Below are positions 1 to 64,000 of a stretch of DNA of 64,000 nt, piece after piece. Each line of letters starts with the position of its first letter. The stretch's first letter is position 1. The stretch is from Tubulanus polymorphus. Taxonomy: Eukaryota; Nemertea; Palaeonemertea; Tubulaniformes; Tubulanidae. The notes beneath the pieces were generated by a model that searched no databases, was not told the DNA's origin, and was given only the letters and a program-made list of their open reading frames with translations. The DNA lies in NCBI RefSeq assembly GCF_964204645.1, contig NC_134026.1, positions 20,850,650 through 20,914,649 of the forward strand, written 5' to 3'. Both the position numbers and the translations under genes were made by a program.

Positions 1-1837
1 CATTCGACTGCCACAGAATGAAAGAAATCTCGGAGTTTATTTGAACCGAAAATCGGGAATCGAGGGACTGTAATCCGCTCGGCTTTTCATCGGTTCTATC
101 GGCGACGCTGTCACGAATCGTGACTGCAGATCGTTCCAGAAAATGGTCGAAAATTGATGTTTTTTTTTTAATGTTTGACTTAAAAATGAGCTTGTGACAT
201 TCATTTCGTAGACATTCATTCAGAGGAGGGAACAAGGGAAAAAAATAAAATCGAAAATGTTTTCGAAAATCATCAACATGACCATAACTTTTACAAGTTA
301 CTCGATTGGAATCAAGACGAGCATAACAAAAACAAAAAACTTTTTTGTTGAAGAATTGTGATGAAAACACGAAGGAGGACTAAGAAGAAAATTTGCTGAT
401 TTTTGCAGAATTCTGGGGGCGGATCCGTGCCCCGAGTGATTAACAAAAAATGCTTTCCTAGAGAAACAGAAGTTGATGTTGACCACCGGGGCGAAAGGGT
501 CGAAGAAAGTTAAGCGACTGCCATAGTGACAGTTAAAACCATGATACTTGTCGGATGGTCAATGTGGTTTACCTTCATAACCGCATTCAGAGAAACTGAC
601 CCTGGTGGTCATTATCGAACTTTAAAATATGCACTCGCTCTTTTAATCTATATCGGATCCGTAGCAGAAATGGTTGTAGCAGTCGGTGTAACCGAGCCGC
701 GATTGAAACATGATAGATGTTCGTGGAGATTTGTGCTAATGACAGGATGCAAAGCCGGTGACGTTTCTACCGATCTCTTAATGTACACTGATACTTAATT
801 GGAATGTAACGTAAAGCCCGATTTAGTGAAAATGACGCGCGTAATTTCACCGCCGAGGATTCGGCGTACGGTCCCCATCGGACTACCGAGGCTGGGTCTT
901 TCAACTGCATCGGATTGCATTAAAACAGATGGAAAACAACCGCGTATCGCGTTTGCGTTCATGTTTGGCCAGCCGTGTTAAATCGCAAGCATACGCAATA
1001 CTCTAATGCGCACTATCCCAGACATCTCGATGATCGGACGAATCTACGTATTTCGATATCTTCGAATAGATGGGCGAATATCTTATGAAATTAACAAAAA
1101 CCGACAAAGAGGGTCATTGGCAAAATCTAAACCTGGGGTTAGAAACATAATAGAATAATACGGGATTTCTGATAAGCTTATGATGACATCATCTAAGCCG
1201 CAATAAAATCTATCAGTATAAATTCCATGTGATGACATTGAGTCCAAAAAGAAGCATTCCTCCGCATTTTCCGGAAAAGTTAAGGCGCTAAGCAGGCCTA
1301 TCACAAGTTTTCGTAAAAGTGAACACTTCACAGAATTATTCATATTCGCTACAAACTCTGTAATAACATCACGGTAAAGCGAACGTAATGATATTTTGTA
1401 TCTGTGATCGGAGTTCTGGGATCCCGTGCGTGTAACTCCTCTAGTCAGCCAGCGACAGGTTCTTATGGTGTAAACGCTCGCGAAATCTACTGCAAATCAG
1501 CGAATGAACGACACATTTCTATTCGGCTCACAATCGCGAAGGACCGCCGGATTTCTAGAAATGTGATTTTTGTGTAAATCAAACAGCCCTTTATGCGCTG
1601 CCATCCGCCGAAATCGGCGACGCGATTTTATCGTAGAATTCGCCGTGAAATTTAAAATTAATCCCAAGCCACATGGCGGCTCTCACCGCCGAGCAGAGCA
1701 CGGTGCTTCTAAAAACTGATCGGCGAGGTTAATGCCTGCCTACAATTAGCGCTAAATTCAAGCCGCTTACGACAACAACAGCCATGATGAAATCAGCGGA
1801 TACATTGACCGAGCTGTTTTGATCTTGAAACAGGGAT

Positions 1838-2335
1838 TGACGCTTTTTTTATTTGGTTGATAAATTTCGTTTGATTTTTAGGGTTTAATCCAGTTATTTT
1901 GGGAAGTTTTAAAGACGCTTCAATGCAATGTCTTAATATTTGGGTTACACATGTATCTACCCTAGACACACCTTCAGCCCAAAAACTGGCCCTGTCAGAC
2001 TCCATGGTATGGTTCTCCAGTAGCACCATTTATAAATCACTGGAAACGCATTTTCATCGATATCTTAATTATAATCGAGGCTTTTCCCCCAAAACTTAGT
2101 TCATCAGTACGTTTTAAATAATTTAGCCTTCCACATATCATGTCAGTTAGCTCCTTGGTGGTGTTCTTTAAAAAAGCCGTACGTTCTGAGTAACTGAATT
2201 TGACGAAATCCTTATACTCCTCCAGTACCAAATTTAATCCAGCATGGCAGAAACCCGTTATCGCTGCTTTGCAGCTATATTTCTTTATTGAGGTTCCCTG
2301 ACAAACCCACCACACCTACCAAGAGCGAAACAGGG
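1838..2335 (-). repeat. dispersed repeat, longest of three copies
   Basis: Read on the minus strand, it opens with a segment containing GGTGTGGTGGGTTTGTCAGG and ends with a tail like AATCAAACGAAATTTATCAA followed by an A-rich CCAAATAAA. The same head and tail, with the middle deleted, occur at 59,245-59,331 (+), and the tail half occurs at 32,046-32,115 (-). Partial open frames inside (1,793-2,029 and 2,037-2,315, minus) may be decayed transposon protein, but I cannot name it. A non-LTR element or SINE with a shared 3' tail is the likeliest reading. Confidence 0.55.
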
Positions 2336-2368
2336 GGTTAGCGGAAGAGCATAGCGGCCGTATAATTA

Positions 2369-2646
2369 CTTGAAATTTTGACTTCTTAACTCGAAATTTC
2401 AACTTCGTAAGCTCGAATTTTGACTTAGCAACTCGAAATTTCGACTTGACTTGCTAAGTGGAAATGTCGACTAGGTAGCTCGAAATTTCGACTTTTTAAC
2501 TCAAAATAATTGACTTAGTAAACTCACTTTTTGACTTTGTTACTCGAAATTTCGTTTTTTTACTTACAAGGTGGAAATTTCGACTTTTGAACTAGAAATT
2601 TCGACTTATTAGCTCGAAATTTCGACTATGTAAGTCGAAATTTCAC
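2369..2646. repeat. minisatellite, about 20-22 bp unit
   Basis: Around a dozen degenerate copies of a unit built on CTCGAAATTTCGACTTAGTAA-like sequence run head to tail. The core GAAATTTC is itself palindromic, so single strands could form many small hairpins. Spacing varies through small indels. Confidence 0.8.
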
Positions 2647-3317
2647 TATCCGCGCTACCTTTAGAAAGTATAGTGTATTACTGACATTGGAATATGTAAC
2701 ATTTTATTGCGCTTCGGTTATATTGAATTTTATTGCCGGGTCATTAACACGATTTAACAATTGATATTTAGATTTTGGCCATCTATCACGAAGAATGTGG
2801 CTGCCATTTAGCCGTGTTTACCCTCGGCGATTCTCATTTGGTCGACTCTGAATGGAGCTCTTTTAGCGCAGAGGATCGGGATGACGCAAACACGCCAATA
2901 AAACTTCATTGTCTTTATAAGTGCCGGTGTGCGCTAGATTTGTTTTTATGTGCCACTGGTGGGTATAGTAGGCTGATAGCTCGATCATGTGAATAAAATC
3001 GTCAGGCGTCGTCGTCCCGGCTGAATAAAGTTGAAGTTGCGTTCACAGAAAAAAAAACATGCACGCACTCAATACGAATTATTTGCGAATTATCATATCT
3101 TATTCGTTTACATTTACTGCTGTTTAGACAGTGCAAAATTAGGACTATTTCCCTGATTTCGAGCAATGGGTCTTTTGAAGGTCTTTAAAAGGCTTAAAAG
3201 ACTTAGATCTGTCGGAGAAAGTTCAAATAAGGCCTGTTTTCTATTCTTTTCCATGGATGACCGAATCATGTTTAAATGTTTGGCGTTACGTACTTCCAAG
3301 CTACTGCCAAAGCCGGT

Positions 3318-3489
3318 TACGGAGCCCGGAGGTGACATGGTGAAAAATGAATATTTTTTATCGTAGGAACGAAATAATCTTTTCGTTGGAACGAAATGAA
3401 AAAAAAAGATTTCGTTCGAACGAAAAGATTATTTCGTTCTTACGAAAAGAAATATTTACTTTTCACCGTGTCACCTCCGGGGCTCCGTA
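3318..3489. mobile_element. foldback (MITE-like) element
   Basis: The two arms are near-perfect inverted copies. The left begins TACGGAGCCCGGAGGTGACA and the right ends TGTCACCTCCGGGGCTCCGT followed by A. They meet at a short A-rich loop around 3,398-3,408, and the inner arms carry repeated TTTCGTT/AACGAAA blocks. Almost the whole element would fold into one long hairpin. No transposase is present. Confidence 0.8.
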
Positions 3490-5061
3490 GCTGATAGACT
3501 TATTTATTACATAGAAAACGTTCAGGGTCCCTACGACTCCTTGATTCCTTGAACACTCTTTCTAAACCAAAAATGTTTTTCAAGGTCCCTGAATAATATC
3601 CTTCTTGAATTTGAGCTAAACGCCCAAAAGTCCATGAAACTCCTTCTTGAATTTTGAGAAATTGGCAATTAGAAAGTTTATAGGTTCGAAATTTTCTTAT
3701 TGAAAACTCCTTGAAGAGTCCTTGAATTCTGGTATTACTGATCTGTAGGGACCCTGTCCTTGTAATGAACCGTGATGGGAAATATTGATATTTCGTGATA
3801 ACTATTTTCGTAATGAGTTTTAGATCTCGTTTTTACACTACTCATGCGTAATTAATCGAAAAATTTATGACATTTTGTAAATATATCTTTTATTATATCC
3901 CTGTAGTTTATGGATTACCAGCGGCAAGGTCGAATTTGTGAAACAATTCCTTTCGTCTAATTAATCGTAGAATAGCCTCGTGATCCGCCACTCGATCAGT
4001 GTCTATTTCGCAATTTTTTGCCATATCGGAAAAAAATGTATATTCTATTTTAGTTTATGCGCTTGTCACGCCTTAAATACGACACCAGAAATGTGGTCGA
4101 CACCTCGCCAGTTTCCACAGGTCGCTCTGACTCCCTGCGCGTTACATATATAGACTTCCAACGCGAATCAGTGATTTCGAAAGTTCACAATCAAACTAGC
4201 TGTCGCCGTATCACCTGGTCATTGGATAATTGAATAGGCATTGCCACGTGATGAGCGTATTTTCATATATTTGATTCCTGGCAATTGAAGAATCGGCCCG
4301 TAATATTCAGAACCCATATAGTTCCACGACTAACGTGAATATCAACTAAATCGGTACCGATTAACAATCACGATTAACATCATTGCTACCGTGATTACCG
4401 TGTGCTTGATAATGATGTTTATCTGGCATTGACTTCGCGGAATTCAATTATAAGCGAAATGAAGTGTTACTGAAATTCAAGAAAGACCTTATAATGGAGA
4501 TATATGATCCTATCTATCTGAATATATATGAGTTAAACTTACGCGTATCCAATTTCGATAAGCGTCATCGTCGTAACGATGAATATGATTTCAGGTCTGG
4601 CGACTGACTCGGTACCGACCCCCCGCTGTTTTATGAAGACAATAACAGTAACTTGTCAGCCCGATGGGGCATAGGTGTATCTTATTAAAACCACGGATGG
4701 GCGATATTATCATTCGAATCCAACTGACATCGTGATAAGGCACGGGACGCGTATCATCTTCGCCGATGTCAGATATTGCTCGCGGCCCGGCGGGTGACTT
4801 GCACTTGTCGCATTTTGATATCTTACAACGATGTCGCGTGTTTACAAATAGCTATCCATCACACCCTGTTACGCTCCTCCATTCATTAGCATATACGTCA
4901 ACGTCGTTATTATATATTTCGAAATCAAATTAAGTGGGGAACATTTTTTGTTTTTGTCTGTGCATTTTGTTCAACGCTTCGTTATGCCCTTATACTAGCA
5001 GGATAACGACGGTTTGGTTGATGCGGAGATCAGCGTTACAGTAATAAGAAAAATAAGGATC

Positions 5062-5317
5062 CCATCCTCCCCCGGCAGGGATTCGAACCTGATGGCATCG
5101 AGTTTGCCACGGTACGAAACCCTGCCACACTAGACCGAGTTATGGTTCTTCCGTGAAATTTACCTCAGCGATTATACAACGAGCAATCTCATTGGTGCCG
5201 CAACTTTTCGCGCGGCAAAGCTGCGCATGTACCTGCGCACCCGGTCTTGTGGCAGGTTCGTGCCGTGGCTGAGTGTAGCGATGCCATCAGGTTCGAATCC
5301 CTGCCGAGGGTGGATGG
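5062..5317. mobile_element. foldback pair with tRNA-like ends
   Basis: Two arms of about 60 bp face each other. Each ends in a tRNA B-box-like core, GGTTCGAATCC, next to GATGCCATCAG, and the arm tips read CCATCC...GGATGG. The arms differ by small indels in the A-box-like part. Neither folds into a full cloverleaf with a paired acceptor stem, so these are tRNA-derived repeat ends rather than tRNA genes. Confidence 0.65.
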
Positions 5318-6642
5318 AACATCCTCACTGGTAGGCTATAGGCTAGTTCACTAATTTCCTCACAGAGGGAGATATCTTCCAAAATGATGATGATGTTTTT
5401 TACTTCATTTTGTTATGATTTTCTTTTCCTAAATCTAATGCATCCTTGCATTCACATTTTAAGCTAAGCTAAAAACCTCCTCACAGTTATTTAGGACCAA
5501 GTAATCGTCACATCAACGCGAATCACCCCGACCAATAACCGTGATGTATCCTCAAAAGAAAAAACCCGACCAATTTTTATAGTTATCTAGATACAAGAGA
5601 TGTAGTATAGTCATTAGCGGTATAAATTCACCTCCCTGGTGAAAGGTTTTCCTGAAGCCGTGAAAATATACAGACCGTTTCATACAAAACCAGTCCCTCT
5701 GAAAATGTTCCATAGCTCCAGTTGAAGTCGTCGTAGGATATGAGATTGCTGAGGGGGTGTTGGCTAGGTCCCCGGAGAAACAGAGCGTGTCTGAATACTG
5801 ACAAACTTCTGCTTGCGTAAAGCTGACCACAATTGATTGAAGACAGACTCAACAGGACACAGGCCTTAATTAATTCATTGCGCATTTTGTATTATAAACT
5901 TAAATAACATAACAAAAAATCATTAGAGGCTGTTCATATATTTGTTTTTCGGGAGATTTGACTTCGGAATAAAAGTTCCTTAATCCACGAAGTGTCCTTG
6001 ATAGATAGTTAATACGTCATAAGGCAGTTCTGCCCTTATTTGTATTAGCAAATTTGACTTTTGAGAAGTTTTTGAAATCCTCTACCTGTCCACCAAATAC
6101 GATTTCCACATCCGCTCACACCCGCCTCGGCACATCAGTTACAGGTAAACAGATTGTCGCAGTTGCTACTGAACATATGACACGATACGTTTCGTAATTC
6201 TGGTAACTCGATTACTTGGATGCGATTCATAAAGGTTTCCCGATGAAAGGCTACTCGAAGGAACTCGGCACTATCTTGGGGAAATAGAATCTGTGAGTGA
6301 CCAGCTGAAATCTAAGAAGCAACGTTGCCAGAATGTTTCGAATGAATATACATAAGAATGAGTTCGTAATGCAAAATATGCGATAAAACACTGGGGTACC
6401 GGCACACAGCAGATGGCGTGATAATACACTCGGTTATGAAAAAAGTTTATTTTCACTGGACTTTGAACTGGATCTTTTAGGCTCCCAATATGGTCAAAAA
6501 CAAACAAATGATTGGCGTCCCCAATGACTGTATGGTATAGTAATGCTGGAAATCGATTTACTACTGAGAAAAGTTTTCGAAGAAAAGAATTCGATTGATA
6601 TGTAGAAGAAATTCAAGCGCCATAACTGAATCATCTTCACCC

Positions 6643-6960
6643 GTCAAGGGATTCGAACCCACTCTGCTAAAGCCGTTCCCCGAACCCCTTGACCTCACGA
6701 GTCGTTGTAGTCGTTACTAGCCGACCAGAATTAGGTCGGGCCAATCACAGCGCTTGTTACAAACGACATTAGGCATCTATGGAATTTCCTGGTAAATGGA
6801 CCAATCAGCGAACACGTAGCGAACGCGGAAGTATTGTCGCGTGTTGATATATGACGTCATGCGCAACAGCGCCAGTAATGAAATCACGCTTCGTGAGGCC
6901 AGGGGGCTGGTGGAAGCGAGTTCGGGAGCGATACCGGACCCCTGGCAAGCGAGGATGTAA
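6643..6960. mobile_element. second tRNA-like inverted pair
   Basis: The left arm, read on the minus strand, contains GTGGGTTCGAATCCCTTGAC (a B-box core). The right arm (+) is a diverged copy starting GTGAGGCCAGGGGGCTGG and ending near GGACCCCTGGC. The spacer holds two CCAAT boxes (6,741 and 6,801) and a perfect TGACGTCA (6,852-6,859). The arms are less alike than those of the 5,062-5,317 pair, suggesting an older insertion. Confidence 0.5.
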
Positions 6961-6965
6961 CTGAA

Positions 6966-7270
6966 TAGGCGTTTTTACGAGCATCCGATTTTTGCGATCG
7001 ATTTCGTGAACGATTTGCTCCGATCGTACGATCGAATCGAACGTTCGTAAAAATGACGATGGATTTGGCTAATCACATGACATAAATATGGCGACGTTGA
7101 GGAAAAAAATGTATGGTTTTGAACTACCCGGTGCCGCCATCTTGGAAATCAAATCGCCAAATCGCTCGCCGAGCGAGTTGGTCGATTTCAAAAATCGATC
7201 GGAAAATCGTGTTCGTAAAAACGCCGATCGTGAAATCGATCGCAAAAATCGGTGCTCGTAAAAACGCCTA
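6966..7270. mobile_element. foldback (MITE-like) element with TAGGCG termini
   Basis: The termini are perfect inverted repeats: left TAGGCGTTTTTACGAGCA, right TGCTCGTAAAAACGCCTA. Similarity continues inward through CGATTTTTGCGATCGATTTC. The interior contains ATCACATGACATAAATATGG, nearly the same as the sequence at the start of the SLC49A3 gene, and a YY1-like CAAGATGGCGGC on the minus strand (7,133-7,146). No transposase is present. Confidence 0.75.
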
Positions 7271-7640
7271 ATAACTACGAGCAAACCTCGGATCCTCGCC
7301 GGCCACAAGTAGAATCCTCGATTGCCACAGTAGCACTGCGGTTCTTCGCGCATCAATAATTTTTGTGGATAGTTTACCAACACTCCCCTCTGCGATCTCA
7401 ATAAAAATTGGCTTCACATACATTGTCCTCAACACTGAAGTTATGGGTCATCACATAAAGTATCAGACTCACATAAAGTATCTTCACAGAATTTATAATT
7501 TGAGTACGGTAATCGAAGTTTGAAAGGCGATCTCGAGTTTGTTTTATGACGACCTTGCAACGGTTACTACCCGGGCTGTAGGGCTTCGATTTTGACCTTA
7601 AGTTGACGTTTAACTCAATTTTCTGTTCGTATATTTTTAG

Positions 7641-9655
7641 GAAGAAGAGCCGGGCACAAGTACTAGTCAGACGGTCAATCCGAAGAAAACTAAGAGTAAA
7701 CCATTACGAAAACCAGGTAATTAGGAAAACGCGATGAAGTAAACACGATTATTTTTCACTGGGTAAATCTTGAGGAATTACCGGTATATTTGAAAGAGTC
7801 AAAGTGATCGAAAATGTCTGTAGATTTAAGAGCACCCAGGGGACTGAAATTTATCTCAATTTGCTGTAAATGAATAAGCTCCCTTTCCCGTCTCTGGCTC
7901 CCTCTCCCGTCTCCGGCTCGGTATCCGTCTCCCCCTCCGTCTCTCGCTTCCGTCTCCCTCTCCTGTCTCCGGCTCCGTCTCCCTCTCCCTCTCCCAACTC
8001 ATATTCAAATCACCAAATCGTGACTAGAAGTCCATCAGCTGAATGCCTGAATGTGTTTGCCTGTTTTTCCCCTGAATATTTTTTCACCGTCGATGTGCCG
8101 CGGTCTCCGATATAAGGCAGACGGACAATGTAAACGAGATAATTACGCGTTCGCCGTGAATGCGGTTCGATTCCGGCTGTATTCCTCGCACCATTCCATC
8201 AGGATATTAAAACTTAAACAGTAAACGCGAAATACCGCGACGCCGATTGTTCAATAGATCGGATTATTAATCGCGTATTAATGAAATTGACTCGTCCGAC
8301 ACCGGAGGCTTTTTGTGATTTTCATTCTTTACAAATGCGCAGCGGAAATGATACGTTATAAATGAAAAGCGACACGGATTATCAGGGGCCATTTCGTGCG
8401 CGCCCGTCCGTCGACTTTTGTTTCTAGCCTAGCGCAACTGAAATTAACCTTCGTTCATTAGACCAATCCTGTCAATTATAGAAATGAAAACGACGAGGCC
8501 GGTTCTTTTTTATGGATCGACTTCATTCCTTTACATACTAGGTTTAGAGGTTTAGCTTCGATCGTGAGAATCATCAATCTATCAGGCACATTCCCTAAGA
8601 TATAAGTCACCACAAGGGTGGCATAATCCATTCTTATGCGATTGGTATTTGTGGAGAAAACGAAGGCGTTCACTGGTATTAAAGTTGTTTTGAAATCACA
8701 TAAGGCCATTATATGGGGTATTTATGAAGATTGCCATATTTTCTGAAGGACGGGAGCTATGAATGTTCAATTCCACGCGCGCTTTTTCGTCCAATGTAAG
8801 GGCAGTAATATCCGATCTTCCAAATCAATTTCCTATTGGTCTTATACAACAATAAAACTAACTTCAGGTTTCTTAATGCCTTGAAGAATAATACATACAT
8901 TGCTTGGTTATTTTCGACGATGAATGATATGATATAAATCGTAAAGATCAATGAAGTTATTTTGGATTCGACATCGATAATTGAATTGAATTGACCGGCA
9001 ACCAGTCTAGCCCCGATATATCGATGGCGTATATCCTCTCAAAAATAATCGTTCAAACTTATCAAATTATGAAACAACAGTTATGAAATATATCTATTTA
9101 CGAAATGAACGCCAAAATTCACAATTGTAATTGTTATTTTGAAACGCCAATATTGATGACGCAGTGCACATCAACTCGCATAGAGCCACCCCTAAAATAA
9201 TGCATACTATTATTGTAACGGTTTCTACGGAGTAAAAAAACTACCCAGTGAGAGGGACATTTTATAAGTGTTACCTTCAACGTTTTCCTACTAAATCAAC
9301 ACAACGAATGGAGGGAATTTCATAAACGATTTAAATTAATGGTTTCACTGCGTTTAGCGAAACTGCAACCGGAACCCAATCTTGCGATCTATTATAAAAC
9401 TTGATTAATTCATCGAAAATGAACTAATGATTTGAATTATTGCCAAGAATATGAAATTGAACTTATTACGCGGGTGTCATGAAGACGTATAAGACGTTTT
9501 GATTAAACTATTGACACGTTGTACTCGATTTACGATTTACACATTGTTTCTTATCTATTTCAGAATACAACCCGCTAAGCGGAGCCGGTAATGACGGATT
9601 TTGCTATCGGCCGTCGAGATTTGGCGGAGGCGGTGTTGGGGGTGGATGAGGTTAA
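7641..9655 (+). CDS. SELENOS: selenoprotein S (VIMP), last two coding exons
   Basis: Selenoprotein S is an ER membrane protein that links Derlins to p97/VCP in ER-associated degradation. Two exons are visible: 7,641-7,716 and 9,564-9,655. The first has an AG acceptor after TATATTTTTAG, a GTAATT donor and encodes EEEPGTSTSQ...KSKPLRKP. The second follows TCTATTTCAG and encodes EYNPLSGAG...FCYRPSRF then a Gly-rich tail. These match the family's conserved PGPSTSS, KPLR, YNPLSGEGGG, WRPGRRG and GGUG blocks in order. The frame reaches UGA at 9,647-9,649, then GGT and TAA (9,653-9,655), so the end reads Gly-Gly-Sec-Gly as in vertebrates. Phase across the intron is consistent. Exons for the N-terminal membrane segment and helix were not found and probably lie upstream of the window. 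Confidence 0.88.
7886..7999 (+). repeat. pyrimidine-rich simple repeat
   Basis: Degenerate copies of a CTCCGTCTCC-like unit form a nearly pure C/T run with scattered G, in the last intron of the selenoprotein S gene. The short open frame across it encodes low-complexity Pro/Ser and is not a gene. Confidence 0.75.
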
Positions 9656-9893
9656 TTTTCACGGTGTAAATGATATTTTCGTATCGCGGTCCCGAGTTTG
9701 ATATTTCGTGATGCGCGCACTATATGCACGTCGATATCTCTTTCGATGGGACACCAACCGAACTAAATGAAGTTCACTTTTTCGGGTTCTAAAAGCTGAG
9801 CGTTGATTTATAGCAAATCGCACGGAGTCAAACCGCAGTCAGCGGCAATGTCTTTATAGGCCTGCGTATAACGACGAACCTGCGAACCGTCGT

Positions 9894-9899
9894 AATAAA
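9894..9899 (+). terminator. AATAAA polyadenylation signal upstream of the SECIS
   Basis: A canonical hexamer sits 239 nt after the selenoprotein S stop but before the SECIS. Cleavage here would remove the SECIS, so the productive mRNA must end further on; ATTAAA at 10,485-10,490 is a candidate. Confidence 0.35.
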
Positions 9900-9933
9900 G
9901 CCTTCTTAATCCGGATCATTTGCGATGATGAAA

Positions 9934-10024
9934 TTCATCCTGTTATGAGAAGTGGACTGTAAGTAACGTCCGGATCGGTTTAATCCAGACATTATTTACA
10001 GTCGGTAACTGATAACCGGATGAA
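9934..10024 (+). promoter_or_regulatory. SECIS element (form 2-like) of selenoprotein S
   Basis: A SECIS recruits SBP2 and the Sec-specific elongation factor so that UGA is read as selenocysteine. Hand folding gives helix I TTCATCC-T-GTT (9,934-9,944) with AAC-C-GGATGAA (10,014-10,024); quartet ATGA (9,945-9,948) opposite TGAT (10,010-10,013); helix II including GGACTGT with ACAGTC; the required AA at 9,961-9,962, 12 nt after the quartet; and a small helix III (GTCcGGAT with ATCCaGAC) typical of form 2. It lies about 280 nt after the stop, a normal position. An outer perfect inverted repeat, TTAATCCGGATC (9,906-9,917) and its complement (10,041-10,052), encloses it. The fold was not computed. 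Confidence 0.75.
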
Positions 10025-10179
10025 CGTCGCCGCCACAAGCGATCCGGATTAATCGGGTTTAATATACGCTTTTGCTTTTTCGCCTGATGCGTCAGAATCT
10101 ACCGGGTGTCTGTTACCGGAAAGTTTGTCCCATTTTCAATGATTTTTCAAAGCTCTGATCTATTATTAGGGGATTCCAT

Positions 10180-10400
10180 TGGAACGGCCCACAGAGACTA
10201 GGCACGGTCACACCGCCGTTATTAAGACCGGTCTAGATTTGACCCGTTCCAATTTGGAGCGTACCAATCGTTCACATTTGCGGAAAGTCCGTTCCAAATG
10301 GTCCGTTCCATTTTAGACCGATCCAGTTTGGACCGACCTAAACGACCGAACCAGGTCCGTTGTAAATTTGGCCTGTTTCAGGTGCGTACCAATGTGGACC
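10180..10400 (+). repeat. degenerate tandem repeat (CCGTTCCA-type)
   Basis: Repeated blocks such as CCGTTCCAATTTGG, GTCCGTTCCAAATGG, GTCCGTTCCATTTTAG and CCGATCCAGTTTGGACC recur about every 15-20 bp. An open frame over it (10,298-10,489) has a shape explained by the repeat. Confidence 0.55.
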
Positions 10401-11046
10401 AGTGTAATAGTGGTAATGCGAACGCCGCTATTGAGGTCGCTGGTATTGGGCCATGCTTTTCTTTAGACTCGGTGGCAACGTACTATTAAATATAAAATAT
10501 GAACCAAATGAGTACCTGCATGCTCCCACCTAAATCTACATCTTTCCGGTTTGTCGACAATAATACCCAGTTGACCTTTCGATCAATCGTATAATTATTT
10601 ACAGTCAGAATGTGTGATAAAGCCTACCAGAAGCTGGCCAGCAGCGGTGGGCTTTGTCACCCGCTAATGTACCTGTTTAATTGTTCGCGTTAATGAAGTT
10701 ATTTGTAATCACTTAGTTGCCCATAGTGTCGCTAACTGCGGTTTGACCTCTCCCTCGCTCTCTCTTTCTCTTCCCGGTGATAGCTGCAAACACACTAAAA
10801 TTAATATTGCAGCGTGTTTATCATCACGAGTACAAGTATATTAAACCATGGACACACGTCCATGATTAAACGCGTATGTTTATTGGTATACAAGCAAACG
10901 TGTACTCTGGTGATGATAATTGGTGTTTGATCACCGCCGCCGGCAATTCGAAAACTCGCACGTCGACTTTCGTGAGTACTGACGTCGCATCGTGAAATGT
11001 ACATCCCCCGAACTGCGATACACACCGTGAAGATTAACTAATTGTT

Positions 11047-11257
11047 CAGGGGCGGATCTAGGGCGGAATAGGGCACCCCAAAAGAAAGCTCATCGGAAAG
11101 CATCATCTTTCTGAAATACAGTGAAGAAGCTTATGAATTTAAACTTATTGAGGTATCAGTTTAATATTTTTTTCATTTCCCCGTCATATTTCAGGGTAAC
11201 TTGACATGTTTAGGGGGTGCGCACTCCCTGCGCCCCCTCCCCTTGGATCCGCCCCTG
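11047..11257. mobile_element. hAT-like non-autonomous element
   Basis: The ends are CAGGGGCGGATC and its inverted GATCCGCCCCTG, a terminus seen in many small hAT-type elements. The interior is non-coding. No clear 8-bp target duplication is visible. A diverged relative lies at 42,066-42,317 in an EVC2 intron. Confidence 0.55.
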
Positions 11258-12810
11258 TTGTACATTTTAAGCATTGACATGATTATATTGGTTCCGTGAC
11301 GCGGTGGAGGCTGGATTTTTGAACGGGTATTTTGAGAATTTTTAGTTTTGTTGTCCGAAAAACTAATTTTATGAGCATGAATATGAAATTGAGAAAGGAC
11401 GACGTGGTTCTTTCCCTGAACGAAATTTTCCCGCACATCTAAATTTCTAATAAAACCATCGTAAAAACCCAATTTCAGCGTTCATTTTTAATGTAAAACA
11501 CTTAATTATCAAAATTGGAAACGCTATTCGCAAAATGTTATGTTATGATTAGCAAATATTCGGTTTGATGCGCGAGTTTGATGAGCGTTGGAAATTCACC
11601 TCTGGGAATACGTCGAAACTGATTGAATAAATAATGCCGGTTTTTTACTGGCGTTGGAAGCATGAAATGTTAAAATCTTGATTTGAATTTTTCAAGACCT
11701 AATTTGCCACAGATTTCGTCGTGGCAATAATTTTTCCCTAGGTACAATAAACGTCTAGAACCTCGTATCGACGCAATTGAGTCCAAATTCCAGGTATCGT
11801 GAAAAAACTGATCGTTGTAACCAACAGGAAAATTAATTTTGATAAATTTTTTGACGCCTTTGGAGTAGTTTGTATTCGATAAATCATTTGAGATATTATC
11901 TATTAGCGTATTATCTTTTCATCAAAATCTAAGTAGCGCCAGGTTATTCTTAGAAATTAAACGTAGCATCCGCTAGTAGAGTTTCCCAAGCCACTTTTCA
12001 ATTCAATTCATTTTATTGCTCAAAAATTTACATACAGCAAAACAAAACATTCCAATAGTTACGGAAACATACAATATGGCTTGAGATGAATTTCAATCCT
12101 CTTACAATTTCTCTTGAACTTGTCTCAAGTGAAGTGGAACCTCATAACCAACTTGGATAATGATTCTTCCTATGTAACTATTTAGAGTAAACCTCGGACT
12201 TACGAATCATTTTTCTGACTTCTCAACGATTTTTCCTATCCTTTACTCGGACTTCGCTTACCTCGGACCAATTTTGCCGGTCGCAGTTTGTCCCCGAGTT
12301 AGGCGAGGCTTATTAGGAATTTGGACTCAAAATGCTATATCTTTCATACCGATCGCGCTCAATTCGAAATCCAACAAACAGATTTTCTTGTTCCGTGAAA
12401 TTCGTAGCAACGATTTACTGATTTACTCCACCTCGGTATCTCGTTTTTATTCAGTATCGCCGTTCGAAGAATTAGGGCAGTATCATTCTTATTATTAAAC
12501 TCGCCCGGTATCGTATTTTATACGCGAAACGTGTTGCTTCTGTTTAGCGTACGTTTCAGTTGTCGGAAATGAATATTTGCTTTTTTATCTCTGCGCCACG
12601 ACGCGATGGCTTCTCCGCGCGCGCTTAAAAATTATTGTCTTAGCGTCGTGTGTGTAAATCACGGCAAATTTCGCTGCCGGTGCGACTTATATTGCTTGCT
12701 CTACGAATCAACTGACCGTCGTTGTCGTCGTCATCGAATGGGATGGCTAAAAATACGACGACGCTTTCGAGTCACTATAGATTATAACAACTCTGGAAAC
12801 TGAATTGACC

Positions 12811-12995
12811 ACAGTAGACTTCGCTCTCGGAGTCTGAACTTTTTAGGCCGTAAAATATGTCCGACTTGAGTGATATCCGAGTTGGATGTTATGTTTTTGA
12901 TTCAGTGTCACAGAAAATGTATATTAAAAAAGAGAAACATCTAAGTTGAACAGTTATCCGAGTGGATCGGATCCGACTTGGGCGGAGTCTACTGT
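12811..12995. mobile_element. pogo/mariner-like MITE
   Basis: Inverted ends ACAGTAGACTTCGC and GCGGAGTCTACTGT bound about 185 bp of non-coding DNA containing ATCCGAG-type blocks. Single ends of the same kind occur at 30,815, 45,475 and 46,178. Confidence 0.5.
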
Positions 12996-15900
12996 ATTTG
13001 GGTCCACACTCTTCTGTCAGATCGCCGAGGCGACGCCCGCGGTTGCGATGGATGAAACGTAACCTTTAGGACAAGCCACTGCCAAGGCACGTCATGGGGG
13101 GGAGGAGACCTTATACAATTTTTTTGATATGATATGACAAAAGTGGTGGGGCCCCAATTCCGTCTTGAATAGATAGAGCAATTCCTTTGTCTAGAAGCCT
13201 GGAAATTCTACGACTGTGTTACGAATCTCAATTAATTTTTTAGTCATCGGTATACCACGCTTTATTTTCATTAGCGTCGATATCGATATCTTTCGTTTTA
13301 CAAAAGCACGTAAAGAAAGCCTCAACATTCTTTCATAAATCATCCCAAGAATCCAGCCTTTGCACTGCCGCGTGTTTATACATCATGTTCGAATGAAACT
13401 TGTTTCCATAAAGGGTTCTGAACCATTGGAGCACGTGGATAAGATTGTTCTAAAATGTACACGAAAAAATATACCACTTCGATCCTGGAATAATCGAGAA
13501 AAACCTTTCTTTATCATCGCAGGGTTTCATTCGACTTATTCCCCGCTCATTCAATGTAAAGAAGAAACTCTTTCAGTGACTTGATATGTGATTAAGGTGT
13601 TATTCATAAAGTACTGAATGTATATGACGTGTTTAGAAACAGCGTGTAATACAGGGTGTGTCAGAAAATGTGTTACCGAAACTTTAAGAATAATTATTCG
13701 TTAAGTATGATAGTAGTTAATTGTAGTACGTTTATTGATTAAAATCGCAGGTGATGAATAATACAGGTAACACGGCTTAGGAGACACTGTACTTTATGAA
13801 CTTGCCTTAAGGCAGAAGTACATTTCATAAACAGACGAAATACGATAATGTATTAATTAGCTCTTGTTTAAGTCTGAAGATGAGTGTTTAAGTTATTGAC
13901 TGAATGTTTTTCAAACTATTATTATATCTGTATTGAATGGAATGTATATGAGCTTATTTCTGTCACTGTTTCGTCCATTGCAATAAAAGATGAAGTAAAT
14001 CAAATAACTTTATTCAGTTTGTGGTTTTTTTTCAATAATTTTGATGAAAATCGGCTGAAGACAATGCCCGCAATGTCAGTATCATCATTGGACGTGTAAA
14101 TCTACCCTCAAATGGATTCAGGCCAATCTATTCGGTTATATATTCATTTCGCTTGAGAAGACATTTTATTATGTATAAATGCAGGCTAATTCCATGCTTA
14201 GTCTTCTGGGTTTAACTTTAAGCGTGGACTCTAAAACGAAAGCTAACGTAACGATCGAAGGCGGCCGTTTCATTTCACGTCCCTTCGTTTTAGTGTCCGT
14301 GCTTATAAAGTACCGTCTACGGAACTACGGATGAACCTTGTTTTACATGTAATGAACATGCAACAATACTACACGCATTCTAAGAAAGTCATTTACCTAC
14401 GCATTATACCTTTCGGTCAGTTTAAAAGGTAGCTGTTACATGACCTACTACATGTACTTATTTTTATCTCGGCTACACGACCACAGCTGACCTCCCCATA
14501 ATTGGAAATACGTGACAAACTGAAGGATATTCAACCGCAAGTTTTGTGATACTGTGAATCGTCTTTTCGGCATGTTTATAGTAGTATTTCATAATAAATT
14601 TGACCCAAAAAAAACAATAAATACATGGAAATATCAAACCAAGATTGGCGGTATGTTGAATTTACAAAATCTTTTTATGAGTATTTACTTACTTTCGTGA
14701 ATACTTTCACTTAAATCAGAACTTAGGAGAAAATCACACATCTTCCATTTAATCTACGCCCCCTAGAAGAAAATTGCCCTTCTCCGAATAGAAACGTACT
14801 TCAGATGTCGTTTCAGATTCATACCGGTATTTGGGAACCGTATATTCAAACTTAAATTAGCAATATCAGGTGATATATCAATTAACAGAATTGTAGCTAT
14901 ATCACTTAATTGCTATTTACTTGTTTGACGTAGAACTTGTCAGCTTTTCATCAAAAGTATGATTATCACAATGAATAACAGTGCGTCAGTACGTTCCGTA
15001 TATCTGTAAACCTGAACACCACAAACAGGTTGACATTTCATACTGTCAAAATAACCCAATCGAATGAATAGGCTATACGTCACATTCTAAGCATAAGATG
15101 AGTTGTGGTATTTCAATATAGTTGTATAAGATGACTTTTACATACTTTTACGGCCGCTGTCTCAAGCATCAGATACCATAAGAATAGGAGAAAGCAAAAA
15201 AAGACTACTTGATCTCTTAAAAGCTCCTTCAAAACCGAAATGCTTTTAAAGATGCTTGAAACTCCCTTAATTTGGACGTAGGGTTGGCGTCACTAAACTT
15301 AAGACCCCCTAAACATAAAACATAAAGAGTCGTCATAGGAAAAAGCAAAAAGTAGTTTTCTTTTAAATCAAATATGAACGTTTTATTTTAGAAAAATATA
15401 GAACAAAACTCAAGTAGAAATATAGAAATATTACAATTATGTCTCTCCGTGGTAGATTTCATAATCATCTTTAAGCTTATATATAAAAGTGTTCGAACAA
15501 CGAATAAACTGTCTATCATCTAAAACTTAAAACATAATGTGTCTCTATAGGCAAATATTAAAGTTTAACATTGGTAAATTAACTTAGATCACATATTTAC
15601 AAAAACTTCAGTCGAATTTCCATAAAGCAGCTACGCATCTTGTGATTATCACGAACAATATTGTGTAAAAACGGTTTGCGAAGAAAGGGTATGTATGTGC
15701 ATTACAAATAAATTTCGTCCAAAAATGTTGCATATTGACGAGGTAAATTAGATTACCTTCGGACCTTAAACCAACGAACCGGTAACTGTTGGTTTCCATA
15801 CTAGAGATTAATGACGTTTCGACCACTACCCTCCGAGTTTTTCTTCAATATCTTCATGTCGCAGATATAAAAGTTTATATAAATGTCCCACATTCTAAAA

Positions 15901-16395
15901 CTTGCCACAAGGCACAGATGCACAGATATGAATCGTGAAACAATATGGAGTTATTCATACCCCCGTGAGACATGAAATCTTACGAATTCAAAAGAATTCG
16001 TCATATTATGAGAAACAAGAATTGAACAAATATTTTTCTTGTATTGGAATATTTCTATTAGGCTGTACGCATTTCGTGTACGCAAATGAATTTCCGCGGT
16101 AGTAAATAGCAGAGAGATTGGTTATTTAGAAGATCTTCCGATAACACATACCTAGGTAACGTCTGGCATGCTTGAAATGGTTGGCCATAAGTTCATTTGT
16201 TAAGCACATAGCAAAATATATGATATACTCTGTTTAATATTATGTATAATATTCTTCAAAATAGACCAGGCAATCGGAAGCCCTGTAATTTCTTGAAGTC
16301 CTTTTATGAATCCTTATTGGATAAAGACTTAAACAATAACTTGGAGGGAATCTGACTGACAGCGAGTAAAACAATCTCCAATTTCCCGCTTAGCA

Positions 16396-19300
16396 CTAAA
16401 AATCGTCATCATCTTCACCGACAACATCATACATCGGTTTTTCCTTTTTATGTTTCCGCGATTTTGATTTCCTTGTCGGAGTAATGTCGCTATCATCGAA
16501 AGCTGGGTTCTGATATGCGATACCATCTACAAAAAATTTAAGAGGCTCAGCATTTTCTCCTTCAAAGTTTTGTTTTGTTAAACCCATTAAATGCGTAAAA
16601 GATACGTATTAAAACATTAAGTAAGTTTAAAAATGGAGATTTTAGCTTTTAAATAGATACATTCAAATGTGTGCAAATAAATGTAAATGGTGGATTTAGT
16701 TCCACGGTCATGGTTTTGTGGTTTTATAGATGAATAATCAGCAATTTGATGTTACTGTGCACATTCTCATTCAACCCAAAATCGAGGAACTGGGTCCTAA
16801 TCATCTTAACAAATGGATTCAGTATAATTACTTGAATCATCTGCTTTCGATTTCAAGTTAGTCTTAGTTCGTTCCATCTCAAGCTGCATAGCATCAGACA
16901 TCTTGCGTTTACTGGCAGAATCTGTGGATGTACGCGTAAATTTTAACGAAACATACATTTAAAAAAAAAGATAGCCATATTTACACCAAGAAAAATATTC
17001 AAGGAAACTACAGAATATTCATACTCATTGTCTCCAATCATATTTAGCAGAAAGATATCTACTAACTCTGACTTCTTAAGTATCGGAGCCAGTATAATTC
17101 AACCGATTCAAAACACCAGGAAATTTATGCCCAGACATATACATCTGCACTAGATGCACTTAACTTGAGAGAACTGAGTGCGCATTTAGTGAATTATATT
17201 AGAAGCCTAAAACATTTGTTAAAAGAAATGGATTAATTTAGTTTACTGGTACATGAGTGCGCAGAAAATATGTGAACTATGAGTGAAACTTTGTACAATT
17301 GCGGTTAACAAATGATTCATAATTTGTCTGTTTACGATACAGCTGAAGTAAGTCATTTGATCAGAGTGAGATATCATCTAAACCCAAAGGATACATCTAC
17401 GCAAGAGTTTTGATTGAGTCATCCATCCACACCGAGTCTAGACTTGCATTACTTAAACTCGACGTTGAGGAGTCTGTTGAACTGACATCACTTATACTAA
17501 GAATACAGCTCATTTTAAACTAGAGATTAGCTATTCTTTAGGTTATTCTCCGCACAAAAACCAAAATTTTCAGAAAAGAAACTTGCAAATCAAATTTCTA
17601 TATACAATACCTTTTTCAATGCCATCCACCACTTTCATTGCATCAGGTTTGGACATTTTACCAGTGGCCATTAATTGTTTCAAAAACGTTTTTCTTTGAT
17701 TCTGCAAATATGTATTTGAGAGAATAGTTAGCTATTTTTGTATTGAAGACTTAGATCACTATGCAACAACTATACCGCCATCTATACCAATATCCTCCAA
17801 TAAACCAACTTACTTCCAATTCGGCTGCTAAATCATTTTCCATGGATTTATTGAAAGCGTCCATTTGTTTTTGTAGTTCGATTTGCATTTCATGTTCGAG
17901 ATCCTCGCGAGCTTTCCGATGTTTCGTTTCTAACATCGCTTGCATCAAGATGGCCGAAGCATTTCTATAAAAAAAGGAAATAAACTATTCGTGTATGCAC
18001 AAGCACATCACTTGCCAGTTTAATAGAATAGTTAATAACGAATTATGCTCTTCTTGAAAATATGAAGTAACCAATACCAACTAAACCAGAGATTTGACTT
18101 TTAACTCATTAGAAACTTGACCCAGGTATGATGTCTTATCTGGAGACTGAAAATGCAAGTCAGGTATCTGATCCAAAGTTTGAAGATTCTGTTGGATCAA
18201 AGTCAGTGAAATTGCCCTGTGCTATAGTAGCCTAATTGAATGAATTGAACCTTACCCGGCTCCACGTTTCTGAGCATCGTCCATTTCTTTGTAAGCCTCC
18301 TCTTGCAATTTCTCATCGATTTCTCTGAATACAAAAATTACAAAAAAAAGATGTTTAACTAACTGAACGCCTTTCATGAATATTCAGTATGAATTAAGAA
18401 TTTAAGAATTTTACGGAATAGTAGATCTTTTACTATACAGATTGGAATCATTGAAAACCAATGATTAAGGTAGAGTTAACAAGAACAAGGTCTACACTAG
18501 TTCACTTGAACGTTTTAGTCAGAAACAAATGAAATCTCTAAATATCCATCCACTCATGGCTCCGAATGCAATGATATGGATATTTTTGGATCCCCCACCT
18601 CTTTAGAGGATACATGCAAGAAAAGGTGATCATTTTGAAGACAATCAAAATCGACCATAATGAATAAGTAGTATTAGTAATTTTATCGTTAAGATTCTCT
18701 TTTCTACATCAAAAATAAAGCGTTTTGTAAATTGTTTTCAAAGAAATATCGAACACCAACCTTTCTTTCACCATTCTCTTTTGTTCGAGTTTCTCTCGCA
18801 AAATTTGCTCTTGACGTTCGCGGCTAGCTTGAATTTTATCGCTCAGATGGCTGACGTCATTATAATGTTGCTGTATTATCTGATCGCTTATATTCAATGT
18901 TGACGGCTGATTAGCGATCTGATCCTGAAGTTTTTTCAACGTGTTATCTTGTTTAGCAATAACGGCTTGTCTTCTAGCTTGGCCCAACTACGATAGAATA
19001 GAAATTGAAAGTATGCATGAAATATGTTTTCTGTTGTTCTGCCTTACAGTGATTCCTAAGCTGAATTGTTGAACAGGGGTATGTTAGGTTCAGGCCTACC
19101 TAATGAATAAAGATAATGCATGAAGCAAATTTTAAAAAATTCTTAAAGAATACATCACCTGCAATCGACCGATCAACAAGCCTAGCTGTTTCTCCTGTTC
19201 TTTCAGGGCATCGTCCGTTTCTTGTTTCAGTCTCAATCGTAATTCAGCAATTGCCTGGAGACGTTCTGCCTCCAGTATTTCCTCTTCAGCTTTGATTTTA

Positions 19301-22300
19301 TTCGACTTTTTTTAAAGTAAATGAAAATAAAAATGTCAATGTACCACTACCACTTCAGCATCCAGTTCCACTGTTGTGAGTTAAGAGTTAACTTTAGAGT
19401 TACAATTACCCTGGTAGTTCATTTCCAATGTTTTAACGCAAATCTTCAATCTTCAAATCTTAACTCAGAAATGTGAAACTGGATTCCAGAACTTCAGAAC
19501 AGTTTCCAGATAAGGATGATAGATATATAGTCAAATTCAGTTGTAAGTAATCATTGGAAAAAGTTGATACATTACATCAGTCGTTTCTCGATGAAATACT
19601 ATGATGAAATAAGGGAATCTGATTGTATTTTGAACAGGATTTCTAGCAGCAAGAAGTGGCACCAAAATCTTATTGCCATCTCTGAATTCAAGAAATCTAA
19701 CCCTCCACTCACCAAATCCGCTTCTACTTTAGCTCTTTCTTTCTCATTAGAAAAACGCTGAACCATTTTCGCATCATCCTGTTGCTTCTTAAGATTAGCA
19801 AGGTTCTGCTTCCTTTGATTCAATTTCATTTCAAGCCTGATGAAAAATACAATTCATCAAACAATTAAAAGAATGTCAGTAGTCAATTACAAGATACCTG
19901 TAAGAAGCAAATAATTGATCAAAGATCTGCTAAAACATTTCAAGGGTAGTGTACTGAAATCAACCTTGGAGCTAAGAATCTTGAGCATTAAGAAAAGTTT
20001 TTCTAAATTTAATTTCAATCATGCGGCATTATTTGAGGCTATCAAACTTTCCGCAGATGGTGATGGTACTTACTGTTTCTGTTGCTTTAATTTACTGATT
20101 GACAGTTGATTTGTCAACGTCTGCATATTCTGATCATGTTCAAGTAAAATTCGTTGCTTTGCACTGAAATTAAATGAGGTTTAATGTATAACCAATTCCT
20201 TTCATATGAATAAACATATGGAATCCTGTAAAAGTAACGTTGCTCACTCTTCATCCATTCCCATCTGAATATCCAGTACTTTTAGAACGGCATTTTTCTG
20301 TTGGTCTTTGATCATCTGTTGTTCTTTTTGAGCACGAAGACTTTCTTCTTCTAATCTCTGTTCAGGTGAGCGAAAATTCATCGAGAAACATATAAATCAA
20401 TGTACAGCAAACATGATCAGTTTTTAAAAGTTGGTTAATCTAATTCAGGCATCTTCAGTCCAATTAACATTCAAATTTTTAGTTTTTGGAAAATGTTTCA
20501 AACTCACTTTCTTTCTCTCAGCAAGTCTCTCTGCCATTTTTCTTTGCATGCGTTTTTTCTCTGACTTTTGTAAACCTGAAGTATGAAAAATCTCGATATA
20601 ATAAGGCCTTCAAGTAACATAAAGCAGTTCCTGACCTACAGTTTCTTAAGATAATTAAGCCCAAAATCAATTCAACAAACATAAACTGAATTATTGTGAA
20701 GAAAATGAATCGATCAAGTTAAGCTTTATGTAAAAGTGAAGATTTTTTCAACGGCTTAAAGCAAGAAATCCTGAAATCATCACTAAAAGAATCTGGCCAT
20801 TATATCAATTCACCATATTATTAACAAAAATAGCAGCTAAACAACTGTACAACCACACACCGAAAATGTTTGTTTTAAAGCAACCAGCCAAAAGGACTTA
20901 TCTCAGCTTTTTAAAAAAGCTTCTTAGAAAAATTTTTGTAAAATTGAAATGATTTGACACGTTGATTGATTAACGAATCAGTTCTTTGGTATTTTCATTT
21001 AAGTCCACAATGTTCTAATGTGGTTCTCCTACTATTCTCACAAGAGTATCCAAAACGTTAATTGGCATGAACATACGTTCGAATTCCTGAACCTCTTGCT
21101 GATGCAATAACAACAGTCGTTCGGCTTCTTGTCGTGATAGTTGACCGAGCACCTCGATGTCATTGATGAAATCTTTATTCTCCTTGTCTATTAGTTCTTT
21201 CCGTTCTCCCTTGTTTTCCTATTGAGAATACAAGTGAAATTTCATACGAACACAGATAACTGGGATAAATTCGCAATAAAACCACACATTGAAGTGAAAA
21301 AGTCAAAGTATGAACTTACAGTTCTGAGTAAAGCGAGTTGCTGCAATTCAGTCTGGTCCAAGTCTGTTATTGTATCTTCTCTTTCTTGCCGTTGTTGTTC
21401 CTTCAGCGCATGGAATTCCTTGAATGAAGAAGAGGGAACTTGTGAGAAGTTTAATTTTTAATACAATTGTGCCTTCATTATTAGATAACAAACACATTAA
21501 ACATAAATGGTTTGCTTAGATACATAAAGTACATTATTTGCAATACCTTGTGAGAAGTAACTCATTGCTGTGGAAGTTGATGTTATATAAGTAATTCGTA
21601 AAATTTCTAGTCATTCTTAAAATCTTTGATTTACTGAAATCTGAATTAGCCTTACCGGTACAGGATTGACCTAGTACAAGGCTTGATACTCTAAACTGAA
21701 ACATACTTGTATAAATTCAGCTGTATTCGCGAATTTTTCACTTTTGTTACAAACGTCGATCACTTCATTTCTCTGTTTTTCATCCAATTGTTTCATTCTT
21801 CGTTCACGAGCCACAGCGAGTTTTTCTTGCAGACTCTGTTCTGCCCTCAGATGGCCTACAAAACCACATGAATGATGAGGGAGAGCAACATATAGATACT
21901 TCATAGAATTATACTAGAACTAGGGATCCCGCCCACTTGGGAAGTTGCCTGAAATGCTCAACATTAACAATCCGACAATTTCAATATTCAAAGCCCTACA
22001 GAAACCAAGGACCTTGAAACTTGCATTTTTCGATATTCAACCCCCACACATCCCCCCCTCCCGGTGGTAAACACAATTTATATGGGTTATCCCAGTCTAT
22101 GGACAATAAGTTCAACATTGAGGTTCACACTATAGAATAGCAAGGACGAAAATCTATACTTCAGTGAACTTTGCTTTGAATAATTTGCCACACTCATGAG
22201 GGTCTACTCATTATACATATCCCACTGAATTTACATTGGAGTTATTTTTTAGTTCAATAAAGATGTTTTCTTACCAAGGATTAGTTTTTCTTCAGCCTGT

Positions 22301-25300
22301 TGAAGATTACTATCATATTCAGCTAATAATTGAGCCTTTTGTCGCTCCAATAATTTCCCATCCGTAATGAGTTTGTCCAGATTGGTTTCATGGGCATCGC
22401 GATTTGCCACATTTTCATCTTGTTGTTCTTTTTGCTGCATCAGTTTTAGCTGTGCGAGTTGTTTACGCCTGAGAATTCTCTCTTCTAGTGTCTAGAATGT
22501 ATCAAACAAATTGGTATAATTTGGAAGCAAATGCAAAATACGCAGGTAGATATCCTGAGGCATACACTACCAGTCAAGATATTGTTACAAATCCAGATTT
22601 TTGGAACCAGTCTTCAATATTTTTCAAATTTATTACTGTGAAATCGATTGTACTTACCACTGCCTGTGTATTCATTTGCGCTGTAAATTTGCGCTCTGAC
22701 GCCGCCATCGAAGCAGTCAACTGCGCCATCATTCTATCAATCTCCGCTTCTGATAATCCAGATGATTTCAGCATATCGACACGAACTTTCTCCTGTTGAT
22801 CTTTAAGTTTTGCATTCTTACAAAAAAGGATGAAATAAACAATAGATTCGTTGAAACATCGCCAGAAATATCTCAAACAAAATGGAAAAATAATGATGAT
22901 AAAATCGAAAAATGCTTACAAATTTTTGGGCGTATTTCGCTGGTAAGGCTTCAATTGTTTTTTCAAGGGCAGCTGGATTTTTCATTAGGTCTTTGTCAGC
23001 TCTCAATATCTGAACATTTAAATATGAATCTTTCACATTAACAAGAAGGTAAACCACACTTATGAGTTAAAAATGTGAAGCCTGTTTCATCTTAGTCCAG
23101 ATATATGGAACTACTAGCTGCCGAATTTGAATGATTCAAACAACTTATCATATTGTTTAGGAAAATAGTGTTATTCAAATTTTTTACCGTTTCTTCTAGT
23201 TCTTGCTCTGCCTTCAGTTCCCCGAGTAGAGCAATAATCGCGTCGCGGACTTCTTTCGAAAATGCGTGATAGAATTCCGGTGATATCTGTCCATCTTTGA
23301 ATAAAATGCCCAGAAGCATTTTGATCAACTGATTGAATGTCTGGAAAATAAAGGAAATATATATCAATGCAAAATCAAGAGGAAAATATTTCCATCATTT
23401 AATTATTTGCTCCTCTTATTTCTGTTATGATGGTGGTACTCAGGAGAACAAAATGAAAAGAATGCTTTGATCAATTTCTCGAGGTTTGGTATGTATCCCA
23501 CTAGAGCCTATAATCACAAGAAAACTTTGGTCAGTCGGAAATCAAGATGGCTGTCTTTTTGTTCTAAAAGAATCATAAGGTAAATGGAAAATTCATTTGC
23601 CTTTTTATAATACTAGTAGGCCTACATGTGCATCGTGTATTGCATTTTAAATTTTTCAATGGAAATTTTTCAATGATTTTAGTAGTTCACACAATGTTCA
23701 TGAATATTTGATTGTAGGGCTAGAGTATTCATATTTTTCGTTTAAGAAGCACTGGTTTGAAACACTTGTGGGATAGAACAGATGAAAATATATTCAAAAT
23801 TTTTGAGAATTCATCCTTTTCCAAGGGAAAACTGGCTAGAAATCTTAACCCTTTTTTGGTTTCTTCCTAGCAAAAGCAACGTAGCCAAGATTTATAAAAG
23901 AAAAATCAATGAATATTTCACTTTTATTTCTTCATATTTTCACTCGACAAAAAGATGAACTACATTTGGACAAAAAACTGGCGTCATAGATTAGCCAACC
24001 TTTCATACATGGTGATATGTAGATGACTTAATCAAACTTACTGTTTATGTATATATTAAAACATTCAAAACAAAATTCGTTATGGATTAGAAATTAAGAT
24101 TTAAAACGTTTGGCCTTATACTAAAGTAACAAGTTCCAGTGTCATTTTATGAAGTACATTCTAGTTTCATTCAACACCGGAAGTTATCAAATAACATACT
24201 ATGCTGTGTTGATCAGTTGCTATAGCAAAATCACTCCCCTGATTATAAAATGATTATCCCACAGGTACTGCAATAATAACATAAATCTTTCATGGCGAAC
24301 ATCAACTTTACACGAGATATAGCAATACGATTGATTTATCAATACGCATCTACCTATATATGAATACACTTCACGGGCAAGATAGGGATCGATTGATGTA
24401 CTTTCTTTATTAATCGGGATAGTTGGTGATCAATATATCCGGGGAGGTCTATCAGAGGTGAACGCTTACACGTATACGGCAGTAATTCATCAGGATATAT
24501 AAAATAAATCTATAATAAACTTATAAAACAGGTGCTCCTGTCCTACTTATACGCTCAAGATCTAAAAGTGCAAATGAGAAACGTCATCCGGGTAGATTAG
24601 TGGTATTTCCACGAAAGCGTCTATATCCTTCGAGACAAAGATCAAAATATTTACATAATATGTCTAATCTTCCATTGATATCGCTGGACAATGTTTTGTA
24701 CAGTCAATTTTGGGGGGATAGAAATGGGATACTCAAGTACCGAGTAGAATGATTAGATTTTTCTTTTCTTTTTTGCGCAGCGTCAACTTTATGTCGGAAT
24801 TCACACTGATTTTGTATTTTTTCTATTCAAAAACAGAAAGAAAAATCTGAATACAGACAATTAGTATAGCTTTTTATATCATTGAATTGCTACACACCGG
24901 GGTTGGCACTGCGCAAATACTAAGTCAACACTTCATTTATTTCAACTGATATAAACAGTGTAGATTGTATTTTTTTCATATCAGCAAAGTGAACCGGTTT
25001 TCCAGTTTATGATATAAGGCATAAAATATTTCCATGGAGGGCACAGTACATGTAATTACAGTGCATTTAATAACTGTTTAACAACATGTGAGTCAACACG
25101 GAATAACTACATGTACACATGTGAGCAATAGATAGTGAACCAAACCATCTTAATTTCTATGAAATCAGGCCCACAGGAACTGGTTTATAAAAAATCTAGT
25201 ATGAATAGAGAATATTAGTTTATGAAACTGGTATTCATAGAAATCTTTGAATTGAATGAAAAAGATGATAAACCAGTATCAGAACATTTACTGTTAACTG

Positions 25301-27306
25301 TTGTTTTTTCAACATGAAATAAGAAAACAAATGCATGCATCTGGAATACGTATAGATTTGTTAATGCTATTAACATTAACAGAAAAAGAAACAATTCTTA
25401 CTATAATCCGATCATCGCGTAGCTCCCTTTCAAGCATCCAAACAGAATCCAAATCTTGACTAGTCAATTCTAAATTCATAGCATCGCTGAAAGTTTCAAA
25501 GAACATTTTTGAATAATGCTATCAGAAATATGCTGAAACTTGAAAGCTCTATTCTAGAAAAATCCTCATTCGAAATGTGTACCAATAGCAGCAAATCGAA
25601 AAAGAATTTAAGTGTAACAAACTCGTCACGGGTTAGATACTTCTAGACTTTAAGACAGAGTTTTCCAAAAGAAATTTTCTAATTTTATACCACACCCGAT
25701 AAACCACCACACCTAGGAAATAACCACGGATGGATTTAGGGGGTGGACTGGTCAATAGGCCTTAAGAAAAAACTGAAAACTTTTAGAACATTGAATGATT
25801 CATTCAAAACTCTGATTTTTCAAATTCTCAACTTAAAACCATTTTCAATTCATTGTGAGTTTGACACTTAGCGAATTCCTACCTCTTAACAGTTTTATCC
25901 TTAAACATAAAATCAAGCCATCTACCGGTACTTACCCATTCGGTTGAAGCAGTGCATCGGCAAGTCCTCTTCTGCCCGGACGGTTGGCCGCGGTTTCATC
26001 GAGCGAATCGTCCTGATTTTCCAACGCGTCTATCATCAACGCTGCATCGCTAGTCTCCGGTTCACCATCGGGCTTTCTGTCGCCTCTTAGCAGTTTCGAC
26101 TTCTTTCGAGAAAGTCGCTTTCTCGGAACTCCATCCTGTGTGTAATAAGGGATGAAACAATGGACTCAACTAAACTGGGAGTATCTTACATTTAGGAGAT
26201 TGTGACAATCCAACCATAACAAAAAACTCATCTAAAATTATATCATATTTGGGATGCATCCTTCTGAAGTGGATCAACCAGCACTGGTTTATGAGGAGTT
26301 TGGATTAAAAATCCGATTTTAGCATACCAGTACATTTAAAGCTGCAAGTGAACATCGAAAAATATCCAAATTGGCTAAAAGTCCAGATTAAACTGTTTCA
26401 GATTGCAGAAAGGAGGTTCTATATTCATGTGGGCCAATTTCAAAGTTGTGAGATCTAACTTGGCGTTCTCATTGAAAATAAACTAATTTTAACTCTTGAG
26501 TTAACTTTTAAGTCACAACTGTGGAATTGAGTGTTATCATTAACATGAATTATCAAAAACATTCTTTCTCAGGTTTCTAAGAAAACCAGTTTTGCTCGGA
26601 GATATCAGGATTCAAAACCAGATTTATTTAACTCAAATATATTCAATACGCATACCATATCAACATTTGCCAATAGGAGTTTGCTTGATGCGCTGGAGCT
26701 TTGCCGGCCAAGTTTGTTCTTTTCGTTTTGGCCCTGCTTTTCCTTTGCTTCTACTTCTGCTTGACACTCTCCCGTACACAAGCCTGCACATGTACACGGC
26801 TTCTTCGCTTCTGCTTTTTCTGCATCTTTTTGCCTCTAAACGATGTGAAAATCACAAAAGTAACAATTTTGCAACTTTGATGGGCTGCATGTCAGGCTGC
26901 ATTTTTATATACTTTTTAATCAACATTTCAGCCATTAGTTGGAGGGAGTCAGTGACCAGTAGTGTGCTAGGGATATCAGGAATACATTGAAAGGACTGTA
27001 TTAGGCCTACACTACACGTTCTTCTTTGGACCAGCTAAAAACTAGACGAAAAAGAAAGATAGGGACCCTCACAGAAGACTAATACCAGCGACTATACAAA
27101 TGATGACAGACAAGGTTTCTAAATCCTTAACCTACCTTCCTCTTTGCCAAGCTGTCAAATAAACATTTGGCGCAAAAAATGGCAGAAATCACACCAACAA
27201 CAATACCAATAGCGGCCGCAATTCCTATCCACATTGGATCAGCATTCTCCCAAATACTTTTCTCCACGGGTATAGCGATAATATTTGGACAAGTTTGAGC
27301 TGCCAT
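16396..27306 (-). CDS. EVC: EVC, ciliary Hedgehog-signalling coiled-coil protein
   Basis: EVC sits with EVC2 at the base of the primary cilium and relays Smoothened signal to GLI. Exons, 5' to 3' on minus: 27,306-27,136; 26,835-26,656; 26,135-25,936; 25,486-25,402; 23,340-23,188; 23,009-22,920; 22,816-22,658; 22,491-22,275; 21,855-21,707; 21,418-21,320; 21,218-21,077; 20,575-20,508; 20,357-20,248; 20,163-20,074; 19,836-19,713; 19,305-19,159; 18,987-18,761; 18,324-18,256; 17,964-17,814; 17,701-17,611; 16,921-16,832; 16,526-16,396. All introns are GT-AG and all phases agree, giving 980 residues (human EVC about 990). Residues 25-44 are one membrane helix near the N-terminus with no signal peptide; a Cys-rich patch (PCTCAGLCTGEC) follows, then continuous Lys/Glu/Gln coiled coil. 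NKSEKFANTAEFIQEFHAL resembles the human ADPEKFLEAFHEV region. The tail is basic, then ends in EDDDDF. Identity rests on coiled-coil similarity plus the divergent EVC2 neighbour. Confidence 0.82.
23341..25401 (-). other. largest EVC intron, no feature seen
   Basis: This 2-kb intron joins exons 4 and 5 of the EVC model in phase 0. I see no additional exon needed by the reading frame and no obvious transposon; it is plain AT-rich sequence. Confidence 0.5.
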
Positions 27307-28829
27307 GATGATTACTGACTAAAATATTGCAGATGGTTGATGATGATTTTTCACTAACTTTCCTTTTTATCCTGACTAAACAAGTTGGATTTCAAATGAA
27401 TTACAGAATTTTGTGGATTATCCGGCATCCCAATTCTATTTCTGTTGCATTGATTCGATAGTCCGAATCATATATTCTAAAAGAAAAGCAAAAATACTCC
27501 AAAATTTAAACTAGCTACTACTAGCGAAAAGATTACTTCCGCATGTTTCCACCTGTCAAAACTAGCCATGTGCTCAATATTTACATGTGTTGCTAAGAAA
27601 CAAACTGTTTTTAAATCCCCTTCCATCACCAGGCGCTGCCGTAGATCTCGAAACAGCTGGCTGGCCAATCAAGTTGTTTAAAGACACAAATCTCTTACTG
27701 AAACAAACTAACAATTGCAAAGGTATAACTACCTGTAAAAGTAATTTTGTTGAAAACTATCAGCTGGATGAATAATATTCAGTTTTTTTGATAATGCTAT
27801 TTAGCTTTCAGTTCAAATATAAACATAGAAACTTGCTAAAAAATCATTCCACATTTCATATTTTGATTTTTATATAACGCACTAATCTATTTGAGTGAAA
27901 CGAACTAGTAATTTTCGAAATAATTAATGATTTGAATATACTTGATGTATAAATGAGGCAAAATGAACAATAATATTTGAGTTTCACTTCATTTTAATTC
28001 AATCTACGGGTTTACAAGATTTCTTAACCTGATATTTCTTGAGCACTGTTTCGTGTAAATGTTTGAGCGTTTTGTTTACGTCAGTCGTCGTGAACGTGAC
28101 GACGATGGATTGAATTTATAGAGAAGAAGATTTAGTGATTAAAGTCTTAAAGTAAGTTACCGGTGAAAATTGACTGGTGTCACTTGTATAAGGACTCAAT
28201 TCTACTTTTACTTTTGAATCAAAGTGTTATTTTCTCATTTTTAAACCCGAACCGAATGGCTTCACTTTGTAAAACGTCAATCTAATCTTATTCTCTCCAG
28301 CCAGCAGCAAGCCTAAAACTAAACAAATTCAAATGTAATCAACTTTATTCCACACAGTCACAGGTTGAATACCTCAAACCCCAATAATGGGTGAATAGAT
28401 ATTATTCTAGACTTATAGGTTGTTATTTCAAAACAGACTTCACCATAATATTCCTCATGAGTAAGATACAGGTGACATTAGCCGGTCATACTAAACACTG
28501 TCAGGAGCCTTCAGGAACCGTCAGACACCATCAGGAGCCGTCAGACACCGTCAGGAAGACCGTCAGACACCGTCATGAAGAGTGAATCTTGAAGGCAGAA
28601 AAGGAAAGCAAATTTGAAACGACTCTTGAAAATACTAAAATGTTGTTTATTCACAATTTGAGAAATCAACTCAAGCTTATACATTAAGAGTACGCCGAAA
28701 TTAAAATAAAGGCAAAATTTTGATTGAGTTTATTGATACACGCATATGCCAATGCCATGTAGCCGGTGTCATTAAACCCTTTGTGGTAATATTTTTACTC
28801 ATTCAGTTTTCAGGCTGCCGACGGGCGAA
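27307..28829. promoter_or_regulatory. bidirectional EVC/EVC2 promoter region
   Basis: The divergent start codons lie 1.5 kb apart. GTTGCTAAGAAAC (27,589-27,601) resembles the RFX X-box that marks ciliary genes, 283 bp before the EVC ATG. TTACGTCA (about 28,077-28,084) is CRE-like. A good donor, AAA|GTAAGT with GT at 28,152, and an acceptor, TTTTCAG ending at 28,813, suggest an EVC2 5' UTR intron. A small minisatellite (28,493-28,580) lies inside that putative intron. No TATA box was assigned. Confidence 0.45.
28493..28580 (+). repeat. short minisatellite (CCGTCAGACACC-type)
   Basis: About four to five degenerate copies of a 20-bp unit made of two 10-bp halves (CCGTCAGACA / CCRTCAGGAG) run in tandem upstream of EVC2. 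Confidence 0.75.
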
Positions 28830-31800
28830 ATGTTAATCGCAGCGCAGCTTAAGACAAAAATGAATTCCATAGTTGTTTGGGTGATCGTTGCCAGCAGTAT
28901 TTTAACGATGGCGATGAGTCAGAACAGTATGCCGGTCAACGTAACGATAACTTCGAACCGGACTCATAACAATCTACCGGCTGCGTATCAATACGAACAG
29001 GCCGAACTAACCGCCGAGTTTCAACCACATTCAAATACTGTCTACGAAATATCGCTGACACTCGTTTTTCCGTTCGAGAAAATCTTCGCTTCGGAGTTTT
29101 GCTACAACGTCACCGTCAATCGCAGTTTGAATTTCGGCGAGTTCTACGACGCGGCGACCAACGCGATCGCGCTCGTCAGTCGCAACACGTCGACCGGCTT
29201 CGTTTGCAACACGACGTATCGCGTAACGAAGCCGAGCGTTTATCCATCCACGTGGAGCGTTGCGCAGAGAAACGCATTGGGCGTTGAGACCGGCGTGGCG
29301 TCGGTCGTGCAGACGTTCGCGTATGTCGACTCGTTTTCGCGGCTGTATGTTTGGAAACTGGACGTACGATTCGGTCGCGTGCAGTTCAACGAATCGAAAA
29401 CGATCATATTTCGCGCGCCGTTGGCGATTTCATCGTCCGCCGCGAAGGGTCAACCTTTGGACGTTCAGGCGAGTTTGCGATATCAGATTTATAATGCAAG
29501 CGGTCTTATACAGAATTCGACCGAAACGAGCAGCGCTTCATTAGTCGTCATCGGTCCTCAGTTACAAGTCGTGTTCTCACCGTCCAGTCTGAATGACGTC
29601 GAAGCCGGCAATTCGTATAATTTTCAAGTAATGGTCCAGCACTCCAGCACTTACTCGAGTGAAGCGGCTAGTAATGTCCAAGTAAGTAACCTTTGACTTG
29701 CGCAATTTGAGTCCGAAGATGTTTATTTTCATTATGCGAAATCAGTATTACTGATTACCTTGCTTGAGAGACGGTATGAAAATTTGCATTCCGTTCCATC
29801 ATGTTTCGTCATAACTTTCGTACCGGTAGTAAATAGGGCGTCTTCCGATTTTCCCTTCTCTAGCCTTCCTTCGTATTTTAGTGTATCTAACCACAGAGAT
29901 TACCCCTCGGAACTTAACCTGAGAGTTTCATCCAGATAGCAGTTTGATATAGCAGCAGGCCCCATAGCGTGAGAAATATGTGGGGTGTTCATTTTTCATT
30001 CAGCTAGGACTGAACAGGGATCTGGTGCCCTCCCCCAAGAAAATTTAGAAAAGTTCATTCAAATGCTACGGGGCCGAACAGTACCCGGTATACAAAATGT
30101 ACATGAACTCTCCTTGATAATTGACTACAAAAAATTTTCCCTTTAAGGGGCACTCAGGTCGCCCTTACAACTGTAACTGCAACTAGAAGCGACTGGTTCG
30201 AGCAACTGGCAGCGATCGTCAGCGACTGGTTTTTTCGCAGTCGCGGGGACCTGAGCGCGTCTACAACTGACAGCGACGGGTCGGCGACGCAAAAACTGCC
30301 AGTCGCTATGAGTTGAACATGTTGAACTCTCAGCAACGCGTCGCAGCGACTACCACTAGTTGTACAGCGTTTTTGTCGACCTGAGCGCTACTGCAACCGA
30401 TTTCCGCGTTGTAGGGAAGTACTATAGTCATTTTGAACATCACATGATCAATTGAACATGGGCGGCGCCATTTTGAACAGATCACATGATCAATTGAATC
30501 GCGCGTTGCAGCGACGGTCGTAGGGCGACCTGAGCGCGCACTGATTAGCGTTGAACGTTTCAATCCCGTTGCTGCCGGTTGCTTCCAGTTCTAGTTGTAA
30601 GCGACCTAAGCGCGGTTACAACTCGTGGTCTTCAGTTGCGTCGCGTCGTAGGGCGACCTGAGTGCTGCTTTAGACTAGGATAACTACCGGTAACCAGTTC
30701 TGTCATCTATTTATAGTTCAACTTTCACTTGGTGTAGGTTCATCTTAATGTATTCAGAGAAATCTCAGCACCCTACTTGTTATGTGGTAAATCGTCCTGA
30801 AAAAATAATGAAACAGTAGACTCTGGTTATTCTATGCCCTAGACTTTCCGACTTGAATTCACGTGCCAAACCCACTCTCACTCCAGAGTTCGCTAGCCTA
30901 TAACAAAATATATCTGTCCCAAAAATATATCTGTTCCATGAGACAACATTTCACAATATTGTTATTGTAGCGTGAATTTTAATTTCCATATTTAGATATT
31001 TGAATCCCATAGGCATAGGTAGTTTGAATTTTAGTAACATTTTGAAATAAATGTTTGGTTGTTTTACGAAATGTAACCTCGTCTATATGTTTGATTGATA
31101 GGTGTATGCGTTAGCTCTACCTACCGGATTAGAATTAGTTAACCAGGTAACGTTCATCAATATCTCAACGGCGACCAGCTTGTACAATTTCGCCGAATTA
31201 CAGGCCGGACTCAGTATTGGACTGATGAACATCGGAGATTCGATCCGGTTTACCGGTGTCTTGAGAGCAGTCGACACGTTCCGCGTCAATATTAATTCGT
31301 ATTTGACGCTATATGCAAATTACGAATATCCAACTCAACCCGTTTCTAGTAAGTACAACAGTTACCTGGTAATAAGAATGTCAATAAATTACATCATCGA
31401 ATTGTGATCAGCCGGGGCGAATCAAGGCTGGAAAAAATGGGGGGGTTCTTCTCGATGCAAAGGGCACGGTTTGGTCGTGGTGGGTGTCCCGGCGAGCACT
31501 ACGGGCGCGTTAAGTGCTTAGTTGCAGGGGGGTCTGGGTGTCCTCCCCTAGAATAACTTTAGGTACATTTTTTAGGCAATTTCAGTGCATATTAAATCAA
31601 GATCAGTACAAGTGCTACGAAGCCTATATATCAAGTGGATTTTCAAATAAGCACTTACCGGTAGTCAGAAAAAAGTAGGGGGGGCAAATCCCCCCCTCTG
31701 GATCTGTCATTGACCAAATTTTGTAAATGACTATTCCTTGTTCATACGTACAAGCTTCAGGAATTAAACCATACACATTTATATTTGAATACGATTTTAA

Positions 31801-34800
31801 CTGTTTTCAGCTGCGTCGCTGATGGCCATCAGCAGTTGTATTTTTTCGGGAAAGAAGATCGCAATATTGTCGACGTCGATCGATCTTCCTCCGCAGTTGA
31901 AAATTGGACAAACGATAACCGGTTCGGCTACATTCAGTATGCCATTGGGTACATTGAGCAACTTACAATTTCGTGCCGGTAAGTAGATAAATAGTTTGTA
32001 AGTTCATAAAAAAAATTATTTCATTTTCGATGTTCATTTACCATGAAAAGGGGTTAACCTTCTTTATTTGATTGGTAGATTCGATTTGATTTGATGGTGT
32101 CCCTTACAAACCCACCCATCGCTTTCGATGGTTTGACCCTACAGTCAAATTTTATCCAGAGGTTTAGAGGGTCTAAGTTAAAACAAGTTTATAGAACCGA
32201 CTGCATGGGGTTACAAGTTAGACCAGGTCCAGCGACTTATGTCCTGATATGAGTGGGTGTAGATGTTTCTCCCTGTACCTTCTGTTGCTAATTCTTTAGA
32301 TGCAATCTTTGTTTAGTTTCCAGTAAATTGCCTGGAATTCTTTAATTCATTGTTTACACTGGTTCTTCAGTGAGAAAACTTTTGTATTTGGAATCTTTAT
32401 TTCAGAATTTGGAAATTATGCGAAATCATTATAGGGCCTAACTGTTCATTTCGGCTGTTCTTATTTATCTTTTAGAAATCTATTCACCGGCAATGAATCC
32501 AGTTCCGTTTAAGATATACACGGCGACGGCTTCAGCTTCAAATCCACAAGTTCAGTTCACTAAAACATCTCTGACATCGACGGATTTCATCGCTACAGCG
32601 AAGCGGAGAAAAAGGCACGTCCGTAATCGACGAGCTTTGGCGCCTTCACTGGTGATTTCAGCTCCGTTTGGATCCGTCACTAATCCGAGTTCAGGTGTAT
32701 CGGGCACACCTATTGTTTTACAGGTATGGTCTGACGTACAAGTATATTCATTTGTGTTTTGCCGGTACATTCATAACCGTGTATATTATTGCGCCTCAGC
32801 TGGTAGGCCTCAAGCAGCATTGTCATCACTTACATCCATTACGGGGCGGGTGGTCGTCGGTTATCCAAGTGATTAATGATCCCGTATTTCAGAGTGTAGT
32901 ATTTTGGAATATTTTAGAGCCTTCATATTTACATGAAAAAGTTTCTGAATAGCATAGATCCAGTGTCACATGCAATATGACTGAAATTGGTGCTATGTAA
33001 ATAGTATATTATCCTCAAAATGTTACTTATTCTTAGGCACAAATGACAGCTGTAGCTGCTGGAGCTTTGCCTGGAGGGTATCTAGAATTGACACCGTATC
33101 TTGATTTAAACGTCTTGACACCGCTCCACACTATTTCCTCAGTCATTCAAATGCCAGTGTTGAATATACAGAAAACAGTGCAGGTACGAAATCGTGTTAA
33201 TTTTATTTGTCTCGATTCAGCGGAATATATTTCTATTGATTCGGTGGATTTTCCTGATAATAATAATGATAATAATAATTTATTCTCTTTTATACCGAAG
33301 TACTATAAAATAACCACTGCACTTTACAATAAAATTAAGACAATAGAAAACCATGTCTTTTTATGCTTAGAAAAGAATGGGTTTTTTGCTTATAAAAGGT
33401 CACCATATGAAGTCTAAGCAATGATAACTTTTGGGTATCATATTGAGCTAGGCAAGAAGACATTGATATGAAAAACCTGTTTATGTTTATTTCATTCATA
33501 ATTGAGCCTAATTATCTTGTTCATGACTAATTGTCACAACTAGGGTTAAACCTAATAAGATAAAAACCCACTATGTACAAATTAAAAGAATTTTAAAATA
33601 GAGAATTTGTTTATTCAAAAAATCTAAAATGAAATACATCGTCAGGTCACACCTGACGATGATCTCTAGGGTAAGATTGAAACGTTGTGTATTTCATTTT
33701 AGATTTTTTGAATAAATAAATTCTTGATTTTAAAATTCTTTAAATTTGTACATAGTGGGTTTTTATCTTATCATCCGTTCTCCACGTTTGAGTGTGGTTA
33801 TCGTACTATCAGGGTGAAGCCTACCGGGTATATGAACCTTTTAAATGGATGAAATATCATATAGGCCGGATGGTATTTGTTTCGTATAATTCATGGTTCA
33901 TACATTCAGCGAAGAAATTTTCCATAAAAAGATTTTTTTTCTTCTTATTCCAACTTATAGAACACAACGAAAACCAATACAAACAGTATCCCTAAAGTGG
34001 AGTTTCAAGTTCAAATTTCTCATGCTCCCTCCTCGAATTCGGACGCTTACGATTTGAAATTGACCGATAAAACAATGAAATTGGAATCATACCCAGGAGA
34101 TGGCATGGTACCGTCACCAAAACCTAATTCGCTAAAAATTGGCGGTGCCAGCAGTCCGGATTTCATTTGGAACTATGGTCAACTTCCAGGTAAGTTGGAC
34201 ATCATGAAATTGACTTACATACTTAGGTTGCTAGTTGCTACACTGATGGATAGAGTCTGCTCTGAACAGGTGGCTCCAGAATAAAGCAATGTGTAGTATT
34301 TGTTAAACCTCTGGGGCTGGTTTTATAGACTGGTATTACCTTTAATCCGAGGGCTAACTCAATAGAAAATGAGTTGAATTAGCCCCCCGGGTTAAAGGCA
34401 ATACCCGTCTATAAAACCTGACCCTGTGGTTCAAGTCTGCTGACCTCTAGATACTGTACCGGTTATTCTCTGAAATCTTTTGCAATACATGATTTATTTA
34501 CGCATGGCTTCAGTCGTAAAGAGTCAATAGCTTACGTAACTATGTCTTATTGTTTATTGTCATTGCGATTATTTCTTTCTCCTTTCCATCGTTTTAGTGG
34601 GATCAAATTTGACGTTGAGATATTTGGCAGCCCCGAGTTCCGAAGCAACTTCCATTTTACCCAATGGAACGACCGTGTTTCCAGCTTCTGTTGATTATTA
34701 TGGTTCTACTTTGGCCGGCGTAATTGCTGTAAGTTATCGTTGTCCGCAAAAGTCGATTAGAATGATGTGGCTAGCGCAATGAAGATCCAATATTAGTAGT

Positions 34801-37800
34801 TGACAAAAACCCACAATAAAAAGGAAAAATATCTGGTAGTTTGACGTTTCAACTCAAATCTATGAGCCATTTTCAAAAACTGATTTATTGTACAGTTATA
34901 ACAATACAAAATATAGCAACAAGGTAACTAAGTGATCCCTATAGCTGTTAGTATGTAGTGACTAAAGAGTTTATTTTGGGGGAAGAAACTTAAATTGGAA
35001 CTGACTGTGAAGTCAGAGTTTTTTAGAATAATAGCTGACTCAAGGATTCGACGTTTATGTAAATCAGAACAAGGGTATATCAACTGGCTAGAGGAGAAGT
35101 CTTTTTTTGTTTTTCTTTTTATTGTGGGTTTTTGTCAACTATTGATATTGGACAGCCACTTGTCTATGGAAACCATCCAATGTTAGTGTTACTGGTAATC
35201 TTTATTTTACAGCCTGCTACGGATGTGAGATTCACATTAGGAGCCAATACTTGTTTATTCCGTAAATCAATTGAACAATCAAATGTGAGTACACACGTGC
35301 TTGTATAGAATTTGATACAAAGTAGAATGAATATTGAGAATTTCGGGATTTTGAATCGAAATCTAGTAATTCATATACATATTCGTACCGAGTTTGTCCA
35401 GGATTTTGCCGTTCTTGCTTCTTTCATTGTTTTGATGTAATCGTAGGTCATTAAAGATTACGGATTGACCGTTTTGGCGGCTTTTCTCGGATTACTCGTC
35501 GCTGTCATTCTTGTTTGTGTGATATTCGCAATTCTCAATTACTGCGCCGGCAAAAACAAGAGGGTTTCGCCCGATGTCGATGTACGTACACGATTGAACT
35601 TGAAATAACCTTGGTTTAAGATGTCTACTTACGGTGTACATCATGTATTGGGTAATCGATATGCAGTTCACCATTTTGAGCTTTTGCCTTTCAGTTTACG
35701 CCGATAAAAAGTAACATGAAAACGTTGATACTTGATGCAAAAGATGCACTTAAAAAAACTGGTAACACGATAAAGGATTTCAGGTATAGCGTACTCGCCA
35801 TTACTTACTTAGACATTTACGTTTCATTGTATTTAATTCTATTGACTTTCTAGCATGATATATTTGAAAGAGAAATTCGTCAAAAAAGATGATTTTCCCT
35901 GACCATCCTGTTAATCAAACCATAAGTGACGTGGTGATTTTTTAGAGACTTGTACCGGTAAGCAGAAAAACCGTCTGATCACGATATATTTGTATTTCTC
36001 GCACACAGTTGTATCGCTGCTGATGAGAGCCTCGTATTTATTCTGGCCTTGAAAGACAAGTTACAGATTCACAGGGAACTTGATAGGTACGTGTGTGTGT
36101 GTACAAAGTGTTTGAGATTACAACGACAATCACAATTTTTTAAATCACTTGGTAGCTAGGCATTGGCCTTACTGGGAAAAGGCATGCATTGCTTTTAGTA
36201 CAATTTTAGTGAAATATGTACATGTGGAGATAATATACATATATCCATTTTGTATATTAATCTTAAAATTGTTTATTACGTAGGGTATACAGAATTCCCC
36301 TCTTAGAAATCGTATTTCATGATATTTCACCATTTCATATGCATTGTAAGGATGGAGACTGCTCCTTTTGACTGAAGTGAACTAAGAATATTGTACTTAT
36401 TTACAAACATCCTTTATTCTACAAATTCATTCCCTTCATTGCACAATATTCTTGGGAAGTGCATTAGAACTACCGGTAGACAGATATTTCAAAATATGGA
36501 AATTTCAATTTTTGTTCTCATTTTTTTGCGTACAATTTCATAGTTTGGTGACAGTGTTTTTGATGTTATGACAGTATGTATGATTCGTATTTTCAGTTTG
36601 GATATTTTGTCTACTATTAATACCGATATCGATATCGGTAATGAGAGAAATGATGCGTCGATCCAGGCGACCCTAGCACTCATAAATAGTCTCGCGACGA
36701 ATAAAGACATCGGCGGTGACACGCAGAACAAAGCGTTAAGTCTATTCCGCGGAACATTGCAGAACATGGATGGAAAAGTCGGAGAAGATTACCGAAAGGA
36801 ATTGGCAAGAATAATTCAGGAATTAGCTAAAAATAACAAGGTACGGTATATACAGTGGATTTCCTGTTTAAATTTCATTCGCCAAAAATGATGCACATCA
36901 AGCAAATTTTGATTAGTATTCTTTATATCATTCTGATTGCTGAACTAAGAAAGATGGCAATGATTATTTTGATTGATTTGATTTCAGTCTAAATTAGCGG
37001 AATTGCTGGGTATTCAAGCTGCTCACAAGGAAAAGGTCCATGCACAGATTGCTTATTTATCACCAGAGGTACATTCATGGTCTCTTTACTCAGACATACG
37101 GCTATAAAGTGGTGACCCATGCCCACATGACAAAAACATACCATTTGTTTGATTTTTCTTTTCTTTTTTTTTTTGAAAAATATTCAGGATCAGAAAGAAG
37201 TAATGGATTTGATTGACAAACAGCACACCACAGAACAAAACGAGTTGGCATATCGTCTGAAATTGGAACAGGATGAGCAAACAGAAAAAACGAGGAAGGT
37301 TAGCTTACACATTTACAATTACCGGTACATGTTCTTTGACACAAGTTTACAAACTTTTACTTGTTTTTTATTTACATTAAGTTCTAAAAACTGCGAGGAC
37401 TATGCAAGTTGTGCAACCACGCAGTTAGAATTGATGGGTTGATTCCTCACCTATCTTCCCAATAATTTAGATAACATTTCCAATTTTGGCTCCAGCTACT
37501 GTTGAAAAAAAAAAAACGTGAATTTTTTTTTCCGGTAGGAGTTTGCGATTAGACGCAGAATGGCTATAAAAGAAACCCAGCAAACAACTTTAGACGGAGT
37601 GGTTACCGACGGCGATTTAACCCAGGAGCAAGCCGATTGGTTAATGCGGGAGCACGCAAAACTTCAATCAAAACTCGAGAAGTTGTACGACGATGAAATA
37701 TCGCGACAACGTATGGTGCTCGAAGAGAAACTCACCAGACGGAAAGGTTTAGCGGCCACTACAGTAAGTTTGCCGAGAAGATTTTATATTATCATCTAGA

Positions 37801-40800
37801 TTTTCAATAACAATTAGTCCGTAGCTGCTAGCACCAGAGTTATTTTAGGTCTTTTTCAAACAGACTTTTTCAAGAAACTTAAATAGCGGTATACTTGCAT
37901 TTTTGTGACCGCACTTTGTACCCTTGGTGTGTATATACCAGTATTCAAGATTGATCTTAGAAATATCATCATGCTTGTGTTTGATTTTTTTGAAATTTTT
38001 TCTGTATAGGAAGCACAAGAAGATTATCACAGTGAATTGCTGAACACTGTAGCTGGACATCAATTAGATGTCGTAAATAGGGCTAAAAAGTGAGTTCTGG
38101 CAGAATGTGAAATGTACGAGTCTCTATTGATAATAATTCACGCATTGTGTCTTGAAATTTGAAATGTTAAAATCTAACCGATTGCAGAACGGGTAAAATG
38201 ACTAAAGTGGAAGCTCGAGAACTTACCGAGAAATTAACAGCCGAATTAAAAGAGGCTAAAGACAAAATGGAGAAAGAGCGAGAACGCCAGCAACTTGAAC
38301 TTCACAATAAACTCAGTGCTAAAAAGAAACAGCGTCTTCAAGAACAGGTAGACTTGTTTAGATAGTTCCTATTTTGTTACTGCATGGGCCAAATTCGGTT
38401 TTCATACCTAGTCGGCTAGTGGTCGGAACCAATATCCAAATGTGTTCAATTTCCAAACTATTTCCCGACTATAGTTCCGACTAACTGACATTCGGTTTCA
38501 TTTGGTTCGACTCTCTCAGATAACCGAGGTTGGCCATGTGTATCTTAGTTGTTCCTTCCCAAAAATGATGGCTGCCTCTTTTGGCGAATTGCCTACAAAG
38601 AGATTTATACACATGTTAAGAAAACTTTTGTTTATTTAGAATCACTAAAAAATTGTGATATAATTAGATTCTATGATGGCAGCCATAATTTCTGGAATTT
38701 TCTGTACTTACAGCAATGAGCTTTCTATTAATGCACATTTTATTTTGAACTCCCAGCAAAGATGTGCAAGATTTTTTGAGAGAGGTGGCCATAAAGTCTT
38801 CAGAAATTCAGATCATTTCTATTTCAATGAAGGTTGTCTTAATTTAGTACTGTGTCCCATAGACTCAAGTACAACCCCTGATCTATGGTAATCCAACCCA
38901 TGCTTCCATCTGACAGAGTCCTGAAGCACTGATGTTCCTACCCCCACTGATTGGGGATCCTCAGCCTTCCCTGGAGTCTCCAAATGTGCGTCCCTTTGGA
39001 CCGCACACGATTCATGGACAGCTTGCTGGCCTACCACCTGATCAGTTCATTAAGAAATGAAAAAAAATCAATCCTTGTCTAGATCTCAGGTACTGGTATC
39101 ATCTAAAACCCCCTAGAATGCAGATACGTTTCAATCGTTTCAATTCTTTGTTTTAGGCGCAGTTACATTCGAAGGAGCTCTCCGAGTACATGGATAAAGA
39201 AACTCAAAGCGTCGAAGACGGCCCTGTCGATCCGGTCGCCTTATTTACCCGACGTCAAAACATGTTGTCTCACCAGCGAATGGAGCGCAGCGAACTGGAG
39301 AATAAAATTGACCAGGAACACGCGGACGAACTGTTGAAACTGCGAGAAAATCTCACCCATCAAATTGATGCCGATCTTGACGCGAAGAAGAAGGCTCTCC
39401 TCGAACAGATGAAAGAACAAGGTATCTCTTATGTTGATTCAGAGCTACATTGGGTCACTAACAAATGGTTCAATGTCCCTGCATTTTACTAGGTTTTTGA
39501 CATTCATACCTATACCCATTTTTAGGCGCATACACCGATGATCAGATCCGGAGAATTCTCCGCGAACACGAACAAGAGACGAAGAACTTGGAAGAAATGC
39601 AGACAAACGAAATGATGAGACAGGAGAATAAATTCAAGGAGAAACTGGCGAAAAATCGCGAAAGTTGGATCAAACGAATGGAAGAAGAAAAACAAGAACA
39701 AGAACAGCTTCGAAACCATGAGGATAATGTAGTTAGGTCAGTATTTTGTGTGGTAGAATGAGCAAAACAGTTTGACTCGACTAAACTTAATACACACAGG
39801 GCGTTATCCACTTAACCCTGGTGCTCATACCTTCATTGTGCACGTAGTGTTTGTAAGTGAGATTTGTTTGTTTGTAGCAAAAATATCTCGCTGCGCAAAC
39901 GATGTGCCATTCTTTCTGTTAAATTCGCCTTTTCTTTACAGAAATATAATGGATAAACAGGTTTCGATGTCCGACGCGGAAAGGGAGCAGATTCTGAAAG
40001 AGCATGAGAAGCACATGGTCACCTTAGAGAACAGGTCATTGTTGGAAATTGCAGAATCTCCTGAATGTACCAGATCAGCCGTAATTGTCGGCATGATTTG
40101 TGTATGATCGTTTTTCAGTAATTGATATTACTTTTTCGTATTTCAGTTTAACCCTGAACAAACTACGTCAGAAGCACATGCTCGAACAACGCTTAGCCCA
40201 AAAGCGAGCGGCGCAAATTGAGAAACTTGATAAAAAACAAAATACAGAAAACAAGGTGATTTTGTTTTACTTTTTGATGAAAAGTCGCTATACTGGTAGC
40301 TTAAAAAAGTGCTTTTCCTTGACTAAAAATTATCTTTTGCTCTCTGTAAGAGAATTTTGTTCATTTCATGGAGATACGTTAGACTTTGAAATGAATTAAT
40401 GGAGTAAATACCCAAACCAAACTCATTAAGTCCTTATGCAGTGACAGAAAATGAGACTGACATGATATGGGAGTCAAAAGCAAAATTGACCTTATCGCAA
40501 AACTCACAATTCACATTGTAAGATGTTTTTTCTCGATTTTCAGAAATTGAAACAGATGATAGAAGACGACGAAGAGTTAGACGAAGCGGAAATTCATCAG
40601 CAAAAAGTAGACATGTTGAAGAAACACGCTGAACAGAAAATATCAGTTCTTCAAGGGGAAAAACTGAAAATAGAAGATGAACTAGAACAGGTAGCAAAAT
40701 GAGACAAATGCAGTGGACACTGCTTTGTTTCATAGTACATGTAGTTAACTGAAACTACCACTCAAGAATGTTTACAAAGCATTTTGGAAATGTTTGAATT

Positions 40801-43800
40801 TCCCTTATACCAGATTTGTGTCCAAACACTTCTAGTATAGGGCAGAGTGCTTTAAGCATCTACATATAATGTACTACCCCCACTAAATATCTTGATATAC
40901 CGGTATGCTTAAATTTCACTGATTGCAAACCAAATCATCTTTGTATGTGACTGAGGTTCAGTTATACTGAGAGATTTTAGTGGCTGTGTAGGTCCAGGAA
41001 CCTACCTCATTCAAAACCAGATTAATCAGCAGGTCAAGCTGCTATCCAGACCTATATTTACAGAACAGTACAGTTAAGGAGAGTCTTCTGTACTCGCCTT
41101 CAATAAAGTATGCAGAATAAACCAATTTTTGGACGGAATGTGATGATAAAGTTGGATGATAATGATAATCGACCTTGATGCATGAATGTATGCCTTTCAT
41201 TATGTACAGATTCGAGCTGAAATGATGCAGGATAGGGTCCTAGCGTTGAAAGATCAGGAAGAACGTTTGGCTGCGATGCTTGCTAATTTACAGCTTGAGA
41301 AAGCTAAAGAGGTACGTACATGGGTTTTGTTTATTATATACCGCGGTACCTGTTTTCTACCTGTTTATTTTATACAATATATTTTGAATGGTATATATAT
41401 CATAGTATATAATCATAATATATAGATCTATATTGAATTGGAAAATTACATGAAAATTATATTTCGCAGTTGGCGAAGATCGAAGAACAACAGAAAGCAA
41501 TCAACAATTTGAAATCCAGTCTGATGGATGATCTGACAGATCGTGGCGTACTCTCTAACCCCGAGTGTCAAAGAGTCATTGAAATTCACCAGCAGGTAAC
41601 CACACCTACCGAACAACCTTACATTATGTGCTGATGATTAATTACCGAATATCGCGATGAATTGAGACGTTTTGTTTGTTTTTAATAGGAAAAAGAAAAA
41701 CTCAACAAAAAACTTGAAGTGCAAAGACAAAAACAAGAAAAGGTTTGTAGTAAGCAGAATGTTGTCGTCAACAAGTCCATTATTAGATTTTGAAATTTTG
41801 TGCATGCATTCTCGTTAATCTTAAAATTCAGTTTTTGAAGAGTAAACTGCAAGAAAAAATGTCCAAGAGGGAAGCGAATTTAGTTTATCAGCAAGACCAA
41901 GAAATCATGCAGGCAACGTCAATGGGAACTAATAAAACAGCAGCTCGACTCAGAAAGGCAGCTCTGATGAGTAAACACGTATTGGAAATGGAACAATTGA
42001 GGTGCGCACTTACAAATGAATAACAGTCTACCCTCGATTATCCGCCCTCCAATTAACTGCCATTCCAGAGGCGGATTTTGGGGGTGGTCTCAGGAGTCTG
42101 GACTCATGCCTTCCCATTGAAGTTGCCCTTTTCGTCAAGACAAAAATCGCTCAGAATCTGCTGATTTGACACGCATCATTTCAGAAAATGCATATTTTCC
42201 GATGTATCTCTAAGACCGATGGTGGGACCCGCTAGTACGACATACCTGCTTTATCTGAAAAATGCCTTTTCTTTTCTTCTGGACCCTGGCCTCCCAGATT
42301 TCCTAGATCCGCCCCTGCATTCTAAATATCCACAGTAAAATGCCTGTGTACAGATTTCCCTAACGCAATTTGTGCTTGACTATTGCCAAATTCACTTACG
42401 CCAACCGCCACGGTATATTTGTTTCAAAAGAGCTTTTATAGTCTAGTATATTCCAGCAAATACGGCATTATCCACCAAAATAAGCCTTGTCCCAAAGTTG
42501 CCAGATGACCGGTAGACTAATTCATTGGTTAATTGATTACAAATATTGCATATAGAATGAGGCTTGAGCTGAACTGTGAAATATGGAAAATGACTTTTGA
42601 TTAATAATTTCGAATTTTGTTTTAGAAATCGTATTGAAAGGGAAATTGAACAGAATCTTCAAGAGTTGAGAAGGCAGTTCGAAATGAAAAAGATGTCTTT
42701 GATGCAAGAGAGGGTAAGCGATTGAAGAATCGTTTTCATTCAATCCTATCTTGTTAGAAAAACTGCTCGGGAAATCTTTTGTGATGGTCTGTAAATGTGA
42801 TATTTCTAGGAGCTGCAGTTCATTGCGGGGTTAGTGCGATTGGGTCATTTCCAGAAGGACGAATTATTAGATGTGTTACACTTGTTGTTTCCCATGAAAT
42901 CGGAAGAAGAAATCGCTAACCTGTTCGCTCAGATTTACACGAAAGAAAAAGAACCCGAAACGCAAGAAGAATACGAACAGCAACAAAAAGCGTAAGTTTA
43001 TTTTTTGTCTGATGAAGGATGCTCTGATGAAGGATGTAAGAATCATTTTGTAGTAATAGCTTTGGTTGAAATCCTAGTTCGTTAATTGCATGTCAATCAT
43101 CCAAACACTTGGTGAACTATGTCGCTGCTTGACGAAACTAATGGAAAATCTGTACAAAGCATGATAACATATATAACTCAGGCTCGTACCTAACCCTAAG
43201 GGAACCTCTGCTTATTGATGAATTTTCGCTCTCTAGTTTGATCCCCTCCAAATAAAAATGTTTTCATGAATCAAACCCCGCAATATCAGAGCTGGGTAGG
43301 AGCCTGCTATCATTTATGTGACCTCTTGTTGGGGCTTATTATGTGTATATTTACTATTTCTTAACCTGAACAGGTACTTGTTCATTTATTTTACATTTTC
43401 ATAGTTAATTGTCCTGTGCATGTTTATGTATTATGTAAAATTTTATTTTGATTTTGTTTACTATCTTCTATTCGACATAATCTAGCCACCTTCATTGTGC
43501 GTTTATTTTTTCAACAATGATGTGAATTATTCTATAAGTGATTTTGTGTACATGCGTCAAAAAATTTTCTTCTTTGTATTGTGTATAGATATGTCTGTTT
43601 GTCTATGTTACGTATACCATATGTTCTATTTTAGCCTGAGTATGAGCTCTTTATCGACATTAGCTTTGAGAATCAAAGCTGCCACTTACGGATTATCAGA
43701 TGATTCTTCGCCATTACTTAAAAGAAGGTAAGTAGTGAGCACTGCATAGTGTAGAAATGATAATTCATTAGGGGAGATATATTAGATAGATCTTGGAGTA

Positions 43801-46008
43801 ATGATTACTCCAAGGATAGATTCATTGGAATTGTACAAAAATTAGAAAGTATCAACAGATAGCTAACCGCTTTTCAATGCTGTAATTTATCTAGAATTAA
43901 AATGGCATGGTAGATGGCGCAGGCCTAAAAATAGATTTGCCTTTATATTGTACGTTGGTTATACCATGGACTTTGTTTAAAAGTCCATGGTTACCAGATA
44001 TACATAGCCTATGATTAGCTTAGAGTCTGATTGTAGTTATTATAGATAGCTGCTAATGTCCACTATAATGATGTATTCATTACTTCATGGCCCAAATTTG
44101 TTCTAATAAATCATCTTTCCCTAAATACCAGATGATCTTACAGGTTACCCTAAAACAACGTCTAGATTCTAGACCACCAACTTCCGAACTGGGGTTCTGA
44201 ACTACTTGTTTGGAATCTCAGAACTTGGCCTTCCTGAGTTATGTTCTCTCCTTACCACTCTAAAAGGTCAATTTGATTATCAATTTTGAGAGACTATTGT
44301 TAGGCTACTGATGCTGACAATTCATAGCAGAAATGAACTGTATTTTTGATGGGATTTTCAGTTTCAGTACACCACCAGAGTTTGACATCAGCTTCCTCAG
44401 TGGAAATAATGATGATTTAACGCCAAGTATAAAGTATGACACAGTTGGTCGATGTGCTACTAACATTTGTTACGTTTGAAATTGTATTCATTTACTTAAC
44501 AACATTTAATTATTCTATTGTTGGCTTTGTCATGGTATTATTGTGTTTTGACTTCCTGTATGTAGTGGTATTTTCTAAAAAAAACTTGCACGTTGTATAA
44601 TGTATTTGTTGTCAATATTTCTTGCACATATTTCTATGCTTGTTCTCTTCTATGCGGTACTGTTTTTATGTGTTGTGTTGTAGTAATCCTCTTCCTAATA
44701 ATGTCCCTGACTTCTTGAGGAGGGGATGATATTGTTTTGGGTGTACCCTGTCTGTGTCTACGTGAATTTTGTTACTGCAATAACTCAAAAACCAGTTGGA
44801 ATAAAATAGTTTGATATTCATGTCAAGTGTAGCGTGGTGTGAAGATGAACTTATTTGATTTGAAGGAAATCGTATTCAAGACGGCTGTCTTGGCTTAGAA
44901 GAGGCCAGCTTCGATTTAAAAAAATGTAGATTTTGACGTATAACTGTGAATGTACTTCATTTAATCAAAGCTATGATATCTTATGAATTATTCAATTTGA
45001 GGGAATAATCGATGAGAATGCAAATAACTGCATATCAATTTTTGATTTATTCAATTTAATGACGGTCGAAGTAGATTTTTGGTTAACAAAAAGCAATGTT
45101 GATACCAGACCTGAGTTAGGGAGGTTTACAGGAAACTAGTTGTTCTCTCGTTTTCATACATTTAATTTTTCATACATGAATAACGGGGCAGAGATTTTCG
45201 ATTATTGAGAAAATGTTTCAGTCGTTATAGCGGAGGCTTGACTAGACTGCTATAGCCTTGAAATTAACCCATATAAGATGATATAAGTGATGGGAATGCA
45301 TGCATAGAAATCAATGAGTTCCGGTAGCAGGCGGAACTTATAATCCTATGAATACCAGCCTTAAAACGGTTTATAAAGAATCTACACAAAATTCTGCAAA
45401 TCCGTAACTTCTCCAATTTTTAAGCTTTTGTAAGCATAGAATTTTGAACCATGGCCTATGGTTGCACAATGGTACAGTAGAATTCGCTTAATTTGGTTTT
45501 TTTTCTCCGGATTTTCGCATTATTCGGATGAAATATTTGGTCCATTTAACCTGGAACAATGTAAACTATTATTCATAATACGGATATTACTTCACTCAAA
45601 GAAATCTGGGCAGTCCCTAGTCATTCGAACTAACTTTACTGTGCATACAACAATACAAGGACCTAGATAATATGGTACTCAATTCTAGCTAGGAGATCCT
45701 TATTCCTAATATATATATATATATATATCCGAGGCCTGGCAAGATTTTAATGTATAAGCATGACAACTAGTCGGTCCTAAAACAGAAAAGATTCAACCAT
45801 TTTTCGAATCTTCTTTTACAGGAAGAAGAAAAAGAAAAGCAAACGATTCGGTAAATTATTGGGCAAAGAGAAAACAATGGATGTTGATGACGAGTTGCCA
45901 CCTCTAACCGGATTCCGTCCACGTCCCGAAGGCCAAAGTTCTAACGATGTCGTCGATGATCAGCAAATACAGGCTCGCAACAAGAAATTGCCTCCAATCA
46001 ATACGTGA
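28830..46008 (+). CDS. EVC2: EVC2 / limbin, ciliary Hedgehog-signalling membrane protein
   Basis: Partner of EVC at the ciliary base. Exons: 28,830-29,681; 31,102-31,348; 31,811-31,978; 32,476-32,723; 33,037-33,183; 33,961-34,189; 34,598-34,728; 35,213-35,284; 35,447-35,581; 35,695-35,783; 36,009-36,086; 36,597-36,840; 36,988-37,068; 37,188-37,298; 37,539-37,763; 38,010-38,089; 38,188-38,347; 39,157-39,421; 39,526-39,736; 39,942-40,034; 40,147-40,255; 40,544-40,690; 41,210-41,311; 41,470-41,595; 41,689-41,742; 41,832-42,001; 42,626-42,713; 42,810-42,991; 43,635-43,727; 44,362-44,433; 45,822-46,008. All are GT-AG and phase-consistent, giving 1,731 residues (1,721 from the second ATG at 28,860, which starts a good signal peptide). 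Order: ectodomain of about 680 residues with Ig/DUF11-like repeats (HSSTYSSEAASNV, HAPSSNSDAYDLKL) and a KRRKR site; one membrane helix (about 704-730); long coiled coil. ILSTINTDIDIG and FIAGLVRLGHFQKDELLDVL match human limbin blocks. The ectodomain is much longer than human. Confidence 0.88.
30144..30672. mobile_element. large foldback element in EVC2 intron 1
   Basis: The ends are inverted: left TTTAAGGGGCACTCAGGTCG, right CGACCTGAGTGCTGCTTTA. The block GGCGACCTGAGCGC and CAGCGACTGG-type blocks recur several times inside in both orientations. CACATGATCAATTGAA is present twice (about 30,445 and 30,484). GC content is higher than in the surrounding intron. No transposase frame is seen. Confidence 0.65.
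32046..32115 (-). repeat. dispersed repeat tail, second copy
   Basis: Read on minus, it matches the tail of the repeat at 1,838-2,335 and 59,245-59,331: GTGGGTTTGTAAGGGACACC, an ATCAAATC-rich stretch, then TACCAATCAAATAAAG. It lies in an EVC2 intron. Confidence 0.55.
33556..33770. mobile_element. foldback element in EVC2 intron 5
   Basis: Arms of about 80 bp are inverted copies: the left starts TAAGATAAAAACCCACTATG and the right ends CATAGTGGGTTTTTATCTTA. A short GTCAGGT/ACCTGAC palindrome lies between them. Outer bases are compatible with a TA target. Confidence 0.85.
34314..34424. mobile_element. short palindromic element in EVC2 intron 6
   Basis: GGGCTGGTTTTATAGAC pairs with GTCTATAAAACCTGACCC, and the inner ATTACCTTTAATCCGAGGGC pairs with a near complement. 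The whole is one hairpin with a loop near 34,370. A longer relative with similar ends lies at 46,656-46,821. Confidence 0.7.
34797..35141. mobile_element. MITE in EVC2 intron 7
   Basis: The terminal inverted repeats match for about 27 bp, starting TAGTTGACAAAAACCCACAA on the left and ending in its complement on the right. The shared AAAAACCCAC motif links it to the foldback at 33,556-33,770. There is no coding capacity. Confidence 0.85.
42066..42317. mobile_element. diverged hAT-like element in EVC2 intron 26
   Basis: CAGAGGCGGATTTTGG at the left and CTAGATCCGCCCCTG at the right resemble the termini of the element at 11,047-11,257. The left end carries mutations. Confidence 0.45.
44684..44729 (+). 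CDS. EVC2: possible alternative last exon of EVC2
   Basis: A pyrimidine-rich tract ends TTGTGTTGTAG, followed by T AAT CCT CTT CCT... and TGA at 44,727-44,729. Exons ending at 43,727 and 44,433 both leave two bases, so either can join it in frame to add about 15 residues ending VPDFLRRG. AATAAA at 44,800-44,805 would finish the transcript. This would replace the polybasic tail encoded at 45,822-46,008. Inferred only from splice and poly(A) signals. Confidence 0.35.
45709..45728. repeat. TA microsatellite
   Basis: A run of about ten TA dinucleotides in the last EVC2 intron. Confidence 0.9.
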
Positions 46009-46396
46009 TTCAACATAACGCAAAAATGCCAGTATACTTCTAATATCTGTATGTCTTCATGTTTTGTCAGTATTGTAATAACATGAGAAAATAATTCTTC
46101 CTTTTTCGGCAGCTTTTTGCAATATCTACTATAAAATATACATGTACCGGTACTTCATTTTTCATAAGCTAGTAATATACAGTAGACTCCCTGTCCTAAA
46201 TCGATTAGAAAAATTATTTCTTGTAGAGATATTAGGTGATTATTTGACCATGGAACTTTAATTTCTATTTTATCCTGAAGAGATTTATAGTCAAGTCAAG
46301 TGATGATTTGACTGGAAAGGATTTGAGGAGAGTATACTGTACAGTACAGAGCGAAACCTCGTAACAACTCATTCTTCATTTGGGTCATCATTTTCC

Positions 46397-46402
46397 AATA
46401 AA
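46397..46402 (+). terminator. candidate EVC2 poly(A) signal
   Basis: AATAAA lies 389 nt after the EVC2 stop. A second, at 47,562-47,567, could serve a longer 3' UTR. Confidence 0.4.
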
Positions 46403-46655
46403 TCATTTATCGAAGTGCGTTATGAAAATGTACCACTCTTTTTATATAAATTGGTCAATAATGCTACGTTGATTTTAAAGAATTTGTATCCAAATTTAAT
46501 GCACGTTTCGCCAAAATGCGGGCTTTTACTCGGCTGGGATGGCTGGTGATCTTATGTAATTCACAGTATCAGTGTATTCGTATTTTTCATTAAGAATTGC
46601 AAATGAATGTCTTAAGCATTCACTGATATCAGTATTCATATTGAGAATTTGACAC

Positions 46656-46821
46656 CAGGGCTGGGTTTCATAGGTGTGGAAGAAAAATAGTCCCTGCGAT
46701 TATTTTGTACATTCATCAGTTATAACCATGGTTTCTCATTGTTACCATAATGGTTCTCACCTAGATTGAGGATTTAGCCCTGGGGATAACTTTGATACTC
46801 AGTCTATGAAACCGTGCCCTG
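46656..46821. mobile_element. palindromic element
   Basis: CAGGGCTGGGTTTCATAGG at the left and CTATGAAACCGTGCCCTG at the right are inverted, and inner ACCATGGTTTCTCATTG / ACCATAATGGTTCTCACC blocks add symmetry. The termini resemble those of the element at 34,314-34,424. Confidence 0.6.
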
Positions 46822-48369
46822 AAGTGCAGTAAAAGCTGGATCCAATGAGAAAATGTATTCTGAATTGAAGTGTATGTAGTATTGGTATATTTTTTCTAAG
46901 TGGAAGCAATGTTCAGATTAGATCAAAATTCAGATCCTAATCTGTCAGAATTCGTATCTTTTTTTTAAAAAACATAGATGGTATTTCATTGTTGTTCTAC
47001 CTTCCACCTGCATCACCAGTAATCTGAATTTTTACTAAATTTACATGCACAATGTATAGGAATAGGAATATATGATACTGGAAGATTCAGTATTTTGAAT
47101 AATATGATGAACTGTCTTTAATTACACTGTATTGAGGAATATATGATATAGGAAGATGCAGCATTTTGAACATGTTGAACTGCTTTTAATTACACTGTAT
47201 CAAGCTCATCAAATGGCAACTACTCTAAATTATTAGCCAAGCTAATTCAATGTACATTACACCAGTTATTCCCAAAATTTCTGAGAGAGCAGGGGAAGAA
47301 TTTAACCCTAGAAGGCATCACTTGCTCAGCTGATAAAAGCCCAGTCTATAATACCATAGCATCATCCGTCCATATTGTATTATTTGAAATATTTAGTTAT
47401 TGTTTATTAAAAGAGTATTTATCTCAACACGTTTCTGAACGTTTTTCTTCATAAATTTTTTATTTAGAAGCGCCACTGTACAGTCTAGTTAACGTTTTGT
47501 CATCTGTGATCATGTTTACTCTGTTATCTAATGATAAGAATTACTGCTATGTATAGTTACAAATAAATATATTTCATAAATAGATGCCGCACTGTTGATC
47601 TTGATTCATAAGTATCAGCTAATTAAAATATAGGAGTTCATATATTTCGGCAGGTACGCACTGGTAGAGGTCCTCCCAAGGAAAAGGATTCCTGATTCAC
47701 TCTAGGGGGTTGACATATTAGAAAGGACTACCGGTAATGTTTGGTATTAAATACCGGTACTTGTGAGAGTTTGGTGTACCTGCTCCTTAATATCTTATTA
47801 GCAGAGAATACTAATTGAGGAAAGTAATTACAGCAACCATTCAATAGAATAGAAGCGCTCGTCATCCATTCATTAAAATAACTTTTATAACCATTTTTAA
47901 GAGTTTGCATCAAAGTCAACAATGGTCCCAACTTTATGCATATCTTGCACTAGGGAGAAGCAACATCACATACTGACCTGTGAAACACGGAGCACTAGCA
48001 TTGGGCAACGCTACAGTTGTCTAAAGGGTTCCAACCCACAAAATAAACTCTCAACAGCTCCTTACTCGACTGATTGTGTAGATTTGCATCATATTCAGCA
48101 GTTACATGATCCTCTCAATAGCTCTCAACCCAACTATTCATAAGTCACCTTGTACCCGTCCAGTCAAACTTAGTTTTCATCTATTTTTTGTTTAATTTGT
48201 ACTCCAAGTTCAATTTACTTGAAGTGTCAGACAAGCTGACATTTAGATAAGTCCTCAACAATGGCTCTAACTGTGAGTTTAAATTTCAATACTCGGAAGG
48301 CATGCAACTTCACCAAAACCCAAAATGGACGAAGTCTTTTCGATATACTATGACGCATTTACAGTTTAC

Positions 48370-48375
48370 TTTATT
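48370..48375 (-). terminator. candidate NSUN2 poly(A) signal
   Basis: AATAAA on the minus strand, 215 nt after the NSUN2 stop codon. Confidence 0.55.
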
Positions 48376-48589
48376 GTCCTGTAATGAAATACAATAATGA
48401 GACATAATTCAGTCTTGATGAAATGCTATAGACAGATTATGTAGTTCCTTTTCATTACGTCACAAATGTGACCAACGGAAAACATGGCGTAAAATGTATA
48501 TTTACTGAGCACTGGCATTAAAAACAAAGTTATGGGGACATTATAAAGGACTTGAACAGTCCTTCAACCTTTTTCTTAAAATAAAAGCC

Positions 48590-50866
48590 TTAAACATCAC
48601 TGTTGTCTTTAATTGAAGATGTATCTTCAACATTTGACTTGACATCTTCCATTTTAACCTCTTGTTCGGATGACGAATTATTTTTATCAGCAGCGCTGCC
48701 ATTCGCTTCTTTTTTTCGTTCCTCCTTTAACGCGGCTTCCTCGATTAACGTTTCGACGTTTTGTCCGCACAAACGCAGGAAATGATGGCGTTCGTGTTTA
48801 CCGATAAACGTACGCGCCGATTTCGTGCCGAGCCAACCACATAAATCGATTTGACAACGAGGCTCGTCATCGGAGTCGCCGGACTGCTCGTATTCGAACA
48901 ATACGCACCCCGGCGTTATACCGGCCAGTTTCTCACGTGTTTCCTCCGTCAACGTCGTCAGCAACGGATTCTCTTCAATTCCGAGCAGCTGCACCATATC
49001 GACGAATGGTATCTTCACGACGCGTCGATCGAAATACGACTTCAACTGGTGCACGCCTTCCTGCGCGATGCGATACGCGCATTTCACGTGCACGTTTTCG
49101 TTACGCGTGAACATACGCAGGCCGAGATTCACCGCGCGCAACCGGCGCCCATTGCTCGACGCGATTTGTTTAATCGGCTCCGACGTGAAATACAAATTGC
49201 GCTTGCGACCGGATTCGCCGCGATACAGAAGCTGCGTGTACGGAAAATCGGCATTGATGTCAAAGAATGCACGGATCTCCGGCCATAATTCTTCGTCGCC
49301 GTCCTCGACGTAGAACACCTTGTCCTCGGAGTAACCCTTCATGCGTTTATTTTTGAAAATATTCTCCGGGCTTCGCGAGCGTTCGCGTTTCGCTCGCGCG
49401 ACGCCCTCATCGTTCGTCGGAGGATCGCTTTCGAGTTTATCTTCGGAAACGCCGTCTGTCGGAGCATCTTCCGGAGTCTCCTCGATCGGAGCATCCGATG
49501 CTTTATTGCTACCGGAAGCTATGCATTCGTCGACCTTCGGCGAATCGACGATATCCATTCGAGCGATCGATTCTTTATGAAGAACAGCGATAAAAAATCC
49601 ACCCGTGTTTTGATGATGCGGCAAAATGCGCAGGCATCGTTCCAAACGTAGATTCTCCGCGTCGTCCGTCGATGGCGGAAACATCGTTTTGAAGCACACG
49701 GTTTTCAGATTCGCCGGAACGTCGTCGATCGTCGACATCCACGTTCCTGCGCGATCGCGCAACTTCCACGTTTTTAAACCGGGCGCGGTCTTCAACGCGG
49801 GCAACCGCTCGCCGACGTCTACCAACGTCATCTCCGGGTGTTCGAGCAGAACGGACGCGATCACCGCCTCGTCCTCGATTGGATTCATCGAGCAAGTCGA
49901 ATAGACGATTCGACCGCCGTTTTCCAGCAGTTCGATTCCCTTTTCGAGAATCGCGCGTTGCGTCCGGTGTAAATTGCACGCCATCAACGGATGCCACTTT
50001 TTCCAGATGTCGATATTTTTACGTATCGTGCCGTCGCCGCTACACGGCACGTCGGCGAGAACGCGATCGTACCTCACGCAGTCACCCGCCGCGTTCGCCT
50101 TGATGCGCGGGAACTTCGCTGCGTCATGGTTGACGACCATGAAGCACGGGCTTTCGATGCGTTTGATCTGATGAACCATCAAGTAGCAGCGTTTGTTGTC
50201 GACGTCGTTCGCGATGACGAAGCCGTCCGGCGTCACGCGCGACTCGTCGGCCGAGTGCAACAATTCGATGATCTGCGCCGTTTTCGAGCCGGGCGCCGCG
50301 CACATGTCCAAAATCTTGTGATGCGACTCGACGTCGAGCAACAACGGCGGAATCATGCTCACCGCTTCCTGACGGCTGATATTTCCGCTCTCCGTTTCGG
50401 CGATGAGGAACTTGTGGAAACTGTGCAGTTCGGGAAGCTTGCGTATCGCGCTACGCGACAAGTTCACCTGCCACGCGAGGGCGCCCGGATACCACGCTAT
50501 TTCGCGCGGCGGCTCGACCTTCTCGCCGTCGACAGTCGCGTCCGATAAATGTCGGAAGTACTTGGTTTTCATCATTTTGACGAGTTCCTCGGCCTGACTA
50601 CGGATTCCGGTGACTCGAAACGTCGTCGGCAATGGATTCTGTAATGCGCTGACGAACGCGTCCCATTCTTCAGCGGGAATGACCTCGATTCCCTTGTAAT
50701 ATTCGAACATCTGTTGATTCACGCGTTCGATCGGATCCCAACCTTTGCGCATGTGACCGGGAGGTCTGTCGTCGATTCTTTTGCCCGATTCATCATACTT
50801 AGCCGGTTCCCAGTTCTGTCTCTCGTGTATCGGCTTGTTCGGTCTGTTATGCTTTCTTCGCGGCAT
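48590..50866 (-). CDS. NSUN2: NSUN2 RNA cytosine-5 methyltransferase
   Basis: Transfers methyl from S-adenosylmethionine to C5 of cytosine in tRNAs (for example positions 34 and 48-50) and in other RNAs; mainly nuclear/nucleolar. The start chosen is the ATG at 50,866 (MPRRKHNRPNKP), giving 758 residues, close to human NSUN2 (767). The frame is open further upstream only through a splice acceptor (TTTTCAG, about 50,897-50,903), so upstream codons belong to the 5' UTR or an intron. Visible motifs: PPGHMRKGWDPIERVNQ near the N-terminus; SAM-binding ILDMCAAPGSKT (about 187); motif IV DVPCSGDGTIRKN with Cys near 275; motif VI STCSMNPIEDEAV with the catalytic Cys near 325. The C-terminus is acidic/Lys-rich and low complexity. 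The coding exon is distinctly GC-richer than its flanks and has no intron, unlike vertebrate NSUN2. Confidence 0.96.
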   Translation of the reverse strand: MPRRKHNRPNKPIHERQNWEPAKYDESGKRIDDRPPGHMRKGWDPIERVNQQMFEYYKGIEVIPAEEWDAFVSALQNPLPTTFRVTGIRSQAEELVKMMKTKYFRHLSDATVDGEKVEPPREIAWYPGALAWQVNLSRSAIRKLPELHSFHKFLIAETESGNISRQEAVSMIPPLLLDVESHHKILDMCAAPGSKTAQIIELLHSADESRVTPDGFVIANDVDNKRCYLMVHQIKRIESPCFMVVNHDAAKFPRIKANAAGDCVRYDRVLADVPCSGDGTIRKNIDIWKKWHPLMACNLHRTQRAILEKGIELLENGGRIVYSTCSMNPIEDEAVIASVLLEHPEMTLVDVGERLPALKTAPGLKTWKLRDRAGTWMSTIDDVPANLKTVCFKTMFPPSTDDAENLRLERCLRILPHHQNTGGFFIAVLHKESIARMDIVDSPKVDECIASGSNKASDAPIEETPEDAPTDGVSEDKLESDPPTNDEGVARAKRERSRSPENIFKNKRMKGYSEDKVFYVEDGDEELWPEIRAFFDINADFPYTQLLYRGESGRKRNLYFTSEPIKQIASSNGRRLRAVNLGLRMFTRNENVHVKCAYRIAQEGVHQLKSYFDRRVVKIPFVDMVQLLGIEENPLLTTLTEETREKLAGITPGCVLFEYEQSGDSDDEPRCQIDLCGWLGTKSARTFIGKHERHHFLRLCGQNVETLIEEAALKEERKKEANGSAADKNNSSSEQEVKMEDVKSNVEDTSSIKDNSDV

Positions 50867-52358
50867 GTTGCTGATTAGCCTGGCCGTGGATGCACCTGAA
50901 AATTTCAATAAGATAATCAATTTAGTACGAAGCTATTGCGTAAAACCAAAATGCTATGACACCAAATTTCAAAATCTAAAATGTTGAGTAGATCAACTGA
51001 TGGTGAAACTGGATTTCTGGCGAATCACAGACACAGTACTTGGTCTTAGTATCGAGAAAATACCGTTTAAGTATCTGTGTACATCAGACACTACTTTTGG
51101 TGATTTACAACTCTCATATGAGCCCCTTGAGCCTGTGACTGCGCTGTCTGGTGTGACAGGATAATGACCAGTGTGTTTGGTTGGGGAGTTTGGTGTGGTC
51201 ATGGTGGTGTCCCCCTGTTGTTGTTGTAGGCCTACTTACTCTACTCTACTGACTGGACTGGATCCTCTGCCCTCTGCTCTGTGGTGGCTGTGTGGCCGAG
51301 GGCCCAAAACTATGTTTTATACCCGAACCCGGTATGCAGTACGAGTATCGATTAATTAAAGAACGTCACACAACATTTGGAAGCTTACTCACTCGGTGTC
51401 AGAAGTTTCTGAAGGCAGTTTACGCTGATTGAACGTCGTATCAAAATCAAATTCGGCAATAATAATGTAGCAACAGGGATCCACATGTGTAACAGGTGAC
51501 GGTTAGTTCACGTAGGCCTACGCCACATAGGCGATTGAATTGAATTGGTACCTTGCAACTCAAATTAAATTCAATTTATATATTCATCAGATTTTCAATC
51601 AATGAACAAAAGGAAAGAAATACAAATACAGTGATTGTATAGAAAACGGCTACGTTCTTAGCTTCAGACGGCTCCGGGTTAAATCGCTCGAGCTCGAGAC
51701 AAATACATATAGGTATATAATAGTCAATTGTGATGAAATGATAACTCGTGGCACTGATTGATTTAGTTGAATCGACTGAAGTTGAAGTTAACTTGAACCA
51801 GTAATTAGACGAGAATGACGAGAAGTGCAAATCTCCACTTTACCCTCACTTGTAACATAGGAGTAAGCGTTATATTTCTATGCTTGTGAAAAACACTCGG
51901 TGCCCGAAGCGCATCAGGTCTTGGGTCGGCCCGGCGCAAGAAAAATGAATTGTGTAGATGTAAAGATCAATGTCGATAACATTCCCAGATAGATAGTTTC
52001 ATGTCCATAAAAATTTCCCTTGACCATTTTTTCTCCTACAATCCTAGATCGCCACAGGTTTTGGTTCATAAAAAACACTTTTTTCGATTTTGTATGAAGA
52101 TCTGCATCCAATCAGCTTACATGTGCATTCAAGAAACAAGCGCACTAGATTTGTTGAATACCGGGTAGTCAAAACAAGTAGTATGACGACAGTTCAATGT
52201 ACCGGTACCATTAAAATCGAAAAACTCGTAAATATTGACGAAGAATCTTTCATCGCTAATCAGGATTTTAATAAGCCTGTCCGAAGTGATTATACGTAAC
52301 TGCCAATGATTACCAGTTATGTACTGGAATCTCAAGATTAAATCTTTTAGTTTTAGTT

Positions 52359-52610
52359 TTAGCGGGGGCGCCAAAACCGAATGTTCTTTGTTTTGGCGCG
52401 CCAAAACGAACTTTCAGAGAAAATTGGACGTTTTTCGTTGTTTTAGTGGGGGCGCCAAAACGAAAGTTCGTTTTGGCGGGGGTGCCAAAATGAAAGTTCG
52501 TTTTGGCGGCGGCGCCAAAACGGAATATTCTTTGTTTTGGCGCGCCAAAACGAACTTTCAGAGAAAATTGAACGTTTTTTTTTTTCGTTTTGTCGTTCTG
52601 GCGCCCTCAC
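52359..52610. repeat. duplicated array of E2F-like palindromes
   Basis: TTTTGGCGCGCCAAAA, a perfect 16-bp palindrome, occurs at 52,391-52,406 and 52,535-52,550. Further GGCGCCAAAA and TTTTGGCGG blocks lie between and around them. The surrounding unit of about 70 bp, including GAACTTTCAGAGAAAATTG, is duplicated with a 144-bp offset. A 128-codon open frame across it (52,319-52,705) consists of translated repeat and is not a gene. Confidence 0.85.
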
Positions 52611-53280
52611 TTACATACCAGGAATTTTACACTATGGCCCTTATCAGCCACCATACTTTTCTAGTATATAGCTTTTATTTTCGCCGTTTGGTGACAATTT
52701 TTTGATTGGTAGTTCTATTTCCATGTAATTATCGTCGGAATACGGAGAAACGGAATATGGTGATTTTTACCATGACAAATTGACAATCAATGGCGAAAAA
52801 AGCTAATTTTCGGATTGGAAAAAGTAAACGATTATTTTAAAGCTACCCATACTTATTTTATATCATCGATTCGCAAATTTTTCAAATAAAATGATGGTAA
52901 CGACAAAAGTTTGATTTTACTAATGATATTTTAATAATAACCGTTAGAAGATGTTACTGCTTCAAAAATGCAGTTCTAACGATAATTATTTGAACTCGCG
53001 CGCGCGCGTAGTTACGGCTGCCTTCGAAAGTTCGTAATCGGTCTTCGGGGCATAGTTTTAGTCTTGTTCTGTGCCTGGGTGTTTCTAAAAGCACTACCGG
53101 TACCGGCTAATACGGATACATATGCGCCCCAGAAAACTGACGCGGTTGAATAAGAGGCCCCCTAATTTTCATGGGTGCATAGGTATTCGGTCTTCGTTTT
53201 AGTCATGCATAGTTTTAGTCACACCCACTGTCTGAGTGTGTGTTGAGAGTGTGTGTATTCTCACATATAACGCAATCATT

Positions 53281-53450
53281 GAATTCTTCATTACAGAATA
53301 CAATTCATTTGTGAGATTTATCGTTAAACAGCGAATAGAAAATCAATTCTTAAAAATCTAACATAATTTATTCAGATTTTGTGAAGGTTTTTTATTGTAT
53401 AAGATATAAATGTAACAAGATTGAACATCGATGTTCGTTGTACAAGAATT
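53281..53450. repeat. direct repeat, copy downstream of the GPCR
   Basis: It shares blocks with 55,130-55,308 in the same order and orientation: ACAATTCATT.GTGAGATT, AAAATCAATTCT, AAATCTAACA and CGTTGTACAAGAATTCA. Similarity is high but broken by small indels. Confidence 0.7.
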
Positions 53451-53693
53451 CATTGTTAATGGTGATCAAATAGTAAAGTATGTGAAAATGCGCAAACTGT
53501 GTTTATGTCGAGGCAACATTTCATACACATTCACAATACAGTCTGCTCTTGGTTCAGATTTGACTCTAGACCCATTTTGATTCTAGACTGACAGTAGAAC
53601 ACTTGCATCTAGAAAAAAAAATGTTTTGAATATCCGGTGACACTCAGCTCGTTTTAACCCTAACGCTAGTTGCCTCATAACCCTATCTGAGCT

Positions 53694-53778
53694 TCATCTC
53701 TGACCCCGCCGGGAGGCTTGAACCTGGGTCTCTCGCTTGTCAGCCTTGTGTCTAACTAGGCCTACTAGACCACTGGCG
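53694..53778 (-). mobile_element. tRNA-derived SINE fragment
   Basis: Read on minus, AGTGGTCTAGTAGG resembles a pol III A box and CAGGTTCAAGCC a B box, about 35 bp apart, followed by a CCCGGCGGGG stretch. There is no clean acceptor stem, so it is a SINE-like relic and not a tRNA gene. Confidence 0.5.
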
Positions 53779-54021
53779 ACTGACTCGGTATATAAGTAAT
53801 CCGGACAATGTGGTGACTGATGACCAGCTGTGATGACCAGTCAGGTGTGGTCCGCTATCATTCTATGATTACAGCAGTGAAGTGTCTTTCCGGGAATTTT
53901 AAAAGGCAGTTCTTACGATTATCAATTCCTGAGTTGGGCCAATTTCCCACAAAGATGTCTTATTATCTTATCATAGGGAAACACAAAATTGTATGAAGTG
54001 AATCCAACATGAAATCAATGG

Positions 54022-54972
54022 TTATTTGACTGAATTTCTACAGCGGATTTTCATACAGAAATATTCACGAATTTCTCGACCCAGTAAAAGATATATGTAA
54101 AAATTTATCACATAGTTACACATTTGAAACTGTGCAAAAATGTCATATAGAACATATTTTAATTCTCCAGAGATTGGTATAAAAGTAGTAATACCATTTG
54201 GAAGTGTAAATATCGCAAATGCGAATGAAACTGTTACAAGCATTATTGTTGTACGTTTTGATTTTGTAGTTTTCTGATCAGACGAGGCAATTTTTGCACC
54301 TCTGAATAACTGAACTATTATAACCGAATTCGATGTTATAATCAGAGTTAACGGTGTAATATACGCGTGGATAACTATTATGGTAAAACGCATTATTTGG
54401 TCAAATAATCTTAAGTAACATCCAGACAGAGGATCCGGATAATGTGTCGACACTGAAGGTATAAGAGCGAGAACCAGTGCATTCACGGCAGAAATTATCA
54501 ATATCGTAAATCTAGCGAATCTCGGTGTACATATCAAACGAGATGTGAATGGAAAGATCACAACTGCCGCACGTTCTAGAGATATTGCTACTATTGCCCA
54601 CGAACTATTGAAGATTGCAAGTGCGGTCACAAATTCGTAGATTTGACAACTGATCAGTGAATTCATGATGATAATTGGACCACCTTTCACGTAGAAGAGA
54701 ACAAACTGTAAAACAGGCATCAATGTATAACTAATGCTAAAAATGGAATCACAGAGAGATAATATGATAAGATAGTTAGCGTAAGACAAACTACGGAATC
54801 TGCGACTGATCATTATCAGGAGAGTTGCTGAATTCCCGAAGACTCCTAACACGAACAAGGTTGGCAAAATGACCAGTAACATAGTACGGTAGATACCGAA
54901 CTTGTTAACAACAGACATGATGATCATGTTACTAGGATAAGCACGACCAATTTCAATCTCAGTTGAATTCAT
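54022..54972 (-). CDS. rhodopsin-like (class A) GPCR
   Basis: An intact single-exon frame of 316 residues with seven hydrophobic segments. Family marks: GNS in TM1, LSLCDSIF in TM2, a Cys before TM3, LERAAV in place of the DRY motif, a Cys in the second outer loop (SGCYLRLF), LPNG in TM6, and NYVINFYIYLLLGREIREYF in TM7, where Phe replaces the usual NPxxY proline. N-glycosylation is possible at the start (MNSTE). It resembles the large peptide-receptor-like sets (FMRFamide-type) of lophotrochozoans and cnidarians; the ligand is unknown. It is flanked by a direct repeat, suggesting tandem duplication. Confidence 0.85.
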   Translation of the reverse strand: MNSTEIEIGRAYPSNMIIMSVVNKFGIYRTMLLVILPTLFVLGVFGNSATLLIMISRRFRSLSYANYLIILSLCDSIFSISYTLMPVLQFVLFYVKGGPIIIMNSLISCQIYEFVTALAIFNSSWAIVAISLERAAVVIFPFTSRLICTPRFARFTILIISAVNALVLALIPSVSTHYPDPLSGCYLRLFDQIMRFTIIVIHAYITPLTLIITSNSVIIVQLFRGAKIASSDQKTTKSKRTTIMLVTVSFAFAIFTLPNGITTFIPISGELKYVLYDIFAQFQMCNYVINFYIYLLLGREIREYFCMKIRCRNSVK

Positions 54973-55129
54973 GATTCAACAGAATCTAATAAGAATGTAT
55001 ACTAACCGTCTGAAAGTGTACTGAATATCCCAGGGTGTAATGACTGAGAGTGTACTGACTGTTTGAGAGTGTTCTCGAACTGACCGTGTCTTCTTGCGTA
55101 GGAAATTGATTCATCGTGTTAATCAATGT

Positions 55130-55308
55130 GCCAATGAAATTCTTTTTTACAGCTACAATTCATTCGTGAGATTATTGTTCGCATCAGATGAAAAATCAAT
55201 TCTCAGAAATCTAACACAATTTACTCAAATTTATGAAAGTTTATTATTGCGTTAATAAAAATGTTACTAAATCAAATGTCAATATTCGTTGTACAAGAAT
55301 TCAGGAGT
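55130..55308. repeat. direct repeat, copy upstream of the GPCR
   Basis: Partner of 53,281-53,450. Because the GPCR reads on the minus strand, this copy is its 5' flank and probably includes promoter or 5' UTR sequence. Confidence 0.7.
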
Positions 55309-55434
55309 TCTCAATACTGTAACTTTTTTACGAAAGAGAAATTTTCTATTTTGCATTCAAAAGCCAAAACTTGAACCGAAACTTTTTAGCGAATTTATTT
55401 GGTCAAATGAGATTTAATGTAATATAGTGTGTAC

Positions 55435-55745
55435 TATAGGAAAACTTACATCATCTCAAATTTATGGAATTCTATTATTAAAAAATCTCCATCAAATCAC
55501 ACCGATAGGGCAAACCAAAATTACTGAAATGTTAAATGCTGATCTAAACTGGCGGGAAATTTGGAATGAAGTTTATAATAAACATATTGATAGACGATTT
55601 AGTGATATTCAATACTCTTGCAACAGCTTCAAAACTAGTACTTTGGAAAATAAAAACTGATCCAAATTGTAAAATTTGTGGACGCGCGGCAACGAATGAC
55701 CATGTAGTATGCTCATGCACAGAGAAGCACAGCAATTATATTCAT
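55435..55745 (+). pseudogene. decayed retrotransposon C-terminus, left part
   Basis: Frameshifted coding remains: NWREIWNEVYNKHIDRRF in one frame, then LATASKLVLWKIKTDP and CKICGRAATNDHVVC in another. This matches the zinc-knuckle segment that follows reverse transcriptase in non-LTR elements. It is interrupted at 55,746 by the minus-strand element and resumes at 57,823. Confidence 0.55.
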
Positions 55746-57822
55746 TTAAGTTAAGTTAAGTTAAGTTTATTTTACTCCACAATTATACAATTGCACAGAG
55801 CACAAAATTAATTTACAATAGACATTGCAACATTTAACATTAGAAATGTATTAAACATTTGCGTATATACAACGCCAATTTTTTAAGAGTTTGGCAATTT
55901 GAGTTAAACAAATCATACAACTTTACGTTATTGGGGAATCTCCAATAACGCTCCGGGATATATCTAGCTCTGGATTCCTGGAAGTACGGGCAGACGAGTA
56001 AAAAGTGATATTCATCCCCCACCGCCACTAAATCACACTTTTGGCACAGCCTATTGGCACGGGCAATTCCACGCCACCGCCCAACTTCCACCGGTAGCCT
56101 GTGAGCTGAGCATCTAAATCTACATAAAGTTAACCGGTCCCTAGGGGTTAATTCAGTTAGATACTTTTCCATTTCGAAACGGCATTTGATTGTTAAATAC
56201 GTAACAGCCATAGTGGAATCAGTAAGTTTTGCATGCCAGACTTGCATAAACTGATCCTGCAATCTCTGTTTAAGAATCAGACTCAAGTAATTCACGTTTG
56301 GAATATTTTGATTTTCCCAAATATATCCGAGCCCATTGCGGAGCAAAATGTTCTTCACAGAATCCATCCAAGAGTTAGCTTGACCATCAATATAGCTATT
56401 ATAAACACAACTGTAAACCTTTGACGATAATTTATCATCAGTTATTAATTTTGCCCAAAAATTTACAATTCTAAGCTGTACGTAAACTTCGAGAGGAAAA
56501 CGACCCAGTTCTCCATAGACAAATGAGCTATTAGTAGATTTCTTTAACTTGAGTAAATATTTAAAAAATTTCAGCTGCACGCACTCAAGAACTCGGAGAT
56601 TTTCGTAACCCCAAATTTCACAACCAAATAATAGAATTGGTAATACCATGCTATCATATAACTTTAAACTAACATCAACGTCGAGTGAATATTCGCTAAC
56701 CTTTTTTAAAACAGAGAACATAGCCCGCTGTGCTTGGTTTGCTAACGCTTTTCGGCACTGAGCAAAAGACCCGGTATGGGAGAATAGTATACCCAAATAC
56801 TTATAGTTATATACTAACTCCAACACTCGACCGTTTATATTAAACTCCGGAGGGTTTCGGAGTCTTCGTTTCGAGAATATCATTACTTTTGTTTTTTCGC
56901 AATTTATTTGTAACTTCCAATCTTTGCAATAAACATGCAGGTTGTCAATCAATTTCTGAAGACCCTGTGGACTCTCGCTCATAAGTACTGTATCGTCTGC
57001 GTACATAAGGATCATCAATTTGACCCATGCATCATTACGCATGCGCAGATTTAGGGAGGGACAATTTTGAGCATCTAAATAGCCTTCCAGATCATTTAAA
57101 AATATTGAAAAGAGCACAGGGGACAAATTTTCTCCCTGTCTGACACCCATAAAACTTTCAAAGGCATCTGTTTTACTATCATTAGAAAATACACATGACT
57201 TGATGCCCTGGTACATGCTACATATTACATTTAGAACTTTGCCCGTAACACCACTATTGATCATCTTATGCCACAGAGCCTTTCTCCATATGCTATCAAA
57301 GGCACGTTTGTAATCTACAAAAATGCAGTAAAGCTTGCGATTACTATTCAAAAACATATCCACAAGTGACTTAAGGGAGTATATATGGTCCAGAATGCCG
57401 TGTTTTTGTCTGAAACCTGCTTGATTTTCCAGTAGTATATTGTTCGTCTCTAGGTAATTAGTTAGCCGGTTGTTGATGACACTAGTAAAAAGTTTGCCTA
57501 CATTGCTCAACAAAGTCACGCCCCTATAGTTACTTGGGTCATCAGCACTACCCTTTTGTTTGAAAATAGGTATAATCATTCCGTTTAACCATGATTCGGG
57601 GATATTACCTGTATCAAGGACATTGTTAAAAAGACACATAAGTGTTGGTAGTAAACTCTCCTCGGCCGATTTTAAGAACTCGTTAGGGATTTTGTCCGTA
57701 CCACATGCCTTAAAGTTTTTTAATTTATTTATACTCTTTAATATTTCATCCCCGTTAATAGGTTGATTTAAAGGGGTTTGGTCATAGTTATTGCCGTTAA
57801 AGTCTTCGACGTTATGAAGCCG
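55746..57822 (-). mobile_element. 5'-truncated non-LTR retrotransposon
   Basis: The element carries a reverse transcriptase frame and a 3' tail of CTTAA repeats (minus strand) at 55,746-55,765. It lacks the upstream endonuclease domain, the usual result of incomplete target-primed reverse transcription. It interrupts an older element of opposite orientation. No clear target duplication was found; both junctions are TTAT-like. Confidence 0.8.
55840..57822 (-). CDS. non-LTR retrotransposon reverse transcriptase (partial)
   Basis: The frame is open from the truncated 5' end at about 57,822 to a stop at 55,840. The first ATG, at 57,639, is internal, so the protein is not intact. Reverse transcriptase blocks in order: SNYRGVTLLSNVGKLFTSVI; AGFRQKHGILDHIY; CIFVDYKRAFDSIWRKAL (first catalytic Asp); GVRQGENLSPVLFSIFLND; MYADDTVLMSES (YADD active site); CEKTKVMIFSKR. 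A C-terminal zinc knuckle, CQKCD...HFLLVC, follows. No frameshift is visible in the part kept, so the insertion is probably recent. The family is likely jockey/CR1-like, not resolved further. Confidence 0.9.
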   Translation of the reverse strand, partial: RLHNVEDFNGNNYDQTPLNQPINGDEILKSINKLKNFKACGTDKIPNEFLKSAEESLLPTLMCLFNNVLDTGNIPESWLNGMIIPIFKQKGSADDPSNYRGVTLLSNVGKLFTSVINNRLTNYLETNNILLENQAGFRQKHGILDHIYSLKSLVDMFLNSNRKLYCIFVDYKRAFDSIWRKALWHKMINSGVTGKVLNVICSMYQGIKSCVFSNDSKTDAFESFMGVRQGENLSPVLFSIFLNDLEGYLDAQNCPSLNLRMRNDAWVKLMILMYADDTVLMSESPQGLQKLIDNLHVYCKDWKLQINCEKTKVMIFSKRRLRNPPEFNINGRVLELVYNYKYLGILFSHTGSFAQCRKALANQAQRAMFSVLKKVSEYSLDVDVSLKLYDSMVLPILLFGCEIWGYENLRVLECVQLKFFKYLLKLKKSTNSSFVYGELGRFPLEVYVQLRIVNFWAKLITDDKLSSKVYSCVYNSYIDGQANSWMDSVKNILLRNGLGYIWENQNIPNVNYLSLILKQRLQDQFMQVWHAKLTDSTMAVTYLTIKCRFEMEKYLTELTPRDRLTLCRFRCSAHRLPVEVGRWRGIARANRLCQKCDLVAVGDEYHFLLVCPYFQESRARYIPERYWRFPNNVKLYDLFNSNCQTLKKLALYIRKCLIHF

Positions 57823-58193
57823 TTATTTATACAACCAATCTTTCAACGCATACTAGACACACCTATAAATATCACTCAAGACATCGTCTACACTGAAATT
57901 ACTCAAACAATAGAATGAGATTTCTTCAAACGCTACGCACACTCGCGAACTACCTTTTGTTTCTCGCACAATCCATTTTGTACAAAAATCACTACAATCT
58001 AGAACAAGGCTCTGGCCGCATCAACACTATAATTTATTTCAAAAACTCGCTAATAGATCGCCTAAACCAAGAAATCATGCTTCAACAAAACCTTCATATT
58101 TGGACTCTTAACAATGTACTTATACACGTGGACGCAAGCGGACTGAACGTAGTAAACAGAATCACAATCGACACCAATAGCGTAGTCTATTAA
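57823..58193 (+). pseudogene. decayed retrotransposon C-terminus, right part
   Basis: Continues the frame broken at 55,745: FIQPIFQRILDTPINITQ, a frameshift near 57,912, then LANYLLFLAQSILYKNHYNL and an open stretch to a stop at 58,191-58,193. Hydrophobic spacing is like the tail after the zinc knuckle in non-LTR proteins. Assigned mainly by continuity across the inserted element. Confidence 0.5.
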
Positions 58194-60132
58194 TTAAACC
58201 CAACGCCTTTTTTTATTACTTACACCTACATATCCCGACTTTGACACTTGAGGTATGTTCTGATTTAGATCGAACAGGGATGACGGTCTGTCAATACGCA
58301 TAGAACTGTCTGACCACTTTTGCTCTATATCATCACATACGCATTAGTTTACTGTTTCTGATGTTTTGACTGTAAACTCAGTCTCATTGCCACGATAGCT
58401 GGAACGCTGCCTCCGTTTGTGGCCTAAGGATAGCAAGCTCAGTCTATCTACGCGCAATGGTGACTGGAAAGTTGCCTCTTGACATCAGTCTCATTAAAAA
58501 CTACCAAAAATATAATCGTGACAATGTAAATAAAACCCGATCAAGACTGTTTAAATGTAAGTGTACAAACATGTATTAAACATTCTCGTGTTTGTGCCGC
58601 TTTCTTACTGAGGGTCTATCAATGCGCATAGCACTGTCAGTTTGATTGCGATACATTCACGGACCTATGCACTGTATATTAGAAACACAAAACTGCTCCC
58701 AGTGTAAAACTTTTACTTTTAGGCAAATTCAGCACCAGATGTGGAGTACCAACTGCGCACCCCTTGACGGAGAACCCATCCTCATCGGAGCTGCACCATC
58801 GATGTCATACAACTACACTTCGGATACCCAGGGCCATACTCTCATCTGGAGAATTTGCGTTTCGAAATGTGCTTTCTTCCTATCTAGTCAACACGCGGGA
58901 TCATCAACTTAGAGGACTTCTACATCAACATCTACCCGAGAAAAAAACCACAATAAACTATCGGACTATTAACACGTAGAAAACGACCAAAAAAATATAA
59001 AAATGGACAAAATGATCTTCAACCTTGTAATATAGCTATTTCCAGAATCTCATTGTATTAAATTAGGCAGCCAGAAAAATTCATCCCAATCAGTCGCTTG
59101 CCGGTTCAGACTGAATGGAAGATTGTTTGGATGAACCGGAACCGAATTTCCAATTATGTACTTCGATTTAAGAATATTCTGTTAACTCGACCGCCGATCA
59201 TACATCTATATCTGTACTTCGATTTCCGATTTCAAAATCAAACCCCCTGTTTCGCTCCCGGCAGGTGTGGTGGGTGTGTAAGGGACACTCAATCGAAAAA
59301 TCAAACAAAATTTACCAACCAAATAAATAGATAATGGGGACAATCCCTAGATTTTAAGATCAAAAAGAACAATAAATTCAGTTGAAATGTACCAAACTAG
59401 TTTTATCATTACCCATTTGTGGAGTTATAAGTTAAGCAGATTGAAATACTTAGTGATTAATTTAAGCTCATAATTTGTGGGAAAAGTCATAATACATTTG
59501 GCAAACTAACTCATTACCTCACTCGTTTTCATATGCCCTGCGGTTACGGCTTTCTTCATCGAGTCGATTTTTAAAGCTAATTATTAATGGAACAGTAACT
59601 CCTTTTTCCGTTAAGCTGATCTTTTTGTTAACCACGGTCTGAGAAAAAGTTACTGAACAGCTCTTTCCTACATCTTTTTTTAGCAAGTTTTTGAGAGTGG
59701 CCTCTCTAGTCTTGTCTAGTTCGCCTGTCTCGCCTTTAAAATTGTGTCATGTTTATTAAGAGCGACGGGTGGCGGCGCGCTGAAAAAAAATGAATAATTC
59801 AGTGAATTAGATAAAAAATAAAAACGCAACTATCACAATCTTCATGATGATAATGAGTTTTTTTACATGTTCAAACGTTTCGATCGATTTCGACTCATCT
59901 CTTCGAGTCCTTTTCAAGAAATGACATGAAAAGATACTGATGCATGTTACAACGTAATTACAGAGAATATCATGCAGAATTGTCTAGATTTTGGTTGCAC
60001 GGCAAAGCTGCACCTAAATTTGGAGGGATGGCTGATGGATGACATAAATAATTCAGCACATTTAATTGTTTTTTTTAATCATTTTTATTATACATTTGAA
60101 CGCCCACAGATTTCCGCCAAGCTAAACATATT
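58194..60132. other. intergenic stretch before SLC49A3
   Basis: No gene is supported. A block like GTCTATCAATGCGCATAGCACTGTC, in diverged copies, occurs at about 58,288 and 58,614. The compact dispersed repeat copy lies at 59,245-59,331. The SLC49A3 promoter is expected just left of 60,133. Confidence 0.5.
59245..59331 (+). repeat. dispersed repeat, compact copy
   Basis: It joins the head (CCCTGTTTCGCTC...GGTGTGGTGGGT) directly to the tail (AATCAAACAAAATTTACCAA) of the repeat whose long copy is at 1,838-2,335, so it is an internally deleted member. Confidence 0.6.
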
Positions 60133-60187
60133 GATCACATGACCACAATATGGCGACACAAGCGATCACATGACAAAAACATGGCGG
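60133..60187 (+). promoter_or_regulatory. duplicated E-box/YY1-like motif at the SLC49A3 start
   Basis: GATCACATGACCACAATATG-GCG (60,133-60,155) and GATCACATGACAAAAACATG-GCG (60,164-60,186) are tandem, 31 bp apart. Each joins an M-box-like TCACATGA with a YY1-like ATGGCG. The second ATG is the likely start codon. A near-identical 25-mer lies inside the foldback element at 7,071-7,095. Confidence 0.45.
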
Positions 60188-63100
60188 ATGCTACTGAGTC
60201 GCCTGCAGAAAGTTCAGGGTTATTAAATTACAGAAGAACCTATCACAAAATCGCCGAACAATCAGACTATCAGATTTATAAAAGGAGATGGTACATTCTC
60301 GCCACATTATGTATGCTCAATCTTTCCAATGCGATGGTATGTCGTTTTTTTGACAGATAGAAGAGAATTTTAAAAAATCGAAAAAAAAATCCTTCCTCGC
60401 ACCGTCGCAGTTCTAGTGTCGTACTGTAGGGCCTCCACTAAATAAAAAGGATTAGCGCTGGCTAGCAGGCTTAATGCCCCTCAATGGAATACCACGCAGT
60501 GCACATGCCATGGCAACTTTATCAGCCCCGGTAAAAACAATGCATCTTGGTGGCCGCTTAAGCGGCAATCTATCTTTAGAACCAAATGTTGTAATAGACC
60601 AATGAAGGGTTTGTGGCCAGGGTTTGTGTTGGCGTGAGCTTCGGTGATGAAACGATCCGTCAAACCCCTGTAACTCAAAGGAAAATATATGTAACTAAGT
60701 GTAGAGAGAATCCCACAATTATAACAAAAAGTCCGAAAATGTTACTTCGAGATAGTAGTTTATTTCAACGTTTCGACTATATCCTAATAGTCATCTATGT
60801 GTAACTTAATGTAACAATACCCTGTTACATGGATGTAACAGTTTGTACCCTGTGAAACCCTTGCAACTCAAAGGGAAATATCTGTAACTCTATAACATCG
60901 GTGTAACAGGCTATTTAAAAAATTGTTTTTCAGCTGTGGATATCATTTTCACCGATAGCTGATGTTACGGCTGAATTTTATCATGTTGATTCCATGTCGG
61001 TCAACTGGTTATCTCTTGTCTATCTGATTGCTTGTATTCCGTTTGGAGTCGTCGCTTCATGGCTCATTGATTCGGTTGGGCTTCGAGCGAGCGTAAGTAG
61101 TCATTTTTTGATCTAACATTGACTTTATCTGGGGGGGGGCCAGATTTTCGGAGTTACATGCCATGGTAAAAAAATGCTGATTTGTATGTGTCTGTCATTC
61201 ACAGTTACTGAGTAAATTTAACTTACTTCTGGCCCATGTTGAATCGATTTGACTGAGGACATTCTTTCATCAGAAATGATTATTGGATTAAAAAAATACA
61301 AAATCTAATGAAACTCAATTCAAAAATTGATGAATACTGCCAAACATGTACTTAAGGACAGGCCTATTGACAGAGTAGCATGATTTATTCTATAAACGTC
61401 CATAACAGAAAAAGATTGCAAGGGATTTTAAGTACCATCAGTTATAAGTGATGTATATTTTCCTCTGGGGCTGGTTTAAGGTAAGTTACAATACCTCCGG
61501 TAGGTAAACTGAATTCTGAATTGGTCAAAGCTTCCATTTTAACCAGATATATAGCACTACATTTAATTGCAGAATTTGAACATTGTTCAAAATGACTCTA
61601 CTATTCCCATGTCTGTGCTGAATTCCATTTTAACTCGAAAACTTCTTTTTCAAAACCATTTGGTTCGAATTCAAGTATTATAATCTCTTGTCATATACGT
61701 AATAATCATAGCTCACTTCAGCATTTTATTTTAGCCTTCACTGAAGCTGTGATGCTATTTTTCTATTTCTTCATCTCAGTTTTATTTGATTCACAGCTAT
61801 TGACCGGCGCGGTATTCAACATAACTGGATGCGTTATACGACTTATCAGCGGAATGGCTTTCGTCTCAAATCACGCTTTTCTGTTCGCTATGATCGGGCA
61901 GTGTTTATGCGCAGTGGCGCAACCTTTCATATTGTTCGCACCGACGAAAATGGCAGCAACGTGGTTTCCGGACAATCAACGAGCAACGGCTAACACAATG
62001 GCGTCCATCTGTAAGTTCTCTTAGAAATCCTCAGTTATCGTTACATGTACATTTGTACTGGTAATCTTATCAATGATGTGGCATTATATGAATTAAAAAG
62101 GCGGACCTGACTATATCTACTATTTGGGAATACTTAATACTAAGGGCTCAATTCTAAAATCATCAAAATATGGTTGAAATCAGAATAATTTCTAGTTCAT
62201 TTTCCATTTAACTACTATTTTTGAGTTCAAATTGTGGTGAAAAGTACTACATATGGAGACACCAAAAAGGCAGAAACTCCATTGTTAAATCCTGGTTTAG
62301 TGCAATGAAGTTCTTGCAGTTCTAGGTCATTTGAGTAATCTACTCAAGTTGGTGAATTCTCCAAATTTTTCAATTTGCCCAACAATGCACTGAGCATAAT
62401 GTTGTGACATCCTCCAATATCCAACAACAGTTCCAAGATCGATCAAACATTTGTGTCAATATTTTGAATACCAGTAACTGTGGATATACAATCTTATCGG
62501 TTGATTCCGATTGCTCAATACCGTATATGTTAGTTTAGGTCTTTGTTCAACTAGTCAAAAAACTGCCATGCATGCAGACCCGGTTAACTTTACGACCCAT
62601 AGATTATGAGTCAGTTATGAGATTTTCCATCTGCAGGCTTGTAAGGCATTGTGAGAACCATTTTGGGACCAAATCAATGATTTTATAACAAAGTCCTCTG
62701 ATGGATGAAAATCAAAAACATACTAGTACTTCTGTTACCTACGGGTTCTTATATCATTTCAGCTAATCCTGTTGGTATTCTGATTGCGAATATAGTATCA
62801 CCTGTTATCGTAACATCAGTGAAAAATGTTCCGTTAATGGTAAGTGAATGTGAAAGATATACGTAGTACATGTTTAGGCAGAGTCAGAGGTTAAAGCCAT
62901 TACTCTCATGAATCACTGGTTCCATAGGCCTATCCCGGTAGCAGCGGAGATTGGTCAATATTGTTGTATGCTGTCAATACAGATATCTCAAGCCTTAATG
63001 ATAGGGCCATGATAGTTGTTCATGAGTTGAGGAATTTAATGAAGTGACCAAAAATAGGTCATTTTATATCTTCTCAAGCCTATCAAACAACATGTCAGTA

Positions 63101-64000
63101 TGATCAAAAATACATCCTCTTTATGTATTTTTGGTATGATGCACTAAGTGAATTATTGTCTCTGTGTTACAGTTACAGATCTATACCGGTCCTACTGCTC
63201 TTGCTGCGGTTATGACCATTTTTGGCGTATGCAGTAGCGTGCCACCTACTCCACCTACAGCGAGTGCTGCTGAAATCTCTGAACCGTTTTTAAAAGGTCT
63301 CAAAAAGGTAACCTATGTGAATGCTCTTTCAAAACCAACCACATGATGTGATTGCAAATTAAGCTCTTGCAATTGAAAATTCTAGATCATTTTAGACCCC
63401 TGATCTGATAAAATTTTTTGGTCTCCAGATACCATTCTAACTTTCTACTACGATCCCTTTCGCGATACAAGCCTGGCTTCCGCGAATTTGAAATTTTGCT
63501 GTTAATCCACCATTTGATCCCAAATTGCGTTAGATTCTAACACACGCTTATCAGTTGCCCATCATCAAGTGAAGTTCATAGAATTAACCCTTTCAATGCA
63601 TCTACACTGCAGTGCGATAAATAAATCGGTGATGGACTTTGCTGGGACACCACATAGCGGTGTATTGATGTAATTAGTAATTAGTTTTTATCTCTATTGA
63701 GAAATGGTAGCACCTGTCAAATATAGTGAAATATTAGTAACTTCAATGATATACTGCACAGCAGTGTAGATGCACTGAAGCGGTATGCCCGTTATTCAAC
63801 ACACTTGGGTGGAATTTTTTGAAATTTTCGAATAATCTCCAGCACTTTCGGGTATCAATTAGTCAGCCCTGAGAGGGTTAAACACAAACCAGATAAATAC
63901 AATCGTAGTCAAATCCTACGGACTGTACTCTTATAACTGTATTTGTAGATCGTAAAAAATCGTCCATATTGGATAATATTTGTATGTTTCGGAATTGGTA
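60181..64000 (+). CDS. SLC49A3: SLC49A3 (MFSD7) transporter, 5' part
   Basis: A major facilitator superfamily protein of the SLC49 family, related to heme/choline transporters; its own substrate is not settled. Exons: 60,181-60,336; 60,934-61,092; 61,797-62,010; 62,763-62,839; 63,173-63,307; 63,949 to the window edge, where it is cut. All introns are GT-AG with matching phase; 264 residues are visible. Matches to MFSD7 in order: YKRRWYILATLCMLNLSNAM; LWISFSPIADVTAEFY; NWLSLVYLIACIPFGVVASW; LIDSVGLRAS; GQCLCAVAQPFILFAPTKMA; TWFPDNQRATANTMASISNP; ILIANIVSPV; SSVPPTPPTASAAE with FLKGLKK; then IVKNRPYWIIFVCFGIG. An in-frame ATG at 60,139 exists, but the one at 60,181 has the better context (AAACATGGC). 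Confidence 0.92.

Follow-up and report, generated by a model that had tools for sequence, protein, structure and literature searches.

A six-exon SELENOS gene with a penultimate UGA codon and a candidate SECIS hairpin in the nemertean Tubulanus polymorphus

The window analyzed here, a 64,000-nt stretch of the Tubulanus polymorphus genome (contig C2:20850650-20914649, plus strand; genome of 267.8 Mb in 77 contigs), contains the 3' end of a six-exon selenoprotein S gene (SELENOS, VIMP) that spans approximately 58 kb. In the reading we favor, to which we give a probability of roughly 0.65, the penultimate codon of this gene, a UGA, specifies selenocysteine (Sec), and the SECIS element is most likely the core of a hairpin in the 3' UTR (Table 1). 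The mRNA would then encode an ER-membrane selenoprotein (a location taken from the known family) with Sec as its penultimate residue, and Sec-tRNA[Ser]Sec would decode the UGA with the aid of that SECIS. This scheme presumes Sec decoding of the UGA, a transcript that contains the hairpin, and a SECIS core taken up by the bound hairpin, though the lowest-energy fold of the hairpin pairs the AA of that core.

SELENOS with Sec is already known from invertebrates, and the gene described here is a further member of a known family. In the selenoprotein listing of a six-invertebrate survey (PMC3473315), SelS is given as a selenoprotein in Amphimedon, Nematostella, and Branchiostoma and is absent from the entries for Trichoplax, Lottia, and Capitella. 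What the locus adds is a complete SELENOS gene model and an illustration of a gene easily broken by standard annotation, with two of its six exons in the window, a 48.8-kb fourth intron, and a UGA taken as a stop. Its odd hairpin is also a test case for how far a natural SECIS may depart from the textbook fold.

Table 1. Features of the SELENOS locus and of the selenocysteine machinery and control SECIS hairpins of the same genome.
Feature	Position	Strand	Basis or description
SELENOS exon 1	C2:20802459-20802624	+	ATG-initiated open frame, picked by eye
SELENOS exon 2	C2:20803884-20804024	+	AG/GT borders, phases fit
SELENOS exon 3	C2:20804673-20804779	+	AG/GT borders, phases fit
SELENOS exon 4	C2:20809415-20809504	+	Located by splice-border search
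SELENOS exon 5	C2:20858290-20858365 (window 7641-7716)	+	EEEPGTSTSQTVNPKKTKSKPLRKP; phase 0 in, phase 1 out
SELENOS exon 6, coding part	C2:20860213-20860304 (window 9564-9655)	+	Pfam, splice border, frame
In-frame UGA, probable Sec codon	window 9647-9649	+	Penultimate codon; Gly and stop after
Near-palindromic hairpin, 147 nt	window 9906-10052	+	Fold energy; single copy found
SECIS-like core, candidate	window 9934-10024	+	Ten-pair helix I, ATGA 9945-9948, AA 9961-9962, TGAT 10010-10013
tRNA-Sec, first locus	C3:4932292-4932377		Separate locus; anticodon TCA (ARAGORN)
tRNA-Sec, second locus	C1:10220108-10220193		Separate locus; anticodon TCA (ARAGORN)
Control SECIS, GPx	L023:439-502	minus	Textbook hairpin near GPx match
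Control SECIS, SelK	L011:2505		Textbook hairpin near SelK match
Control SECIS, Rdx family	L014:2463		Textbook hairpin near Rdx-family match; Sec codon not located there

A SELENOS gene divided by a long intron

A search of the genome with the Pfam profile PF06936 returned a single match, C2:20804666-20804782, which lies to the left of the window; this search works per exon, and both exons inside the window went unreported. We assembled the gene model from a joined sequence of 114 kb, made up of the window and the 50 kb to its left and containing no N runs. Only exons 5 and 6 fall within the window, while exons 1-4 are located 41-48 kb to the left of where it begins. The five introns measure 1259, 648, 4635, 48785, and 1847 bases. 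The AG/GT borders and phase of exon 5 agree with those of exons 4 and 6, and TCTATTTCAG directly precedes the start of exon 6. By itself, exon 1 is only weakly supported as a family member, with the Pfam match beginning at residue 52. A C-terminal exon closer to exon 4 was considered and rejected, as the NPL and GG-stop-G motifs coincide only at exon 6 in the 114 kb on both strands; single partial C-terminal motifs occur at five further places in the same sequence.

The spliced product is 223 residues long and matches Pfam Selenoprotein_S with an E-value of 8.5e-47 and 160 bits (cut-off 29.8) over residues 52-218, corresponding to profile positions 24-191 of 192 and thus to nearly the full length. 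Exons 5 and 6 alone score 36.8 bits and pass the same cut-off. Both results bear out the original prediction, which had assigned these two exons to SELENOS from the DNA of the window. In a PDB search, residues 96-152, in the coiled-coil region, matched 2q2f (E 1.5e-5) and 5kiu (E 1.9e-5), both SELENOS chains. A hydrophobic N-terminal stretch near AVILIKSYGWYIVLAVVAVAFL, noted by eye in the translation, may correspond to the one N-terminal transmembrane segment expected of Selenoprotein S. As in known Selenoprotein S, a C-terminal Cys is followed by the penultimate Sec codon and then by Gly and a stop, with Cys and Sec 15 residues apart here (207, 222) versus 14 in human SelS (Cys174/Sec188; PMC3628699). 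Unlike known members, the product has a glycine-rich tail, and the gene has the long fourth intron described above.

Six open frames downstream of the gene gave no Pfam match above the cut-off. Within intron 4 and outside the window, a minus-strand open frame at C2:20816781-20817200 (L003:6132-6551) has a signal-like start and ends in ...NKLMRYGRRR, resembling a neuropeptide precursor; it had no Pfam match at E-values up to 1.

The in-frame UGA and the Sec machinery

Exon 6 translates as YNPLSGAGNDGFCYRPSRFGGGGVGGGUG, its frame carrying on through the TGA to Gly at 9650-9652 and the stop TAA at 9653-9655 (TGA GGT TAA). In known members of the SELENOS family, Gly is the usual last residue. Among the 2834 TGAs of the window, both strands included, just five are followed by an in-frame Gly and a stop, the SELENOS UGA being one of them. 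An end of the form GGG-UGA-Gly-TAA would thus be unlikely to arise by chance, although such a count is no proof of decoding.

The components for Sec insertion that we sought are present in the same genome. A tRNA-Sec model gave 23 matches, two of them above the gathering score (Table 1), and eight SepSecS exon matches cluster on C2. The SelK gene ends in GGG-UGA-GR and has a textbook SECIS whose ATGA begins 298 nt past the stop, and a GPx-family exon (L016) has a TGA in the catalytic position. For the Sep15/SelM gene of this genome, no SECIS was found. Given the Gly and stop after the UGA and the Sec machinery, the SELENOS UGA most likely encodes Sec, which is also the penultimate residue of human SelS (PMC3628699). 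The original prediction of a frame running through the UGA to Gly-Gly-Sec-Gly-stop holds to the base, and its expectation that standard annotation would halt at the UGA finds support in the 36 SelS protein records collected in PMC3628699, 22 of which lack Sec.

A hairpin with SECIS marks and an unusual fold

Downstream of the stop lies a near-palindromic hairpin whose arms (9895-9975/9983-10063) are 70% complementary. For 9905-10055, a stretch of 151 nt, the predicted folding energy is -66.6 kcal/mol (z -8.48), and none of 200 shuffles folded as well. When 1277 windows of 150 nt were ranked by energy (plus strand, step 50), the one starting at 9901 came fifth, behind those starting at 34301, 52451, 52401, and 3351; strong hairpins are therefore not rare in this stretch of DNA. 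Further strong inverted repeats were observed at 33555-33771, 3325-3481, 34303-34434, and 52440-52521. The SL1 stem-loop that mammalian SelS mRNAs have directly behind the stop is not evident here: the first 50 nt fold with a z of +0.84, a value equaled or bettered by 167 of 200 shuffles, and the first 56 nt with a z of +0.62.

The sequence marks of a SECIS that the original prediction had described in this hairpin were all found in place. The core starts 279 nt after the stop on the same strand, as compared to nt 320-441 of the 3' UTR for the SECIS of human SelS (PMC3628699). Its ten-pair helix I joins 9934-9940 to 10018-10024 and 9942-9944 to 10014-10016, the ATGA is faced by TGAT on the 3' side, AA follows 12 nt past the ATGA, and a third small helix forms between 9968-9975 and 9983-9990. 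In these respects, and in its position toward the 3' UTR, the hairpin is like a eukaryotic SECIS of form 2. In 200,000 trials, random hairpins with the same pairing had ATGA, AA, and TGA in register at a frequency of 0.0022. A scan for AA and TGA over both strands of the 114 kb found two places scoring -17.1 or better, namely this hairpin and a place outside the window, 47 kb to its left (-18.5), while a looser in-fold register test on 5692 windows of the same sequence, both strands, gave 11 rows representing 10 distinct places, the hairpin among them.

The fold itself departs from form 2. Both A residues of the AA are paired with a probability of 1.0 in the predicted ensemble, sitting inside a continuous 12-pair helix (GACUGUAAGUAA/UUAUUUACAGUC) in the predicted fold. 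Helix II beside the quartet pairs at 9 of 12 positions in the register originally proposed, with two A-A mismatches and one G-G mismatch, and in the symmetric register, the quartet position holds G.G rather than tandem G.A. The full hairpin, at 147 nt, is a further difference. Published requirements for the apical motif include three unpaired A or C (PMC3328465), and the same source knew of no form 1 SECIS in invertebrates as of 2012. Forcing the SECIS core onto the SELENOS hairpin requires 11.0 kcal/mol (5.4 when only the quartet is imposed, 5.6 when only the AA is freed) versus 1.4 for the SECIS hairpin of SelK, 0.8 for that of the Rdx family, and 4.1 for that of GPx. Two candidates at locus L013 that we did not accept as SECIS elements also cost just 1.4 and 0.8 kcal/mol; a high cost can therefore speak against a candidate, but a low one does not identify a SECIS. 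The form 2 assignment thus stands for sequence marks and position, whereas the paired AA speaks against it and helix II is poorly paired beside the quartet, leaving the hairpin as the best SECIS candidate found downstream of the stop.

Program-based support was assessed with a strict scan and with Rfam. The strict scan that recovers the control hairpins of SelK, the Rdx family, and GPx fails to recover the SELENOS hairpin. It also fires at L013 and L015, and at slightly looser limits at L017 and L018, and none of the candidates at these four loci was accepted as a SECIS element. Loci L012 and L016-L023 were scanned on both strands. With ATGA and AA only, it gave six background matches on the two strands of the 114 kb (two of them nearly coinciding on opposite strands), the best of which, at -21.4, outscored all three controls. 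Given these background matches and unaccepted candidates, the strict scan is not specific. In Rfam, no family reached its gathering score anywhere in the window, and searches of 9564-12000 and 9920-10040 at E-values up to 10 listed no SECIS family, the other families listed all being below gathering. When 12 loci with other selenoprotein-family matches were searched at E-values up to 5, SECIS_1 was reported for the GPx gene only, at 30.9 bits in L023, below the gathering score of 35, and again in L016, which contains a truncated stretch of that element; no SECIS match was returned for the hairpins of SelK and the Rdx family. The SECIS model search suggested with the original prediction therefore yielded no Rfam match, but this miss says little because Rfam also misses two of the three textbook SECIS hairpins of this genome. 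A MAFFT alignment of the SECIS hairpins misplaced the cores.

A weak, imperfect SECIS in a SELENOS gene may not be implausible, since the SECIS of human SelS is itself said to rank with the weakest for recoding (PMC3628699). In a binding table of PMC3328465, the entry for human SelS reads 25.9 nM in the first column, which we take to be for SBP2, the highest value among the rows considered.

Other readings of the UGA and the hairpin

The alternative that survives best, although we consider it unlikely, is that SELENOS does have a Sec UGA but is served by a SECIS further 3' or in a spliced UTR exon, making the hairpin an unrelated structure. Such a situation would account for a predicted fold that pairs the AA and has no clean helix II, and the window does contain other strong palindromes (3325-3481, 33555-33771, and 34303-34434). 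Moreover, the 3' UTR has a GT at window 9664, precisely 8 nt from its beginning, and in the account of human SelS in PMC3628699, a UTR donor at the equivalent 8-nt position splices out the SECIS; a single coincidence of this kind may be chance. However, the strict scan of 9650-30000 returned no candidate with AA or CC and just one weak place, 28881, when any apical dinucleotide was allowed, the loose scan of 9650-14650 ranked the hairpin best of three candidates (-17.1 versus -11.1 for the next), and the hairpin fits by strand, distance, and motif. As for the transcript end, an AATAAA at 9894, just upstream of the hairpin, could end the mRNA before it; later signals include ATTAAA at 10485 and AATAAA at 11449.

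That the UGA is a true stop, with SELENOS having lost or losing its Sec and the hairpin being a coincidence or a decayed SECIS, seems quite improbable to us. The deviation of the candidate from the genome's own SECIS pattern speaks for it, yet the Gly and stop after the UGA have been retained, tRNA-Sec and SepSecS are present, and the remaining protein is intact across the matched profile.

Very improbable, in our estimation, is a two-state SECIS in which the palindromic stem holds the AA and the quartet paired and only an opened or remodeled form recruits the Sec machinery; if true, the gene could switch the incorporation of Sec into its product.

Hardly credible is an origin of the hairpin from a transposable element of the fold-back type, bounded by TTAATCCGGATC and inserted in the 3' UTR: its perfect 12-bp inverted ends, and the presence of the 11-mer TTAATCCGGAT also at L004:4678 and L005:4775 (0.12 expected in the sequences scanned), speak for it, but a search of 9900-10060 against the genome matched only its own locus, on both strands (a DNA search may miss repeats), the paired-ends pattern occurs at the hairpin only, and the 12-mer occurs 145 times versus 112 for a reversed control, so the ends are unlike those of a repeat family. 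The hairpin may still derive from an old, diverged, single-copy transposable element. Elsewhere in the window, the segments 5062-5100 and 5279-5317 form arms that are 95% complementary and contain GGTTCGAATCCC, which we take to resemble tRNA box B; they are possibly tRNA-derived repeats in opposite orientation.
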